Positions 1 through 47,436 of a stretch of DNA of 47,436 nucleotides are shown here, one piece after another. Location of the stretch: NCBI RefSeq assembly GCF_003932895.1, contig NZ_RQYW01000017.1, positions 1 through 47,436 of the forward strand. Direction: 5' to 3'. A program made the position numbers and the translations under genes. The notes beneath the pieces are model-generated. The model was not told the origin of the DNA. It saw only the letters and a list, made by a program, of their open reading frames with translations, and did no database searches. The number at the start of each line of letters is the position of its first letter. Within the stretch, counting starts at the first letter, position 1. Source of the stretch: Leptotrichia sp. OH3620_COT-345. Its GTDB lineage: Bacteria > Fusobacteriota > Fusobacteriia > Fusobacteriales > Leptotrichiaceae.

Positions 1-249
1 AAAATTTTAATTGGGTTTAGAAATTTTTATAATTACAGTATTTTCTTTTGATGTTAAGATAAAAGAATGTTTTTTTGATAGGATATTTTTTTAGTAATTT
101 ATTTTAATAAGGCAAAAATTATATATTAGTTTATAATAAAAGAATATTTTTTAGTAAATTAATTTTTTATCCGTTTTTATAATATATATTTACACTTTTT
201 ATTCTTATTTCTAATATTCTTATTTATTATTTCTTTTTATTTCTTTTTT

Positions 250-258
250 TGGTATAAT
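250..258 (+). promoter_or_regulatory. Extended -10 promoter element of the first operon
   Basis: TGG followed by TATAAT at 253-258 forms an extended -10 box (TGnTATAAT), 29 bases before the ATG at 288. No good -35 is visible, which suits an extended -10 promoter. The ribosome-binding site is TAGGAG near 274-279. The remaining upstream DNA (1-249) is AT-rich and holds no gene I can recognise, only a loose direct repeat of an ATATTTTTTAGTAA-like motif near 88 and 144. Confidence 0.5.
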
Positions 259-287
259 GAAAGTAACATTTCTTAGGAGTTTGATTT

Positions 288-1082
288 ATGAAAACGGTTT
301 TAATAACGGGAGCGAGCAGCGGTATTGGATACGAACTGGCAAAAATATATGCTGAAAAGAATTATAATCTTGTAATTGTTGCAAGACGTTTTGAAAAAAT
401 GGAAGAATTGAGAAATATTATATTGAAAAATATAAATTCGAATATATTAATTGAAATAGTACGTGTCGATTTGGCAGAAGAAAATGCCTCATATAAATTA
501 TTTAATATTCTGGAAGAAAAGAATATTGAAATTGACTTATTGATAAATAATGCAGGAGTAGGAATATACGGAGCATTTTCAGAATATTCTCAAAAAGAAA
601 TGAAAAAAAATGATAAAATGATTAATTTGAATATAAAGGTATTAGTTGAACTTACTAAAATTTTTGTAAATAAAATGCTGGAAAAAGGTGAAGGCGGGAT
701 TTTAAATGTAGCTTCTGTTGCGGCATTTCAGCCCGGTCCTCTTATGGCTACATATTATGCGAGTAAAGGGTTTGTTCTTTCATTTTCTGAAGCGTTAAGA
801 GAGGAACTGAAAAATACAGGAGTATATATTTCAGTACTTTGTCCCGGCCCAACTGAAACGGAATTTGAAAAAAGTTCAAACTTAACTGAAGCAGGATTAT
901 TTTCAAAAATGAAGGTAATGCCAGCTGAAAAAGTGGCGAAAATAGCTTATAAGGATTTTACACGGAAAAAAAGGATTATTATTCCGGGAATTATAAATAA
1001 AATAGCTGTACTAGGGTCAAAATTTCTTCCAAGAAAGTTGGTAATTAAAGTTATAAAAAAAATTCAGGAAAAGAAAAAATGA
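288..1082 (+). CDS. Short-chain dehydrogenase/reductase (SDR family)
   Basis: A 264-residue classical SDR, a cytosolic NAD(P)-dependent oxidoreductase acting on an unknown alcohol or carbonyl substrate. The cofactor motif TGASSGIG sits at residues 7-14, NNAG at about 87-90, the catalytic serine in NVASVAA at about 142, and the YxxxK pair in YYASK at about 156-160. CPGPTETEF is the usual post-catalytic PG motif. The length is normal. A C-terminal basic tail (IKKIQEKKK) resembles the DltE/YqjQ-like bacterial subgroup. It is the first gene after a possible extended -10 promoter and lies 68 bases before an alpha/beta hydrolase, so the two may be co-transcribed. Family assignment is secure; the substrate cannot be told from sequence. 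Confidence 0.9.
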   Translation: MKTVLITGASSGIGYELAKIYAEKNYNLVIVARRFEKMEELRNIILKNINSNILIEIVRVDLAEENASYKLFNILEEKNIEIDLLINNAGVGIYGAFSEYSQKEMKKNDKMINLNIKVLVELTKIFVNKMLEKGEGGILNVASVAAFQPGPLMATYYASKGFVLSFSEALREELKNTGVYISVLCPGPTETEFEKSSNLTEAGLFSKMKVMPAEKVAKIAYKDFTRKKRIIIPGIINKIAVLGSKFLPRKLVIKVIKKIQEKKK

Positions 1083-1150
1083 AATAAATAAATTGTTATT
1101 TCAAAGTTGGATATTAAAATAGAATAATGAAATAAGGAAAGGAAGAATGG

Positions 1151-2047
1151 ATGGAAAAGAGATATTTTGAGAGTTTTGACGGTACAAAAATCCCGTATTT
1201 GTATTTCGGCTCGAACAGAGGAGAACAGTTTAAAAATGACATAGTTATATTACATGGAATTGCAGAGCCTGTATGGAGATATGAAGAATTTGGCAACTTT
1301 TTATGTGCAAATGGTTACAATGTTTTTATTCCTGAAATTAGAGGACATGGAGAACTTAAAACAGAAAAAATAGGAGACTTTGGAAAAAAAGGAATAGAAA
1401 GTGTATTTAAGGATATAGATGTGTTTTTTGAAAAGGAACTTATTTCCAGAGGTATAAAACCTGAAAATACAACAATATTCGGCCACAGTATGGGAGCGTT
1501 GATAACTACTCAATGGGCTATTGAAAATAATTATAAATATTTTATTCTGTCAGGATTTCCTTTAAAGAAGAAATCAGAAGTCTTTAAAGCAAGTTTACTT
1601 TCTATTTTTGAAAGGATGATGATTTTTAAGAAAAAATCGTTTTTTAATAAGGAGTTTAAAAAATACAATGCTTTTTTTGCTCCAAATCAAACCAAATTTG
1701 ACTGGTTGACAAGAAACACAGAAGAAGTTAGAAAATATGAGGAAAGTGATTTCTGTGGATATCTTCTCTCACCAAAAGTCTTTTCGGGAATATTGAAAAC
1801 AATGAGTTTTTTAAATAAAAAGTATAAAAAAATAAGGACAGATGCAAATATTCTTATAGTATACGGAACTGAAGATAAAGTAATGGATATTGAACATGTG
1901 AATAAAATTTTGTCAGTTTTGAGAAAAAAGAAAAGAAGAATTAATGTAATTGCAAATGATAAAGGACGGCATGAATCATTAAATGAAATAAATAAATATA
2001 TGATTTATGATGAAATCCTCAAGTGGCTCAATGAAAGAGAAAAATAA
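1151..2047 (+). CDS. Alpha/beta hydrolase, lysophospholipase/monoacylglycerol-lipase-like
   Basis: A 298-residue alpha/beta hydrolase. The nucleophile elbow GHSMG is at residues 111-115 (Ser113), the oxyanion-side motif LHGIAEP follows the first core strand, RGHGE lies at about 64-68, the acid is probably the Asp in YGTEDKVMD, and the histidine is in GRHES near residue 277. This order matches the Hydrolase_4 (serine aminopeptidase S33, lysophospholipase/monoglyceride lipase) group. There is no signal peptide, so it should act in the cytoplasm. ATG 1151 follows a purine-rich ribosome-binding site; an out-of-frame ATG at 1147 ends quickly. It sits between the SDR gene and the ECF transporter, with 33 bases to the S component, so it is probably in the same transcript. 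The substrate is unknown. Confidence 0.85.
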   Translation: MEKRYFESFDGTKIPYLYFGSNRGEQFKNDIVILHGIAEPVWRYEEFGNFLCANGYNVFIPEIRGHGELKTEKIGDFGKKGIESVFKDIDVFFEKELISRGIKPENTTIFGHSMGALITTQWAIENNYKYFILSGFPLKKKSEVFKASLLSIFERMMIFKKKSFFNKEFKKYNAFFAPNQTKFDWLTRNTEEVRKYEESDFCGYLLSPKVFSGILKTMSFLNKKYKKIRTDANILIVYGTEDKVMDIEHVNKILSVLRKKKRRINVIANDKGRHESLNEINKYMIYDEILKWLNEREK

Positions 2048-2080
2048 ATATCAAATATAAAAAAACGGGAGGAAATTATT

Positions 2081-2677
2081 ATGAAAAGTATAAAAGAAGA
2101 TTTTTCATTAATGTCTATTTTGTTAATACCGGTTGCCGTGGCAATAAATATGGCAGGTTTCGGTCTTGTAAAACTGCTTAATCTTCCTATATTTTTAGAT
2201 ACAGTAGGAACGGTTTTTATAAGTTTTCTTGCAGGTCCTTGGATAGGAGCTATAGCAGCGATACTTACAAGTGTAGTAAGCGGGATATTTGATCCTGTTT
2301 ATCTGGCATATATTCCTACGTCTGTAGGTTTGGCCCTGACTGCAGGATTTTTGACAAGGTTTAAGTTCGGGAATAATATAATAAAAATTGCGATTTCTTC
2401 ATTAGTGCTTACGATAATTGCAGTAGTTATTTCTGCCCCGATAACAGTAATTGTATTCGGAGGAGTCACAGGAAACATGACTTCTTCCATAACTGCATTG
2501 TTTTTGGCTTCAGGACAGCAAATATGGTCCGCTGTTATAAGCTCCTCAATAATAACAGAATTTGCTGATAAACTTGTAACTGTAATAATCTGTATTTTAA
2601 TATTGGGAAGTATGTCATCAAGATATCTTATAAAATTCAAATATGGAGAAAAGTATATAAATAAATCCAAAAATTAA
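2081..2677 (+). CDS. ECF transporter S component (substrate-binding membrane subunit), unknown substrate
   Basis: A 198-residue, almost entirely hydrophobic protein with about six membrane segments. LPIFLDTVGTVFISFLAGP followed by a glycine- and alanine-rich stretch is typical of ECF S components, in which the membrane-buried S subunit binds the vitamin or other small molecule and pairs with an EcfT-EcfA-EcfA module. The next three genes encode exactly that module, making this a dedicated (group I) ECF transporter. No riboswitch is visible in the 33 bases upstream, so the substrate cannot be inferred from regulation. The adjacent SDR and hydrolase genes could process the imported compound, but that is speculation. 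A strong GGGAGG ribosome-binding site precedes ATG 2081. Confidence 0.85.
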   Translation: MKSIKEDFSLMSILLIPVAVAINMAGFGLVKLLNLPIFLDTVGTVFISFLAGPWIGAIAAILTSVVSGIFDPVYLAYIPTSVGLALTAGFLTRFKFGNNIIKIAISSLVLTIIAVVISAPITVIVFGGVTGNMTSSITALFLASGQQIWSAVISSSIITEFADKLVTVIICILILGSMSSRYLIKFKYGEKYINKSKN

Positions 2678-2696
2678 GTGTAGCAGGGGGATAGAT

Positions 2697-3446
2697 ATGG
2701 AAAAAAACATATTTAGGCGACTTTATCCGACTACAAAATTAATGATGACATTTACTTTGATAATGTCAGCATTTGTTATACCCGGTTATATATATTCCTA
2801 CTTAATATTTTTGATATGCGGTATTATAGTTTATTTCTGCGGGAAATTAAAAGAATATACAAAGCAGGTATTTAAAAGTTTAATTCTACTTTTCATAATA
2901 ATTTTTATTATACAAGGGATATTGATTTCCAAAGGTGAAATTTGGTTCAAGTTGGGATTTATTTCCGTGTATAAGGAGGGGATTATGAAAGGTGTAAACC
3001 TGACTTCTAAAATTACAGCTTTTGTTTCAGCTTTTACAATGTTTTTTCAAATAACTCCGATAAGAGATTTTGTAATTTCTCTTGAAAAAGCGGGAATGAA
3101 TTCAAAAGCGGCTTACGTAGTGTTGCTTACATTACAGATAATACCTGAAATGATGAAAAGAACAAATGTCATAATGGATTCACAAAAAGCAAGAGGAGTA
3201 GAAACTGAAAGTAATATTTTTGTGAGAGCAAAAGCATTTATACCTATATTTTTTCCTCTTATACTTTCTTCTATAGAAAATACTGAAGAAAGGGCTATAA
3301 CGCTTGAAGCAAGGGGATTTTCATCGGGGGTAAAAAAAACAAGGTTATACGATATTGAAAAAGTTTCATATGATTTACTGTTCAGGATATTGTTAGTAGT
3401 TTTTATTGTATTGTGTATTATTTGGAGGAAATTATGGAATATTTGA
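2697..3446 (+). CDS. ecfT: ECF transporter transmembrane T component (EcfT)
   Basis: A 249-residue integral membrane protein with a hydrophobic N-terminal half and the two signature Ala-Arg-Gly motifs of EcfT coupling helices: ARGVETE at about 163-169 and EARGFSSG at about 203-210. In known ECF transporters these helices seat in grooves of the two ATPases and pass ATP-driven motion to the S component. It starts 19 bases after the S gene and overlaps the next ATPase gene by 13 bases, which supports a single operon with coupled translation. The length is normal for the family. It is assigned with high confidence as the T subunit of the transporter encoded here. Confidence 0.9.
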   Translation: MEKNIFRRLYPTTKLMMTFTLIMSAFVIPGYIYSYLIFLICGIIVYFCGKLKEYTKQVFKSLILLFIIIFIIQGILISKGEIWFKLGFISVYKEGIMKGVNLTSKITAFVSAFTMFFQITPIRDFVISLEKAGMNSKAAYVVLLTLQIIPEMMKRTNVIMDSQKARGVETESNIFVRAKAFIPIFFPLILSSIENTEERAITLEARGFSSGVKKTRLYDIEKVSYDLLFRILLVVFIVLCIIWRKLWNI

Positions 3447-4297
3447 AATTAAGAGACATAAATTACAAATATCCTCTATCAGAAAATTGGGTATTAAAAA
3501 ATATAAATATGGATATAAAAAAAGGAGAATTTTGGGCAGTTATAGGAAAAAACGGAAGTGGAAAAACTACTCTCTGTAATTTGTTGAGAGGATTTATCCC
3601 TGACTTTTACAAAGGGGAGCTGTTAGGAGAAGTGACAATTGAAAATAGAAAACTGTCAGAATATTCACCGAAAGAAATTACTGAAAAAATAGGTTTCGTA
3701 TTTCAAAATCCTTTTACTCAGATAAGCGGTGTAAAAGAAACCGTTTTTGAAGAAACTGCATTTGGACTTGAAAATCTTGGGCTTGAAGTAAATTATATAA
3801 GGGCTAAAGTAGAAGAAGTATTGAAATTAATCGGGATAGAGTATCTGAAAGATAAAAATCCCTATGAACTGTCAGGAGGGCAGAGACAGAAAGTAGCTTT
3901 TGCTTCAATAATAGCAATGGATCCGGAAATACTTATAATTGATGAGCCTACATCTCAGTTGGATCCTCAGGGGACTGAAGAAATATTTAAAATAATAAAT
4001 ATGCTTTCAAAAAAAGGAAAGACAGTAATACTTGTTGAACACAAAATAGAAATGATTGCTGAATATGCTGAAAAAATTATAGTTCTTGATAAGGGAGAAA
4101 TAATTTTGACAGGAGATACGAAGGAAATATTGAAAAATAAGATTCTCATAGAAAAGGAGATAGGAATACCCAGATATACAATGCTTGCTTATGAACTCGA
4201 AAGGAAATTTTCTGATAAAGTAAAGTTTGAAAAGATACCCGTAACAAAGGAAGATACATTAAATGAATTCGGAAAAATTAAAAATAGAAATAAATAA
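3434..4297 (+). CDS. ecfA1: ECF transporter ATP-binding protein EcfA1
   Basis: A 287-residue ABC ATPase. Walker A is GKNGSGKTT, the Q loop is in VFQNP, the signature is a canonical LSGGQRQK, Walker B is ILIIDEPTSQLDP, and the switch histidine is in LVEHK. ATG 3434 is preferred over the in-frame ATG at 3413 because GGAGG at 3424-3428 sits just before it and the conserved fold starts at MEYLKLRDINYKYP. The start lies inside the end of ecfT (13-base overlap). The C-terminal 60-70 residues beyond the core are typical of EcfA proteins. Together with the following ATPase it should form the asymmetric ATPase pair that powers uptake through EcfT. Confidence 0.92.
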   Translation: MEYLKLRDINYKYPLSENWVLKNINMDIKKGEFWAVIGKNGSGKTTLCNLLRGFIPDFYKGELLGEVTIENRKLSEYSPKEITEKIGFVFQNPFTQISGVKETVFEETAFGLENLGLEVNYIRAKVEEVLKLIGIEYLKDKNPYELSGGQRQKVAFASIIAMDPEILIIDEPTSQLDPQGTEEIFKIINMLSKKGKTVILVEHKIEMIAEYAEKIIVLDKGEIILTGDTKEILKNKILIEKEIGIPRYTMLAYELERKFSDKVKFEKIPVTKEDTLNEFGKIKNRNK

Positions 4298-4340
4298 CAG
4301 GAAAATTGGATTAGGTATCAATGGAATCGGGAGGAACTGA

Positions 4341-5156
4341 ATGAGTTTTATAGAAATGGATAAAGTTAGTTTTATTTATCCTGACGGAACTGTGGCAATA
4401 GATGATATATCCTTAAATATAGAAAAAGGAGAAAATGTAGCAATTATCGGTCAAAATGGTGCAGGGAAAACTACCGGAGTAAAAATGTTGAACGGACTTT
4501 TAAAGCCTGTAAAAGGAAATATCATTGTGGGAGGATGGAATACCAAAGACTATACAACTGCACAAATGAGCAGAAAAGTAGGATATGTATTTCAGAATCC
4601 TATGGATCAGATTTTTCATAATAATGTTTATGATGAAATAGCATTTGGACCTAAAAAATTAAAATATACTGAAAATGAAGTGAAGAAAATGATTGAACAG
4701 GCAGTGGAATTGACCCGACTAAGCGGTTATATAAGGGAAAATCCGTATAATTTGCCTTATTCTTTAAGAAAATTTGTTACAATAGCTGCAATAGTTGCAA
4801 TGGGGACTGATGTCATCATAATGGATGAGCCTACTGCAGGTCAGGATTTAAAAGGTATTATTATACTGAATGAACTGATAGGAAAACTAGTTGAACAGGG
4901 AAAAACTTTAATCACAATTACTCATGATATGGAATTTGTAGTAAATAACTTTGACAGGGTAATAGTAATGGCAAATAAGAAAATAATTGCCGACGGTGAT
5001 AAAAAGGATATTTTTAAAGAGGAAGAAATACTTGTAAAAGGGAAAATAAAACGTCCGTATATAAGTGAACTGGCAAATGAACTTTCTATGAGTAGAAAGA
5101 TTCTTACAATAGAAGATTTTATTAATGATTTTTCGGAAAGAATTCAGGAAAGGTAA
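4341..5156 (+). CDS. ecfA2: ECF transporter ATP-binding protein EcfA2 with atypical signature motif
   Basis: A 271-residue ABC ATPase. Walker A GQNGAGKTT, Q loop VFQNP, Walker B VIIMDEPTAGQD and switch motif ITHD are intact. Where the ABC signature LSGGQ is expected, before the alanine-rich helix and Walker B, it reads LPYSLRKF instead. In the paired ATPase the signature is canonical, so the dimer should contain one consensus and one degenerate composite site. This is known in principle from asymmetric ABC dimers. A strong GGGAGG precedes ATG 4341, 43 bases after ecfA1. It is clearly the second ATPase of this ECF system. Confidence 0.9.
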   Translation: MSFIEMDKVSFIYPDGTVAIDDISLNIEKGENVAIIGQNGAGKTTGVKMLNGLLKPVKGNIIVGGWNTKDYTTAQMSRKVGYVFQNPMDQIFHNNVYDEIAFGPKKLKYTENEVKKMIEQAVELTRLSGYIRENPYNLPYSLRKFVTIAAIVAMGTDVIIMDEPTAGQDLKGIIILNELIGKLVEQGKTLITITHDMEFVVNNFDRVIVMANKKIIADGDKKDIFKEEEILVKGKIKRPYISELANELSMSRKILTIEDFINDFSERIQER

Positions 5157-5194
5157 TATTTGGAATCTAAAAATAAGTAAGGCGGTGAATATGT

Positions 5195-5848
5195 ATGCAG
5201 AAGAGATATAAAATCAAGATATTTAGGGATAATAAATCAAAGTTTATGTCCATATTGATATTTATGGGGATTTTTACTTTGGGCTGTGCTGTGAAAAATC
5301 CGAATCCTCGGAATAAAAGTACTACTGCAGTGGAAAAATCAGACATTGTGAGGGTAGATATTGAAAAAATAATAGAAAAAACGGAAAAAGAAATAGAAAA
5401 AACAGATAAAGATAAAACTTTACGTAAAAAAATAAAATCTGACGGAGAGAAAGAAAGTGAATATATAAATTATTATAACAAAAACAAAGAACTGAAAAAA
5501 TTTGTAGTCAAACATTTTGCTGAAACAGGGAGATTAATACAGGAGTTTTATATAAAAGACGGAAAAATATATTATTTGTATCAGAAAAAAATAACATATA
5601 ATCGACCTGTAGGCTGGACTAAGAAAAAAGCTAAAGAAAGCGGGGATACAGAGTATTTTGATTTGAAAAAATCAAAAAATGAAGAAGCAAAATATTATTT
5701 TGATTCTGAAGAAAATCTTATAAGACTCATATCTGAAGATGGAAAAGTAAATGATAATCAGGAAATACTTCAAGTAATAAAAAATGACTTAAAAGATGAT
5801 TATTTATTAAATATTCAGAACAGTAAACAGAATCCCAATAAAATGTAA
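5195..5848 (+). CDS. Putative lipoprotein of unknown function
   Basis: A 217-residue protein I do not recognise. It starts with a basic stretch, then a hydrophobic segment (MSILIFMGIFTLG) ending at Cys31, which looks like a lipoprotein signal with a weak lipobox (TLGC); lipidation is therefore likely but not certain. Next comes a highly charged Lys/Glu-rich region (about 50-85), then a mixed region in which GKIYYLYQKK and AKYYFDSEENLIRLI look like strands of a small beta-rich domain found in exported proteins. It follows the ECF operon by 38 bases and precedes the cysteine desulfurase by 47. The ribosome-binding site is AAGGCGGTG upstream of ATG 5195. No function is claimed. Confidence 0.6.
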   Translation: MQKRYKIKIFRDNKSKFMSILIFMGIFTLGCAVKNPNPRNKSTTAVEKSDIVRVDIEKIIEKTEKEIEKTDKDKTLRKKIKSDGEKESEYINYYNKNKELKKFVVKHFAETGRLIQEFYIKDGKIYYLYQKKITYNRPVGWTKKKAKESGDTEYFDLKKSKNEEAKYYFDSEENLIRLISEDGKVNDNQEILQVIKNDLKDDYLLNIQNSKQNPNKM

Positions 5849-5895
5849 TTCGGAGAGAAAGTTGCAGAAGGAAAAAGAGAAAAGGAGAAATAATT

Positions 5896-7038
5896 TTGAA
5901 ATTAGTTTATTTGGATAATGCTGCATCAACAAAAATTATGCCTGAAGTCATTGAAAAGATTACAGAGTCTTATGAGGAAATTTATGCCAATCCTTCTTCA
6001 ACTCACAGACTCGGTCAAAAAGCGAAAGGTATAATGGAAAAAACACGTAATACTATAGCGGGATGTCTGGGAGTGGAAGCTAATGAGATAATATTTACAT
6101 CAGGAGGAGCCGAAGGGAATAATCTTATTTTGAGGGGAGCTTTAAATGCTTATGGATATAAGGGAAAGCATATTATAACATCGAAAGTAGAACATTCTAC
6201 AGTGCTGAAAACATGTCAGCAGCTGGAAAGGGAAGGATATGAAGTAACATATATAGATGTCGACAGAGAAGGTATTATTGATATTGAGCAGTTGAAAAAT
6301 TCCGTAAGGAAAGATACGGTTTTAGTTTCAATAATGTATGTAAATAATGAAACGGGAGTAAAACAACCTATAGAAGAAATAGGAAAGATACTTGAAGGAA
6401 CAAGTATACTTTTTCATACTGATGCAGTTCAGGCAATAGGAAAGGAGATTATTTTTCCTAAAAATATGAGAATAAGTGCATTAACGGCCACAGCTCACAA
6501 ATTTTACGGACCGAAAGGTATCGGATTTATATTTCTTGATAAAAATTTTCTTGTGGAAAAGGAAATATGGGGGGGCTCTCAAGAAAGAAACAGGAGAGCG
6601 GGGACTGAAAATATACAAGGGATAATCGGACTCGGAACTGCAATGGAAGAAATGTATAAGACAATGTATGAAGAAGATGAAAAGGAAAAAGAACTCCATA
6701 GATATATGGAAAAACGCCTGAAAAATGAAATACAGGGATTAGAAATAAATGGAGAAAAAGCAGAAAGGATAAATATGATTTCCAACATATGTATCAGTGG
6801 ATGTGATGTGCAGACTATGCTTATTGCTCTTGATTTAAGGGGAATATGTGTCAGCGGAGGTTCAGCCTGTATGTCGGGAGCTCATGAAGATTCATATGTG
6901 CTTAAAGAAATGGGATTGTCAAAGGAAGAACTGAAAAATTCTTTCAGAGTGAGTATCGGAAGATATACAACAAAAGAAGAAATTGATTATTTTATAGATA
7001 ATTTAAAGGAAATTGTAAAGATAGAAAGAGGAGAATAA
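5896..7038 (+). CDS. Cysteine desulfurase, NifS/IscS class
   Basis: A 380-residue PLP-dependent aminotransferase-fold enzyme that takes sulfur from L-cysteine, giving alanine and an enzyme persulfide for Fe-S clusters or tRNA thiolation. The N-terminus YLDNAAST, the PLP lysine in HKFYGPKG (Lys202), the histidine in HTDAVQA, and the catalytic cysteine in GGSACMSG (Cys325) are all present. The SAC-SG type loop places it in the class I NifS/IscS group, not the SufS type. Translation starts at TTG 5896 behind an AAGGAG site; the protein begins exactly at the conserved N-terminus, so no longer start is needed. No iscU or thiI neighbour is present, so its sulfur acceptor is unknown. Confidence 0.92.
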   Translation: MKLVYLDNAASTKIMPEVIEKITESYEEIYANPSSTHRLGQKAKGIMEKTRNTIAGCLGVEANEIIFTSGGAEGNNLILRGALNAYGYKGKHIITSKVEHSTVLKTCQQLEREGYEVTYIDVDREGIIDIEQLKNSVRKDTVLVSIMYVNNETGVKQPIEEIGKILEGTSILFHTDAVQAIGKEIIFPKNMRISALTATAHKFYGPKGIGFIFLDKNFLVEKEIWGGSQERNRRAGTENIQGIIGLGTAMEEMYKTMYEEDEKEKELHRYMEKRLKNEIQGLEINGEKAERINMISNICISGCDVQTMLIALDLRGICVSGGSACMSGAHEDSYVLKEMGLSKEELKNSFRVSIGRYTTKEEIDYFIDNLKEIVKIERGE

Positions 7039-7042
7039 AGTT

Positions 7043-7642
7043 ATTAAAAGAAAATATAAATTTTTATGTATAAGCGATATTGAAATATTAAGTAATATGG
7101 AAGAAGAATTTTTAAAGCAGAGATTTAAAGATATTGATTTTATAATGTCTGCAGGTGATGTTTCCAACAGATATCTTGATTTTCTTGTATCCGTACTAAA
7201 TAAAGATATAATATGTGTAAATGGAAATCATATTTATCATAAAGATTATCCCATAACATTTGCCAAAGTTATAGACGGAAAGTTTTTAAAGTATAAAGGG
7301 CTCAGGATTTTGGGACTGGATGGTTGTAAAGTGTATTCATTTAAGGAACATCAATATACTGAAAAACAGATGAAAATAAAAATTTTAAAAAATATTTTTC
7401 ATCTATTGAAAGGAGTGGACATTGTTTTGAGTCATGCTTCTCCTGAAGGTATACATGATGTAAATGATGGTGTACATAATGGATTTAAAGCTTTTCATAT
7501 GATTATAAAACGTTTTAAGCCTAAGCTTTGGATACATGGACATATACATTTGCATAATTTTATGGATCATCAGGATACGAAAGTTGGAGAAACGATAGTC
7601 TCAAATACGTTCGGATACAGAATATTTACTATTGAAAAATAA
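7043..7642 (+). CDS. Metallophosphoesterase, probable ATT start codon
   Basis: A calcineurin-like metallophosphoesterase, about 199 residues. The metal-binding motifs appear in order: SDIE (Asp at residue 12 counted from 7043), SAGD, GNH, LSHASPEG and HGHIH. The first motif is encoded at 7073-7084, upstream of the first ATG in frame (7097). The frame is open back to a TAG at 7022, and no ATG, GTG or TTG lies between. ATT at 7043 has an AGGAG at 7029-7033 with a 9-base spacer and gives the N-terminus MKRKYKFLCISDIE, normal for this family. A start at 7097 would delete a metal ligand. It lies 4 bases after the cysteine desulfurase stop, so translation may be coupled. The substrate is unknown. 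Confidence 0.8.
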   Translation: MKRKYKFLCISDIEILSNMEEEFLKQRFKDIDFIMSAGDVSNRYLDFLVSVLNKDIICVNGNHIYHKDYPITFAKVIDGKFLKYKGLRILGLDGCKVYSFKEHQYTEKQMKIKILKNIFHLLKGVDIVLSHASPEGIHDVNDGVHNGFKAFHMIIKRFKPKLWIHGHIHLHNFMDHQDTKVGETIVSNTFGYRIFTIEK

Positions 7643-7664
7643 TATTTGTCGGAGGAATGGAAAC

Positions 7665-9554
7665 ATGGATAGAAATTCCGCCCATTTGTTTGAAGCGGAT
7701 AGAGCATATAAAAAATTTTTAAAATCATCAAAGGGACTTTTTGGATTGAAAAAAAAGGAAAATCTGGAATCTTTTTCTGAGGTTCAGAAAAGGGAGAATG
7801 CCTATAACAGTGTCTATATAGGAATAAAAGAAATTTCCTTGGAAAAAATTGTAGGAAGTGTAGAAAAATATAAGGATTTTAATAAAAATTTTGTACCTGC
7901 AAAAGATATAATAAAACAAAGATGGATGAGTATTTATATAGGATATATTGATGAGAATATGTTACCTCCTGTAATATTATATAAAATAAAGGACAGTTAT
8001 TATGTTTATGACGGAAATCACAGAATTTCTGTTGCGAAATTTTTAAATTTTGTTTCGATTGAAGCGGAAGTGGAAGAATTTTTGCCGTCAAAGGATGATA
8101 CAGATGAAATAATCTATAGAGAAAGTATGCTTTTTGAAAAAGAAACAGGGATAGGAAATGTCATTTTAACAAATCCCTCAAAATATAAATATTTAAGAAA
8201 TGAAATTGAAAATTATATGAATTTTCTTCATAAGAAAAAAAATGAAAATGTAGATTATAAAAAAGCTGCTGAAAATTGGAACAGAAATGTATTTGTTCCT
8301 GTGAAGACTCTTATAAAAGAAAATAATATACTTAAAAATTTTAATGGAGAAAATATTAATGATTTATTTTTATTTATTTTAGATCATAAATATTTTTTAA
8401 GTAAAAACAGGGGAGAAAATATAGGATATCTTTTCAGTGCAATTGATTTTATAAATATGGTTAAAACAAATGAAAATGAAAATTTTGACTATAAGTGTCT
8501 AATTGACGGAGAAGAATTAAAAGAATGCTGCCGTAAGTTAAAAAAGATTGATAGAGAACTTACACATTTACAAGAGGAAATAATCATAAATGAAAAATTA
8601 TATGAGCTGATAGGAATAAATTTTGATTATAACAAAATTTTAATTAAAGATATAAAAAAATATGATACCATTCAAAAATGGTATGAAGATAAATATAAAA
8701 AATTAACATGGCATTTTATAGATAAAGTCAATATGCTTCCAGAAAAATATAGTAGTTATCTGGGATATTTCAAAATAAATAGAATATTTAATTTTATTAT
8801 TGAATATGAAAATGTTAGAAACGAAAGCAGTGAGGGAATTTCTGAAATATCGGTTTTAAATTATATTATAGAAATATTTATACCTGTTGTTTCTTTTTCA
8901 GAACAAAAAAATAATGAATGGGGAGACTTCGGAGTTAAATTTTTAAATATGTATGAAAAAATTCAAAAGGAATTTTTTTATATACTTAAAGTCAGGAAAT
9001 ATCTTTTACAAGAAGGAAAATCTGTAAAATATGAAAATATAATTTCAGATGAAGTAACTAGACATTTATTTTCTTTAAATAAAAGTAAGTATTATGACAT
9101 AAAGAAAATTTTAATACATCAGAAATATAATGAATTTTTAATTAATCTTAAAAAGACTGAAGATTTTTTGAAAATATATAAAAAATATGGGGAAATTAGG
9201 AAATATGAAACTTTTGTAAAACTGTTTGAAATGCTTGATATTTTAGGAGAAAAGGAATTTATAAAAAAATTGAAGACGGATTTGAAAAAAATGTCCGTAT
9301 CACAAAATATTGTTTCTGATTATAAAACAAAAACGGTTTTTTTCGAGCTGGATGATGCATTGTCAGAAAAAAGAGAAAGCATTTCGGAGGGTAACAGTAA
9401 ATATTCGTTTATAGATTTTTATGTAGATATATTATTTTTTACAAAAAATAGCATAAAAGATGAAAAGGGGAATTTTATAGAAAATATAGAGATGGATATA
9501 GATATTCTTGATATGGAGCTACATTATTCGGAAAAAAGAAATATACGGAATTAG
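7665..9554 (+). CDS. ParB/sulfiredoxin-fold domain protein with long helical C-terminal region
   Basis: About 629 residues. The N-terminal part (about 50-165) resembles a ParB/Srx-like nucleotide-binding domain, with the motif YVYDGNHRISVAKFL in the place of the DGxHR box, preceded by RWMSIYIGYI and PPVILYKI. A second segment (AENWNRNVFVPVKTLIKENNILKNF...NDLFLFILDHKYFL) resembles the accessory domain that follows such ParB-like domains in DUF4032-type proteins. The remaining 350 or so residues are Lys/Glu/Asn-rich, mostly helical and without motifs I know. ATG 7665 is chosen over 7632 because GGAGG lies at 7651-7655. It follows the phosphoesterase by 22 bases. It is not an ordinary chromosome-partitioning ParB, as it lacks the ParB HTH pattern and has no parA neighbour. 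Confidence 0.6.
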   Translation: MDRNSAHLFEADRAYKKFLKSSKGLFGLKKKENLESFSEVQKRENAYNSVYIGIKEISLEKIVGSVEKYKDFNKNFVPAKDIIKQRWMSIYIGYIDENMLPPVILYKIKDSYYVYDGNHRISVAKFLNFVSIEAEVEEFLPSKDDTDEIIYRESMLFEKETGIGNVILTNPSKYKYLRNEIENYMNFLHKKKNENVDYKKAAENWNRNVFVPVKTLIKENNILKNFNGENINDLFLFILDHKYFLSKNRGENIGYLFSAIDFINMVKTNENENFDYKCLIDGEELKECCRKLKKIDRELTHLQEEIIINEKLYELIGINFDYNKILIKDIKKYDTIQKWYEDKYKKLTWHFIDKVNMLPEKYSSYLGYFKINRIFNFIIEYENVRNESSEGISEISVLNYIIEIFIPVVSFSEQKNNEWGDFGVKFLNMYEKIQKEFFYILKVRKYLLQEGKSVKYENIISDEVTRHLFSLNKSKYYDIKKILIHQKYNEFLINLKKTEDFLKIYKKYGEIRKYETFVKLFEMLDILGEKEFIKKLKTDLKKMSVSQNIVSDYKTKTVFFELDDALSEKRESISEGNSKYSFIDFYVDILFFTKNSIKDEKGNFIENIEMDIDILDMELHYSEKRNIRN

Positions 9555-9570
9555 AAAAATGGGAGGACAG

Positions 9571-10368
9571 ATGAAAATAAAAGCTATATTTATGGATTTG
9601 GACGGTACACTTTTAAAAAGTGATCATACAATATCTTTGAAATTAAAGAAAAAATTGAAAGAACTTCAAGAAAAAGGAATTAAAATATTTATTTCTACAG
9701 GTAGAAGTTTCAGATCTTCGTATCCTTTTGTGAAAGAATTGGGAATTACAACACCAGTCATTACATATAATGGAGGAAGAATTGTCATTCCCGATACAGG
9801 AGAAGTGGTTTATGAAAAGCCTGTAAATGTGGAAAATGTAAAAAAAATAATAGAAATCTCAAGGGAAAAAGGGATACATCTGAACCTTTACAACGATGAT
9901 GAATTATATATAGAACAGGAAAGTGAAGAAGGAATAGGCTATGCTGAACGTGTGGGAATACCTTATCGATTAATTAATTTTGATGAATTTAAGAAGAAAA
10001 CATCGACAAAGGGTTTATTTCTGGCAGAAAACCGAATATTGACAGAGCTGAAAAAAGAACTTGATGAAAAACTGTCGGATGTAAATTTTGTATTTTCTCA
10101 ACCTACATATTTAGAAGTTTTGAATAAAGAAGTGAATAAAGGAACAGCAGTTTTGGAAATGCTTAGGAAATATGATATTTCTTCTAATGAAGCAATGGCA
10201 TTCGGAGATCAGTGGAATGACCTTGAAATGCTTAAAAGTGTAAAGTACGGATATTTAATGGGAAATGCTACAGATGAGCTGAAAAAACAGTTTTTTTTAG
10301 ACAGGATAACATTATCCAATGATGATGACGGTATTTACAATGTACTGAAAAATATTGTTTCAAATTAA
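9571..10368 (+). CDS. HAD-superfamily phosphatase, Cof/YidA-like
   Basis: A 265-residue HAD hydrolase of the Cof type (C2B cap), probably dephosphorylating sugar phosphates or similar small metabolites. Motif I is DLDGTLL with the nucleophile Asp, motif II is FISTGR, motif III lysine is in EVNKGTAVLEML, and motif IV is FGDQWNDLEML. ATG 9571 is chosen because the conserved N-terminus MKIKAIFMDLDGT begins there and GGAGG lies at 9562-9566; the frame is open upstream but that part has no conserved sequence and would overlap the ParB-like gene. It lies 16 bases after that gene and 30 before dnaE. The substrate cannot be predicted. Confidence 0.88.
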   Translation: MKIKAIFMDLDGTLLKSDHTISLKLKKKLKELQEKGIKIFISTGRSFRSSYPFVKELGITTPVITYNGGRIVIPDTGEVVYEKPVNVENVKKIIEISREKGIHLNLYNDDELYIEQESEEGIGYAERVGIPYRLINFDEFKKKTSTKGLFLAENRILTELKKELDEKLSDVNFVFSQPTYLEVLNKEVNKGTAVLEMLRKYDISSNEAMAFGDQWNDLEMLKSVKYGYLMGNATDELKKQFFLDRITLSNDDDGIYNVLKNIVSN

Positions 10369-10398
10369 TGGTAAATAGCCTATAATAAAGGTGATATA

Positions 10399-13300
10399 AT
10401 GGAAAATAAAATGGTGCATTTAAAATTGCATACTGAATATTCTCTTCTTGAAGGAGTAGGTAAAATTGACGAATACATGGAAAAAGCTCTTACTGTTGGA
10501 GCGAGAACTCTTGCTATTACCGATACTTCCATGTTCGGAGCAGTGGAATTCTATAAGAAATGTATTAAATCAGGGATAAAACCGATAATAGGGCTTGAAG
10601 TCTTTTTGGATGGAATTGTATCCGAGGGAGAATATTCCCTGACATTGATTGCAAAAAATAAAAGCGGATACAGAAATTTGTCAAAACTTTCTTCACTTTC
10701 ATACAGCAGGTTTAATAAGAGAAGAAATAAAATAAAGTATGAAGAGCTGCTTAAACACTCACAGAATATTTATATTCTTTCAGGAGGAATATACAGTGAA
10801 ATAACACAAGGAATAATAGAATACAAATATTCTGAAGCTAAAAAAGTTGCCTTGAAATTGGCTAAAGATTTCGGAGAGTATTTTTTTATAGAAATTCCGG
10901 CTGTAAAAAGACTTGAAAATGTGAGAAAAAGTCTTTCGGAGATGGTAGAAGAAACGGGGATATCGTATGTAATAACAAATGATGTGTATTATCCTCATAA
11001 TGGAGATGCGATACTTCAGAAAATAATGTCTTCAATAAAAGAGGGGAATAAAATAGAAACTGTTCAGGAAAATATATTTTATGATGATCTGTATTTAAAG
11101 ACATATGAACAAATAAAAGAAAGTTTTTCCAATATAGGGGAAGATTTTTTTAATAAAGGAATTGAAAATACATTTAATTTGGCTGAAAATTGCAGTATGG
11201 ATTTTGAATTTGATGTGTTTAAATTTCCGAAATATGAACTTCCTTCAGGTGTCAGTGAAAATTCTTATATAAGAAAGCTTGTTTATGAAGGCATAGCTTT
11301 AAGGTATCTGAAAGAAAACATTGAAATAACAAAGGAAAAACAAGAGGATGAAATAAAAGAAAAATTGACTTCCAAAAAAATGGAATATGTTTTTCAAAGA
11401 GCTGATTATGAACTTAAAGTAATAAATAATATGGGGTATAATGGATATTTCATAATAGTATGGGACTTTATAAAATATGCTAAAGAAAACGGAGTATATG
11501 TAGGACCGGGAAGAGGTTCGGCAGCCGGAAGCCTTGTTTCCTATGCTCTTAATATAACTGAAATAGACCCTCTGAAATATAATCTGATTTTTGAAAGATT
11601 TTTAAATCCTGAAAGAATATCAATGCCCGATATTGATATAGATTTTGATCAGGAACAAAGAGAAACGGTTATAAATTATGTATTAAACAAATACGGTACA
11701 CAGCATGTAGCTCATATAATAACATTCGGGACTTTAAAAGCAAGAGCGGCAATAAGAGATGTAGGACGTGTACTGAATATAAATCTTAAAAAAATTGACA
11801 AAATTGCAAAAATGATACCTTTTAATATGGATTTGGGTAAAGCACTTGAAATAGTCCGTAACCTGAAAAATATGTATGATGAAGATTCTGAAATCAGAAC
11901 AGTAATCGACTATTCTTTAAAAATAGAAGGTAGAGTAAGACATGCTTCAGTACATGCAGCAGGAGTAGTAATTTCAAAAGATGTACTTGATGAGGAAATA
12001 CCTACTTACTCTGATGGTAAAACTTCCGTACTTTCTACCCAGTATCAGATGAAAGAACTCGAAGACCTCGGTATACTTAAAATGGATTTTTTAGGTCTGA
12101 AAAACTTAACAATTTTAAGAAAAACTGTGGAAAATATCGAAAAAAGTCGAGGAGAAATTTTGAGGTTGGAAAATATAGACCTTGAAAATGAAAAAGCTTA
12201 TAAACTTATGACTGATGCAGATACATTGGGAATATTTCAGTGTGAATCATCGGGGATAAGAAGATTGATGAAAAAAGTAAAAATAGAAAAATTTGAAGAT
12301 ATAATGGTTCTTCTTGCTTTATATCGTCCGGGTCCGTTACGTAGCGGAATGGTCGAAGATTTTATAGCAGCTAAAAATACAGGAGCGGAAATAAAATATC
12401 CTGATGAATCCCTGAAAGAAATACTTGAAGAAACATACGGTGTTATACTTTATCAGGAGCAGGTCATGAAAATAGCAAATGAAATGGCAAAATATTCTTT
12501 AGGAGAAGCTGATGAGCTGAGAAGGGCAATAGGAAAGAAAATACCTGAACTAATAGAGGAAAACAGGGAGAAATTTGTGCAAAAGGCTGTGGAAAACAAT
12601 GTCTCCGCTAAAAATGCAAATGAAATATACAATCTTATAGATAAATTCGGAGGATACGGATTTAATAAGTCTCATTCGGCAGCTTATGCTCTCATAGTAT
12701 ATTGGACTGCATATTTTAAGGCAAATTATCCTGTAGAATTTTTTGCGGCTGTAATGACCACGGAAATGTACAATATAGAAAGACTGTCATTATTTATAAA
12801 TGAAGCAAGGGAAAAGGGGATAAATGTATTTGTCCCTGATGTGAATTTATCTGATTATGAGTTTAAAGTCGAAAAGACCGGTGTAAGATTCGGTCTTGTT
12901 GCCATAAAAGGAATAGGGGGAAATTTTGTAAAGGAAATAATGGAAGAAAGAAAAAACAGTATTTTTACTTCTTATGAGGATTTTACTTATCGGATGAAAC
13001 AGAAGGGACTTAATAAAAAACAAATGGAATCTCTTATTTTTTCAGGAAGTCTGGACAGCCTTTACGGAAATAGAAATCAAAAATATTCATCTGTTGACAG
13101 AGTAATGGAGTGGAGTCAAAAAAAATATGAGGCTGAAGAAGATTTGCAAATGATACTGTTCGGAGGTAAGAGTAAAAAAGTCGGAGATTTTAAAATGGAA
13201 GAACTTGAAGAATATCCGAAAAAAACTTTACTTAAAAATGAAAAGGAATATTTGGGAATATATGTATCGGGTCATCCGATGGATGATAAAAGAAAACAGT

Positions 13301-13866
13301 TTGAAATAGTGGAGCATATAAAAATTTCAGAACTGGAAAATATGAAAATAAGCAATAAAAAGGGAAAAATGTCCAAAGTAAGAATAGCGGGAATAATAAA
13401 AAATGTAAATAAAATTGTGACGAAAGCATCACGGGAACCTATGGCAAAATTTGAATTGGAAGATTTTACAGGTATGATAGAAGTTATATGTTTTCCTAAA
13501 GATTTTATAAATCTCGGTTATAAAATAATCGAAGATGAAGCTGTTATAGTAGAAGGACATTTGAATAGTGAGGAAAGTGGACATTCAATTGTCATAAATG
13601 AAATTTATGGTATTGATGAGTTAAATGAAAATAAATATTTGAATTTATACGTTTTAATTGATAGGGAAAGTGAACAAAAGGTATCTGCAATAAAAAAACT
13701 TATAATAAATAATAAAGGGAATAATCAAGTTTTTCTTGCAGTGAATACAGATGAAAATAAAAAAGAAATTATAAAACTGAATAAAAAATATAATGTTAAT
13801 TTATCAAAGAAATTTTTAACTGAACTGGTGGAACTTATAGGATTAAAAAAAATAAAAGTACGTTAG
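10399..13866 (+). CDS. dnaE: DNA polymerase III alpha subunit
   Basis: An 1155-residue DnaE-type replicative polymerase. The order is an N-terminal PHP domain (HLKLHTEYSLLEG), the PGRGSAAGSLVSY motif of the C-family palm, the catalytic aspartates in PDIDIDFD (Asp411 and Asp413), RHASVHAAGVVIS, YRPGPL, YQEQVM and GFNKSHSAAY of the fingers, then a C-terminal OB-fold region (KVRIAGIIKNV). No DEDD exonuclease is inserted, so proofreading must come from a separate protein. The PHP domain has lost several metal ligands: AITDTSMFG instead of AITDHG, no QDH-type histidine, and NDVYY instead of NDVHY. The length is normal. A short hairpin directly follows the stop codon. Confidence 0.96.
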   Translation: MENKMVHLKLHTEYSLLEGVGKIDEYMEKALTVGARTLAITDTSMFGAVEFYKKCIKSGIKPIIGLEVFLDGIVSEGEYSLTLIAKNKSGYRNLSKLSSLSYSRFNKRRNKIKYEELLKHSQNIYILSGGIYSEITQGIIEYKYSEAKKVALKLAKDFGEYFFIEIPAVKRLENVRKSLSEMVEETGISYVITNDVYYPHNGDAILQKIMSSIKEGNKIETVQENIFYDDLYLKTYEQIKESFSNIGEDFFNKGIENTFNLAENCSMDFEFDVFKFPKYELPSGVSENSYIRKLVYEGIALRYLKENIEITKEKQEDEIKEKLTSKKMEYVFQRADYELKVINNMGYNGYFIIVWDFIKYAKENGVYVGPGRGSAAGSLVSYALNITEIDPLKYNLIFERFLNPERISMPDIDIDFDQEQRETVINYVLNKYGTQHVAHIITFGTLKARAAIRDVGRVLNINLKKIDKIAKMIPFNMDLGKALEIVRNLKNMYDEDSEIRTVIDYSLKIEGRVRHASVHAAGVVISKDVLDEEIPTYSDGKTSVLSTQYQMKELEDLGILKMDFLGLKNLTILRKTVENIEKSRGEILRLENIDLENEKAYKLMTDADTLGIFQCESSGIRRLMKKVKIEKFEDIMVLLALYRPGPLRSGMVEDFIAAKNTGAEIKYPDESLKEILEETYGVILYQEQVMKIANEMAKYSLGEADELRRAIGKKIPELIEENREKFVQKAVENNVSAKNANEIYNLIDKFGGYGFNKSHSAAYALIVYWTAYFKANYPVEFFAAVMTTEMYNIERLSLFINEAREKGINVFVPDVNLSDYEFKVEKTGVRFGLVAIKGIGGNFVKEIMEERKNSIFTSYEDFTYRMKQKGLNKKQMESLIFSGSLDSLYGNRNQKYSSVDRVMEWSQKKYEAEEDLQMILFGGKSKKVGDFKMEELEEYPKKTLLKNEKEYLGIYVSGHPMDDKRKQFEIVEHIKISELENMKISNKKGKMSKVRIAGIIKNVNKIVTKASREPMAKFELEDFTGMIEVICFPKDFINLGYKIIEDEAVIVEGHLNSEESGHSIVINEIYGIDELNENKYLNLYVLIDRESEQKVSAIKKLIINNKGNNQVFLAVNTDENKKEIIKLNKKYNVNLSKKFLTELVELIGLKKIKVR

Positions 13867-13885
13867 ATTGAAAAAATTCAATCTA
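13864..13885 (+). other. Hairpin at the dnaE stop codon
   Basis: TAGATTGAA (13864-13872) and TTCAATCTA (13877-13885) form a perfect 9-bp stem with an AAAA loop, starting on the dnaE stop codon. No T-run follows, so it is more likely an RNA stability or processing element, or a weak attenuator before accB, than a true terminator. Confidence 0.5.
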
Positions 13886-13934
13886 TATGTTAAAATTATA
13901 AAAAGATTTCATAAATAAACTCATAGGAGGAGAA

Positions 13935-14333
13935 ATGGAACTTAGAGATATAAAGGAACTGATGAAGATATTAAAACAGGAAGAAATGGCTGAAATGAAA
14001 GTTAGATATGGGAAAATAAAGCTTGTATTGACTAATTCCGAAATATCTTCAAAAGAAACACCGCAGGAAACAAAAAGAATAGGAACATCTGAAAAAATAG
14101 AAAGTACAATCAAAGAGGAAGTTATAAAATCTCGAAATGTGGGTGAAATAATACTCGAAAGACTTGAAAAAGGAATGGAAGTTTACAAAGGTATGAAATT
14201 AGCAAAGATTAGAACAATAGGAATAGATACTGACGTTAAATCTAATGTTGACGGCATATTAAAAGAAATACTCATTTCCGATCAGTCAACAGTGGACTAT
14301 GCTAAATCCTTATTTGTAATAGAAGTATTGTAA
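13935..14333 (+). CDS. accB: BCCP-like protein lacking the biotinylation site
   Basis: A 132-residue protein with the layout of the biotin carboxyl carrier protein of acetyl-CoA carboxylase: a short N-terminal helix region (LRDIKELMKILKQEEMAEMKV), a variable linker, and a C-terminal biotinyl/lipoyl-like domain (GMEVYKGMKLAKI...SNVDGILKEILI...LFVIEVL). The normal EAMKM hairpin is replaced without a gap by TIGIDTD, so the residue at the biotinyl-lysine position is Gly96. It cannot carry biotin in the usual way and has no lysine to carry lipoate there either. It directly precedes accC (54 bases). Either a second, functional BCCP exists elsewhere, or this is a regulatory or structural subunit. 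The accB symbol is by position and fold only. Confidence 0.75.
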   Translation: MELRDIKELMKILKQEEMAEMKVRYGKIKLVLTNSEISSKETPQETKRIGTSEKIESTIKEEVIKSRNVGEIILERLEKGMEVYKGMKLAKIRTIGIDTDVKSNVDGILKEILISDQSTVDYAKSLFVIEVL

Positions 14334-14387
14334 TACAATAACTTGACAAAAATAATTTTACATAGTAAATAAATTTTGGGAGGAGCA

Positions 14388-15743
14388 ATGTTTAAAAAAA
14401 TATTAATAGCAAACAGAGGAGAAATAGCAGTAAGAATTATAAGAGCGGCAAGAGAACTGGACATAAAAACCGTTGCAGTATATTCCGAGGCTGATGCGGA
14501 TTCATTACATGTGAAACTGGCTGATGAAGCGGTTTGCATAGGGCCTGCGAGTAGTGCCGATTCATACCTGAAAATTCCTAATATAATATCAGCTGCACAA
14601 ATAACGGGAAGTGAAGCTATTCATCCGGGATATGGATTTTTAGCTGAAAATGCTTCTTTTGCGAAAATATGTGCACAGAATAATATAGTATTTATAGGTC
14701 CGAAACCTGAATTGATTAACATGATGGGAGATAAAGCAACTGCAAGGGAAACAGCTATAAAAAATAAAGTTCCTATAACAAAAGGCTCTGACGGAATAGT
14801 TCCCGATGTGGAGGAAGCTAAGAAAATAGCTGAATGGATAACTTATCCAGTTATGATAAAAGCTACCGCTGGAGGTGGAGGAAAAGGAATGAGAATTGCT
14901 CATGATGAAAAAGAATTGACAGAAAATTTTATAGCTGCACAAAATGAAGCGAAAGCTGCTTTTGGAAATCCTGATGTTTATATTGAAAAATATGTGGAAG
15001 AGCCGAGACATGTAGAAATACAGGTTATAGGAGATAAGTTTGGAAATGTGGTACATTTAGGTGAAAGAGACTGTTCCATTCAGAGAAGACACCAGAAACT
15101 TATAGAAGAAGCACCTTCAGCAGGAATTGATGCAAAAACAAGGGAAAAAATGGGGAAATTTGCGGCAAAACTGGCAAAAGGCATAGGTTATGACAGTGTA
15201 GGTACTCTTGAATTTCTTGTAGATAAAAATATGAATTTTTATTTTATGGAAATGAATACAAGAATACAGGTAGAGCATACAATAAGTGAAGAAATAACAG
15301 GAATAGATCTAATAAAAGAGCAGATCAGAGTAGCAGCAGGAAAAGTATTGAGTTTTTCTCAAAAGGATATAAAGATAGACGGTCATGCAATAGAATGCAG
15401 GATAAATGCTGAAGATTCTGAAAACGGTTTTTTACCTTCATCGGGAACTCTTGAAAAATATATTCCTTCAGGAGGAATAGGAGTAAGAGTGGATTCACAT
15501 TCTTATCAGGATTATGAAATCCCTCCTTATTATGACTCAATGATTGCTAAACTTATAGTAAAAGGGAAAACAAGGGAAGAAGCCATAAAAAGAATGAAAA
15601 GAGCTTTAAAGGAATTTATAGTTGAAGGAGTAGATACTACGATACCTTTTCATTTGAAAGTTCTTGATAACAAGGAGTTTAATAAAGGAACAGTATATAC
15701 GAATTTTATAGAAACACATTTTAAAGATTCATCAGGGAAATAG
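14388..15743 (+). CDS. accC: Biotin carboxylase subunit of acetyl-CoA carboxylase
   Basis: A 451-residue ATP-grasp enzyme that carboxylates biotin with bicarbonate and ATP, the first half of malonyl-CoA synthesis. The N-terminus [29 protein letters not shown], the glycine-rich ATP loop [35 protein letters not shown] and the metal/bicarbonate region [12 protein letters not shown] are all intact. ATG 14388 is chosen over the TTG at 14376 because GGGAGGAG lies just before it. The length is typical. It forms an accBC-asp23-amaP-nusB row as in Firmicutes (compare B. subtilis accBC-yqhY-nusB). It appears fully active, in contrast to its BCCP-like neighbour. Confidence 0.95.
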
Positions 15744-15785
15744 TTAATAATACTAAATTTATAATAAAAAATAGGAGGTAATAAA

Positions 15786-16187
15786 ATGAACGAGTTAGGA
15801 AATATAAGTATATCATCAGATGTTGTTGCAACTATTGCAGAATCTGTAATAACAGAAATTGACGGAATATATAGTCTGGCAGGTAATGCTCCGAAAAATG
15901 AAATAACTAAGTTTTTCCAGAGTGTTTCTTCAACAGGAAATAAAGGAATTGATGTTGAAGTAGGTGAAACGGAGTGTACCCTTGACTTGTATATCATTGC
16001 AAAACTGGGATATCAGCTTCCGGCACTGGCAGGAGAAATACAGACAAAAGTAGTTAAAGCCATAACTGAAATGACAGGTTTGAAAGTACAGGAAGTTAAT
16101 GTCTATATACAAAAAGTGGTAAAAGATACTCATGAGAATCTTACCGAAATACCGGAACCTGTGGAAATAGCGGAAGAAAATAATTAA
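15786..16187 (+). CDS. Asp23/Gls24 (DUF322) family protein
   Basis: A 133-residue Asp23/Gls24-family protein. ISSDVVATIAESVITEIDGIYSLAG at the N-terminus and the later VQEVNVYIQKV segment are family hallmarks. In Gram-positives such proteins sit on the inner membrane face through AmaP, or, as YqhY, are linked to acetyl-CoA carboxylase; the accBC neighbourhood here points to the YqhY-like role, while the next gene (AmaP-like) points to the membrane-bound Asp23 role. A strong AGGAGGT ribosome-binding site precedes ATG 15786, 42 bases after accC. There is no signal peptide, so it is cytoplasmic or peripheral. The family call is firm; the exact job is inferred from neighbours. Confidence 0.88.
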   Translation: MNELGNISISSDVVATIAESVITEIDGIYSLAGNAPKNEITKFFQSVSSTGNKGIDVEVGETECTLDLYIIAKLGYQLPALAGEIQTKVVKAITEMTGLKVQEVNVYIQKVVKDTHENLTEIPEPVEIAEENN

Positions 16188-16202
16188 GAGAAGGAGTGAT
16201 TT

Positions 16203-16847
16203 ATGATAACAATATTAGGCTTTTTAGCAAAACTGTCAGTAATAGCGGGAATTTTGGGGGCAGCTTTTGCAAGTGTATCTGATCTTATAATGAAAACGGA
16301 TTATTTGGCTAAATTTGATAATATGGTAGATTTGGGAAGTGTAAGAGTGAAAGTAATATTCGGATTACTTTCAATATTGTATTTACTTATATTTTTACTG
16401 TCATACATTAATAAAGTTACAAAATATTCTCAAAATAGAAAAGTTAAAACAAAAACCGGAGAAATAGAAGTTACTATAAAAACAATAAATGAAGTAGCAA
16501 AGGATTTTCTGAGTTCTCAGGAAATTATTAAAAATTCAAAAGTAAAATCTCATCCTAAAGGTAGGGCTGTAGTTATAGAAGCTGTTGTAGATACTTATAA
16601 TGTAGATAACTTAAATGATAAACTTTTAAAAATACAGGAAAAACTTTCCGAGTATGTGTTTAATTCTACAGGAATTTCAGTCAAAAAAAGTAAAGTTAAG
16701 CTGAAAAAAGTTTTAGGGGAAACAATTGTAGAAAAGAAAATAATAGAAGCACCTCAAGAAAGTAATGTGGAAATTGTAATGAATACGGAAGAAAAAATGA
16801 GTGAAACGGTTGTTCCGGAAACTGTCAATGAAGAAAAAATTGATTAA
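16203..16847 (+). CDS. amaP: Alkaline shock response membrane anchor protein (AmaP-like)
   Basis: A 214-residue protein with two N-terminal membrane segments (about 5-27 and 53-72) joined by a short loop, followed by a cytoplasmic domain (VKTKTGEIEVTIKTINEVAKDFL...KGRAVVIEAVVDTYNVDNL) that is itself Asp23-like, and an acidic, disordered tail. This is the AmaP (DUF2273-associated) layout, in which the protein anchors Asp23 to the membrane. It starts 15 bases after the Asp23-family gene and is certainly in the same operon, with nusB 29 bases on. The tail (about 180-214) is rich in Glu, Thr and Val and probably variable. Confidence 0.82.
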   Translation: MITILGFLAKLSVIAGILGAAFASVSDLIMKTDYLAKFDNMVDLGSVRVKVIFGLLSILYLLIFLLSYINKVTKYSQNRKVKTKTGEIEVTIKTINEVAKDFLSSQEIIKNSKVKSHPKGRAVVIEAVVDTYNVDNLNDKLLKIQEKLSEYVFNSTGISVKKSKVKLKKVLGETIVEKKIIEAPQESNVEIVMNTEEKMSETVVPETVNEEKID

Positions 16848-16876
16848 TATAAGTTCGGTTTAGAAAGGGTAATTTA

Positions 16877-17281
16877 ATGACACGTAGAGAAATTAGAGAA
16901 GAAATATTCAAACTTCTTTTTGAAAAAGAACTTATTGACAATAATATCAATAAAAGAATTAACGAAGTAATAGAAGAAAATAAAATAAAAAAAGAGGAAC
17001 ATATTGAATTTTTAAAATCTTATGTTATTGAAATAATAGAAAATGAAAATTTTTTAATAGAAAAAATAAAAAATATACTGGATGGTTGGACTTATGAAAG
17101 ATTGGGAGTTCTGGAAAAAGTTTTGCTGAAAATATCCTTTTATGAAATTCTTATAAAAAAAATAGGGTATGAAATAGCAATAAATGAAGCTTTGGAAATT
17201 GCCAAAAAATACTCTTATGATGATACAAAGGAATTTTTAAACGGTATACTTGCAAAGTTGGTTATGGAAAATTTTATATAA
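16877..17281 (+). CDS. nusB: Transcription antitermination factor NusB
   Basis: A 134-residue all-helical RNA-binding protein that, with NusE (S10), binds boxA RNA to prevent early termination in rRNA operons. TRREIREEIFKLLFE at the N-terminus, WTYERLGVLEKVLLKISFYEIL in the middle, and AINEALEIAKKY...FLNGILAKLV at the C-terminus match the family. The length is typical. It is the last gene of the accB-accC-asp23-amaP run; the same synteny is known in Firmicutes. The following 216 bases carry no clear intrinsic terminator, only a short CTTTCA/TGAAAG-type hairpin near 17430-17455. Confidence 0.9.
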   Translation: MTRREIREEIFKLLFEKELIDNNINKRINEVIEENKIKKEEHIEFLKSYVIEIIENENFLIEKIKNILDGWTYERLGVLEKVLLKISFYEILIKKIGYEIAINEALEIAKKYSYDDTKEFLNGILAKLVMENFI

Positions 17282-17497
17282 GAATATGAAAAATAGAAAA
17301 GTGTAAATGAACTAGTTTATGGGGTGATTTTTTAACAGTATCGGTTTGAAAAATTATTATTGTAAATAGCAATCATAAAAACAAAATATGGAATAACAGT
17401 TGGTAAAGGAGTTTTTCGTATATATCTTTCAGTGAATAGAATATATTGAAAAGCTTCTTTGATTTATTTAGCAATAATTTAAAAATAAGGAGAAGAA

Positions 17498-18262
17498 ATG
17501 GGAAATTTTGGAGATAATGAAAGAGATGAAATAATTTATAGAAGTTACATCGAAGAAATATTGAAACCTGAAAAAATAAATATAAAAGAATTTGAAAAAA
17601 ATATAGAATTTATAAATGATAATAATATATCAAAAAGAAATTCATTGAAACCTAATTTAAGAAATAACATTTTCATGGGAAAACATAGAGATACAGGGGA
17701 GTTTTATTATTATTTCAAATCTTCGGAAAATTTTGTGACAAGATTTATATTGAGTGAAGAAGCTTTTAAAATATTCAATGGCAATAATGAAAATGATATT
17801 GTAGAAAGTAAAAGACTGAAAATAACATCAACTTTGATATTGATTTATTATAAAGAAATGATAGGATATTATCAGGAAAAAGCGGCGGAATTGAAAATAG
17901 AAGAAATGTATGAAGGATTTGAAGAAGAAAGGCTGAAAGAAGTAGAGAAAATAATAAAGGAAATAATGATATTTTTTGCTAAAGTATATTATAGACATCC
18001 TATATATGAAGAAAGAGAAACTTCAAAGTATTTAGAATATTTAATGGAAAAATATAATATCACGGATCAAATAAATGAACTGGAAAAAACTTTAAATTTT
18101 ATTAGAGAAATAGGTATTTATCAATTAAAGAGAAAAGAAGAAAAGGAAAAAGAAAGAGAAGAAAAAACAAGGGAAAAGTGGAACATAATATTTGCAGTAA
18201 TAGGAACCGTTATAGCATTGGGAGAAATATTTTTAGCAGTTACGGAGTTGTTTTTAAAATAA
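17498..18262 (+). CDS. Unrecognised protein with C-terminal membrane anchor
   Basis: A 254-residue protein I cannot assign. Residues 1-200 are charged and mainly helical (Lys, Glu, Ile, Asn-rich), with GEFYYYFKSSENFVTRFILS as the only beta-looking patch. A very charged stretch (KRKEEKEKEREEKTREKW, about 207-227) leads into a single membrane helix at the extreme C-terminus (IIFAVIGTVIALGEIFLAVTELF), so it looks like a tail-anchored protein facing the cytoplasm. It stands alone, 216 bases after nusB, and is followed by a palindromic repeat, which suggests an accessory gene. AAGGAG before ATG 17498 supports translation. No signal peptide and no catalytic motif are visible. Confidence 0.6.
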   Translation: MGNFGDNERDEIIYRSYIEEILKPEKINIKEFEKNIEFINDNNISKRNSLKPNLRNNIFMGKHRDTGEFYYYFKSSENFVTRFILSEEAFKIFNGNNENDIVESKRLKITSTLILIYYKEMIGYYQEKAAELKIEEMYEGFEEERLKEVEKIIKEIMIFFAKVYYRHPIYEERETSKYLEYLMEKYNITDQINELEKTLNFIREIGIYQLKRKEEKEKEREEKTREKWNIIFAVIGTVIALGEIFLAVTELFLK

Positions 18263-18298
18263 ATAATAATTTTATAACAGTGCTAATTTAAAATAAAA

Positions 18299-18426
18299 AA
18301 CTGTTCTATAAGTAAAAAAGATGTCCGGTTATACAATATTTCTTAAAATATCAGAATTTTTTTTGATTTTTAAAATATATTGATTTATAGTGGAATAAAA
18401 ATCGTTTTTTTACTTACGGAACAGTT
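18299..18426. repeat. Palindromic intergenic repeat (MITE-like), 20-bp inverted ends
   Basis: ACTGTTCTATAAGTAAAAAA at 18300-18319 is the inverted copy of the sequence at 18406-18425 with two mismatches, bounding 126 bp with no reading frame. The internal TTTTGATTTTTaAAATATATTGATTTATAGTGG segment recurs in degenerate form near 42078-42112, again next to an ACTGTTCC and a TTATGGAA end. This looks like a small non-autonomous element or an old insertion-sequence scar; no target duplication is obvious. It lies between the convergent genes ending at 18262 and 18448 and could also act as a bidirectional terminator. Confidence 0.6.
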
Positions 18427-18447
18427 ATTATTATATTTTATCAAATT

Positions 18448-19221
18448 TTATTGTAAAAATTTAATCACATTCTTGATAAATTCATCAGGATTATCCATAT
18501 TTACTCCATGAGAAGAATTTTCGACTATTACAGCTTTTGTGTTTGGTCGTTTTTGTTCCATTTCAAAAATTTCATCATCTGATACAACCCAAGATTGGCG
18601 ACCGTGTATTAAAAGTATCGGACAGCTACTTTTCAAAAAAATATCCCAGTAATTGCCGTTTAATGTGTTTTCAGGTTTCCATATATTATTTTTATCAAAA
18701 CGAAATTTCCAGCCTTTTTCATCTTCTGTTGCACTTTCAAGAAAGTAAGCGGGTTCCGTTATACCTAAATTTTTTAAACCGGTTTCAAGATTTCTCAAAC
18801 TAATTTCATAATCAGGTATTTCTTTGGTAAATGAAATATCTTCATTTATGAAAACTCCTATATCTTCAGAAATAATTTTGGTAATCTTCGGATATAGTGC
18901 AGCAGCATGATATGCGACTAATCCTCCTAAAGAATGTCCTATAACTGTAATCTTTTCAGATTTTATAATATTACTCAAAAATACCGAAAAATCATTTAAA
19001 AAATCGGAAATTTTATAATTTCCATATTTTGAATGTTGACTGAAACCGTGTCCCCGAAAATCTAAACTAAATACATGATAATCTTTAAAATTTAGGATAT
19101 TTGAATAATACCTTGCATTTCCAAATTGTCCATGAAGACAGATAATAACAGGCTTTCCTGATAATCCGTTTTCAAGATAAGACAGTTTTAAATTATTTGA
19201 AATAAAATATTTTCTTTTCAT
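18448..19221 (-). CDS. Alpha/beta hydrolase
   Basis: A 257-residue alpha/beta hydrolase in the small esterase/haloperoxidase-like group. HGQFGNARYY follows the first strand, FRGHGFSQHS is the DxRGHGxS-type loop, the nucleophile is in GHSLGG (Ser about 119), the acid is near LLIHGRQSWVVSDDE, and the histidine is in ENSSHGVNMD close to the C-terminus. It has no signal peptide, so it is cytoplasmic. It is read on the minus strand, divergent from the WYL regulator starting at 19341 with 119 bases between, which suggests that regulator controls it. A palindromic repeat follows its stop. The substrate is unknown. Confidence 0.85.
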   Translation of the reverse strand: MKRKYFISNNLKLSYLENGLSGKPVIICLHGQFGNARYYSNILNFKDYHVFSLDFRGHGFSQHSKYGNYKISDFLNDFSVFLSNIIKSEKITVIGHSLGGLVAYHAAALYPKITKIISEDIGVFINEDISFTKEIPDYEISLRNLETGLKNLGITEPAYFLESATEDEKGWKFRFDKNNIWKPENTLNGNYWDIFLKSSCPILLIHGRQSWVVSDDEIFEMEQKRPNTKAVIVENSSHGVNMDNPDEFIKNVIKFLQ

Positions 19222-19273
19222 TGTTTTTTTGTCCTTTCATGTTTAGAGTATAATAAAGTATAGTGTAAAAAAG

Positions 19274-19305
19274 TGTCAGACTATGAAACTTTTGTCTGAT
19301 ATAAT
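19274..19305. promoter_or_regulatory. Inverted repeat overlapping the promoter of the first WYL regulator
   Basis: TCAGAC at 19276-19281 and GTCTGA at 19294-19299 form an inverted repeat with a 12-base gap, directly against a TATAAT at 19300-19305 for the plus-strand regulator. It lies between divergent genes and is a plausible operator for the WYL regulator. No binding data; inferred from position and symmetry. Confidence 0.4.
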
Positions 19306-19340
19306 TTAAAGGCAGAAAAAGTATCAAAATAGGAGGAAAA

Positions 19341-20282
19341 ATGAATAAATCCGAGAGGATAAATGACATGATAATGTATTTTAATAAAATAAGTTATTTT
19401 AATTTACAAGATATAATAAGAAGATATAATATTTCAAGAAGTACAGCATTAAGAGATATAGAGACTGTCGAAAGAATCGGAGTGCCTATTTATTCTGAAA
19501 AAGGGAAAAACGGAGGATACAGAATTTTAAGTAAAAGGCTTCTTGCACCTGTCATATTTACTATAGATGAAATACATGCTCTTTACTTCTGTATGTTGAC
19601 ACTTAGAGGTTATGAAACAACACCGTTTGATTTGAATATAGATAAACTGGAGGAAAAATTCCGTAGTTGTCTGCCGGATGAGAGGCTAAAAAAAATTGAA
19701 ATTATGAAAAAAGTATTGCAATTTGAGATTTATAAACATAAGAATAGCAGTCCTTTACTGAAAAAAATATTGGAAGCAATAATAGAAAATAAAATTTGCA
19801 ACATAGAATATAATAAAAAAGGAAATTTAAAAAATTATAAAGTTCAATTTTTTAGAATATGTGCTAGTTATGCACAGTGGTATGCTGAAGGAATTAACTG
19901 TAAAAATGGGAAAATAAGAATTTTTCGATGTGATAAAATTATATTTGTGGATAAAATAGAAGAATGTTCAAAATACAGGATAACAGATATTCTTAAAAAA
20001 GTTCCTGAAATATATAGAAATGAAAAATCAGTTGATTTTGAAATTAAAATTTCAGAAAAAGCATTGGATATATTTTACAAAGAAAATTATCCTTCCATGA
20101 GATTAGTTACCGACAACGGGGAAAATATAATAAAGGGTTTTTATAATGAAAATGAAGAAAAATTTATAGCGGATTATTTTTTAAAATATGGAGAAAATAT
20201 AATTTCCATAGAGCCTCAAGAGCTAAAGGAATTTATTAGGAACGAAATCAAAAAACTTGCTGTTCATTTTAATAATTTGTAA
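19341..20282 (+). CDS. HTH-WYL transcriptional regulator (YafY/DeoR-like), full length
   Basis: A 313-residue regulator. The N-terminal winged HTH (NKSERINDMIMYFNKISYF..., DIIRRYNISRSTALRDIETVERIG, GGYRIL) is of the HTH_11 type. A middle WYL-like domain covers about 140-220, where the core reads YAQWYAEGINCKNGKIRIF, and a C-terminal WCX-like domain ends the protein. WYL proteins sense nucleic acid or small ligands and control defence, repair or metabolism genes. It is divergent from the hydrolase at 18448-19221. A paralogue with about 50% visible identity in the N-terminal half lies at 21539-22186. Strong AGGAGG before ATG 19341. It is followed by an 18-bp hairpin that serves the opposite strand. 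Confidence 0.85.
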   Translation: MNKSERINDMIMYFNKISYFNLQDIIRRYNISRSTALRDIETVERIGVPIYSEKGKNGGYRILSKRLLAPVIFTIDEIHALYFCMLTLRGYETTPFDLNIDKLEEKFRSCLPDERLKKIEIMKKVLQFEIYKHKNSSPLLKKILEAIIENKICNIEYNKKGNLKNYKVQFFRICASYAQWYAEGINCKNGKIRIFRCDKIIFVDKIEECSKYRITDILKKVPEIYRNEKSVDFEIKISEKALDIFYKENYPSMRLVTDNGENIIKGFYNENEEKFIADYFLKYGENIISIEPQELKEFIRNEIKKLAVHFNNL

Positions 20283-20328
20283 AAAGAAGATGAGACGGCT
20301 TTATAAATAGAAAATATTTCATAAAAAA

Positions 20329-20379
20329 ATATAAACCGCTATTTTATTGATTTGATTTTATTAAAATAACGGTTTATAT
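20329..20379 (-). terminator. Intrinsic terminator of the minus-strand tag operon
   Basis: An 18-bp stem (20329-20346 with 20362-20379, one G-T pair) with a 15-base loop. On the minus strand it is followed by a T-rich run (the complement of the A-run at 20323-20329), so it ends the transcript of the genes at 20436-21430. It may also stop plus-strand reading after the WYL gene. Confidence 0.7.
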
Positions 20380-20435
20380 AAAATTTTGTAATTTAAGTAT
20401 TTTTCTAATATTATGAATAATTTTAAAATGTATTA

Positions 20436-20999
20436 TTATGATTTTGTCTTATATGGGCAGGAAATTAAATGGTCGTCAATTATACCGATTGCTTGTAGAA
20501 AAGAATAAATAATTGTAGAGCCGACAAATTTAAACCCCTGTTTTTTAAGTTCTTTGCTGATTTTGTGGGAAAGTTCCGTAGTAGCAGGAACTTGTGACAG
20601 ATTTTCCCATTTATTTATAATTTGTTTGTTATTTGTAAAACTCCATATATAATCTGAAAAAGAGCCATATTCCTTTCTTATTTTAATAAATGCTTGAGCA
20701 TTTGTCACAGCAGAATTGATTTTGAGTTTATTTCTTATAATCCCTTCGTTTTTCATCAGTTCATCAAGTTTGATTTGGTTATATTTTGAAATTTTCTTAT
20801 AATTGAAATTATCAAAAGCTTTTCTGAAATTTTCTCTTTTCTTTAAAATAGTATTCCAGCTAAGTCCTGCTTGAAAGCCCTCAAGTATAAGCATTTCAAA
20901 CATATAGTTATCATCACGGGAAGGGACGCCCCACTCAGTATCATGATAATGAATGTCTTCTTCTTCTTTTGCCCATGGGCAACGATTATTTTCTTTCAT
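20436..20999 (-). CDS. tag: DNA-3-methyladenine glycosylase I
   Basis: A 187-residue Tag-type glycosylase that removes 3-methyladenine from alkylated DNA, a cytosolic base-excision repair enzyme of the HhH superfamily with a structural zinc. RCPWA supplies Cys7, YHDTEWGVP supplies His19, and the C-terminal HLISCPYK supplies His177 and Cys181, matching the four zinc ligands of E. coli Tag. LEGFQAGLSWNTIL holds the catalytic-pocket Glu. The length equals the family norm. Its AGGAG site overlaps the stop codon of the upstream oxidase-like gene (8-base gap), so the two are translationally coupled. A hairpin terminator lies 57 bases downstream. Confidence 0.95.
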   Translation of the reverse strand: MKENNRCPWAKEEEDIHYHDTEWGVPSRDDNYMFEMLILEGFQAGLSWNTILKKRENFRKAFDNFNYKKISKYNQIKLDELMKNEGIIRNKLKINSAVTNAQAFIKIRKEYGSFSDYIWSFTNNKQIINKWENLSQVPATTELSHKISKELKKQGFKFVGSTIIYSFLQAIGIIDDHLISCPYKTKS

Positions 21000-21007
21000 A
21001 TTTTCTC

Positions 21008-21430
21008 CTATAAAATGCTAATTTTGTGAATATCCTGATTTTCTAAAGTAAGAGTGATCTCAGAAAGAGGTATTTCAAAAAGTATTAAAGAATCTCCTAC
21101 TTTTTCAATAATATATTCTAAATAGGGAATTTTATTTATAAATTTATCCTTTAAGTCGTATACGGATTTGTCACTTTTTTTTATTTTTCCTTTCCCTCTT
21201 ACATATTTACTCGAAGTCTTAGGAATAGTCGTAAATGCAACATTGTCATTATTGGAAAATTCTCCTATTTTTTTATGATTTTTAAGTGACGACATAAATA
21301 AGATTTTGGTTTCTTCATCATAGTAAAAACATGTAATTCTTACATTGGGGATATTGTTTACTGATGTTGCCAGTGCTATTTCAGTCTGTTCTTTCATTAT
21401 ATTTTTAAATTCTTCCTGTAGTCTGTCCAT
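21008..21430 (-). CDS. Pyridoxamine 5'-phosphate oxidase-like flavin-binding protein
   Basis: A 140-residue split-barrel protein of the PNPOx-like superfamily. IALATSVNNIPNVRITCFYYDEETKILFMSS and NDNVAFTTIP match the FMN-binding barrel. At this size it is unlikely to be the true PdxH; members of this group bind FMN, F420 or haem and act as small reductases or general stress proteins. It is the first gene of a two-gene minus-strand unit with tag, divergent from the second WYL regulator with 108 bases between, which suggests regulation by that protein. A purine-rich site (AAAGGCGGA) precedes the start. Exact function unknown. Confidence 0.8.
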   Translation of the reverse strand: MDRLQEEFKNIMKEQTEIALATSVNNIPNVRITCFYYDEETKILFMSSLKNHKKIGEFSNNDNVAFTTIPKTSSKYVRGKGKIKKSDKSVYDLKDKFINKIPYLEYIIEKVGDSLILFEIPLSEITLTLENQDIHKISIL

Positions 21431-21463
21431 AATTTTTCCGCCTTTCTTTTTTTATTTATTTAT

Positions 21464-21496
21464 ATTATACTATTTAAAGGTGACAATTATTGACAC
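21464..21496. promoter_or_regulatory. Divergent promoter region with palindromic operator candidate
   Basis: A 17-bp palindrome with one mismatched pair, GTGACAATTATTGACAC, lies at 21480-21496. A minus-strand TATAAT box sits at 21469-21464 beside it, for the oxidase-tag unit. The palindrome also contains TTGACA (21490-21495), which could be a plus-strand -35 although no good -10 follows at 17 bases. The placement suits autoregulation by the WYL regulator that starts at 21539. Confidence 0.45.
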
Positions 21497-21538
21497 TATT
21501 AATTGTAAAATTTTGAAAAAAGGAGAATAGGAGAGTAT

Positions 21539-22186
21539 ATGAATAAATCTGAAAGAATAAATGATATGATGATATATCTCAATAAAAAAACTTATTTTAA
21601 TTTGAAAGATATAACTGAAAAATATGGGATTTCCAAAAGGACAGCATTAAGGGATATTCAATCTCTGGAAAGAATCGGGATGGCTATATACTCTGAATTG
21701 GGAAGAAATGGAAAATACAGGCTTCTGAATAATAAAATTTTATCTCCAATTATGTTTACTGTAGATGAGATACATTCTTTATATTTTGCGATACTTACAC
21801 TGGAAACTTATGATATGTGTCCATTTAATATTGATATTGAAAAACTGAAAAGTAAATTTCAGACATGTCTTTCAGAAAAACAGATGGAAAAAGTGACAAT
21901 GATAGAAAAAATATTACGGATTGAAATGAAAAAGTATATGAAAAACAGTTCGATATTAAAAGAAATATTGGAAGCAATTATTGAAAATAAAGTGTGTGAA
22001 ATATCATACAAAGGAAAAATAGTACAGGAAGAAAAAAAAGTACAATTTTTAAGAGTATTTGCAGTTTGTGGAAAATGGAAAGTTGAAATAATCGATTATA
22101 AAACCCGAAAAAAAGATATTCTGGAGTGTGAAAAAATTTTATTTATAGAAAAAATAGAATTAGAAACTTTAAAAAATTTTGAATAA
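21539..22186 (+). CDS. HTH-WYL transcriptional regulator paralogue, short form
   Basis: A 215-residue regulator closely related to the 313-residue protein encoded at 19341-20282. It has the same start (NKSERINDM), HTH (DITEKYGISKRTALRDIQSLERIG), the FTVDEIHSLYFAILTLETY segment, and a WYL-like core (CGKWKVEIIDYKTRKKDIL). It stops just after that core, so the C-terminal WCX-like 90-100 residues of its paralogue are missing. The DNA after the stop does not encode the missing part in another frame that I can see, so this looks like a settled short form, not a fresh frameshift. It is divergent from the oxidase-tag unit. Confidence 0.82.
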   Translation: MNKSERINDMMIYLNKKTYFNLKDITEKYGISKRTALRDIQSLERIGMAIYSELGRNGKYRLLNNKILSPIMFTVDEIHSLYFAILTLETYDMCPFNIDIEKLKSKFQTCLSEKQMEKVTMIEKILRIEMKKYMKNSSILKEILEAIIENKVCEISYKGKIVQEEKKVQFLRVFAVCGKWKVEIIDYKTRKKDILECEKILFIEKIELETLKNFE

Positions 22187-22280
22187 AATTAGTAAATTAT
22201 TAAAAAATAAATATATTGCAAAAATTTTGTAAAAATGTTAAATTATTAAAAAAAGATTAATAAAAATAAAAGGGGGAAAT

Positions 22281-23798
22281 GTGGCTATAAGTGTGTTAAG
22301 TTGTAGTTATTTAGGAGTTGAATCATATATTGTGGAAGTGGAGGCTGATGTATCTAACGGACTTCCGGTTTTCAATATTGTCGGAATGGGAGATCAGGCA
22401 ATTAAAGAAAGTAAGGAAAGGATAAGGAACTGTTTCAAAAATATGAAACTGGAATTCCCTATAAAAAGAGTTCTTGTAAATCTTTCTCCTGCAGATGTTC
22501 GTAAGAAAGGAAGTCATTTCGATTTGCCGATATTTTTAGGAATACTTGCAAATATCGGAAAAATTAATAATATGGAAAAATTTAAAGATTATCTTATATT
22601 GGGAGAAATATCTTTAAATGGAGATATAAAACCGATAAAAGGGGCCATAAATGCTGCAATATTGGCTAAGGAAAGAAAAATAAAGGGGGTTATAGTACCT
22701 CTGGAAAATTACAATGAAGCAAAACTTATTTCAGGTGTAAAAGTAGTTCCTGTAACTAAAATAAAGGAAGCTGCCGATTTCTTAAATGAAGAAATATTTT
22801 ATGAGAAACTTCGAGAAAATGCTGAAAAATACTGTAAGGTAGATATTGGAGAAACATCTGTGGAAATCTCGGATTTTTCTGATGTAAAAGGTCAGATTTT
22901 GGCTAAAAGGGCACTGGAAATTGCAGCGGCAGGAGGGCATAATATATTTTTAATGGGAGATCCCGGTTCGGGTAAGTCAATGTTGGCCAAAAGATTTATT
23001 ACGATATTGCCAGAGATGACAGAGAGTGAAATAATAGAAACGACTAAAATTTACAGTATATCGGGAATGCTTTCGGATGTGGAACCGATAATAAAAAGGA
23101 GACCTTTCAGAGCACCACATCATTCAGCTACTCAAACGGCATTAATAGGTGGAGCTTTAAGAGCAGGGGAAATAACATTGGCTTTAAACGGTGTGTTTTT
23201 TATGGACGAACTGGGGGAATTCAGCACAAAGACATTGGAAGCATTAAGGCAACCTTTGGAAGATGGAAATGTCACTGTTTCAAGGGCTAATCTTATAATT
23301 ACATATCCTGTGAATAATATAGTTATAGCAGCTTCTAATCCGACGCCCGGGGGTTTTTTTGCTGATGATCCCCGTTGTAAGGACAGTTTGAGAGATATAA
23401 AAAATTATCAGAAAAAGTTTTCAGGACCTCTACTGGATAGAATGGATATTTACGTTGAAATGAGAAGACTGAACAAAGACGAAATATTTAGTGAGGAGTT
23501 ATCTGAAACATCGGAAAAAATAAGAAGAAGAGTTATAAGTGCAAGAGAAATACAGAAAAAAAGGTTTAATTCCGATTTTCTTAACTCCAAAATGAGCGGA
23601 AAACAGATTTTAAAATATTGTAAAATAAATAAAGAAACAAAACAGATATTTGAAAAAGCTGTGGAAGAACTGAATTTATCCATGAGAATGTATGATAAAG
23701 TACTAAAAGTATCAAGAACAATAGCAGATCTGGACGGCTCTCAAAATATAGAGATTGAACATTTATTGGAAGCATTGAATTACAGAAAAAAGTATTAA
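22281..23798 (+). CDS. comM: YifB/ComM family Mg-chelatase-like AAA+ ATPase
   Basis: A 505-residue protein with an N-terminal ChlI-like S5 fold (VEADVSNGLPVFNIVGMGDQAIKESKERI), a central AAA+ core with Walker A MGDPGSGKS, RAPHHSAT, Walker B-type FMDELGEF, and a C-terminal lid (GQNIEIEHLLEALNYR-like end). ComM is a hexameric helicase that aids branch migration when single-stranded DNA is integrated during natural transformation; most family members have no direct proof. Translation starts at GTG 22281 after AGGGGGAAA; the ATG two bases upstream is out of frame and ends at once. It stands alone, with no clear promoter or terminator. Confidence 0.92.
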   Translation: MAISVLSCSYLGVESYIVEVEADVSNGLPVFNIVGMGDQAIKESKERIRNCFKNMKLEFPIKRVLVNLSPADVRKKGSHFDLPIFLGILANIGKINNMEKFKDYLILGEISLNGDIKPIKGAINAAILAKERKIKGVIVPLENYNEAKLISGVKVVPVTKIKEAADFLNEEIFYEKLRENAEKYCKVDIGETSVEISDFSDVKGQILAKRALEIAAAGGHNIFLMGDPGSGKSMLAKRFITILPEMTESEIIETTKIYSISGMLSDVEPIIKRRPFRAPHHSATQTALIGGALRAGEITLALNGVFFMDELGEFSTKTLEALRQPLEDGNVTVSRANLIITYPVNNIVIAASNPTPGGFFADDPRCKDSLRDIKNYQKKFSGPLLDRMDIYVEMRRLNKDEIFSEELSETSEKIRRRVISAREIQKKRFNSDFLNSKMSGKQILKYCKINKETKQIFEKAVEELNLSMRMYDKVLKVSRTIADLDGSQNIEIEHLLEALNYRKKY

Positions 23799-24447
23799 GT
23801 AAGATATTGTTCATTATATTTATAAAAGTAGAATTATATATTTTCAAACAGTTATTTATGTAATTAAAATAAATTTATATTTTTTGCACTAAAATTTAAA
23901 TGTCAGGAATAAAAAAAGCGAAAATATGTTGAAAAACTTAAATAGTAATAATATGAAATGAGGATAAAAAACCTTTTTCGAAAGTTAATTTTTTCTTTTT
24001 AATTAAGATATAATTTAATTAAAGTAATAAAGAAATATAGACGGATTATATGAAAATATTCTAATAATATTGACATCTGTAAGTTGTAGCTGGTTTGATA
24101 TGAAAGCGTGAGAATAAGTTCAGAAAGAAAATAAAGAAAGAGGGCGTACTTGTGTTTATACTTGAAGCGATCATACAGTATGCGGTTACACAAGATAGGG
24201 AAGTTTTAATAATGAGAAATTACTGTTTGAACGGTACGAGTTTGTGATTTTTTAGCGAATAAAGTATTTTTGAGAGAGAAATAATTTGAGTTGGATAGTT
24301 TTTTGGTACAACTTTTTTTACAAAAAAGATTGGAAAAATATTTCATTTTTGTCAAAATTTGGAACATTTTATTAATTTACAGTGTGAGATCGATTATTTT
24401 TAAATATAAAATAATGCCCGATTGTATATATCTTTAAAAATATAAAA
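23799..24447. other. Long non-coding interval with a structured segment
   Basis: No gene is visible in this interval. The portion 24060-24245 is less AT-rich than its surroundings and contains CTTGTGT (24149-24155) paired with ACACAAG (24188-24194) around an inner ATAC/GTAT pairing. A TTGACA lies at 24070-24075 but lacks a good -10 at the right distance. It may be a small RNA or a decayed gene; I could not match it to 6S, SRP, tmRNA or RNase P RNA. Confidence 0.3.
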
Positions 24448-24476
24448 TTGAAGAGAATTCTTAAAAATGGTATAAT
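24448..24476 (+). promoter_or_regulatory. Promoter of the acetyl-esterase-like gene
   Basis: TTGAAG at 24448-24453, a 17-base spacer, then TATAAT at 24471-24476 with an extended TGG in front. Transcription should begin near 24483, giving a 5' leader of about 55 bases. Confidence 0.75.
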
Positions 24477-24497
24477 ATCAAAATCTTAAACAGAACA

Positions 24498-24537
24498 GAG
24501 AGAGGAGAGCAATTACATAACCAGTAATTGCAGAACA
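24498..24537 (+). promoter_or_regulatory. Ribosome-binding site separated from the start by a hairpin
   Basis: The only good Shine-Dalgarno (GAGAGGAGAG, about 24500-24509) lies about 29 bases before ATG 24538. Between them GCAATTAC (24509-24516) and GTAATTGC (24524-24531) form a perfect 8-bp stem with a 7-base loop. Folding this hairpin would bring the site to normal distance from the ATG; no in-frame alternative start exists upstream. Confidence 0.6.
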
Positions 24538-25413
24538 ATGAGTTTATTATCTGATATAGCGGTACCGGTAGCAAAGCTTGTAAATGCAAAAAGAGGAAAT
24601 GAAAGAGCAATGGAAAATCCCAGAAGAGACACGGATTTTTTCAATAAGAATAATTTTGATAAAAGTTTTCAGACAGAGGAATATTTTATTGATGAATTTC
24701 AAGTTCTTACGGTAAAGTGTAAAGAATCTTTGAACCGTCATGTTATTTTTCTTCATGGAGGAGGGTATGTCCTGAGAGCGGTAAGAAGTCATAAAAATAT
24801 TGTTGAAAGAATGGTGAAAAAATATAATCTGAAAGTTACCTTTATTGATTATCCCTTAGCTCCTGAATATACTGCGGAAAAAGCTCATGACATAATGATG
24901 AAGGCTTATAAATTGGTTACCGCAGAAAATAAAGATGATGAATTTTATTTTTTTGGGGACTCCGCCGGGGGAGGACTGGCATTGGCTTTTTTACAGGAAA
25001 TGAGAGATAAAAAAGTTTTGCCTTTTCCCGAAAAAACGGTACTTATGTCGCCTTGGTTAGATATAACTATGACAAATAGTGAAATTAAAGATTTTGAAGA
25101 TAAAGATCTGTTATTACCGGTTGAAGGATTAATAAAAGCGGGAAAAAAGTATGCAGGAAATATAGATTTAAAATCAAATCTTGTATCACCTATTTATGGG
25201 AATATGGATAATCTCGGTAAAATAATGCTTCTTTTCGGAACAAATGAAGTATTGTATCCCGATTGTATGAAATTTAGTGATATGATTGATACTGCAGTAG
25301 GAACGACAATAGAACTTTATATTGGAGAAAATTTATGTCATGACTGGATTCTTGCTCCTTTAAAAGAAACTGAAGAAGCTCTTGACTCAATAGGGAAATT
25401 TTATCTTGAATAA
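24538..25413 (+). CDS. Acetyl-esterase/lipase-like alpha/beta hydrolase (HSL family)
   Basis: A 291-residue esterase of the hormone-sensitive-lipase type. HGGGYVLRA is the oxyanion-hole motif, GDSAGGGLAL holds the nucleophile serine (about 145), FGTNEVLYPD the acid, and LCHDW the catalytic histidine (about 266). Such enzymes hydrolyse short acyl esters in the cytosol. It has its own promoter and an unusual leader with a hairpin between ribosome-binding site and start codon. It lies 34 bases before the glycosylase gene at 25448, and the pair may be co-transcribed. It is the third alpha/beta hydrolase in the window but is not closely similar to the other two. Confidence 0.88.
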   Translation: MSLLSDIAVPVAKLVNAKRGNERAMENPRRDTDFFNKNNFDKSFQTEEYFIDEFQVLTVKCKESLNRHVIFLHGGGYVLRAVRSHKNIVERMVKKYNLKVTFIDYPLAPEYTAEKAHDIMMKAYKLVTAENKDDEFYFFGDSAGGGLALAFLQEMRDKKVLPFPEKTVLMSPWLDITMTNSEIKDFEDKDLLLPVEGLIKAGKKYAGNIDLKSNLVSPIYGNMDNLGKIMLLFGTNEVLYPDCMKFSDMIDTAVGTTIELYIGENLCHDWILAPLKETEEALDSIGKFYLE

Positions 25414-25447
25414 CGAAGAGAAACAAATAATGTAAGGAGGAAATAAT

Positions 25448-26125
25448 TTGACTAAAAAAAACAGACTTGAAAAAAGACTCAATAAAGAGCTTCATAATGA
25501 AATATTGGAGATATATATAAAAATTAAGAAAGATATAGATAAAGCTATAAAAGGATATAAAAAATCGTGGGGAAAAAATGAAAAAGAAATATTTGCCGAA
25601 GTGGCTTTTTGTATACTGACTCCCCAATCAAAAGCAAAGAATGCATGGCAGGCTATTATTACATTAGTAAATAACGGGTTGCTTTTTAATGGAAAAGCCG
25701 AAGAAATAGCAGAGTATCTTAATATTGTAAGATTTAAAAATAATAAGTCGAGATACCTTGTGGAGTTGAGAGAATTGATGACTGAAAATGGAAAGTTACA
25801 ACCAAAAAAAATTCTTTCTGAAAAAGGAGATACTTTTGAGAAAAGAAAGTGGATATTTAAAAATATAAAAGGAATGGGCATGAAAGAGGCTAACCATGTT
25901 CTTAGAAACTTAGGATTTGGGAAGGAAATTGCCATACTTGATAGGCATATATTAAGAAATCTTGTGGAACTTAATATAATTGATGAAGTTCCGAAGTCCA
26001 TTACCGAAAAAAAATATTATGAAATAGAAGAAAAAATGAGAGAATATTCTGAATACTCAGGGATAAGAATGGATGAACTTGATTTAGTTCTGTGGTATAA
26101 AGAAGCGGGAGAAGTATTTAAATAG
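25448..26125 (+). CDS. 8-oxoguanine DNA glycosylase/AP lyase, Ogg2 type
   Basis: A 225-residue HhH-GPD superfamily glycosylase. AEVAFCILTPQSKAKNAW is the typical opening of the Ogg2 (archaeal-type N-glycosylase/DNA lyase) group, and the helix-hairpin-helix with catalytic residues reads KGMGMKEANHVLRNLG...AILDRHILRNL, supplying the Lys and Asp needed for base removal and strand cleavage. It lacks the 4Fe-4S cysteines of endonuclease III. It repairs oxidised guanine in DNA. Translation starts at TTG 25448, 7 bases after AAGGAGG. Ogg2 is mostly archaeal with scattered bacterial members, so its presence is notable but not unprecedented. Confidence 0.82.
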   Translation: MTKKNRLEKRLNKELHNEILEIYIKIKKDIDKAIKGYKKSWGKNEKEIFAEVAFCILTPQSKAKNAWQAIITLVNNGLLFNGKAEEIAEYLNIVRFKNNKSRYLVELRELMTENGKLQPKKILSEKGDTFEKRKWIFKNIKGMGMKEANHVLRNLGFGKEIAILDRHILRNLVELNIIDEVPKSITEKKYYEIEEKMREYSEYSGIRMDELDLVLWYKEAGEVFK

Positions 26126-26542
26126 AGATAAAAACATTTATCAGAATTTAATTCTAACTTTAGTTACATTATCCGGAAATTTAAATTAATATAATATTTA
26201 AGAAGCTGACGGATTTATAAATTACAATCAATTTAAATATGTAAAGATGAAGTATGAGAATTAAATAATTTAGAGATAATAAAAGGGGGAAAGTCTTTTT
26301 GATAACAAAAAGTCAGGAAAAATTAGATAAGGATAAATAAATTATAGGAATAGAAAACAGTCAGATATAAAATAAATATAATTATAAATCGGATATTAGA
26401 TGGTTGAAAAAATAAATAAAAAGTTAGATAAGAGCAGATAAAAAAGAGGAAGTGAAAAGTAAGTATAATTAAAGATAGGATATTGAAAAAAAATTTAATA
26501 AGATGTATAATAAAAGAAATGTATTTCTAAATGTGAAAACAT
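26126..26542. other. Non-coding interval before trxA
   Basis: AT-rich DNA without a supported gene. A 13-codon frame from TTG 26299 has a GGGGGA-type site but looks accidental. Short repeated motifs (GGATATTAGA/GGATATTGA and TTAGATAAG) occur near 26310-26480 without clear structure. Confidence 0.3.
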
Positions 26543-26571
26543 TTGCGTATACATATTAAAAATGTTATAAT
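26543..26571 (+). promoter_or_regulatory. Promoter of trxA
   Basis: TTGCGT at 26543-26548, 17 bases, TATAAT at 26566-26571. The start of transcription should be near 26578, with a short leader and an AGGAGG site before ATG 26614. Confidence 0.75.
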
Positions 26572-26613
26572 ATGTATAGATAAAATTCAAATTTATATTA
26601 GGAGGAAATATAT

Positions 26614-26931
26614 ATGAGCAAAGTAGTACATTATGCAGGAGAAGATTTTGAAAATGAGACATTAGTGGCAAACGGAATTACATTGGTAGATTTTTTTGCA
26701 ACATGGTGCGGACCGTGCCAAATGCTGGGGCCTGTACTGGATGAATTGTCAAATAGTGCTGACTATAAAATTGTAAAAGTAGATGTGGATCAGGCAAGTG
26801 AGCTTGCTGCCCAATTCAGAGTAAGAAGTGTTCCTACAATGGTTGTATTTAAAGACGGAAAACCTGTAGAAACTCTTGTAGGATTTTTGACACAGGATGA
26901 AATTGATAAAAAAGTTCAGGCACATAAGTAA
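26614..26931 (+). CDS. trxA: Thioredoxin
   Basis: A 105-residue thioredoxin, the cytosolic dithiol reductant for ribonucleotide reductase, methionine sulfoxide reductases and other targets. The active site is WCGPC (Cys32, Cys35) and the cis-proline lies in VRSVPTMVVFKDG. The length is exactly that of typical TrxA. It is a single-gene unit with its own promoter and a long perfect hairpin terminator ten bases after the stop. The other thioredoxin-fold protein in the window (44634-45116) is exported and has CPIC, so the two serve different compartments. Confidence 0.95.
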   Translation: MSKVVHYAGEDFENETLVANGITLVDFFATWCGPCQMLGPVLDELSNSADYKIVKVDVDQASELAAQFRVRSVPTMVVFKDGKPVETLVGFLTQDEIDKKVQAHK

Positions 26932-26940
26932 AAATTTAAA

Positions 26941-26990
26941 AAAGACCTGTTTTAATCTTTAATATTAAGATTAAAACAGGTCTTTCTTTT
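26941..26990 (+). terminator. Intrinsic terminator of trxA
   Basis: A perfect 19-bp stem (26941-26959 with 26967-26985) around a 7-base loop, followed by CTTTTATT. The A-rich left flank also makes it usable from the other strand. Confidence 0.9.
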
Positions 26991-27116
26991 ATTAATGTAT
27001 TTTAAAAAAAATTCTTTGAAAAACTGGTTATTTTATGTAAATTATGCTAAAATATTTAATAGTCTAAAAAATAAAACTGAAAAATAACATTGAAGACATT
27101 TATATGGAGGATTGTT

Positions 27117-29282
27117 TTGGATATAATAAAGAATGTTGGAGAAGAATTAAATTTAAAGACTTCTCAGATAGAAAATACGATGAATTTGTTTGATGAGGGG
27201 GGAACGGTTCCTTTTATTGCACGTTATAGAAAAGAAGTTACAGGAAACCTTGATGAAGAACAAATAAGAGAAGTAATTGAAAAAATTACATATTACAGAA
27301 ACCTTGAAAAAAGGAAAGAAGAAGTAATAAGATTAATAGAAGAACAGGGGAAATTGACTGAAGAATTGAAAATAAGTATAGTCAATGCTGTCAAGTTACA
27401 GGAGGTAGAAGATTTGTACCTTCCTTACAAGAAAAAGAAAAAAACAAAAGCAGATATAGCAAAAGAAAAAGGACTTGAACCATTGTCAATATTTGCATTG
27501 CTTCCAAATACCACTATGGATTCTCTGAAAATTGAAGCTGAAAAATATATTACAGAAGAAGTTTTGAGTGTGGAAGATGCCATAGAAGGAGTTCATCTTA
27601 TTATTGCACAGAATATATCTGAAGATGCTAAAATCAGGGAATTTTTAAGAGAAAGGATCGCAAAATTCGGTATTCTCATTTCAAAAGTAATTGAAAAAAA
27701 TAAAGCTGAAGATGTAAAAGGAGTATATCAGGATTATTATGAGTATTCCGAATCTATTGAAAAATCAGCTTCAAACAGAGTTCTTGCATTGAATAGGGGA
27801 GAAAAGGAAAAAATCTTAAAAGTTGATATAGAAGTAGATGAAAAAACGGAAGAATTTATAATAAATTTCATATTAAAATCACTCGGAAATAAAAACCTTA
27901 CAGATTTTTATAAAGAAATAATAAAAGATTCTTTGGATAGACTGGCATATCCTTCTATTAAAAATGAAGTGAGAAATATATATACTGAAAAAGCCGAAGA
28001 AGAGGCAATAAATATTTTTTCCGAAAATCTGGAAAAACTGTTGTTACAACCGCCACTATCAAAAAAGACACTTATGGGCTTGGATCCCGGATACAGAACC
28101 GGCTGTAAAATGGTTATAATTAACAGAGACGGGTTTTATGAAACAAATGATGTACTTTATTTAGTAGAAGAAATGCACAATCAGAAACAACTTGAAGAAG
28201 CTAAAAAGAAAATACTAAATTATATAGATAAATATGATGTCGATATAATTGCTATCGGAAATGGAACGGCTTCAAGAGAAACGGAAAGTTTTGTAGCCAA
28301 AATAATAAAAGAAGCCAAGAAACAGGTTTCCTATTTGATAGTCAATGAAGCGGGAGCTTCAGTTTATTCCGCTTCAAAACTTGCCATAGAAGAGTTTCCT
28401 GATTTGGATGTTACTGCAAGGGGAGCAATCTCCATAGCCAGAAGAATACAGGATCCTATGGCAGAGCTTGTAAAAATTGATCCTAAATCTATAGGTGTAG
28501 GAATGTATCAGCATGATGTGAATCAGAAAAAACTTAATGAAATGCTGGAACAGACAATAGAACATGTAGTAAACAATGTCGGAGTAAATATAAATACGGC
28601 TTCATGGGCTTTATTAAGTTTTGTTTCAGGAATTAAGAAAAATGTGGCAAAAAACCTTGTCGATTACAGGCATGAAAATGGGGATTTTAAGGACAGAAAA
28701 GAACTTAAAAAAGTAAAAGGTCTGGGAGATAAAGCATTTGAACAAATGGCAGGATTTGTTGTAGTTCCTGATAGTGATAACCCTCTGGACAATACTATAA
28801 TTCATCCTGAATCCTATCATATTGCTGAAATGATATTAAAAGAGGCAGGTTGTAAGGTTTCCGATTTAAAAGAAAATCTGAATGATGTAAGACAGAAACT
28901 TCAGAAAGTCGATTTGGGAAAAATTATAAAAGAAAATGATTTCGGACCTCAAACGGCAAAAGATGTATATGAAGCATTACTGAAAGACAGAAGAGATCCT
29001 AGAGATGAGTTTGAAAAACCGTTATTGAGATCGGATATACTTAATATGGATGATCTTTCTGAAGGTATGATACTTGAAGGAACGGTTAGAAATGTTGCGA
29101 AATTTGGGGTTTTCGTAGATATAGGACTTAAGAATGATGCGTTAATACATATATCCCAGATATCGGATAAATTCATTTCAGATGCTACAAAAGTACTGTC
29201 TGTGGGGCAGATAATAAAAGTTAAGATTTTGTCTCTGGATAAAGAAAGAGGTAGAGTAAGTCTGACAAAAAAAGGGGTATAA
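27117..29282 (+). CDS. tex: Tex-family RNA-binding transcription accessory protein
   Basis: About 721 residues with the Tex layout: N-terminal helical region with GGTVPFIARYRKEVTG, an YqgF/RNase H-like domain beginning LLMGLDPGYRTG-like (here TLMGLDPGYRTGCK), a helix-hairpin-helix region (NINTASWALLSFVSGIKKNVAKNLV, KKVKGLGDKAFEQ), and a C-terminal S1 RNA-binding domain (MILEGTVRNVAKFGVFVDIG...ALIHISQIS). Tex binds nucleic acids and influences transcription and toxin expression in some pathogens. TTG 27117 is preferred to the upstream TTG 27090 because GGAGG at 27106-27110 precedes it and the family N-terminus starts there. No YqgF catalytic claim is made. Confidence 0.92.
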   Translation: MDIIKNVGEELNLKTSQIENTMNLFDEGGTVPFIARYRKEVTGNLDEEQIREVIEKITYYRNLEKRKEEVIRLIEEQGKLTEELKISIVNAVKLQEVEDLYLPYKKKKKTKADIAKEKGLEPLSIFALLPNTTMDSLKIEAEKYITEEVLSVEDAIEGVHLIIAQNISEDAKIREFLRERIAKFGILISKVIEKNKAEDVKGVYQDYYEYSESIEKSASNRVLALNRGEKEKILKVDIEVDEKTEEFIINFILKSLGNKNLTDFYKEIIKDSLDRLAYPSIKNEVRNIYTEKAEEEAINIFSENLEKLLLQPPLSKKTLMGLDPGYRTGCKMVIINRDGFYETNDVLYLVEEMHNQKQLEEAKKKILNYIDKYDVDIIAIGNGTASRETESFVAKIIKEAKKQVSYLIVNEAGASVYSASKLAIEEFPDLDVTARGAISIARRIQDPMAELVKIDPKSIGVGMYQHDVNQKKLNEMLEQTIEHVVNNVGVNINTASWALLSFVSGIKKNVAKNLVDYRHENGDFKDRKELKKVKGLGDKAFEQMAGFVVVPDSDNPLDNTIIHPESYHIAEMILKEAGCKVSDLKENLNDVRQKLQKVDLGKIIKENDFGPQTAKDVYEALLKDRRDPRDEFEKPLLRSDILNMDDLSEGMILEGTVRNVAKFGVFVDIGLKNDALIHISQISDKFISDATKVLSVGQIIKVKILSLDKERGRVSLTKKGV

Positions 29283-29368
29283 AAGTAAAAGGAGATTATA
29301 TAGTGAAATACAGTAATATTATATTTATTAAAAACTGTAATATATAAAAAAGAAAGAAGGAAAAAAAG

Positions 29369-30940
29369 ATGAGTTTGTTTTTTATGGGATTAGTACCGAT
29401 CATATTATTTTTAGTTATGTTGGCATTACTAAAATGTTCACCTATGTTAAGTGCATACACAAGTTTAGGAATAGCAATACTTTTGAATTTTATTGTTAAA
29501 GAATGGAGAATGCCGGTAACTGGAGTAATAGGTTCCATTATAGAGGGATTTGCTGTAGCATGGATGCCAATAGGATTGGTAGTAATAGCTGCCATATTTG
29601 CATATGAATTATCAGTCAAAACAGGAGAAATCAATGTTATAAAAAAAATGCTCGGGAATATAACAACTGATAAGAGAGCTCAAGCTCTTATACTTGCATG
29701 GGGATTCGGAGGATTTATAGAAGGAGTTGCAGGATATGGAACAGCTGTGGCAATTCCTGCTGCAATAATGGTATCATTAGGTTTTAATCCTCTAAATGCA
29801 GCAATTATATGTCTGATAGCTAACACTACACCTACTGCATTTGGAACTGTGGGGTTACCTGTTACTACAATGAGTAGTTTGTTAGGTTTAAGTCCCAATG
29901 AAATAAGCTTTTTTGTTTCGCTTCTTTTATGGCCGATAATGTTTGTTATTCCTTTTATACTTGTGAAAATGGCTAATAATGAGAGAAAAGAGGGAAGTAA
30001 AGCTTTCGGAGACGGTATAATACCTGTTATTGTAGCTTCAATAATCGGATATTCCATGCAGCCGCTAATAGCAAAGACAACCGGTGCTGAATTGCCAACA
30101 ATTTTGTCAAGTTTACTTGCAATGGTATTGATGATAGGAGCGGTAAAAATATTTATCAAGGAAAAAAAGAATACCGAAAAGCATCCGGTAACATTAAAAG
30201 AAGGCGTTCTGGCATGGTTGCCGTATATTTTGATGGTTGTTTTAATTGTAGGGACAAGCCCTGTAGTTCATACTGTACATGAATTGCTGGAACATACAAA
30301 TTCGGTGTTTAATTTTACATTTGGAAATTCTTCGGCATTTAGAGACATTAACGGAGAAATTGCGAAGGCAAATGTTACATTTAAATGGTTATTGGCACCT
30401 GGAATTCCTATTATTGCGGCAACTATAATAGCAGGATTTTTTCAAAAAGCTAAAGTCAAAGATATGATTTCGGTATTTAAAGATACGGTGAAGCATAAAT
30501 TTTCGTCAATTGCAGTTATAATGGGGATAGTAGCATTGTCAGTAGTTATGAAGCATAGTGGAATGATAAATAGTATAGCTGATGGATTTGTACAAATTAT
30601 GGGGAAAAATTTTCCTTTAATTTCTCCTTTTCTCGGAACAATAGGGACATTTGTTACAGGAAGTGATTTGTCATCAAATCTTTTATTCGGAAATTTGCAA
30701 TATAATGTAGCCGAAGGTTTGAAAGCAGGACATCAGCCGTTAAAAGAACTGTTTATAGCCTCAAATACTGCAGGAGCGACAGGAGGAAAAATGATTTCTC
30801 CACAGAATATAGCTATTGCCGCTTCAACAGTTGGACTTATGGGTAAAGAGGGAGATATGTTAAGAACGACTTTAAAATATTCTTTAATTTATGCCATAGT
30901 ATTAGGATTGATTGTATTTGTAGGAAGTGTTATTGTGTAG
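29369..30940 (+). CDS. lctP: L-lactate permease family transporter
   Basis: A 523-residue inner-membrane protein with about 12-14 hydrophobic segments, of the LctP/LldP family, which imports L-lactate (and often glycolate) with protons. Recognisable segments are WGFGGFIEGVAGYGTAVAIPAA, IANTTPTAFGTVGLP, FVTGSDLSSNLLFGNLQ and SNTAGATGGKMISPQNIAIAAS, which are family signatures. The length is normal. It is monocistronic by position, 86 bases after tex. A small 14-codon frame from GTG 29303 in that gap has a GGAG site but no clear role. No lactate dehydrogenase or lldR neighbour is present, so the substrate is inferred from family only. Confidence 0.9.
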   Translation: MSLFFMGLVPIILFLVMLALLKCSPMLSAYTSLGIAILLNFIVKEWRMPVTGVIGSIIEGFAVAWMPIGLVVIAAIFAYELSVKTGEINVIKKMLGNITTDKRAQALILAWGFGGFIEGVAGYGTAVAIPAAIMVSLGFNPLNAAIICLIANTTPTAFGTVGLPVTTMSSLLGLSPNEISFFVSLLLWPIMFVIPFILVKMANNERKEGSKAFGDGIIPVIVASIIGYSMQPLIAKTTGAELPTILSSLLAMVLMIGAVKIFIKEKKNTEKHPVTLKEGVLAWLPYILMVVLIVGTSPVVHTVHELLEHTNSVFNFTFGNSSAFRDINGEIAKANVTFKWLLAPGIPIIAATIIAGFFQKAKVKDMISVFKDTVKHKFSSIAVIMGIVALSVVMKHSGMINSIADGFVQIMGKNFPLISPFLGTIGTFVTGSDLSSNLLFGNLQYNVAEGLKAGHQPLKELFIASNTAGATGGKMISPQNIAIAASTVGLMGKEGDMLRTTLKYSLIYAIVLGLIVFVGSVIV

Positions 30941-31155
30941 GTTTTTGGAATAATTTAAAATAATTATATGAGAATATTTAAAAAGTTTTTGATTCGCAAA
31001 CTTTAAATGTTTTAAAATATTTATTCAGGATTTTTATAAAAAATTGAATATTCAAGAAAAAGTAATATACATAAAAAAATTATGAAATATAGAATATAAC
31101 GGAAAATTTAAGGGAAATCAATCCCTTTAATAAAATATAAGAAATTGGAGGAAAA

Positions 31156-33942
31156 ATGTCGGAAGAAAAAAATGTTGAAAAAGTTGATTATGCAGGAACA
31201 CTGAATTTACCTAAAACAAGTTTTAAAATGAAGGCAAATCTTGCACAAAAGGAACCGTTGACATTAAGAGATTGGAAAAAAGGAAAAATTTATGAAAAAT
31301 CATTGAGAGGGGAAAGCGGGTTTTTTGTGCTTCATGACGGTCCTCCTTATGCAAATGGAAATGTACATATAGGTCATGCTTTAAACAAAGTTTTGAAAGA
31401 TATAATATTGAAATATAAAAGGTTAAGAGGTTATAATGCTCCTTATATTCCGGGATGGGATACACATGGGTTACCTATAGAATGGAAAATAATGGAAGAA
31501 TACGGAGAAAAAGCAAGAAATATGACTCCTCTTCAAATACGTCAGGAGTGTAAAAAGTATGCACTGAAATGGGTAGAAAAGCAAAAAGATGAATTTATAA
31601 GATTGGGAATTTTAGGAAATTGGGAAAATCCTTATATTACTTTAAAACCTGAATATGAGGCGGAGCAGCTGAAAGTTTTCAAGGAAATTTATGAAAACGG
31701 ATATGTCTATAAAGGTCTTAAACCTGTATATTGGTCACCTACCACTGAAACTGCATTGGCGGAAGCTGAAATTGAATATAAGGATGTGGTTTCTCCTTCA
31801 ATTTATGTGAAAATGGAAGGTTCAAAAGATTTGACGGATAAACTCGGATTAGATGAAGTAAGTATTATAATATGGACAACTACTCCGTGGACATTGCCTG
31901 CAAATTTAGGAATAGCATTAAATAAAGATTTTGATTATGGAGTGTATAAAACTGAAAAAGGAAATCTGATATTAGCTAAAGAACTTGCAGAAAAAGCTTT
32001 TGAAGCTATGAAACTGAATTATGAACTTATAAAGGAATTTAAAGGAAGTGAGCTAGAGAAAACTCATTACAAACATCCGTTTTTAGACAGAGAAGGTCTT
32101 GTAATATTGGGAGAGCATGTAACTCTTGAAGCGGGAACAGGGGCGGTACATACTGCACCGGGACACGGAGTGGAAGATTATGCGGTCGGACAGATATATG
32201 GAATAGGGGTTCTATCTCCTGTGGATAATCAGGGACATATGACTAAAGAAGCAGGAAAATACGAAGGTTTATTTTATAAAAAAGCAAATAAAGTTATAGT
32301 TGAAGATATGGAAAATTCAGGTCATTTAATGGCTTATAGTGAGTTTTCCCACTCATATCCTCATGATTGGAGAAGTAAAAAACCTGTCATTTTCAGAGCT
32401 ACAGAACAGTGGTTTATAAGTGTTGATGAAAGTGATGTAAGGGAAAAGTCTCTTAAAGCACTTGAAAATGTCGAATTTGTACCTGAATGGGGAAAAAACA
32501 GGATTAATGCAATGTTAGAAACCCGACCTGATTGGACTATTTCAAGACAAAGAGTTTGGGGAGTACCGATACCTTTATTTTATAATGCGGATACTGGTGA
32601 AGTCATATATGAACCTGAAATAATGGATAGAGTAATTGAAACGGTGAAAAAAGAGGGAACGGACATATGGTGGAAGTATGAAGCTGAAGAAATTATAGGT
32701 GAAGATCTACTCGAAAAATATAATTTGAAAGATATAAAGCTGAGAAAAGAAAAAAGTATAATGGATGTATGGTTTGATTCGGGAGTTTCTCATAGAGGAG
32801 TATTGATTCCGAGAAATTTACCTAGACCTGCAGATTTATATCTTGAAGGAAGCGATCAGCATAGGGGATGGTTTCAGTCATCTTTACTTACATCAATAGC
32901 AAGTACGAAAGATGCTCCGTATAAGAGAGTTCTTACACACGGTTTCGTAATGGATGGACAGGGAAGAAAAATGTCGAAATCATTAGGGAATACAATTGTA
33001 CCTAAAGATATAATTGAAAAATACGGAGCGGATATATTGAGACTTTGGGTTTCTTCAGTAGATTACAGAGAAGATGTGAGAATTTCCGAAAATATATTGC
33101 AGCAAATGTCTGATGCCTACAGAAGAATAAGAAATACTGCAAGATTTTTAATGGGAAATCTTAATGATTTTGACTATGTGAACAAGAAAGTAAATTATGA
33201 AGATATGTATGAAATAGATAAATGGGCAATGCATAAATTGGAGGAACTGAAAGAAAAAACGACTGAGTATTATGACAAATATGAATTTTACAGTTTATTT
33301 CAGGAAATCACTTATTTTTGTTCAATAGATATGTCTTCTTTCTATTTGGATATAGTAAAAGACAGATTATACTGTGAAGAAAAAGATTCGCTTGAAAGAA
33401 GAAGTGCACAAACTGTACTGACTGAAGTTTTGAAAGTTCTTGTAAGGGTTATTTCACCTGTTCTTTCGTTTACTGCAGATGAAATATGGGAAAGAATACC
33501 TGAAACAATTAAAGAAGAGGAAAGTGTCCATTTATCGGGTTGGATAGAATTAGAGCCGGAATATAAGAATGATGAGTTGGCAAAAAAATGGAGTAAAATT
33601 CAAAATTTAAGAAAAGAAGTAAACAAAAAGCTTGAAGCTGCGAGGCAGGAAGGACTTATAGGACATTCTCTTGATGCAAGGGTTCTATTAAAAGTTGATA
33701 GCGATGAATATTTATTTCTGAAAAATTATACTGAAGATGAAATATCAGATTTATTTATTGTTTCACAGACGAAATTTGTAGCGGATGAGCTTGAAAACAG
33801 TGAGATTTCAGGAATTTTCATAGAAGTAATAAAAGCTTTAGGAAAGAAATGTGAAAGATGTTGGAAATATCATGAAGAAGTAGGGAATGATCCGGAATAT
33901 CCTGATGTATGTCCAAGATGTGCAAAAGTTTTAAAAGCATAA
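31156..33942 (+). CDS. ileS: Isoleucyl-tRNA synthetase
   Basis: A 928-residue class I aminoacyl-tRNA synthetase that charges tRNA-Ile. The HIGH motif is HIGH itself at residues 71-74, KMSKS lies at 605-609, the editing CP1 domain includes [12 protein letters not shown] and [12 protein letters not shown], and the C-terminal zinc site is CERCWKYH...CPRC. This is the bacterial (type 1, mupirocin-sensitive-like) layout. There is no T-box leader in the 215 bases upstream, only a small AAGGGA/TCCCTT hairpin near 31110-31128, so it is not controlled in the Gram-positive manner. It precedes lspA, as in many bacteria, but with a terminator-like hairpin between. Confidence 0.97.
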
Positions 33943-34028
33943 GTTGTTTTGTAAAAAATCTGATTGATATTCCTGTATTTACGAAAATTTTTAATAAAAT
34001 AGGAATACTAATAAAATAAAGTGTTTTT

Positions 34029-34054
34029 AAAACATTTTACTTAGAATGTTTTTT
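34029..34054 (+). terminator. Terminator-like hairpin after ileS
   Basis: AAAACATT (34029-34036) pairs with AATGTTTT (34045-34052), followed by TT. A second imperfect hairpin (TATTCCT/AGGAATA) lies just upstream around 33967-34008. Together they probably end or attenuate the ileS transcript before lspA. Confidence 0.5.
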
Positions 34055-34115
34055 AATTGAAATTTTCAATATAAGAAATCAAGTCAGATGATAGATTTAA
34101 TATAAGGAAGGAAAT

Positions 34116-34589
34116 ATGTTGTACATATTAATAATATTAGTACTTACATCTATAGATCAGTTTACTAAATATGAAATGGTTAGAATGTCAGATAGCAGCA
34201 TCGGTTATTCAATACCTGTGATAAAGGATTTTTTCCATTTTACTTATGTAGAAAATCATGGGGGAATATTTGGTTTATTTCAAGGAAAAATAAATGTTTT
34301 TACAGTAATAAGCATATTATTAATAATTTATATAGTTTTTTCAGAATTTAAAAATTTTAAAAATTATACGAAATGGACAAAAATAGGTGTTTCAATAATA
34401 GCCGCAGGTGCTTTGGGAAATATGCTTGATAGGATATTCAGAGGTTTTGTAGTCGATATGATAGACTTTAACGGCATATGGAAATTTGTATTTAATGTTG
34501 CGGATATGTATATTCACATAGGAATATACATTATTGTAATTGATTATCTTGTAAGAAAGCATAAAAAAAGAGTGATAAAGAAAATGTGA
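34116..34589 (+). CDS. lspA: Lipoprotein signal peptidase (signal peptidase II)
   Basis: A 157-residue inner-membrane aspartic protease that cleaves the signal peptide of diacylglyceryl-modified prolipoproteins. Four membrane segments are visible. Conserved boxes are SIDQFTKY, VENHGGIFGLF, AAGALGNMLDR, VVDMIDF with the first catalytic Asp, and FNVADMYI with the second. The N-terminus is slightly short but normal. It follows ileS (173 bases) and lies 24 bases before glyQ. Lipoprotein candidates in this window that could be its substrates include the product of 5195-5848. Confidence 0.93.
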   Translation: MLYILIILVLTSIDQFTKYEMVRMSDSSIGYSIPVIKDFFHFTYVENHGGIFGLFQGKINVFTVISILLIIYIVFSEFKNFKNYTKWTKIGVSIIAAGALGNMLDRIFRGFVVDMIDFNGIWKFVFNVADMYIHIGIYIIVIDYLVRKHKKRVIKKM

Positions 34590-34613
34590 AAATTGAGAAA
34601 GGAGATGTTTAGT

Positions 34614-35483
34614 ATGACTTTTCAGGAAATAATACTGACACTTCAGAAATTCTGGGGTGAAAGAGGTTGTGTAATAGGAAATCCTTATGATATGGAAACC
34701 GGAGCAGGAACTTTTAATCCTGATACATTTTTAATGTCGTTAGGTCCTGAACCGTGGAATGTAGCTTATGTGGAACCATCAAGAAGGCCTAAAGACGGAA
34801 GGTATGGAGAAAATCCAAACAGAGTGTATCAACATCATCAATTTCAGGTAATAATGAAACCTTCTCCTGAAAATATACAGGAACTTTATTTGGAAAGTCT
34901 TGTAGCGTTAGGAATAGACCCGAAAGTCCATGATATAAGATTTGTAGAAGATAATTGGGAAAGTCCTACATTGGGAGCATGGGGACTTGGCTGGGAAGTA
35001 TGGCTTGACGGAATGGAAATAACACAGTTTACTTATTTTCAACAAGTAGGAGGAATCGAAGTGGAAATAACTCCTGCTGAACTTACATACGGACTTGAAA
35101 GAATAGCACTTTACTTACAGGATAAAGAAAATGTTTATGAACTGGAATGGGCAAAAAACGTTAAATATGGAGAAAGACGATACCAGTATGAATATGAAAT
35201 GTCAAAATACAGTTTTGAAATAGCTGATGTTCCAATGCAGTTTAAATTATTTGATATGTATGAAAAGGAAGCTTTGAACTGTCTGAATCACAAACTTGTA
35301 TTACCTGCATATGATTATGTTTTAAAATGTTCTCATACATTTAATAATCTTGATGCAAGAGGAGCTATAAGTACTACAGAAAGAATGTCTTATATATTAC
35401 GTGTAAGGGATTTGGCTAAAAAATGTGCACAGCAGTTTGTAGAAGTGAGAAGAAAATTAGGACATCCGCTATTGAAAAAATAA
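34614..35483 (+). CDS. glyQ: Glycyl-tRNA synthetase alpha subunit
   Basis: A 289-residue catalytic subunit of the bacterial heterotetrameric (alpha2beta2) glycyl-tRNA synthetase. [18 protein letters not shown] at the start, [45 protein letters not shown] and YQHHQFQVI are family signatures. ATG 34614 is preferred to the TTG at 34593 because AAAGGAG lies about 9 bases before it and the conserved N-terminus begins there. The beta subunit gene glyS follows only after a 671-base non-coding stretch, which is unusual since these genes normally abut. No T-box was found upstream. Confidence 0.96.
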
Positions 35484-35498
35484 AGAAACAGAGCTTTT

Positions 35499-35596
35499 AT
35501 ATAAGTCTATAAGCTGTAAATGAAATAATAAGGTTTATAATTAACCGGATAATTCTAAAATAGTATGTAAATTCAGTACAGCTTTTAGACTTATAA
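35499..35596. repeat. Inverted repeat pair downstream of glyQ
   Basis: TATAAGTCTATAAGCTGT at 35500-35517 is the inverse of ACAGCTTTTAGACTTATA at 35578-35595 with one mismatch, separated by 60 bases. It could be a long-range terminator stem or the ends of a small mobile element; there is no T-run directly after it. Confidence 0.5.
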
Positions 35597-35701
35597 TATA
35601 TGATAGTTTTGTCAATTATGAAAAAATCGAAATTTAATTTTTCATTAATAAAATGAATCCGGGATAGAAATTAAGTTTTAGTACAGGAGGGGCGATACTG
35701 T

Positions 35702-35818
35702 ATGGATACAAAACAAGTTTTATTTTTTTTGAAAAAATTAGAATGTGAATCTGTGAGAAAACTGACAGCGTTTTTATGCTGTTTTTTTATTTCAGATTTT
35801 TTGAAAATTATGAAGTAA
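35702..35818 (+). pseudogene. Short frame resembling a truncated surface-protein signal sequence
   Basis: A 38-codon frame with a strong AGGAGG site (35685-35690, 11-base spacer) inside the glyQ-glyS gap. Its basic-then-hydrophobic make-up (VRKLTAFLCCFFISDFL) looks like a signal peptide. Its DNA from about 35754 aligns by eye with the signal-peptide part of the haemagglutinin-like gene at the right edge of the window (47329-47385), including a shared CAGC...GCTG plus T-run hairpin. I read it as the left-over 5' end of an exported-protein gene; a genuine small membrane peptide or leader peptide is the alternative. Confidence 0.4.
35765..35789 (+). terminator. Terminator-like hairpin in the glyQ-glyS gap
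   Basis: ACAGC (35765-35769) pairs with GCTGT (35778-35782), followed by six T residues. The stem is only 5 bp. It lies inside the 38-codon frame and could end transcripts coming from glyQ. Confidence 0.45.
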
Positions 35819-36085
35819 TAATATATACTTATGATAGAGTTCTAGTTTCCCGAAGACATCTCTATATGAATTTACAAATATCAAACAGTAAACCGGCGAG
35901 ATATTCAAAAAATATTTGAAAAGTCATCATAAAGTCTAAATTGTAAAGTTAATAAATTTAAAATCAAACAGTTTAATAAAAATTTTTAATAGTTAAAAAA
36001 AGAAATAAAATTAAGAAATTTTAATATTAAAATAAAATGTAAATTTTATTTTTAGAAAAATTGTAAATATTATAAAAAGAGTAAC

Positions 36086-36114
36086 TTGAAAAAGTCATGA
36101 ATACGTGGTATTCT
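36086..36114 (+). promoter_or_regulatory. Promoter of glyS with overlapping palindrome
   Basis: TTGAAA at 36086-36091, 17 bases, TATTCT at 36109-36114. A perfect palindrome GAATAC-GTG-GTATTC (36099-36113) overlaps the -10 box, so a regulator could act here. This would give glyS its own transcript independent of glyQ. Confidence 0.5.
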
Positions 36115-36154
36115 GATTAATATAAAAACTAATTTATAAGATAAGGAGAGAACA

Positions 36155-38185
36155 GTGAATTTTCTTTTTGAAATAGGATTGGAAGAGCTTCCTTCAAGAT
36201 ATATAAATGAAGCTGAAGCTGATTTGGAAAAATTGATTAAAAACGAGTTGAAAAATGAGAGACTCTCTTTTTCAGATATTGAATCTTTCAGTACACCAAG
36301 AAGGATTGCAGTAATAGTAAAAAATATATCTGAAAAACAGGAAGATTTGAATAAAAAAAGTATCGGTCCGTCAGTTGATGTAGCATATAAAAACGGAGAA
36401 CTGACTAAAGCCGGAGAAGGATTTGTAAAATCTCAAAATGCCGGAAACGAAGACATTAAAATAATAGAAAATGAAAAAGGTAAATATATTTCCATCGAAA
36501 AATTTTTAAAAGGAAGAAAAACAGAAGAGATACTTCCTGAAATTTTAAATAATATATTGAAAAAGATAGAATTTGAAAAATCAATGAAATGGGGAGAGAA
36601 ACAGTTCAGATTTGCAAGACCTATAAAATGGTTTATTACACTTCTTGGAAGTAAAGTACTGGATTTTGAATTTGAAGGGATAAAATCCTCAAATAAAACA
36701 AGAGGAATGAGATATTTCGCTTCTCAGAATATTGTAATTAATGAAGCTTCGGAATATGAAAAAATATTACTGGAAAATTTTGTAATTGTGAAAAAAGAGA
36801 GACGGCGTGATAAAATTCTGAAAAGTATAAAAGAAAATTGTGAGAAAGACGGAGATAAGGTTATAATAAATGATTATTTACTTGAAGAAGTTGTAAATCT
36901 TGTTGAATATCCTTATGCAATAAAAGGTGAATACAGTGAGAATTATTTATTACTTCCTGAAGATATTATTACAATTACTATGGAAACTCATCAAAGATAT
37001 TTTCCCGTAAAAGATAAAAATGGCAAACTGACAAATAAATTTGTACTTGTGAGAAATGCTCCTGAACATTCTGAAACAGTCAAAAAAGGTAATGAAAAAG
37101 TTATAGAACCTAGACTTGCAGATGCGAAGTTCTTTTTTGAGGAAGATTTAAAAAATAAATTTTCCGATAATGTAAAAAAACTGAAAGAAGTTACATTTCA
37201 GAAAGATATGGGAACTATATATGACAAAATACAAAGAAGTAAAAGAATTGCTGAATATCTTATAGAAAAAACGCGAAAGCAGTCGGAAAAGAAAAATATA
37301 TTAAGAACAGTAGAATTGGCAAAAGCGGATCTTGTTACAAATGTAATAGGGGAAAAGGAATTTACTAAATTACAAGGATTTATGGGTTCAATTTATGCTG
37401 AAAAACAAGGAGAAGAGAAAAATGTTGCTTTAGGAATATTTGAACATTATTTACCAAGATATCAGGGAGACAGTCTGCCTACCACAGTAGAAGGAGCAAT
37501 AGCAGGAATCAGTGATAAGATAGATACAGTTGTCGGATGTTTTTCAGTAGGCTTGAAACCTACAAGTTCAAAAGATCCTTATGCTTTAAGACGAGCCGTT
37601 CAGGGAATAGTATATGTTACGTTAAATGCAAAGCTTGAATATGATTATAAGGAGCTGGTAAAAGAATCTTATCAAATATTTGCAGAAAGTAAAAAAGTTC
37701 TTGAAGAAAATGTGATTATAGATGTAATAGAATTTTTCAGACAAAGAATAATAAATGTATTATCCGAAAAATATAGTAAAGATTTAATTAATTATCAGAT
37801 CAATCTTGAAAATGACATTATAAAATTAGATAACAGACTGTTTATTTTATCAGAATTATCAAAAACTGAAAATTTTGGAAAACTTGTAAATCTTCTTAAA
37901 AGAGTAAAAAATATAGTAAAAGAAGAAAAAAGCGAAGTTCCTGTAAATGAAAGTTTATTCAGTACAAAAGAAGAAAAACAGATACTTCTATTTTCGGATG
38001 AATTGGAAAATCTTGAAAATAAAGATTTTTCAGAGTGTATAGAAATGTTGTTGAAAAAAGAAAACGTTATAAATGACTTTTTTGACAAAGTAAAAATCAA
38101 TGATGAAAATACAACAATTAAAAATAACAGGATATCACTTTTAAAAAAATTGGAAAAAGTTGTTGATAAAATAATAACTTTATAA
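36155..38185 (+). CDS. glyS: Glycyl-tRNA synthetase beta subunit
   Basis: A 676-residue tRNA-binding subunit partner of GlyQ. NFLFEIGLEELPSRYI at the start, FSTPRRIAVIV, SMKWGEKQFRFARPIKW, METHQRYFPV, EPRLADAKFFFEEDL, and FMGSIYAEKQGE are all typical. A DPYALRR motif (SSKDPYALRRAVQG) is conserved in the HD-like domain. The last 100 or so residues form the anticodon-binding region. It starts at GTG 36155 after AAGGAGAG. It has a separate promoter because a 671-base insertion divides it from glyQ; the two products must still be made in equal amounts for the heterotetramer. Confidence 0.95.
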   Translation: MNFLFEIGLEELPSRYINEAEADLEKLIKNELKNERLSFSDIESFSTPRRIAVIVKNISEKQEDLNKKSIGPSVDVAYKNGELTKAGEGFVKSQNAGNEDIKIIENEKGKYISIEKFLKGRKTEEILPEILNNILKKIEFEKSMKWGEKQFRFARPIKWFITLLGSKVLDFEFEGIKSSNKTRGMRYFASQNIVINEASEYEKILLENFVIVKKERRRDKILKSIKENCEKDGDKVIINDYLLEEVVNLVEYPYAIKGEYSENYLLLPEDIITITMETHQRYFPVKDKNGKLTNKFVLVRNAPEHSETVKKGNEKVIEPRLADAKFFFEEDLKNKFSDNVKKLKEVTFQKDMGTIYDKIQRSKRIAEYLIEKTRKQSEKKNILRTVELAKADLVTNVIGEKEFTKLQGFMGSIYAEKQGEEKNVALGIFEHYLPRYQGDSLPTTVEGAIAGISDKIDTVVGCFSVGLKPTSSKDPYALRRAVQGIVYVTLNAKLEYDYKELVKESYQIFAESKKVLEENVIIDVIEFFRQRIINVLSEKYSKDLINYQINLENDIIKLDNRLFILSELSKTENFGKLVNLLKRVKNIVKEEKSEVPVNESLFSTKEEKQILLFSDELENLENKDFSECIEMLLKKENVINDFFDKVKINDENTTIKNNRISLLKKLEKVVDKIITL

Positions 38186-38393
38186 AATTAATTAAAAAAT
38201 AATTTTTATTTTACAAAATTTAATTTTTGAAAATGACGAAACTAAATAAAAATTTCTTTCTTTCCTTAAAAAGAGAAAATGCTTTTTTTCCAGTATTTTC
38301 AACATTAAGAAGAAAAAGTCGGAAAATTGGAGAAATAGAAATTTATAGTAAGACAAAAATAAAAAAGTTCAAAAATAAAAAGTAAAAAAATAG

Positions 38394-38422
38394 TTGATTT
38401 TTTTGGCAACATATAGTATAAT
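38394..38422 (+). promoter_or_regulatory. Promoter of the OmpA-family gene
   Basis: TTGATT at 38394-38399, 17-base spacer, TATAAT at 38417-38422. The leader to ATG 38488 is about 60 bases and ends in AAGGAGG. The rest of the 302-base interval from 38186 shows no gene. Confidence 0.8.
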
Positions 38423-38487
38423 CTTAGAAGAAGATTAGGGAGACTATTTGGAAAATCAAATGTTTGAAATATTAAGGAGGAAATTAA

Positions 38488-39564
38488 ATGAAAAAGTTAG
38501 TTATTTTAGGAACAGCTTTATTAGCATTAAATGCTGTAGCGTCAGAAATCCAATTTAAAGGTGGATATGACTTCACTAGAAAAGTGAAATCCGGATATGG
38601 TGATGATCTTAAACTTAAAGGTGGACCAACTTTAGGTGCTGAATACATTTTTGATAATCAAGGTGAATTTGAATGGGGATTAGGAGCAGAATACAAATTA
38701 TCTCCAAAATCTGGAAAGTTAGTGGATAAAAAAGATAAAACAAATAAAATTGCAAGAGTTGCTCCTGTTTATGCATTAGGTAAATTCAACATAATCACTA
38801 CAAATTCAGGAAATGATGCATTATATGTATTAGGAAGAGCAGGATACGCATTCGCTAATGAATCAAAAGAGCTTGGAAGAGCAGGAGTAGATGTTTCCGG
38901 TGGGCTGTATGCAGCAGCAGGTATAGGAACTGAATTCGGTCCTGTATCATTGGAAGCGGTTTACGAAAGAGCAAACTTGAAATTTAAAGTTGCTAATGAA
39001 AGAGAAAGAGGAAAAGTAGATTCATTCGGATTAAAATTAGGATATAGATTTGGAAAATTACAAAACGACAGATCACCTAAAGTGATTACTCAAACAATAA
39101 CTGAAACTATTAAAGTAGAACCAAAACCAGAACCGAAAGTAATAAATACTGCAACTGCTGTATTCCCTTTCAATTGTTCAGTTGAAGAGAAAAAATGTGT
39201 AATTAAAGGATTTAAAGTTGATGGAAGAGTACCTAATCAATCAGAAGCAAGAGATTTAGGAACTATTGCAAATGTAATTAATCAATTTGCTGATGGTGGA
39301 ACAATTGATTTTGTTGGACATACAGATTCTACAGGATCTGATGCTTATAACCAAAAGTTATCAGTAGCAAGAGCACAGAATGTTGCAAGATTGTTAAGAG
39401 AATACGGATTGAAAAATTCAATTTCTTATGGAACAATCACTGGTAGAGGAGAATCTCAACCTGCTGATACTAACAAAACTGTTGGTGGAAGATACAATAA
39501 CAGAAGAGTTGAATTATTCTTCCAAAATGTAGATTTCAATAACGTAAGATTAATTAACCAATAA
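38488..39564 (+). CDS. OmpA-family outer-membrane protein
   Basis: A 358-residue exported protein. A signal peptide (MKKLVILGTALLALNAVAS) is followed by an N-terminal beta-barrel of about 160 residues with alternating hydrophobic strands (GGYDFTRKV, LGAEYIFD, GWGLGAEYKLS-like), ending in LGYRFGKL. A proline- and lysine-rich hinge (KVEPKPEPKV) leads to an OmpA/MotB peptidoglycan-binding domain with GHTDSTGSDAYNQKLSVARAQNV and RGESQPADTN...YNNRRVELFF. A loop disulfide is possible between the two cysteines in FNCSVEEKKCVI. It should link the outer membrane to peptidoglycan. Strong promoter, ribosome-binding site and terminator suggest high expression. The fadA-like genes follow as a separate unit. 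Confidence 0.92.
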   Translation: MKKLVILGTALLALNAVASEIQFKGGYDFTRKVKSGYGDDLKLKGGPTLGAEYIFDNQGEFEWGLGAEYKLSPKSGKLVDKKDKTNKIARVAPVYALGKFNIITTNSGNDALYVLGRAGYAFANESKELGRAGVDVSGGLYAAAGIGTEFGPVSLEAVYERANLKFKVANERERGKVDSFGLKLGYRFGKLQNDRSPKVITQTITETIKVEPKPEPKVINTATAVFPFNCSVEEKKCVIKGFKVDGRVPNQSEARDLGTIANVINQFADGGTIDFVGHTDSTGSDAYNQKLSVARAQNVARLLREYGLKNSISYGTITGRGESQPADTNKTVGGRYNNRRVELFFQNVDFNNVRLINQ

Positions 39565-39586
39565 TCGGAATATAATTGAATATTTT

Positions 39587-39616
39587 AAAAAGAGCTATTT
39601 ACTTAGCTCTTTTTTC
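39587..39616 (+). terminator. Terminator of the OmpA-family gene
   Basis: An 11-bp stem AAAAAGAGCTA (39587-39597) with TAGCTCTTTTT (39604-39614), 6-base loop, T-rich end. It lies 22 bases after the stop. Confidence 0.85.
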
Positions 39617-39626
39617 TTAAAAAAGA

Positions 39627-39655
39627 TTGACAAGGAAATATAAATAATATATAAT
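39627..39655 (+). promoter_or_regulatory. Consensus promoter of the fadA-like pair
   Basis: TTGACA at 39627-39632, exactly 17 bases, TATAAT at 39650-39655: a perfect sigma-70 consensus at both boxes, the strongest promoter seen in the window. An AGGAGG site precedes ATG 39710. Confidence 0.9.
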
Positions 39656-39709
39656 ATATAAAAGATTTATTTGGAAATACAATTAATTAAATATCTTTAG
39701 GAGGATGTT

Positions 39710-40090
39710 ATGAAAAAATTAGGAATTTTATTTGTATTGTTAAGTGCGATCAGTTTCGCAGATTATCAAACAATAAATGCAAAATTTAGCAAACTGGAAG
39801 GCGAATATAACCAGCTTGTTAACATGGAAAATCAGCAATATGCAAAATTGAGAGGAAATGCTGAAACAGCTACTCAAGCGTTACAAGAAAAGCAAGCTTT
39901 AAAAGCAGCAATTGAAGAAAAAATGTCGAAATTGGAACAGACAAGAAATACAAAATATTTTAAAGGTGAATATGAAAATCTTGTAAAAGAATACAAAAAT
40001 GTAGTAAAAGCATTAGATGCTGAAATAGCTTCATTATCTAAAGTAGTAAATAACTTTGATAAAGTAGAAGAATTAAAAGGAGGAAATTAG
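39710..40090 (+). CDS. fadA: FadA-like adhesin, first copy
   Basis: A 126-residue exported helical protein of the Fusobacterium FadA adhesin family. A signal peptide probably ends after SFA (residue 17). The mature chain is one long alpha-helical hairpin: KLEGEYNQLVNMENQQYAKL, then an Ala/Gln/Glu-rich coiled coil, then TRNTKYFKGEYENLVKEYKN and the end FDKVEELKGGN, which matches the spacing and closing residues of FadA (its mature form ends in RAGN). In Fusobacterium nucleatum FadA forms filaments, binds host cadherins and aids invasion; whether this protein does the same is unknown. It lacks cysteine. It is the first gene of a two-gene unit behind a consensus promoter. Confidence 0.85.
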   Translation: MKKLGILFVLLSAISFADYQTINAKFSKLEGEYNQLVNMENQQYAKLRGNAETATQALQEKQALKAAIEEKMSKLEQTRNTKYFKGEYENLVKEYKNVVKALDAEIASLSKVVNNFDKVEELKGGN

Positions 40091-40092
40091 TA

Positions 40093-40485
40093 ATGAAAAA
40101 AAAATTAGCAGTTTTAGTAGGAGTATTAGTATTAAGTAGTATGGCTTTCGGTGCTGCACCGGCAAAAAAATCTTCTTTAGAAGATAGTTTAAACAATTTG
40201 GAAAAACAACTTCAAAGATTGGACCAAATGGAACAACAAAAATTTAACGAGCAGGCAGCTTTAGCACAAGCAGCACAACAAAGATTAGACAAATATTTAG
40301 CAATGCAGGCAACTATTGACCAAAGAATAGCTGATATCGAAGCAAATGCTGATAAAAGTATCTTTGGAAAAGAATTTAAACAAAAAATGTCAGAATTCAA
40401 ATCTTTAAGAGCTGAATTGGATAAAGAGATTAAAAAAGAACAAAAAGTATTAGAAGACTTTGAATTGTTAAAATCTTTAAGATAA
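40093..40485 (+). CDS. FadA-like adhesin, second copy
   Basis: A 130-residue paralogue of the preceding protein, in the same family. The signal peptide ends near AFGA (about residue 21). The mature part has SLEDSLNNLEKQLQRLDQMEQQKFNEQ, an Ala/Gln-rich coiled-coil stretch, then FGKEFKQKMSEFKSLRAELDKEI and a closing EDFELLKSLR. It starts only 2 bases after the first copy's TAG, and its GGAGG site lies inside that gene's last codons, so the two are translationally coupled and probably made in similar amounts. The copies differ clearly in sequence, so it is an old duplication; a hetero-oligomer is possible. Confidence 0.85.
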   Translation: MKKKLAVLVGVLVLSSMAFGAAPAKKSSLEDSLNNLEKQLQRLDQMEQQKFNEQAALAQAAQQRLDKYLAMQATIDQRIADIEANADKSIFGKEFKQKMSEFKSLRAELDKEIKKEQKVLEDFELLKSLR

Positions 40486-40523
40486 TTATTTGATAATAAC
40501 TTAAAAAGATTATTTAATTAGTG

Positions 40524-40568
40524 AAAAATAGGTTTGAAATATGAATTTGTATTGAAACCTATTTTTTA
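40524..40568 (+). terminator. Terminator of the fadA-like pair
   Basis: A perfect 12-bp stem AAAAATAGGTTT (40524-40535) with AAACCTATTTTT (40555-40566), 19-base loop, ending in T residues. Confidence 0.85.
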
Positions 40569-40593
40569 TTTCCGATTTGCTGTTAAAAAATAC

Positions 40594-40622
40594 TTGAAAA
40601 TAACCTGAAAGTATGATATTAT
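40594..40622 (+). promoter_or_regulatory. Promoter of rpmE2
   Basis: TTGAAA at 40594-40599, 17 bases, TATTAT at 40617-40622, before AAAGGAG and ATG 40673. Confidence 0.65.
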
Positions 40623-40672
40623 TATTTGAATTAATGGAAATAATATCCTAAATAGATAGAAAGGAGTCACAT

Positions 40673-40912
40673 ATGAAAAAAGATATACATCCTGATTATA
40701 AGTTTGTTGTATTTGAAGATACAAGTAATGGAGATAAGTTCTTAGGGAAATCTACAAAAAGCTCAAAAGAAACGACAACTTTTGAAGGTCAAGAATATCC
40801 TGTAATTAAAGTTGCTACAAGTTCTACTTCACATCCTTTTTATACAGGTAAGTCTAAGTTTGTTGATGAAACTGGAAGAGTTGATAAATTTAAGAAAAAA
40901 TATAATTTATAA
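40673..40912 (+). CDS. rpmE2: Ribosomal protein L31, type B
   Basis: A 79-residue large-subunit protein. [32 protein letters not shown] and a basic end match L31. It lacks the CxxC zinc cysteines of the type A form, so it is the zinc-independent type B version, which in other bacteria often replaces the zinc form during zinc shortage and is repressed by Zur. No Zur-like box is recognised here, and it may simply be the only L31 of this organism. It is monocistronic, between its own promoter and terminator. The length is typical for type B (about 80-90). Confidence 0.95.
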
Positions 40913-40915
40913 TAT

Positions 40916-40960
40916 AAACAGAGTTACTATTTTTAATAGTAGTATTCTCTGTTTTTTTTT
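40916..40960 (+). terminator. Terminator of rpmE2
   Basis: AAACAGAG (40916-40923) pairs with CTCTGTTT (40947-40954) and an inner TACTATT/AATAGTA adds to the stem; nine T residues follow the G at 40951. Confidence 0.9.
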
Positions 40961-41006
40961 AAGAAATTAAAAAAATTTTAAATAATGAAACGGAGTGATT
41001 ATACTA

Positions 41007-41630
41007 ATGGCAGTTTATGAATTGAAGCATCCTTTGATTGAGCATAAGCTAACAAATCTGAGAAATAAAAATACTGATACGAAACTTTTTAGAGAGAGTT
41101 TGAATGAGATCGCGGGGTTAATGGTTTATGAAGCTACAAAGCATTTACAGCTGAAAGAAATAGAAACTGAAACACCTATTCAGAAAACAAAAACAAAGAT
41201 TTTAGATGAACCTGTTACATTAGTACCTATTTTAAGGGCAGGCCTCGGAATGGTTGAAGGGATACTGCAATTACTTCCTAATGCAAAGGTCGGACATTTA
41301 GGGGTATATAGAAATGAAGAGACATTTGAACCGACTTATTATTATGCTAAAATGCCTTTAAATGTAGCAGAAAGTCAGGTATTTATAACTGATCCTATGT
41401 TAGCTACAGGAGGATCGATGATTTATACAATTGATTATTTAAAACAAAAAGGCGTAAAAAATATAACTATGCTTTGTATTATCGGTGCTCCTGAAGGGAT
41501 TAAGAAAGTTATTGAAAAGCATCCCGATGTGGATTTGTATATAGCGGCAATAGATGAAGGACTTAATGAAAAAGCATACATATATCCGGGATTGGGAGAT
41601 GCCGGGGATAGAATTTTCGGAACAAAATAA
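41007..41630 (+). CDS. upp: Uracil phosphoribosyltransferase
   Basis: A 207-residue salvage enzyme that turns uracil and PRPP into UMP in the cytosol. [38 protein letters not shown], the PRPP loop [10 protein letters not shown], and the closing [13 protein letters not shown] are diagnostic. ATG 41007 is preferred over the GTG at 40995 because the conserved N-terminus begins with VYELKHP and CGGAG lies about 11 bases before. It lies downstream of the L31 terminator and has its own terminator 7 bases after the stop, so it is probably monocistronic; no PyrR-type attenuator is visible. Confidence 0.96.
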
Positions 41631-41637
41631 AATAGTA

Positions 41638-41674
41638 AAAAATCATGGAAGAAATTTTGTCAGCCATGATTTTT
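41638..41674 (+). terminator. Terminator of upp
   Basis: AAAAATCATGG (41638-41648) pairs perfectly with CCATGATTTTT (41664-41674) around a 15-base loop; it starts 7 bases after the upp stop. Confidence 0.85.
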
Positions 41675-41996
41675 AAGTTTGTAGTAAAGTTTTTAAAATC
41701 TTTTAGAAATTTTGTTATATATAAATGCTAAAAAGGTTTAGTAAATTTAAATGTATAGAGAATCGAAGAAAATGTACTGTTCCGTATGTTTTATATTATT
41801 TTCATGGATATCCCGAAGAGAAATGGGAATAAAAAAGTTTAAAAAATTAATTTGGTTATTTTATCAAATTTTTCATTCCGTAAGCTTCTCTTTTCATTTT
41901 GTTAGATTTTATAATTAAAATTAACAATTTATATTTTTCTGAAAATATTATTTATAATTTTGGAATATTTTTTATTTATAAAATAATTTTACTTAA

Positions 41997-42125
41997 AACT
42001 GTTCCAATAAGGTAGAAAAATATATTAAATTATAAGTTTATATTTTATAGAAGCAGTAAAGACAATATTTTTGATTTTTTAAATATATAGTTTGTAGTTG
42101 AAAGATTATTTTAACTTATGGAATA
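41997..42125. repeat. Degenerate copy of the palindromic intergenic repeat
   Basis: AACTGTTCCaATAAG begins at 41997 and the reverse-complement-like TTAACTTATGGAA ends near 42123; between them TTTTGATTTTTTAAATATATAG matches the internal part of the repeat at 18299-18426. A further ACTGTTCCGTATG lies at 41776. The whole 522-base interval 41631-42152 otherwise holds no gene besides the upp terminator. Confidence 0.45.
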
Positions 42126-42152
42126 ATTTTATTAAAATATCTTTTAAAAATT

Positions 42153-43820
42153 TTAATCTAAAGGTAGTTTCAATATAACGATTGAACCTGAAGAAACCGG
42201 TTCTATCTGTATTCCGTATTCATTTCCGTAATAAAATTTTATTCTTTTATCTACATTTTTTATTCCTACACCGCCGATTTTAGTTTTTTTGAACTGCTTC
42301 GATTTTTCAAATCCAATTCCGTTATCTTCAATTATAATATTTAAGTAACTATTGTTTTTGGAAACAGTGATATTTATAATTCCTTTACCCAAAATATTTT
42401 TAATACCGTGATAAATAGAATTTTCAACAATAGGTTGAATAATTATTTTAGGAACTACTGTAGACAGCAAACTTTCATCTACTTTAAAATTGTAAGTAAG
42501 TTTTTCTTCATATCGCTGTTTCTGAATAAATAAATATTCCTGAACATGAGTAAGCTCATCCTTTAATGAAATCTTTTCATTTCCGTTACTAAGAGATAAT
42601 CTGAAAAAATTCGCAAGGGATTTTGTTATTGTAATAACTTGCTCACTGTCACCAAATTCAGTCATCCATATGATAGTGTCAAGAGTATTGTAAAGAAAAT
42701 GAGGATTTATTTGACTGTGCAGCACTTTAATTTCATATTCTCTCAAATATTTAATTTTATTAATCATGGAGTTAAAATGTTTTACCAAAACTTCAATTTC
42801 ATAGCTTGTATTTTTTTCAAGAGAAAATTCACTTAAAGAATTTTCAAATTTTTGTATATGATTTTCCAGCTTTATAAGAGGCTGAATTAATTTTCTTATA
42901 ATCAAGTAAGTGACAATGGTAGTGAATGTGAGAGAAATAAGAAATATAGCTATAATAACATCAAAAAAACTTTTTTTCAAAAGAACAAGGTCATTCATTT
43001 CAGAAAAACTTATTAATTGCCAATCGGTATTTTCTATATGTACTTTTGTCAAAGCTATATTTTTGTTTTTATAGTATTCCTCGTTTTGAGATAAAAATTT
43101 ATCCAGACATTCTTTATTTATAAAACAGTTTACATTTTTGTAATATATAATATTTTCTTGTCCGTCAATTATGAGATTATCACTGTGTTCTCCGACAGAA
43201 ATGTCTTTCAAATATTCATTTAAAGCTTGATATTTTATGTCAAAGACAATAACGCCTAAATTTTCTCCACTTTTATTTTTTATATCTTTACTTATAGATA
43301 AAACCCAACTTGTCATATCCATAGAAGTCTGTTTTTTTCTGATAGGATTTAAGACAGGATGGTCAGTATTGTTTATAGCACTGATATACCAGCTTTCTTT
43401 CATCATATCAGCTGAAATATCCATATTGACTGATTTTTCATTGGAAATAATATCCCCGTTTTTTCCTATAATAGTTATACTTTTTATATTTCCATTATTT
43501 TCATTTATTATGAGTTGAATCATTTTTTCAACATTTTCTCTGGAAATTTCATTGTGATTTATTAAAGTTTCTGCAATGTCAGTATTGACAGATAGAAGAT
43601 TTATAAGATTTTTCAATTTGTCCATATACAAAGAAACATATTCCGCACTTTTTTCAGCACTTTTTCGTGTTGATTCTATTTCCTTTTTCATTATAATATA
43701 TTTTGAACTGTAATAAAAAATGCTGCTTAAAAAAAATATAAACAGGAAATTACCTATTAAATAGTAGATTATTATTTGAAACATCATGGATTTTCTTATG
43801 GATTTTTTTAATAATTTCAT
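42153..43820 (-). CDS. Sensor histidine kinase, LytS/YesM type (ModS-like)
   Basis: A 555-residue membrane kinase. One membrane helix near the N-terminus (about 14-37) and a second at about 278-300 enclose an extracellular Cache-type sensor domain; a HAMP-like linker follows, then the His_kinase domain with HSQINPHFLYNTLDTIIWM (phospho-His about 374), and an HATPase with VENSIYHGIKN, IIEDNGIGF and a glycine-rich lid (GGVGIKNVDKRIKFYYG). It is the last gene of the msrAB operon, 33 bases after its response regulator. By position it should sense oxidative damage or redox state outside the cytoplasm and switch on the repair genes; in Fusobacterium nucleatum a comparable pair is called ModRS. Confidence 0.9.
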   Translation of the reverse strand: MKLLKKSIRKSMMFQIIIYYLIGNFLFIFFLSSIFYYSSKYIIMKKEIESTRKSAEKSAEYVSLYMDKLKNLINLLSVNTDIAETLINHNEISRENVEKMIQLIINENNGNIKSITIIGKNGDIISNEKSVNMDISADMMKESWYISAINNTDHPVLNPIRKKQTSMDMTSWVLSISKDIKNKSGENLGVIVFDIKYQALNEYLKDISVGEHSDNLIIDGQENIIYYKNVNCFINKECLDKFLSQNEEYYKNKNIALTKVHIENTDWQLISFSEMNDLVLLKKSFFDVIIAIFLISLTFTTIVTYLIIRKLIQPLIKLENHIQKFENSLSEFSLEKNTSYEIEVLVKHFNSMINKIKYLREYEIKVLHSQINPHFLYNTLDTIIWMTEFGDSEQVITITKSLANFFRLSLSNGNEKISLKDELTHVQEYLFIQKQRYEEKLTYNFKVDESLLSTVVPKIIIQPIVENSIYHGIKNILGKGIINITVSKNNSYLNIIIEDNGIGFEKSKQFKKTKIGGVGIKNVDKRIKFYYGNEYGIQIEPVSSGSIVILKLPLD

Positions 43821-43853
43821 AATTTCTCCTATTGTGCGAAATGTTTTTATATA

Positions 43854-44633
43854 TTAATTTTTTTCAACTATGTTTTTTTTAAATTCTTTAGGTGTTATCC
43901 CAAAAGTTTTTTTAAACTTGGAGTTGAAGTAATGAACATTCTCAAAACCGATACGTTCTCCTATTTCATAATTTTTTAAATCGGTTGTAAGTAAAAGTAA
44001 TTTTGCTTTTTCCATTCGTACATTGTTCAAATAATTCTGAAAAGGAACACCGAACAAACTTTTAAAAAGAGAACTTAAATATCCTGAAGATAAACTCAGA
44101 TCATCCGCAAGAGAATTTAAGTTAAAAGAAACATCGCTAAAATTGTCTTCAATTTTTTTTGAAATAATACTTTTGTATTTGCTATTTGAAGTTAGAGTAT
44201 CTGTAGTTTCATTTTTAATTTTATTTATAAGCTTTTCAGCTTCAATATGTTTTTTTTCTTCATTAAGTTCAAACACAAGCTTTGTTATAATTTCGTTTAT
44301 ATCCTTTTTTGAAACAGGCTTGAGTATATAGTCTTCTACACCTATTTTAAGAGCTTTCTGAGCATATTCAAAATAATCGTATCCGGTTATTATAGCAATT
44401 TTTGTTCCTTTTTTTATATTTTTCATTTCTTTTGCAACGGTAAGTCCATCTTTAAAAGGCATATTTATATCGAGAAGTACAAGATCAGGTAAAACTTCAG
44501 AAAATACCTTAGAGGCGGAGTTTCCGTCTTCCGCCTCATATATATCAGTTATTCCATATTTATCAAAATCTATAAATGTTTTTATTCCCCTTCTTATTAT
44601 AGGTTCATCATCAACTATTAAAAGACTGTACAT
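43854..44633 (-). CDS. Response regulator, YesN/AraC type (ModR-like)
   Basis: A 259-residue regulator. The N-terminal receiver domain shows the acidic pair VDDEP (Asp8-Asp9), the phosphoacceptor in LLDINMP (Asp55), the Thr/Ser switch in AIITGYDYFEYAQKAL and the lysine in YILKPVSK. The C-terminal AraC-type double HTH has LADDLSLSSGYLSSLFKSLFGVPFQNYLNNVRMEKA and GFENVHYFNSKFKKTFGITPKEF. Its start codon directly abuts the stop of the thioredoxin-like gene, with the ribosome-binding site (AAAGGAG) inside that gene, so translation is coupled. It is the DNA-binding partner of the kinase encoded next and likely controls the operon promoter upstream of msrAB. Confidence 0.93.
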   Translation of the reverse strand: MYSLLIVDDEPIIRRGIKTFIDFDKYGITDIYEAEDGNSASKVFSEVLPDLVLLDINMPFKDGLTVAKEMKNIKKGTKIAIITGYDYFEYAQKALKIGVEDYILKPVSKKDINEIITKLVFELNEEKKHIEAEKLINKIKNETTDTLTSNSKYKSIISKKIEDNFSDVSFNLNSLADDLSLSSGYLSSLFKSLFGVPFQNYLNNVRMEKAKLLLLTTDLKNYEIGERIGFENVHYFNSKFKKTFGITPKEFKKNIVEKN

Positions 44634-45116
44634 TTACTTTAAAGCTCCTTTTATTTGTGCTGTATTCAGGTGACCGGGTAATACTTTTGTAATATTTAAG
44701 TTTGCATCCAATATTAAATTTGAAGGATATCCTCTAACTTGGGCTTTTTTAAGTATTTCCCCTTTTTCATCTAACAATACGGTTACATTTTTATAGTTTA
44801 ATCCTTTATACCATTGTATAAATTTATCTTTAGGTTTTTCGCCTTTATGCCCCGGAGAAACTATAGTTATTACTTCAAAATTTTTATTTTTTTCTCCACT
44901 AAGGACATCTATTTCATGGAGTCCTGAAAGACATATAGGACACCAAGAAGCCCACATTTTTACATAAACTTTTTTTCCTTTATATTTACTGAGTGAAACA
45001 GTATTATTATTTATATCTTTTAATTGAATTCCGTTCAATGAATTACCTCCTGCGGCTAAAATATTAAAACTTAATATTACAAGTAATAACGTGATAATTT
45101 TTTTCATAGTTTTCAA
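44634..45116 (-). CDS. Exported TlpA/ResA-like thioredoxin
   Basis: A 160-residue redoxin. A signal peptide or anchor (MKTMKKIITLLLVILSFNILAAGG) is followed by a TlpA-type fold with the active site WASWCPICLSG (Cys59, Cys62; CPIC) and a cis-Pro region VRGYPSNLILD. It probably passes electrons from CcdA to the exported methionine sulfoxide reductase. The CPIC motif differs from the CGPC of the cytosolic TrxA in this window. It lies between ccdA (26 bases) and the response regulator (abutting). There is no lipobox Cys, so it is periplasmic-soluble or held by an uncleaved anchor. Confidence 0.9.
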   Translation of the reverse strand: MKTMKKIITLLLVILSFNILAAGGNSLNGIQLKDINNNTVSLSKYKGKKVYVKMWASWCPICLSGLHEIDVLSGEKNKNFEVITIVSPGHKGEKPKDKFIQWYKGLNYKNVTVLLDEKGEILKKAQVRGYPSNLILDANLNITKVLPGHLNTAQIKGALK

Positions 45117-45142
45117 ATCCTTTCTTTACTTTATGTTTTTAT

Positions 45143-45787
45143 TTAAAAATGCAATTTATTTGTTATAAGTAAAATGCCCATAAAAATAATAAGTATTCCT
45201 CCGATGATTTTAAATTTATCCAGATATTTATTCAAAGATCTTGTTCTCTTTAACAGCTCTTTAGAAAAAAATGAAAACAGGATAAAAGGTGTAGCCAGTC
45301 CTAAAACATAAATAAACATCATCATTCCTCCGTATATTGCAGAACCTCTGTCTCCTGAAAGGGCAAGGACTGATGTTAAAATCGGTCCCACACAGGGAGT
45401 CCAGCCTAGACTGAATGTCAATCCTAATATTAACGCTTCAAGAGATGAACTTTTCCCGTCAGTTTTTATTTCAAGCAGTTTGGTTTTTTCTAACTGTTTA
45501 AATTTCAATATACCCATCTGATGTATTCCTAAAATTATAACTATTATTCCTGAGATTATTCTTATGTTGTCGTTAAAAAAAATATTTCCTAGAAATCCGA
45601 AACTGAACCCTAAACTTACAAATGTGAGGGATAATCCCATTATAAATAGAAACGTATTTATTACAGTTCTTTTGCCCTTACTTAAAATCCCGAGATATAC
45701 AGGAACAATAGGAAAGATACAAGGTGAAAAAAATGAAGCAAGTCCTGCTAAAAACACACTTCCTATTAATAATTGCTGTCCAAACAT
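45143..45787 (-). CDS. ccdA: CcdA-type transmembrane thiol-electron carrier
   Basis: A 214-residue inner-membrane protein with six hydrophobic segments. The two essential cysteines lie in FFSPCIFPIVP and LGWTPCVGPIL, the classic CcdA/DsbD-beta motifs. It carries reducing equivalents from cytosolic thioredoxin across the membrane to exported thioredoxin-like proteins. Here its likely partner is the TlpA-like protein encoded 26 bases downstream, and the final user is MsrAB encoded 15 bases upstream. The same gene set is known from pneumococcus (ccdA-etrx-msrAB with a two-component system) and Fusobacterium. Confidence 0.92.
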   Translation of the reverse strand: MFGQQLLIGSVFLAGLASFFSPCIFPIVPVYLGILSKGKRTVINTFLFIMGLSLTFVSLGFSFGFLGNIFFNDNIRIISGIIVIILGIHQMGILKFKQLEKTKLLEIKTDGKSSSLEALILGLTFSLGWTPCVGPILTSVLALSGDRGSAIYGGMMMFIYVLGLATPFILFSFFSKELLKRTRSLNKYLDKFKIIGGILIIFMGILLITNKLHF

Positions 45788-45802
45788 ATTTTACTCCTTA
45801 AA

Positions 45803-46912
45803 TTATTTAACTAAATTTACAAGATATTCGTAACCTTGTTTTTCCATCTCTTTTAACGGTATGAATTTTATTGCGGCACTGTTTATACAATATCTAAGTC
45901 CGCCTTTGTCTTTCGGGCCGTCATCAAACACGTGTCCTAAATGAGCTTTCCCGCTTCTACTTAAAACTTCGGTTCTTATCATATTGAAACTTGTATCTTT
46001 TTCATAAGTTACAACATCTTTTACAATAGGTTTAGTGAAGCTTGGCCAACCGCAACCCGAATCATATTTATCTTTTGAAGAAAATAAAGGTTCGCCTGTA
46101 GTTATGTCTACATAAAGTCCTGCTTCATGATTATCCCAGTATTCATTGCTGAATGAATGTTCAGTATTTTTCTTTTGAGTAACGCTGTATTGTAAAGGTG
46201 TAAGTTTTGCCTGTAATTCTTTGTCGCTTGGTTTAGGATAGTCTTTAGGATCTATAATAATGTTATCAGCTTGTTCCAAATCTATATGGCAATATCCGTT
46301 AGGATTTTTCTTTAAATAATCCTGATGGTATTCTTCAGCTAATATATAATGTTTTAACGGTTCAACTTCAACTTGGATTTTATCGCTATATTTTTGCTGT
46401 TGTTCTTTTATTTCTCTAACAATAGTTTCTTTATCTTTAATATTTGTATAATATATACCTGTACGGTATTGTCTTCCTCTGTCGTTTCCCTGTTTGTTTA
46501 TACTTGTAGGATCTATAACCTGAAAATAATATTTCAGTAATTTGTCAAGGGAAATTTTATTTGCATCATATTTTACATGTACTGTTTCTGCATGATCAGT
46601 TCCGTGTAAAATCTGATAATTTGTAGAATCTGTTTTACCATTAGCGTAACCTGAAGTAGCATCTTTAACTCCGTAAATTCTTTCCATATACGCTTCTATC
46701 CCCCAGAAACAACCTCCTGCGAGATAAATTTCTCTTATATCCTCTTTAATATCGGATTTTGTAATTTGTTTGTCATTCATCATTGTGCCGTCCTTTTTAT
46801 TCATATTTTTTGTTTCCGTTTTCTTTTTTGACATATTGTCATTTTTCATTACCATAGCTGCTGAAAGAAGGGTAGCAGATATGGCGAATAATACCAATCC
46901 TTTGTATTTCAT
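45803..46912 (-). CDS. msrAB: Exported fused methionine sulfoxide reductase MsrAB
   Basis: A 369-residue fusion. An N-terminal hydrophobic segment (about 5-21), without a lipobox, exports or anchors it; a Lys/Asn-rich linker follows. The MsrA domain carries [14 protein letters not shown] (catalytic Cys68) and repairs Met-S-sulfoxide; the MsrB domain carries [11 protein letters not shown] and the catalytic Cys342 in [11 protein letters not shown] and repairs the R form. The zinc CxxC pair of many MsrB proteins is absent ([11 protein letters not shown]), as in the PilB-type fusions. A strong GGGAGG lies before the start. It is the first gene of a five-gene minus-strand operon with its electron donors and a two-component system. 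Confidence 0.95.
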
Positions 46913-46961
46913 AATTTCCTCCCTATGATTTTCAAAATTCTTTCTCTTGGCTTGTGAAGAA

Positions 46962-46990
46962 ATTATATCTCATAAAAAATGAAATTATAA
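46962..46990 (-). promoter_or_regulatory. Possible promoter of the msrAB operon
   Basis: On the minus strand TATAAT is read from 46967 to 46962, about 50 bases before the msrAB start, with a poor TTATAA -35 at 17 bases (46990-46985). A weak -35 fits a promoter that needs an activator such as the ModR-like regulator, but this is inference. The rest of 46913-47187 is very AT-rich with no gene. Confidence 0.35.
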
Positions 46991-47187
46991 TAAATTATAA
47001 TAATTTTTTTTTATAATTTTATCATATTATAGCAATATTTAGTAATTTTTTTATAAAAAATTTGAATGTTAGATTTTTACTTATATTTCAATTTTATTTT
47101 TCTATTACTGTCATAATTTAACTGCACTTTTACGAAAGAAAAATATTGAAAAATAAATATAAATTTATTTAAAATTCAAAATGACTG

Positions 47188-47216
47188 TTGCTTTTCTTGA
47201 AAAATTGGGTTAGAAT
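47188..47216 (+). promoter_or_regulatory. Promoter of the haemagglutinin-like gene
   Basis: TTGCTT at 47188-47193, 17 bases, TAGAAT at 47211-47216. The leader of about 55 bases ends in AAGGAG before ATG 47277. Confidence 0.6.
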
Positions 47217-47276
47217 GTATTGAATAATAAAAATAAAATTAATAAACGCATTTTAAATTTGAAAAGGAGAATAATT

Positions 47277-47436
47277 ATGAAAATTAAAGTGAAATTTTTT
47301 AAAGGATATTTCCAAGAGAAATTACCGAGAAAAATAGCAGCTTTTGTAATGCTGCTGTTTTTTAATTTCAATATATTTTCCGAGGTAATACCTGATCCTG
47401 CAAGTATAGGGACAAGAGTAACAAAGACGGCTTCGG
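47277..47436 (+). CDS. N-terminus of a haemagglutinin/TpsA-like exported protein (partial)
   Basis: The first 53 codons of a gene that runs off the window. A basic N-terminal region (MKIKVKFFKGYFQEKLPRK) is followed by a hydrophobic core (AAFVMLLFFNFNIF) and a cleavage-like SEV; the mature start VIPDPASIGTRVTKTAS resembles the conserved opening of filamentous-haemagglutinin-type TpsA secretion domains (IVPD...TRV). Such proteins are large adhesins secreted through a TpsB outer-membrane partner. The signal-peptide DNA contains an AGCAGC/GCTGCT stem followed by six T residues. The family call rests on few residues. Confidence 0.6.
   Translation, partial: MKIKVKFFKGYFQEKLPRKIAAFVMLLFFNFNIFSEVIPDPASIGTRVTKTAS

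Follow-up and report, generated by a model that had tools for sequence, protein, structure and literature searches.

A lysine-less BCCP paralogue encoded beside accC in Leptotrichia and kept across Fusobacteriota, a candidate assembly subunit of acetyl-CoA carboxylase

The gene upstream of accC and its product

We analysed a window of 47,436 nucleotides from Leptotrichia sp. OH3620_COT-345, in which an open reading frame on the forward strand at positions 13935–14333 encodes a 132-residue paralogue of the biotin carrier protein (BCCP), identified by its translation, profile scores, a match to PDB entry 4hr7 and a structural model. The gene starts with ATG behind an AGGAGG ribosome-binding site and lies 54 bp upstream of accC (14388–15743), the sole full biotin carboxylase gene of the genome, which is intact (743 bits against the TIGR00514 cut-off of 626.5). 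An asp23/yqhY-family gene (15786–16187; PF03780, 92 bits) begins 42 bp downstream of accC, and is followed by genes for an AmaP-like membrane anchor (16203–16847; NF033218, 68.7 bits, cut-off 55) and for NusB (16877–17281; TIGR01951, 92.9 bits, cut-off 88.4). These genes all run on the plus strand, are separated by 15–54 bp and have good ribosome-binding sites. A promoter scan of the row gave matches not above shuffled expectation, and no terminators were found inside it; the first gene and accC apparently share one operon. An earlier note on this DNA, made from the letters alone, had placed the gene directly before an intact accC in an accBC-asp23-nusB row, and this order is borne out, with amaP as an addition between asp23 and nusB.

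Codon 96 of the paralogue is GGA (14220–14222), two base changes away from a Lys codon. The hairpin that in AccB carries the biotinyl-lysine within E-x-M-K-M reads RTIGI here (14211–14225), and in a profile alignment to E. coli BCCP (PDB 4hr7), which extends over the whole length of the protein (profile positions 1–135 to 4hr7_B), Gly96 falls without a gap on the K of EAMKM. The translation, this alignment and the position of the residue in the structural model all agree with the earlier placement of Gly96 at the lysine site. The protein scores 25.9 bits with the AccB/BCCP equivalog model TIGR00531, below its curated cut-off of 115.2, and 21.9 bits with PF00364 (Biotin_lipoyl; gathering cut-off 22.1), rising to 22.1 bits, over the cut-off, in a six-frame search. 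With a score under the equivalog cut-off and without the lysine that defines the family, the protein does not qualify for the name AccB; we refer to it as Gly-BCCP.

The AlphaFold2 model of Gly-BCCP (pLDDT 76, core near 89) has a biotinyl-domain fold, encoded by 14112–14330. Structural comparison of this core (residues 57–132) gave a Z-score of 12.7 to 4hr7_G, the BCCP chain of the E. coli complex of biotin carboxylase (BC) and BCCP. Residues 95–96 form the tip of a beta-hairpin between strands 88–94 and 97–102. At the tip of such a tight turn Gly (or Asn) would be expected once the lysine has become dispensable and the fold is retained. The core is preceded by an AccB-like N-terminal domain (13935–14036) with a helix (residues 3–15) and a beta-hairpin (20–25/28–33), delineated by the secondary structure of the model, the full-length match to 4hr7_B and conserved columns such as E20 (96%) and K29 (93%); by inference, it corresponds to the region through which BCCP is tethered to biotin carboxylase in related systems. 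A variable linker (14037–14111), with the highest column entropy and pLDDT under 50 over much of its length, joins the two. Near the C-terminus, alignment columns and motif counts identify VDYA (14292–14303) as the V[ED][YF]G motif of accC-adjacent BCCPs, which is lost in the lysine-bearing partner AccB discussed below.

The earlier statement that all surrounding domain residues are kept holds in part. The N-terminal domain, the S..VG segment, G80, G86, G107 and the V[ED][YF]G-like C-terminal motif are retained, but P-M before VG, TFY after VG and the C-I-V-E-A strand preceding the lysine are gone, and the 'thumb' insertion is missing from the Leptotrichiaceae copies. The swinging-arm fold leaves room for a modified carrier, in which another lysine near the hairpin would be biotinylated or lipoylated, or the Gly hairpin would hold a different group. 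This is very improbable, since the hairpin has no conserved lysine nearby (positions 94–97 have none, and the most frequent, at position 102, reaches a fraction of 0.62) and the Glu and Met of the ligase recognition motif have disappeared too.

Conservation and partner BCCPs in Fusobacteriota

The source genome (2.5 Mb, Leptotrichiaceae, 99.6% complete) encodes four biotin/lipoyl domains: Gly-BCCP, a canonical AccB with the sequence EAMKLMNE encoded behind folD, an acyltransferase E2, and a small GcdC-like carrier whose gene is part of a decarboxylase row. Gly-BCCP shares 27.8% local identity with this AccB. The genes accD and accA adjoin each other, accC is present in a single copy, and there are two birA genes for biotin protein ligase (G000:C2:132175-132864 and G000:C21:30024-30704), one of them about 8 kb from the GcdC-like carrier. 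The second accB, birA, accA and accD for which the earlier note had proposed to search are thus all present, and with the complete gene set Gly-BCCP is an extra BCCP, not a broken AccB. Since a normal biotinyl carrier is encoded in the same genome, there is no need to invoke the biotin-independent use of AccC that the note had also considered.

We surveyed the phylum with a profile built from 38 members of the Gly-BCCP family. The gene was found in all 81 Fusobacteriota genomes with full-length accC and, in the loci read, lies directly upstream of accC except at contig ends (one copy, in G087, is split by a contig end). Each of the 73 distinct accC-adjacent sequences has Gly at the lysine position, although the hairpin around it varies (TIGI, TMGI, TVGV, VMGL, AVGV), and core residues of the biotinyl domain (S66, G70, G86, G96, G107) are conserved. 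A scan with the Leptotrichiaceae alignment returned six Leptotrichiaceae/Leptotrichia loci and two ordinary Bacteroidota AccBs. A lysine AccB is encoded elsewhere in 79/81 accC-bearing genomes, often behind folD, and the two exceptions are assemblies of 82% completeness. The row in question often runs folD, an ACT-domain gene, accB (L146, L147, L150-L152), the ACT gene being a possible regulator.

Fusobacteriota genomes without accC have neither BCCP, apart from a few incomplete assemblies (G025, G052, G061). Small Leptotrichiaceae genomes lack accC, AccB, the Gly-BCCP gene and accD altogether, and genus g14 has lost the first three and retained accD in nearly complete genomes (G016, G017, G018), which hold a carboxyltransferase gene without its biotin carboxylase half. 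The Gly-BCCP gene is free of stops and frameshifts and is under strong purifying selection (dN/dS ~0.09 against two congeners); it evolves faster than that of its partner, with a mean core entropy across the phylum of 1.77 bits versus 1.03 bits for AccB. The conservation, the loss together with accC and the dN/dS are the signature expected of a functional subunit linked to AccC.

These data bear on the possibility of a decaying or artefactual AccB, in which the biotin site had been lost and the gene persisted by chance, or in which the Gly were an assembly error. The weak match to the AccB model (25.9 bits) could be read in this way; with an invariant Gly, the low dN/dS, an intact frame and retention across the phylum, its probability is negligible. 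Sequencing error or decay is ruled out by the conservation, Gly being present in all 73 homologues, in line with the earlier view that the change is not random decay. The same note went on to suggest a BCCP paralogue that lacks biotin and has a structural or regulatory role in acetyl-CoA carboxylase, a suggestion supported by the separate AccB, the purifying selection and the presence in every accC-bearing genome.

A possible division between assembly and carriage

The V[ED][YF]G motif is a feature of ordinary accC-adjacent AccBs, occurring in 51/54 lysine BCCPs from outside the phylum. Among Fusobacteriota it is kept in 72 of the 73 Gly-BCCPs and in none of 44 lysine partners, which have VKKG or IKKG instead (Fisher p 1e-31, with counts that are not independent, the sequences being related). 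Some Fusobacteriota have second accBC pairs, with an accC of their own, in which lysine and motif are both kept. One copy with the carrier site and another with the V[ED][YF]G surface fit a split of the jobs of a single AccB, and the motif may dock on AccC. In E. coli, the Glu of the motif has been linked to recognition by the biotin ligase, which counts against a role in docking; a search of the open-licence literature for the E. coli ligase-recognition mutants E119K/E147K returned nothing relevant.

The same profile was run over ~290 other bacterial genomes, a sample biased to sequences resembling Gly-BCCP, and matched mostly ordinary lysine BCCPs. The best 66 non-fusobacterial sequences comprise 58 with Lys and eight without (six Gly, one Asn, one His), the latter spanning at least six bacterial families. 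Six of these genes immediately precede accC, the exceptions being the Asn and His copies. Seven of these genomes encode a second BCCP with lysine elsewhere (EAMKVMNE, EAMKVFNE or ESMKVMNE; fused to a longer protein in two cases), and in the eighth a small decarboxylase-type carrier alone was found besides the lysine-less copy. All eight lysine-less copies have the C-terminal motif (one without the final G, two with W for Y/F), against none of ten partner BCCPs. Two families, f61 and f202, have two BCCPs that both bear lysine, which looks like an intermediate state. In a tree from 146 columns the fusobacterial Gly copies group together with an SH-aLRT of only 79% and four changes are needed for the other Gly copies. 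Repeated loss of the lysine across families seems likely from this tree but is not proven by it; a single origin of all lysine-less BCCPs, with which the tree is also compatible, is not favoured.

We propose that Gly-BCCP has no catalytic part in the biotin carboxylase complex but serves as a subunit for its assembly or docking, much as BADC does in plants, and assign this reading a probability of about 0.58. Made next to AccC, Gly-BCCP would be a permanent, non-biotinylatable component of the biotin carboxylase half of acetyl-CoA carboxylase (ACC), binding AccC through its AccB-like N-terminal domain and a core surface with V[ED][YF]G, and filling the docking places that in the E. coli BC-BCCP tetramer are occupied by the ordinary AccB core. 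The AccB with the lysine, made from its separate locus, would move between AccC and AccAD as the mobile carrier. Assembly and CO2 carriage, the two tasks of a single AccB, would in this way be divided over two genes, as they are in plants between BADC and BCCP. The comparative evidence directly establishes the paralogue, its missing lysine, the conservation, the second AccB and the way in which sequence features are divided; binding to AccC, the stoichiometry and the effect of Gly-BCCP on the enzyme are what we infer from it. Points against the proposal are the relatedness of the sequences counted, the modest support for the Gly clade and the faster sequence evolution of Gly-BCCP relative to AccB. 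The E. coli BC-BCCP tetramer is held by four BCCP cores, placed so that the biotin is ~40 angstroms away from the active site, and two BC dimers of Chloroflexus are joined by four BCCP hairpins (PMC11077971). Structural places of this kind could be filled for good by a BCCP lacking biotin, and the biotinylated AccB would then be free to shuttle.

In its broadest form, the proposal would describe a bacterial two-BCCP ACC, with Gly-BCCP for docking and assembly and AccB as mobile carrier, that is universal in Fusobacteriota making malonyl-CoA with AccC. It would have arisen more than once in other families by a common route, in which the lysine copy moved away, the copy beside accC lost its lysine and the relocated one lost V[ED][YF]G. 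We consider the odds of this extended version to be about even.

Plant BADC lacks the AMKL motif, has 25–30% identity to BCCP and aids BC-BCCP assembly, with an inhibitory role also proposed, and has been called unique to the plant enzyme (PMC11926652). Gly-BCCP likewise is a BCCP paralogue without the AMKL biotinylation motif, has a comparable identity to its own AccB, coexists with a biotinylatable BCCP and a biotin carboxylase (in its own genome and in the 79 genomes noted above), and comes from a genome encoding a heteromeric ACC. It differs from BADC in being bacterial, in its place beside accC, in the absence of a transit peptide and, in Leptotrichiaceae, of the thumb. The two are probably of independent origin. 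By its sequence characters Gly-BCCP is BADC-like, and may be said to work like BADC, not to be BADC. Non-biotinylated subunits of this kind have until now been described from plants alone, and Gly-BCCP appears to be their bacterial counterpart; we found no bacterial non-biotinylated BCCP or BADC in the open-licence literature. With bacterial AccB (TIGR00531; E. coli BCCP, PDB 4hr7 and 1bdo) it shares the fold, the N-terminal domain, the place before accC and V[ED][YF]G, but it has neither the biotinyl-lysine nor EAMKM and scores well short of the family cut-off. A further parallel is offered by BC1 of Chloroflexus aurantiacus with its fused BCCP beta-hairpin, an N-terminal hairpin as the structural element joining BC dimers (PMC11077971), although the BC1 polypeptide itself bears biotin whereas Gly-BCCP is separate and has no biotin site.

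The main rival to the assembly or docking reading is a competitive brake, in which Gly-BCCP would occupy AccB places on AccC and lower ACC activity, the rate being set by its ratio to the lysine AccB. Its anatomy would be identical, the two BCCPs, being encoded at separate loci, could have their ratio tuned, and plant BADC was itself first read as an inhibitor from in vivo work (PMC11926652). However, a gene fixed in an apparent operon with accC would be expected to keep its product at a constant ratio to AccC; its occurrence in every genome that has accC, and its loss along with accC and AccB, fit a core subunit better than an optional regulator; and the motif split suggests that the lysine AccB depends on the other copy. 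We regard the brake as possible but rather unlikely.

Less likely still is a regulatory or transcriptional role outside the enzyme, in which, for example, the N-terminal domain would autoregulate the acc row or the protein would be coupled to YqhY/Asp23. AccB autoregulation has been reported for E. coli and counts in its favour, as does the operon with asp23 and amaP. In B. subtilis, YqhY limits ACC activity (PMC5437119). Against this, Gly-BCCP has no DNA-binding domain, the conserved biotinyl core would be needless for a purely N-terminal role, and, in the stretches examined, the lysine-less copies of other families stand in efp-accB-accC rows in which no asp23 was detected. The tie to a YqhY-type Asp23 protein that the earlier note had raised is therefore weak and not specific; it is weakened further by the lysine AccB genes in accBC-yqhY operons, as in Bacillus subtilis (PMC5437119).

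The accBC-yqhY neighbourhood is reported to be conserved in Fusobacteria, but that account treats the gene as accB (PMC5437119), and the fusobacterial copy lacks the biotin lysine. What appears to be a textbook ACC operon thus has an 'accB' that cannot carry biotin across the phylum, including human oral Leptotrichia, and work on essentiality, drug targets or metabolic models that treats the Gly-BCCP gene as BCCP aims at the wrong gene. If the assembly function is true, non-catalytic BCCP subunits would be a recurrent way of building heteromeric ACC and not a plant peculiarity, and the motif split would amount to a natural mutagenesis experiment separating the assembly surfaces of BCCP from its carrier surfaces.

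Further BCCP and accC arrangements

In two other families of the phylum, f3 and f4, the sole lysine AccB-type BCCP is fused to the end of a ~600-aa pyruvate/oxaloacetate carboxyltransferase-like protein (L148, G063:C1:445500-449500; G064:C94:1961-2419), and one AccC may serve two carboxylases in genomes of this type. A comparable fusion of BCCP and a carboxyltransferase-like protein occurs in two genomes from other phyla (G239 and G376).

Some Leptotrichia (L143, L144, L145; G071, G079) carry, next to a pxpA (5-oxoprolinase)-like gene, a second accC, and beside pxpBC-like genes a second BCCP that keeps both EAMKLMNE and VEYG. One further accB-accC pair (L142, G044:C2:1445000-1452000), located beside aminopeptidase-like and SerA-like genes, is unlike the phylum's own copies and looks acquired or contaminating.
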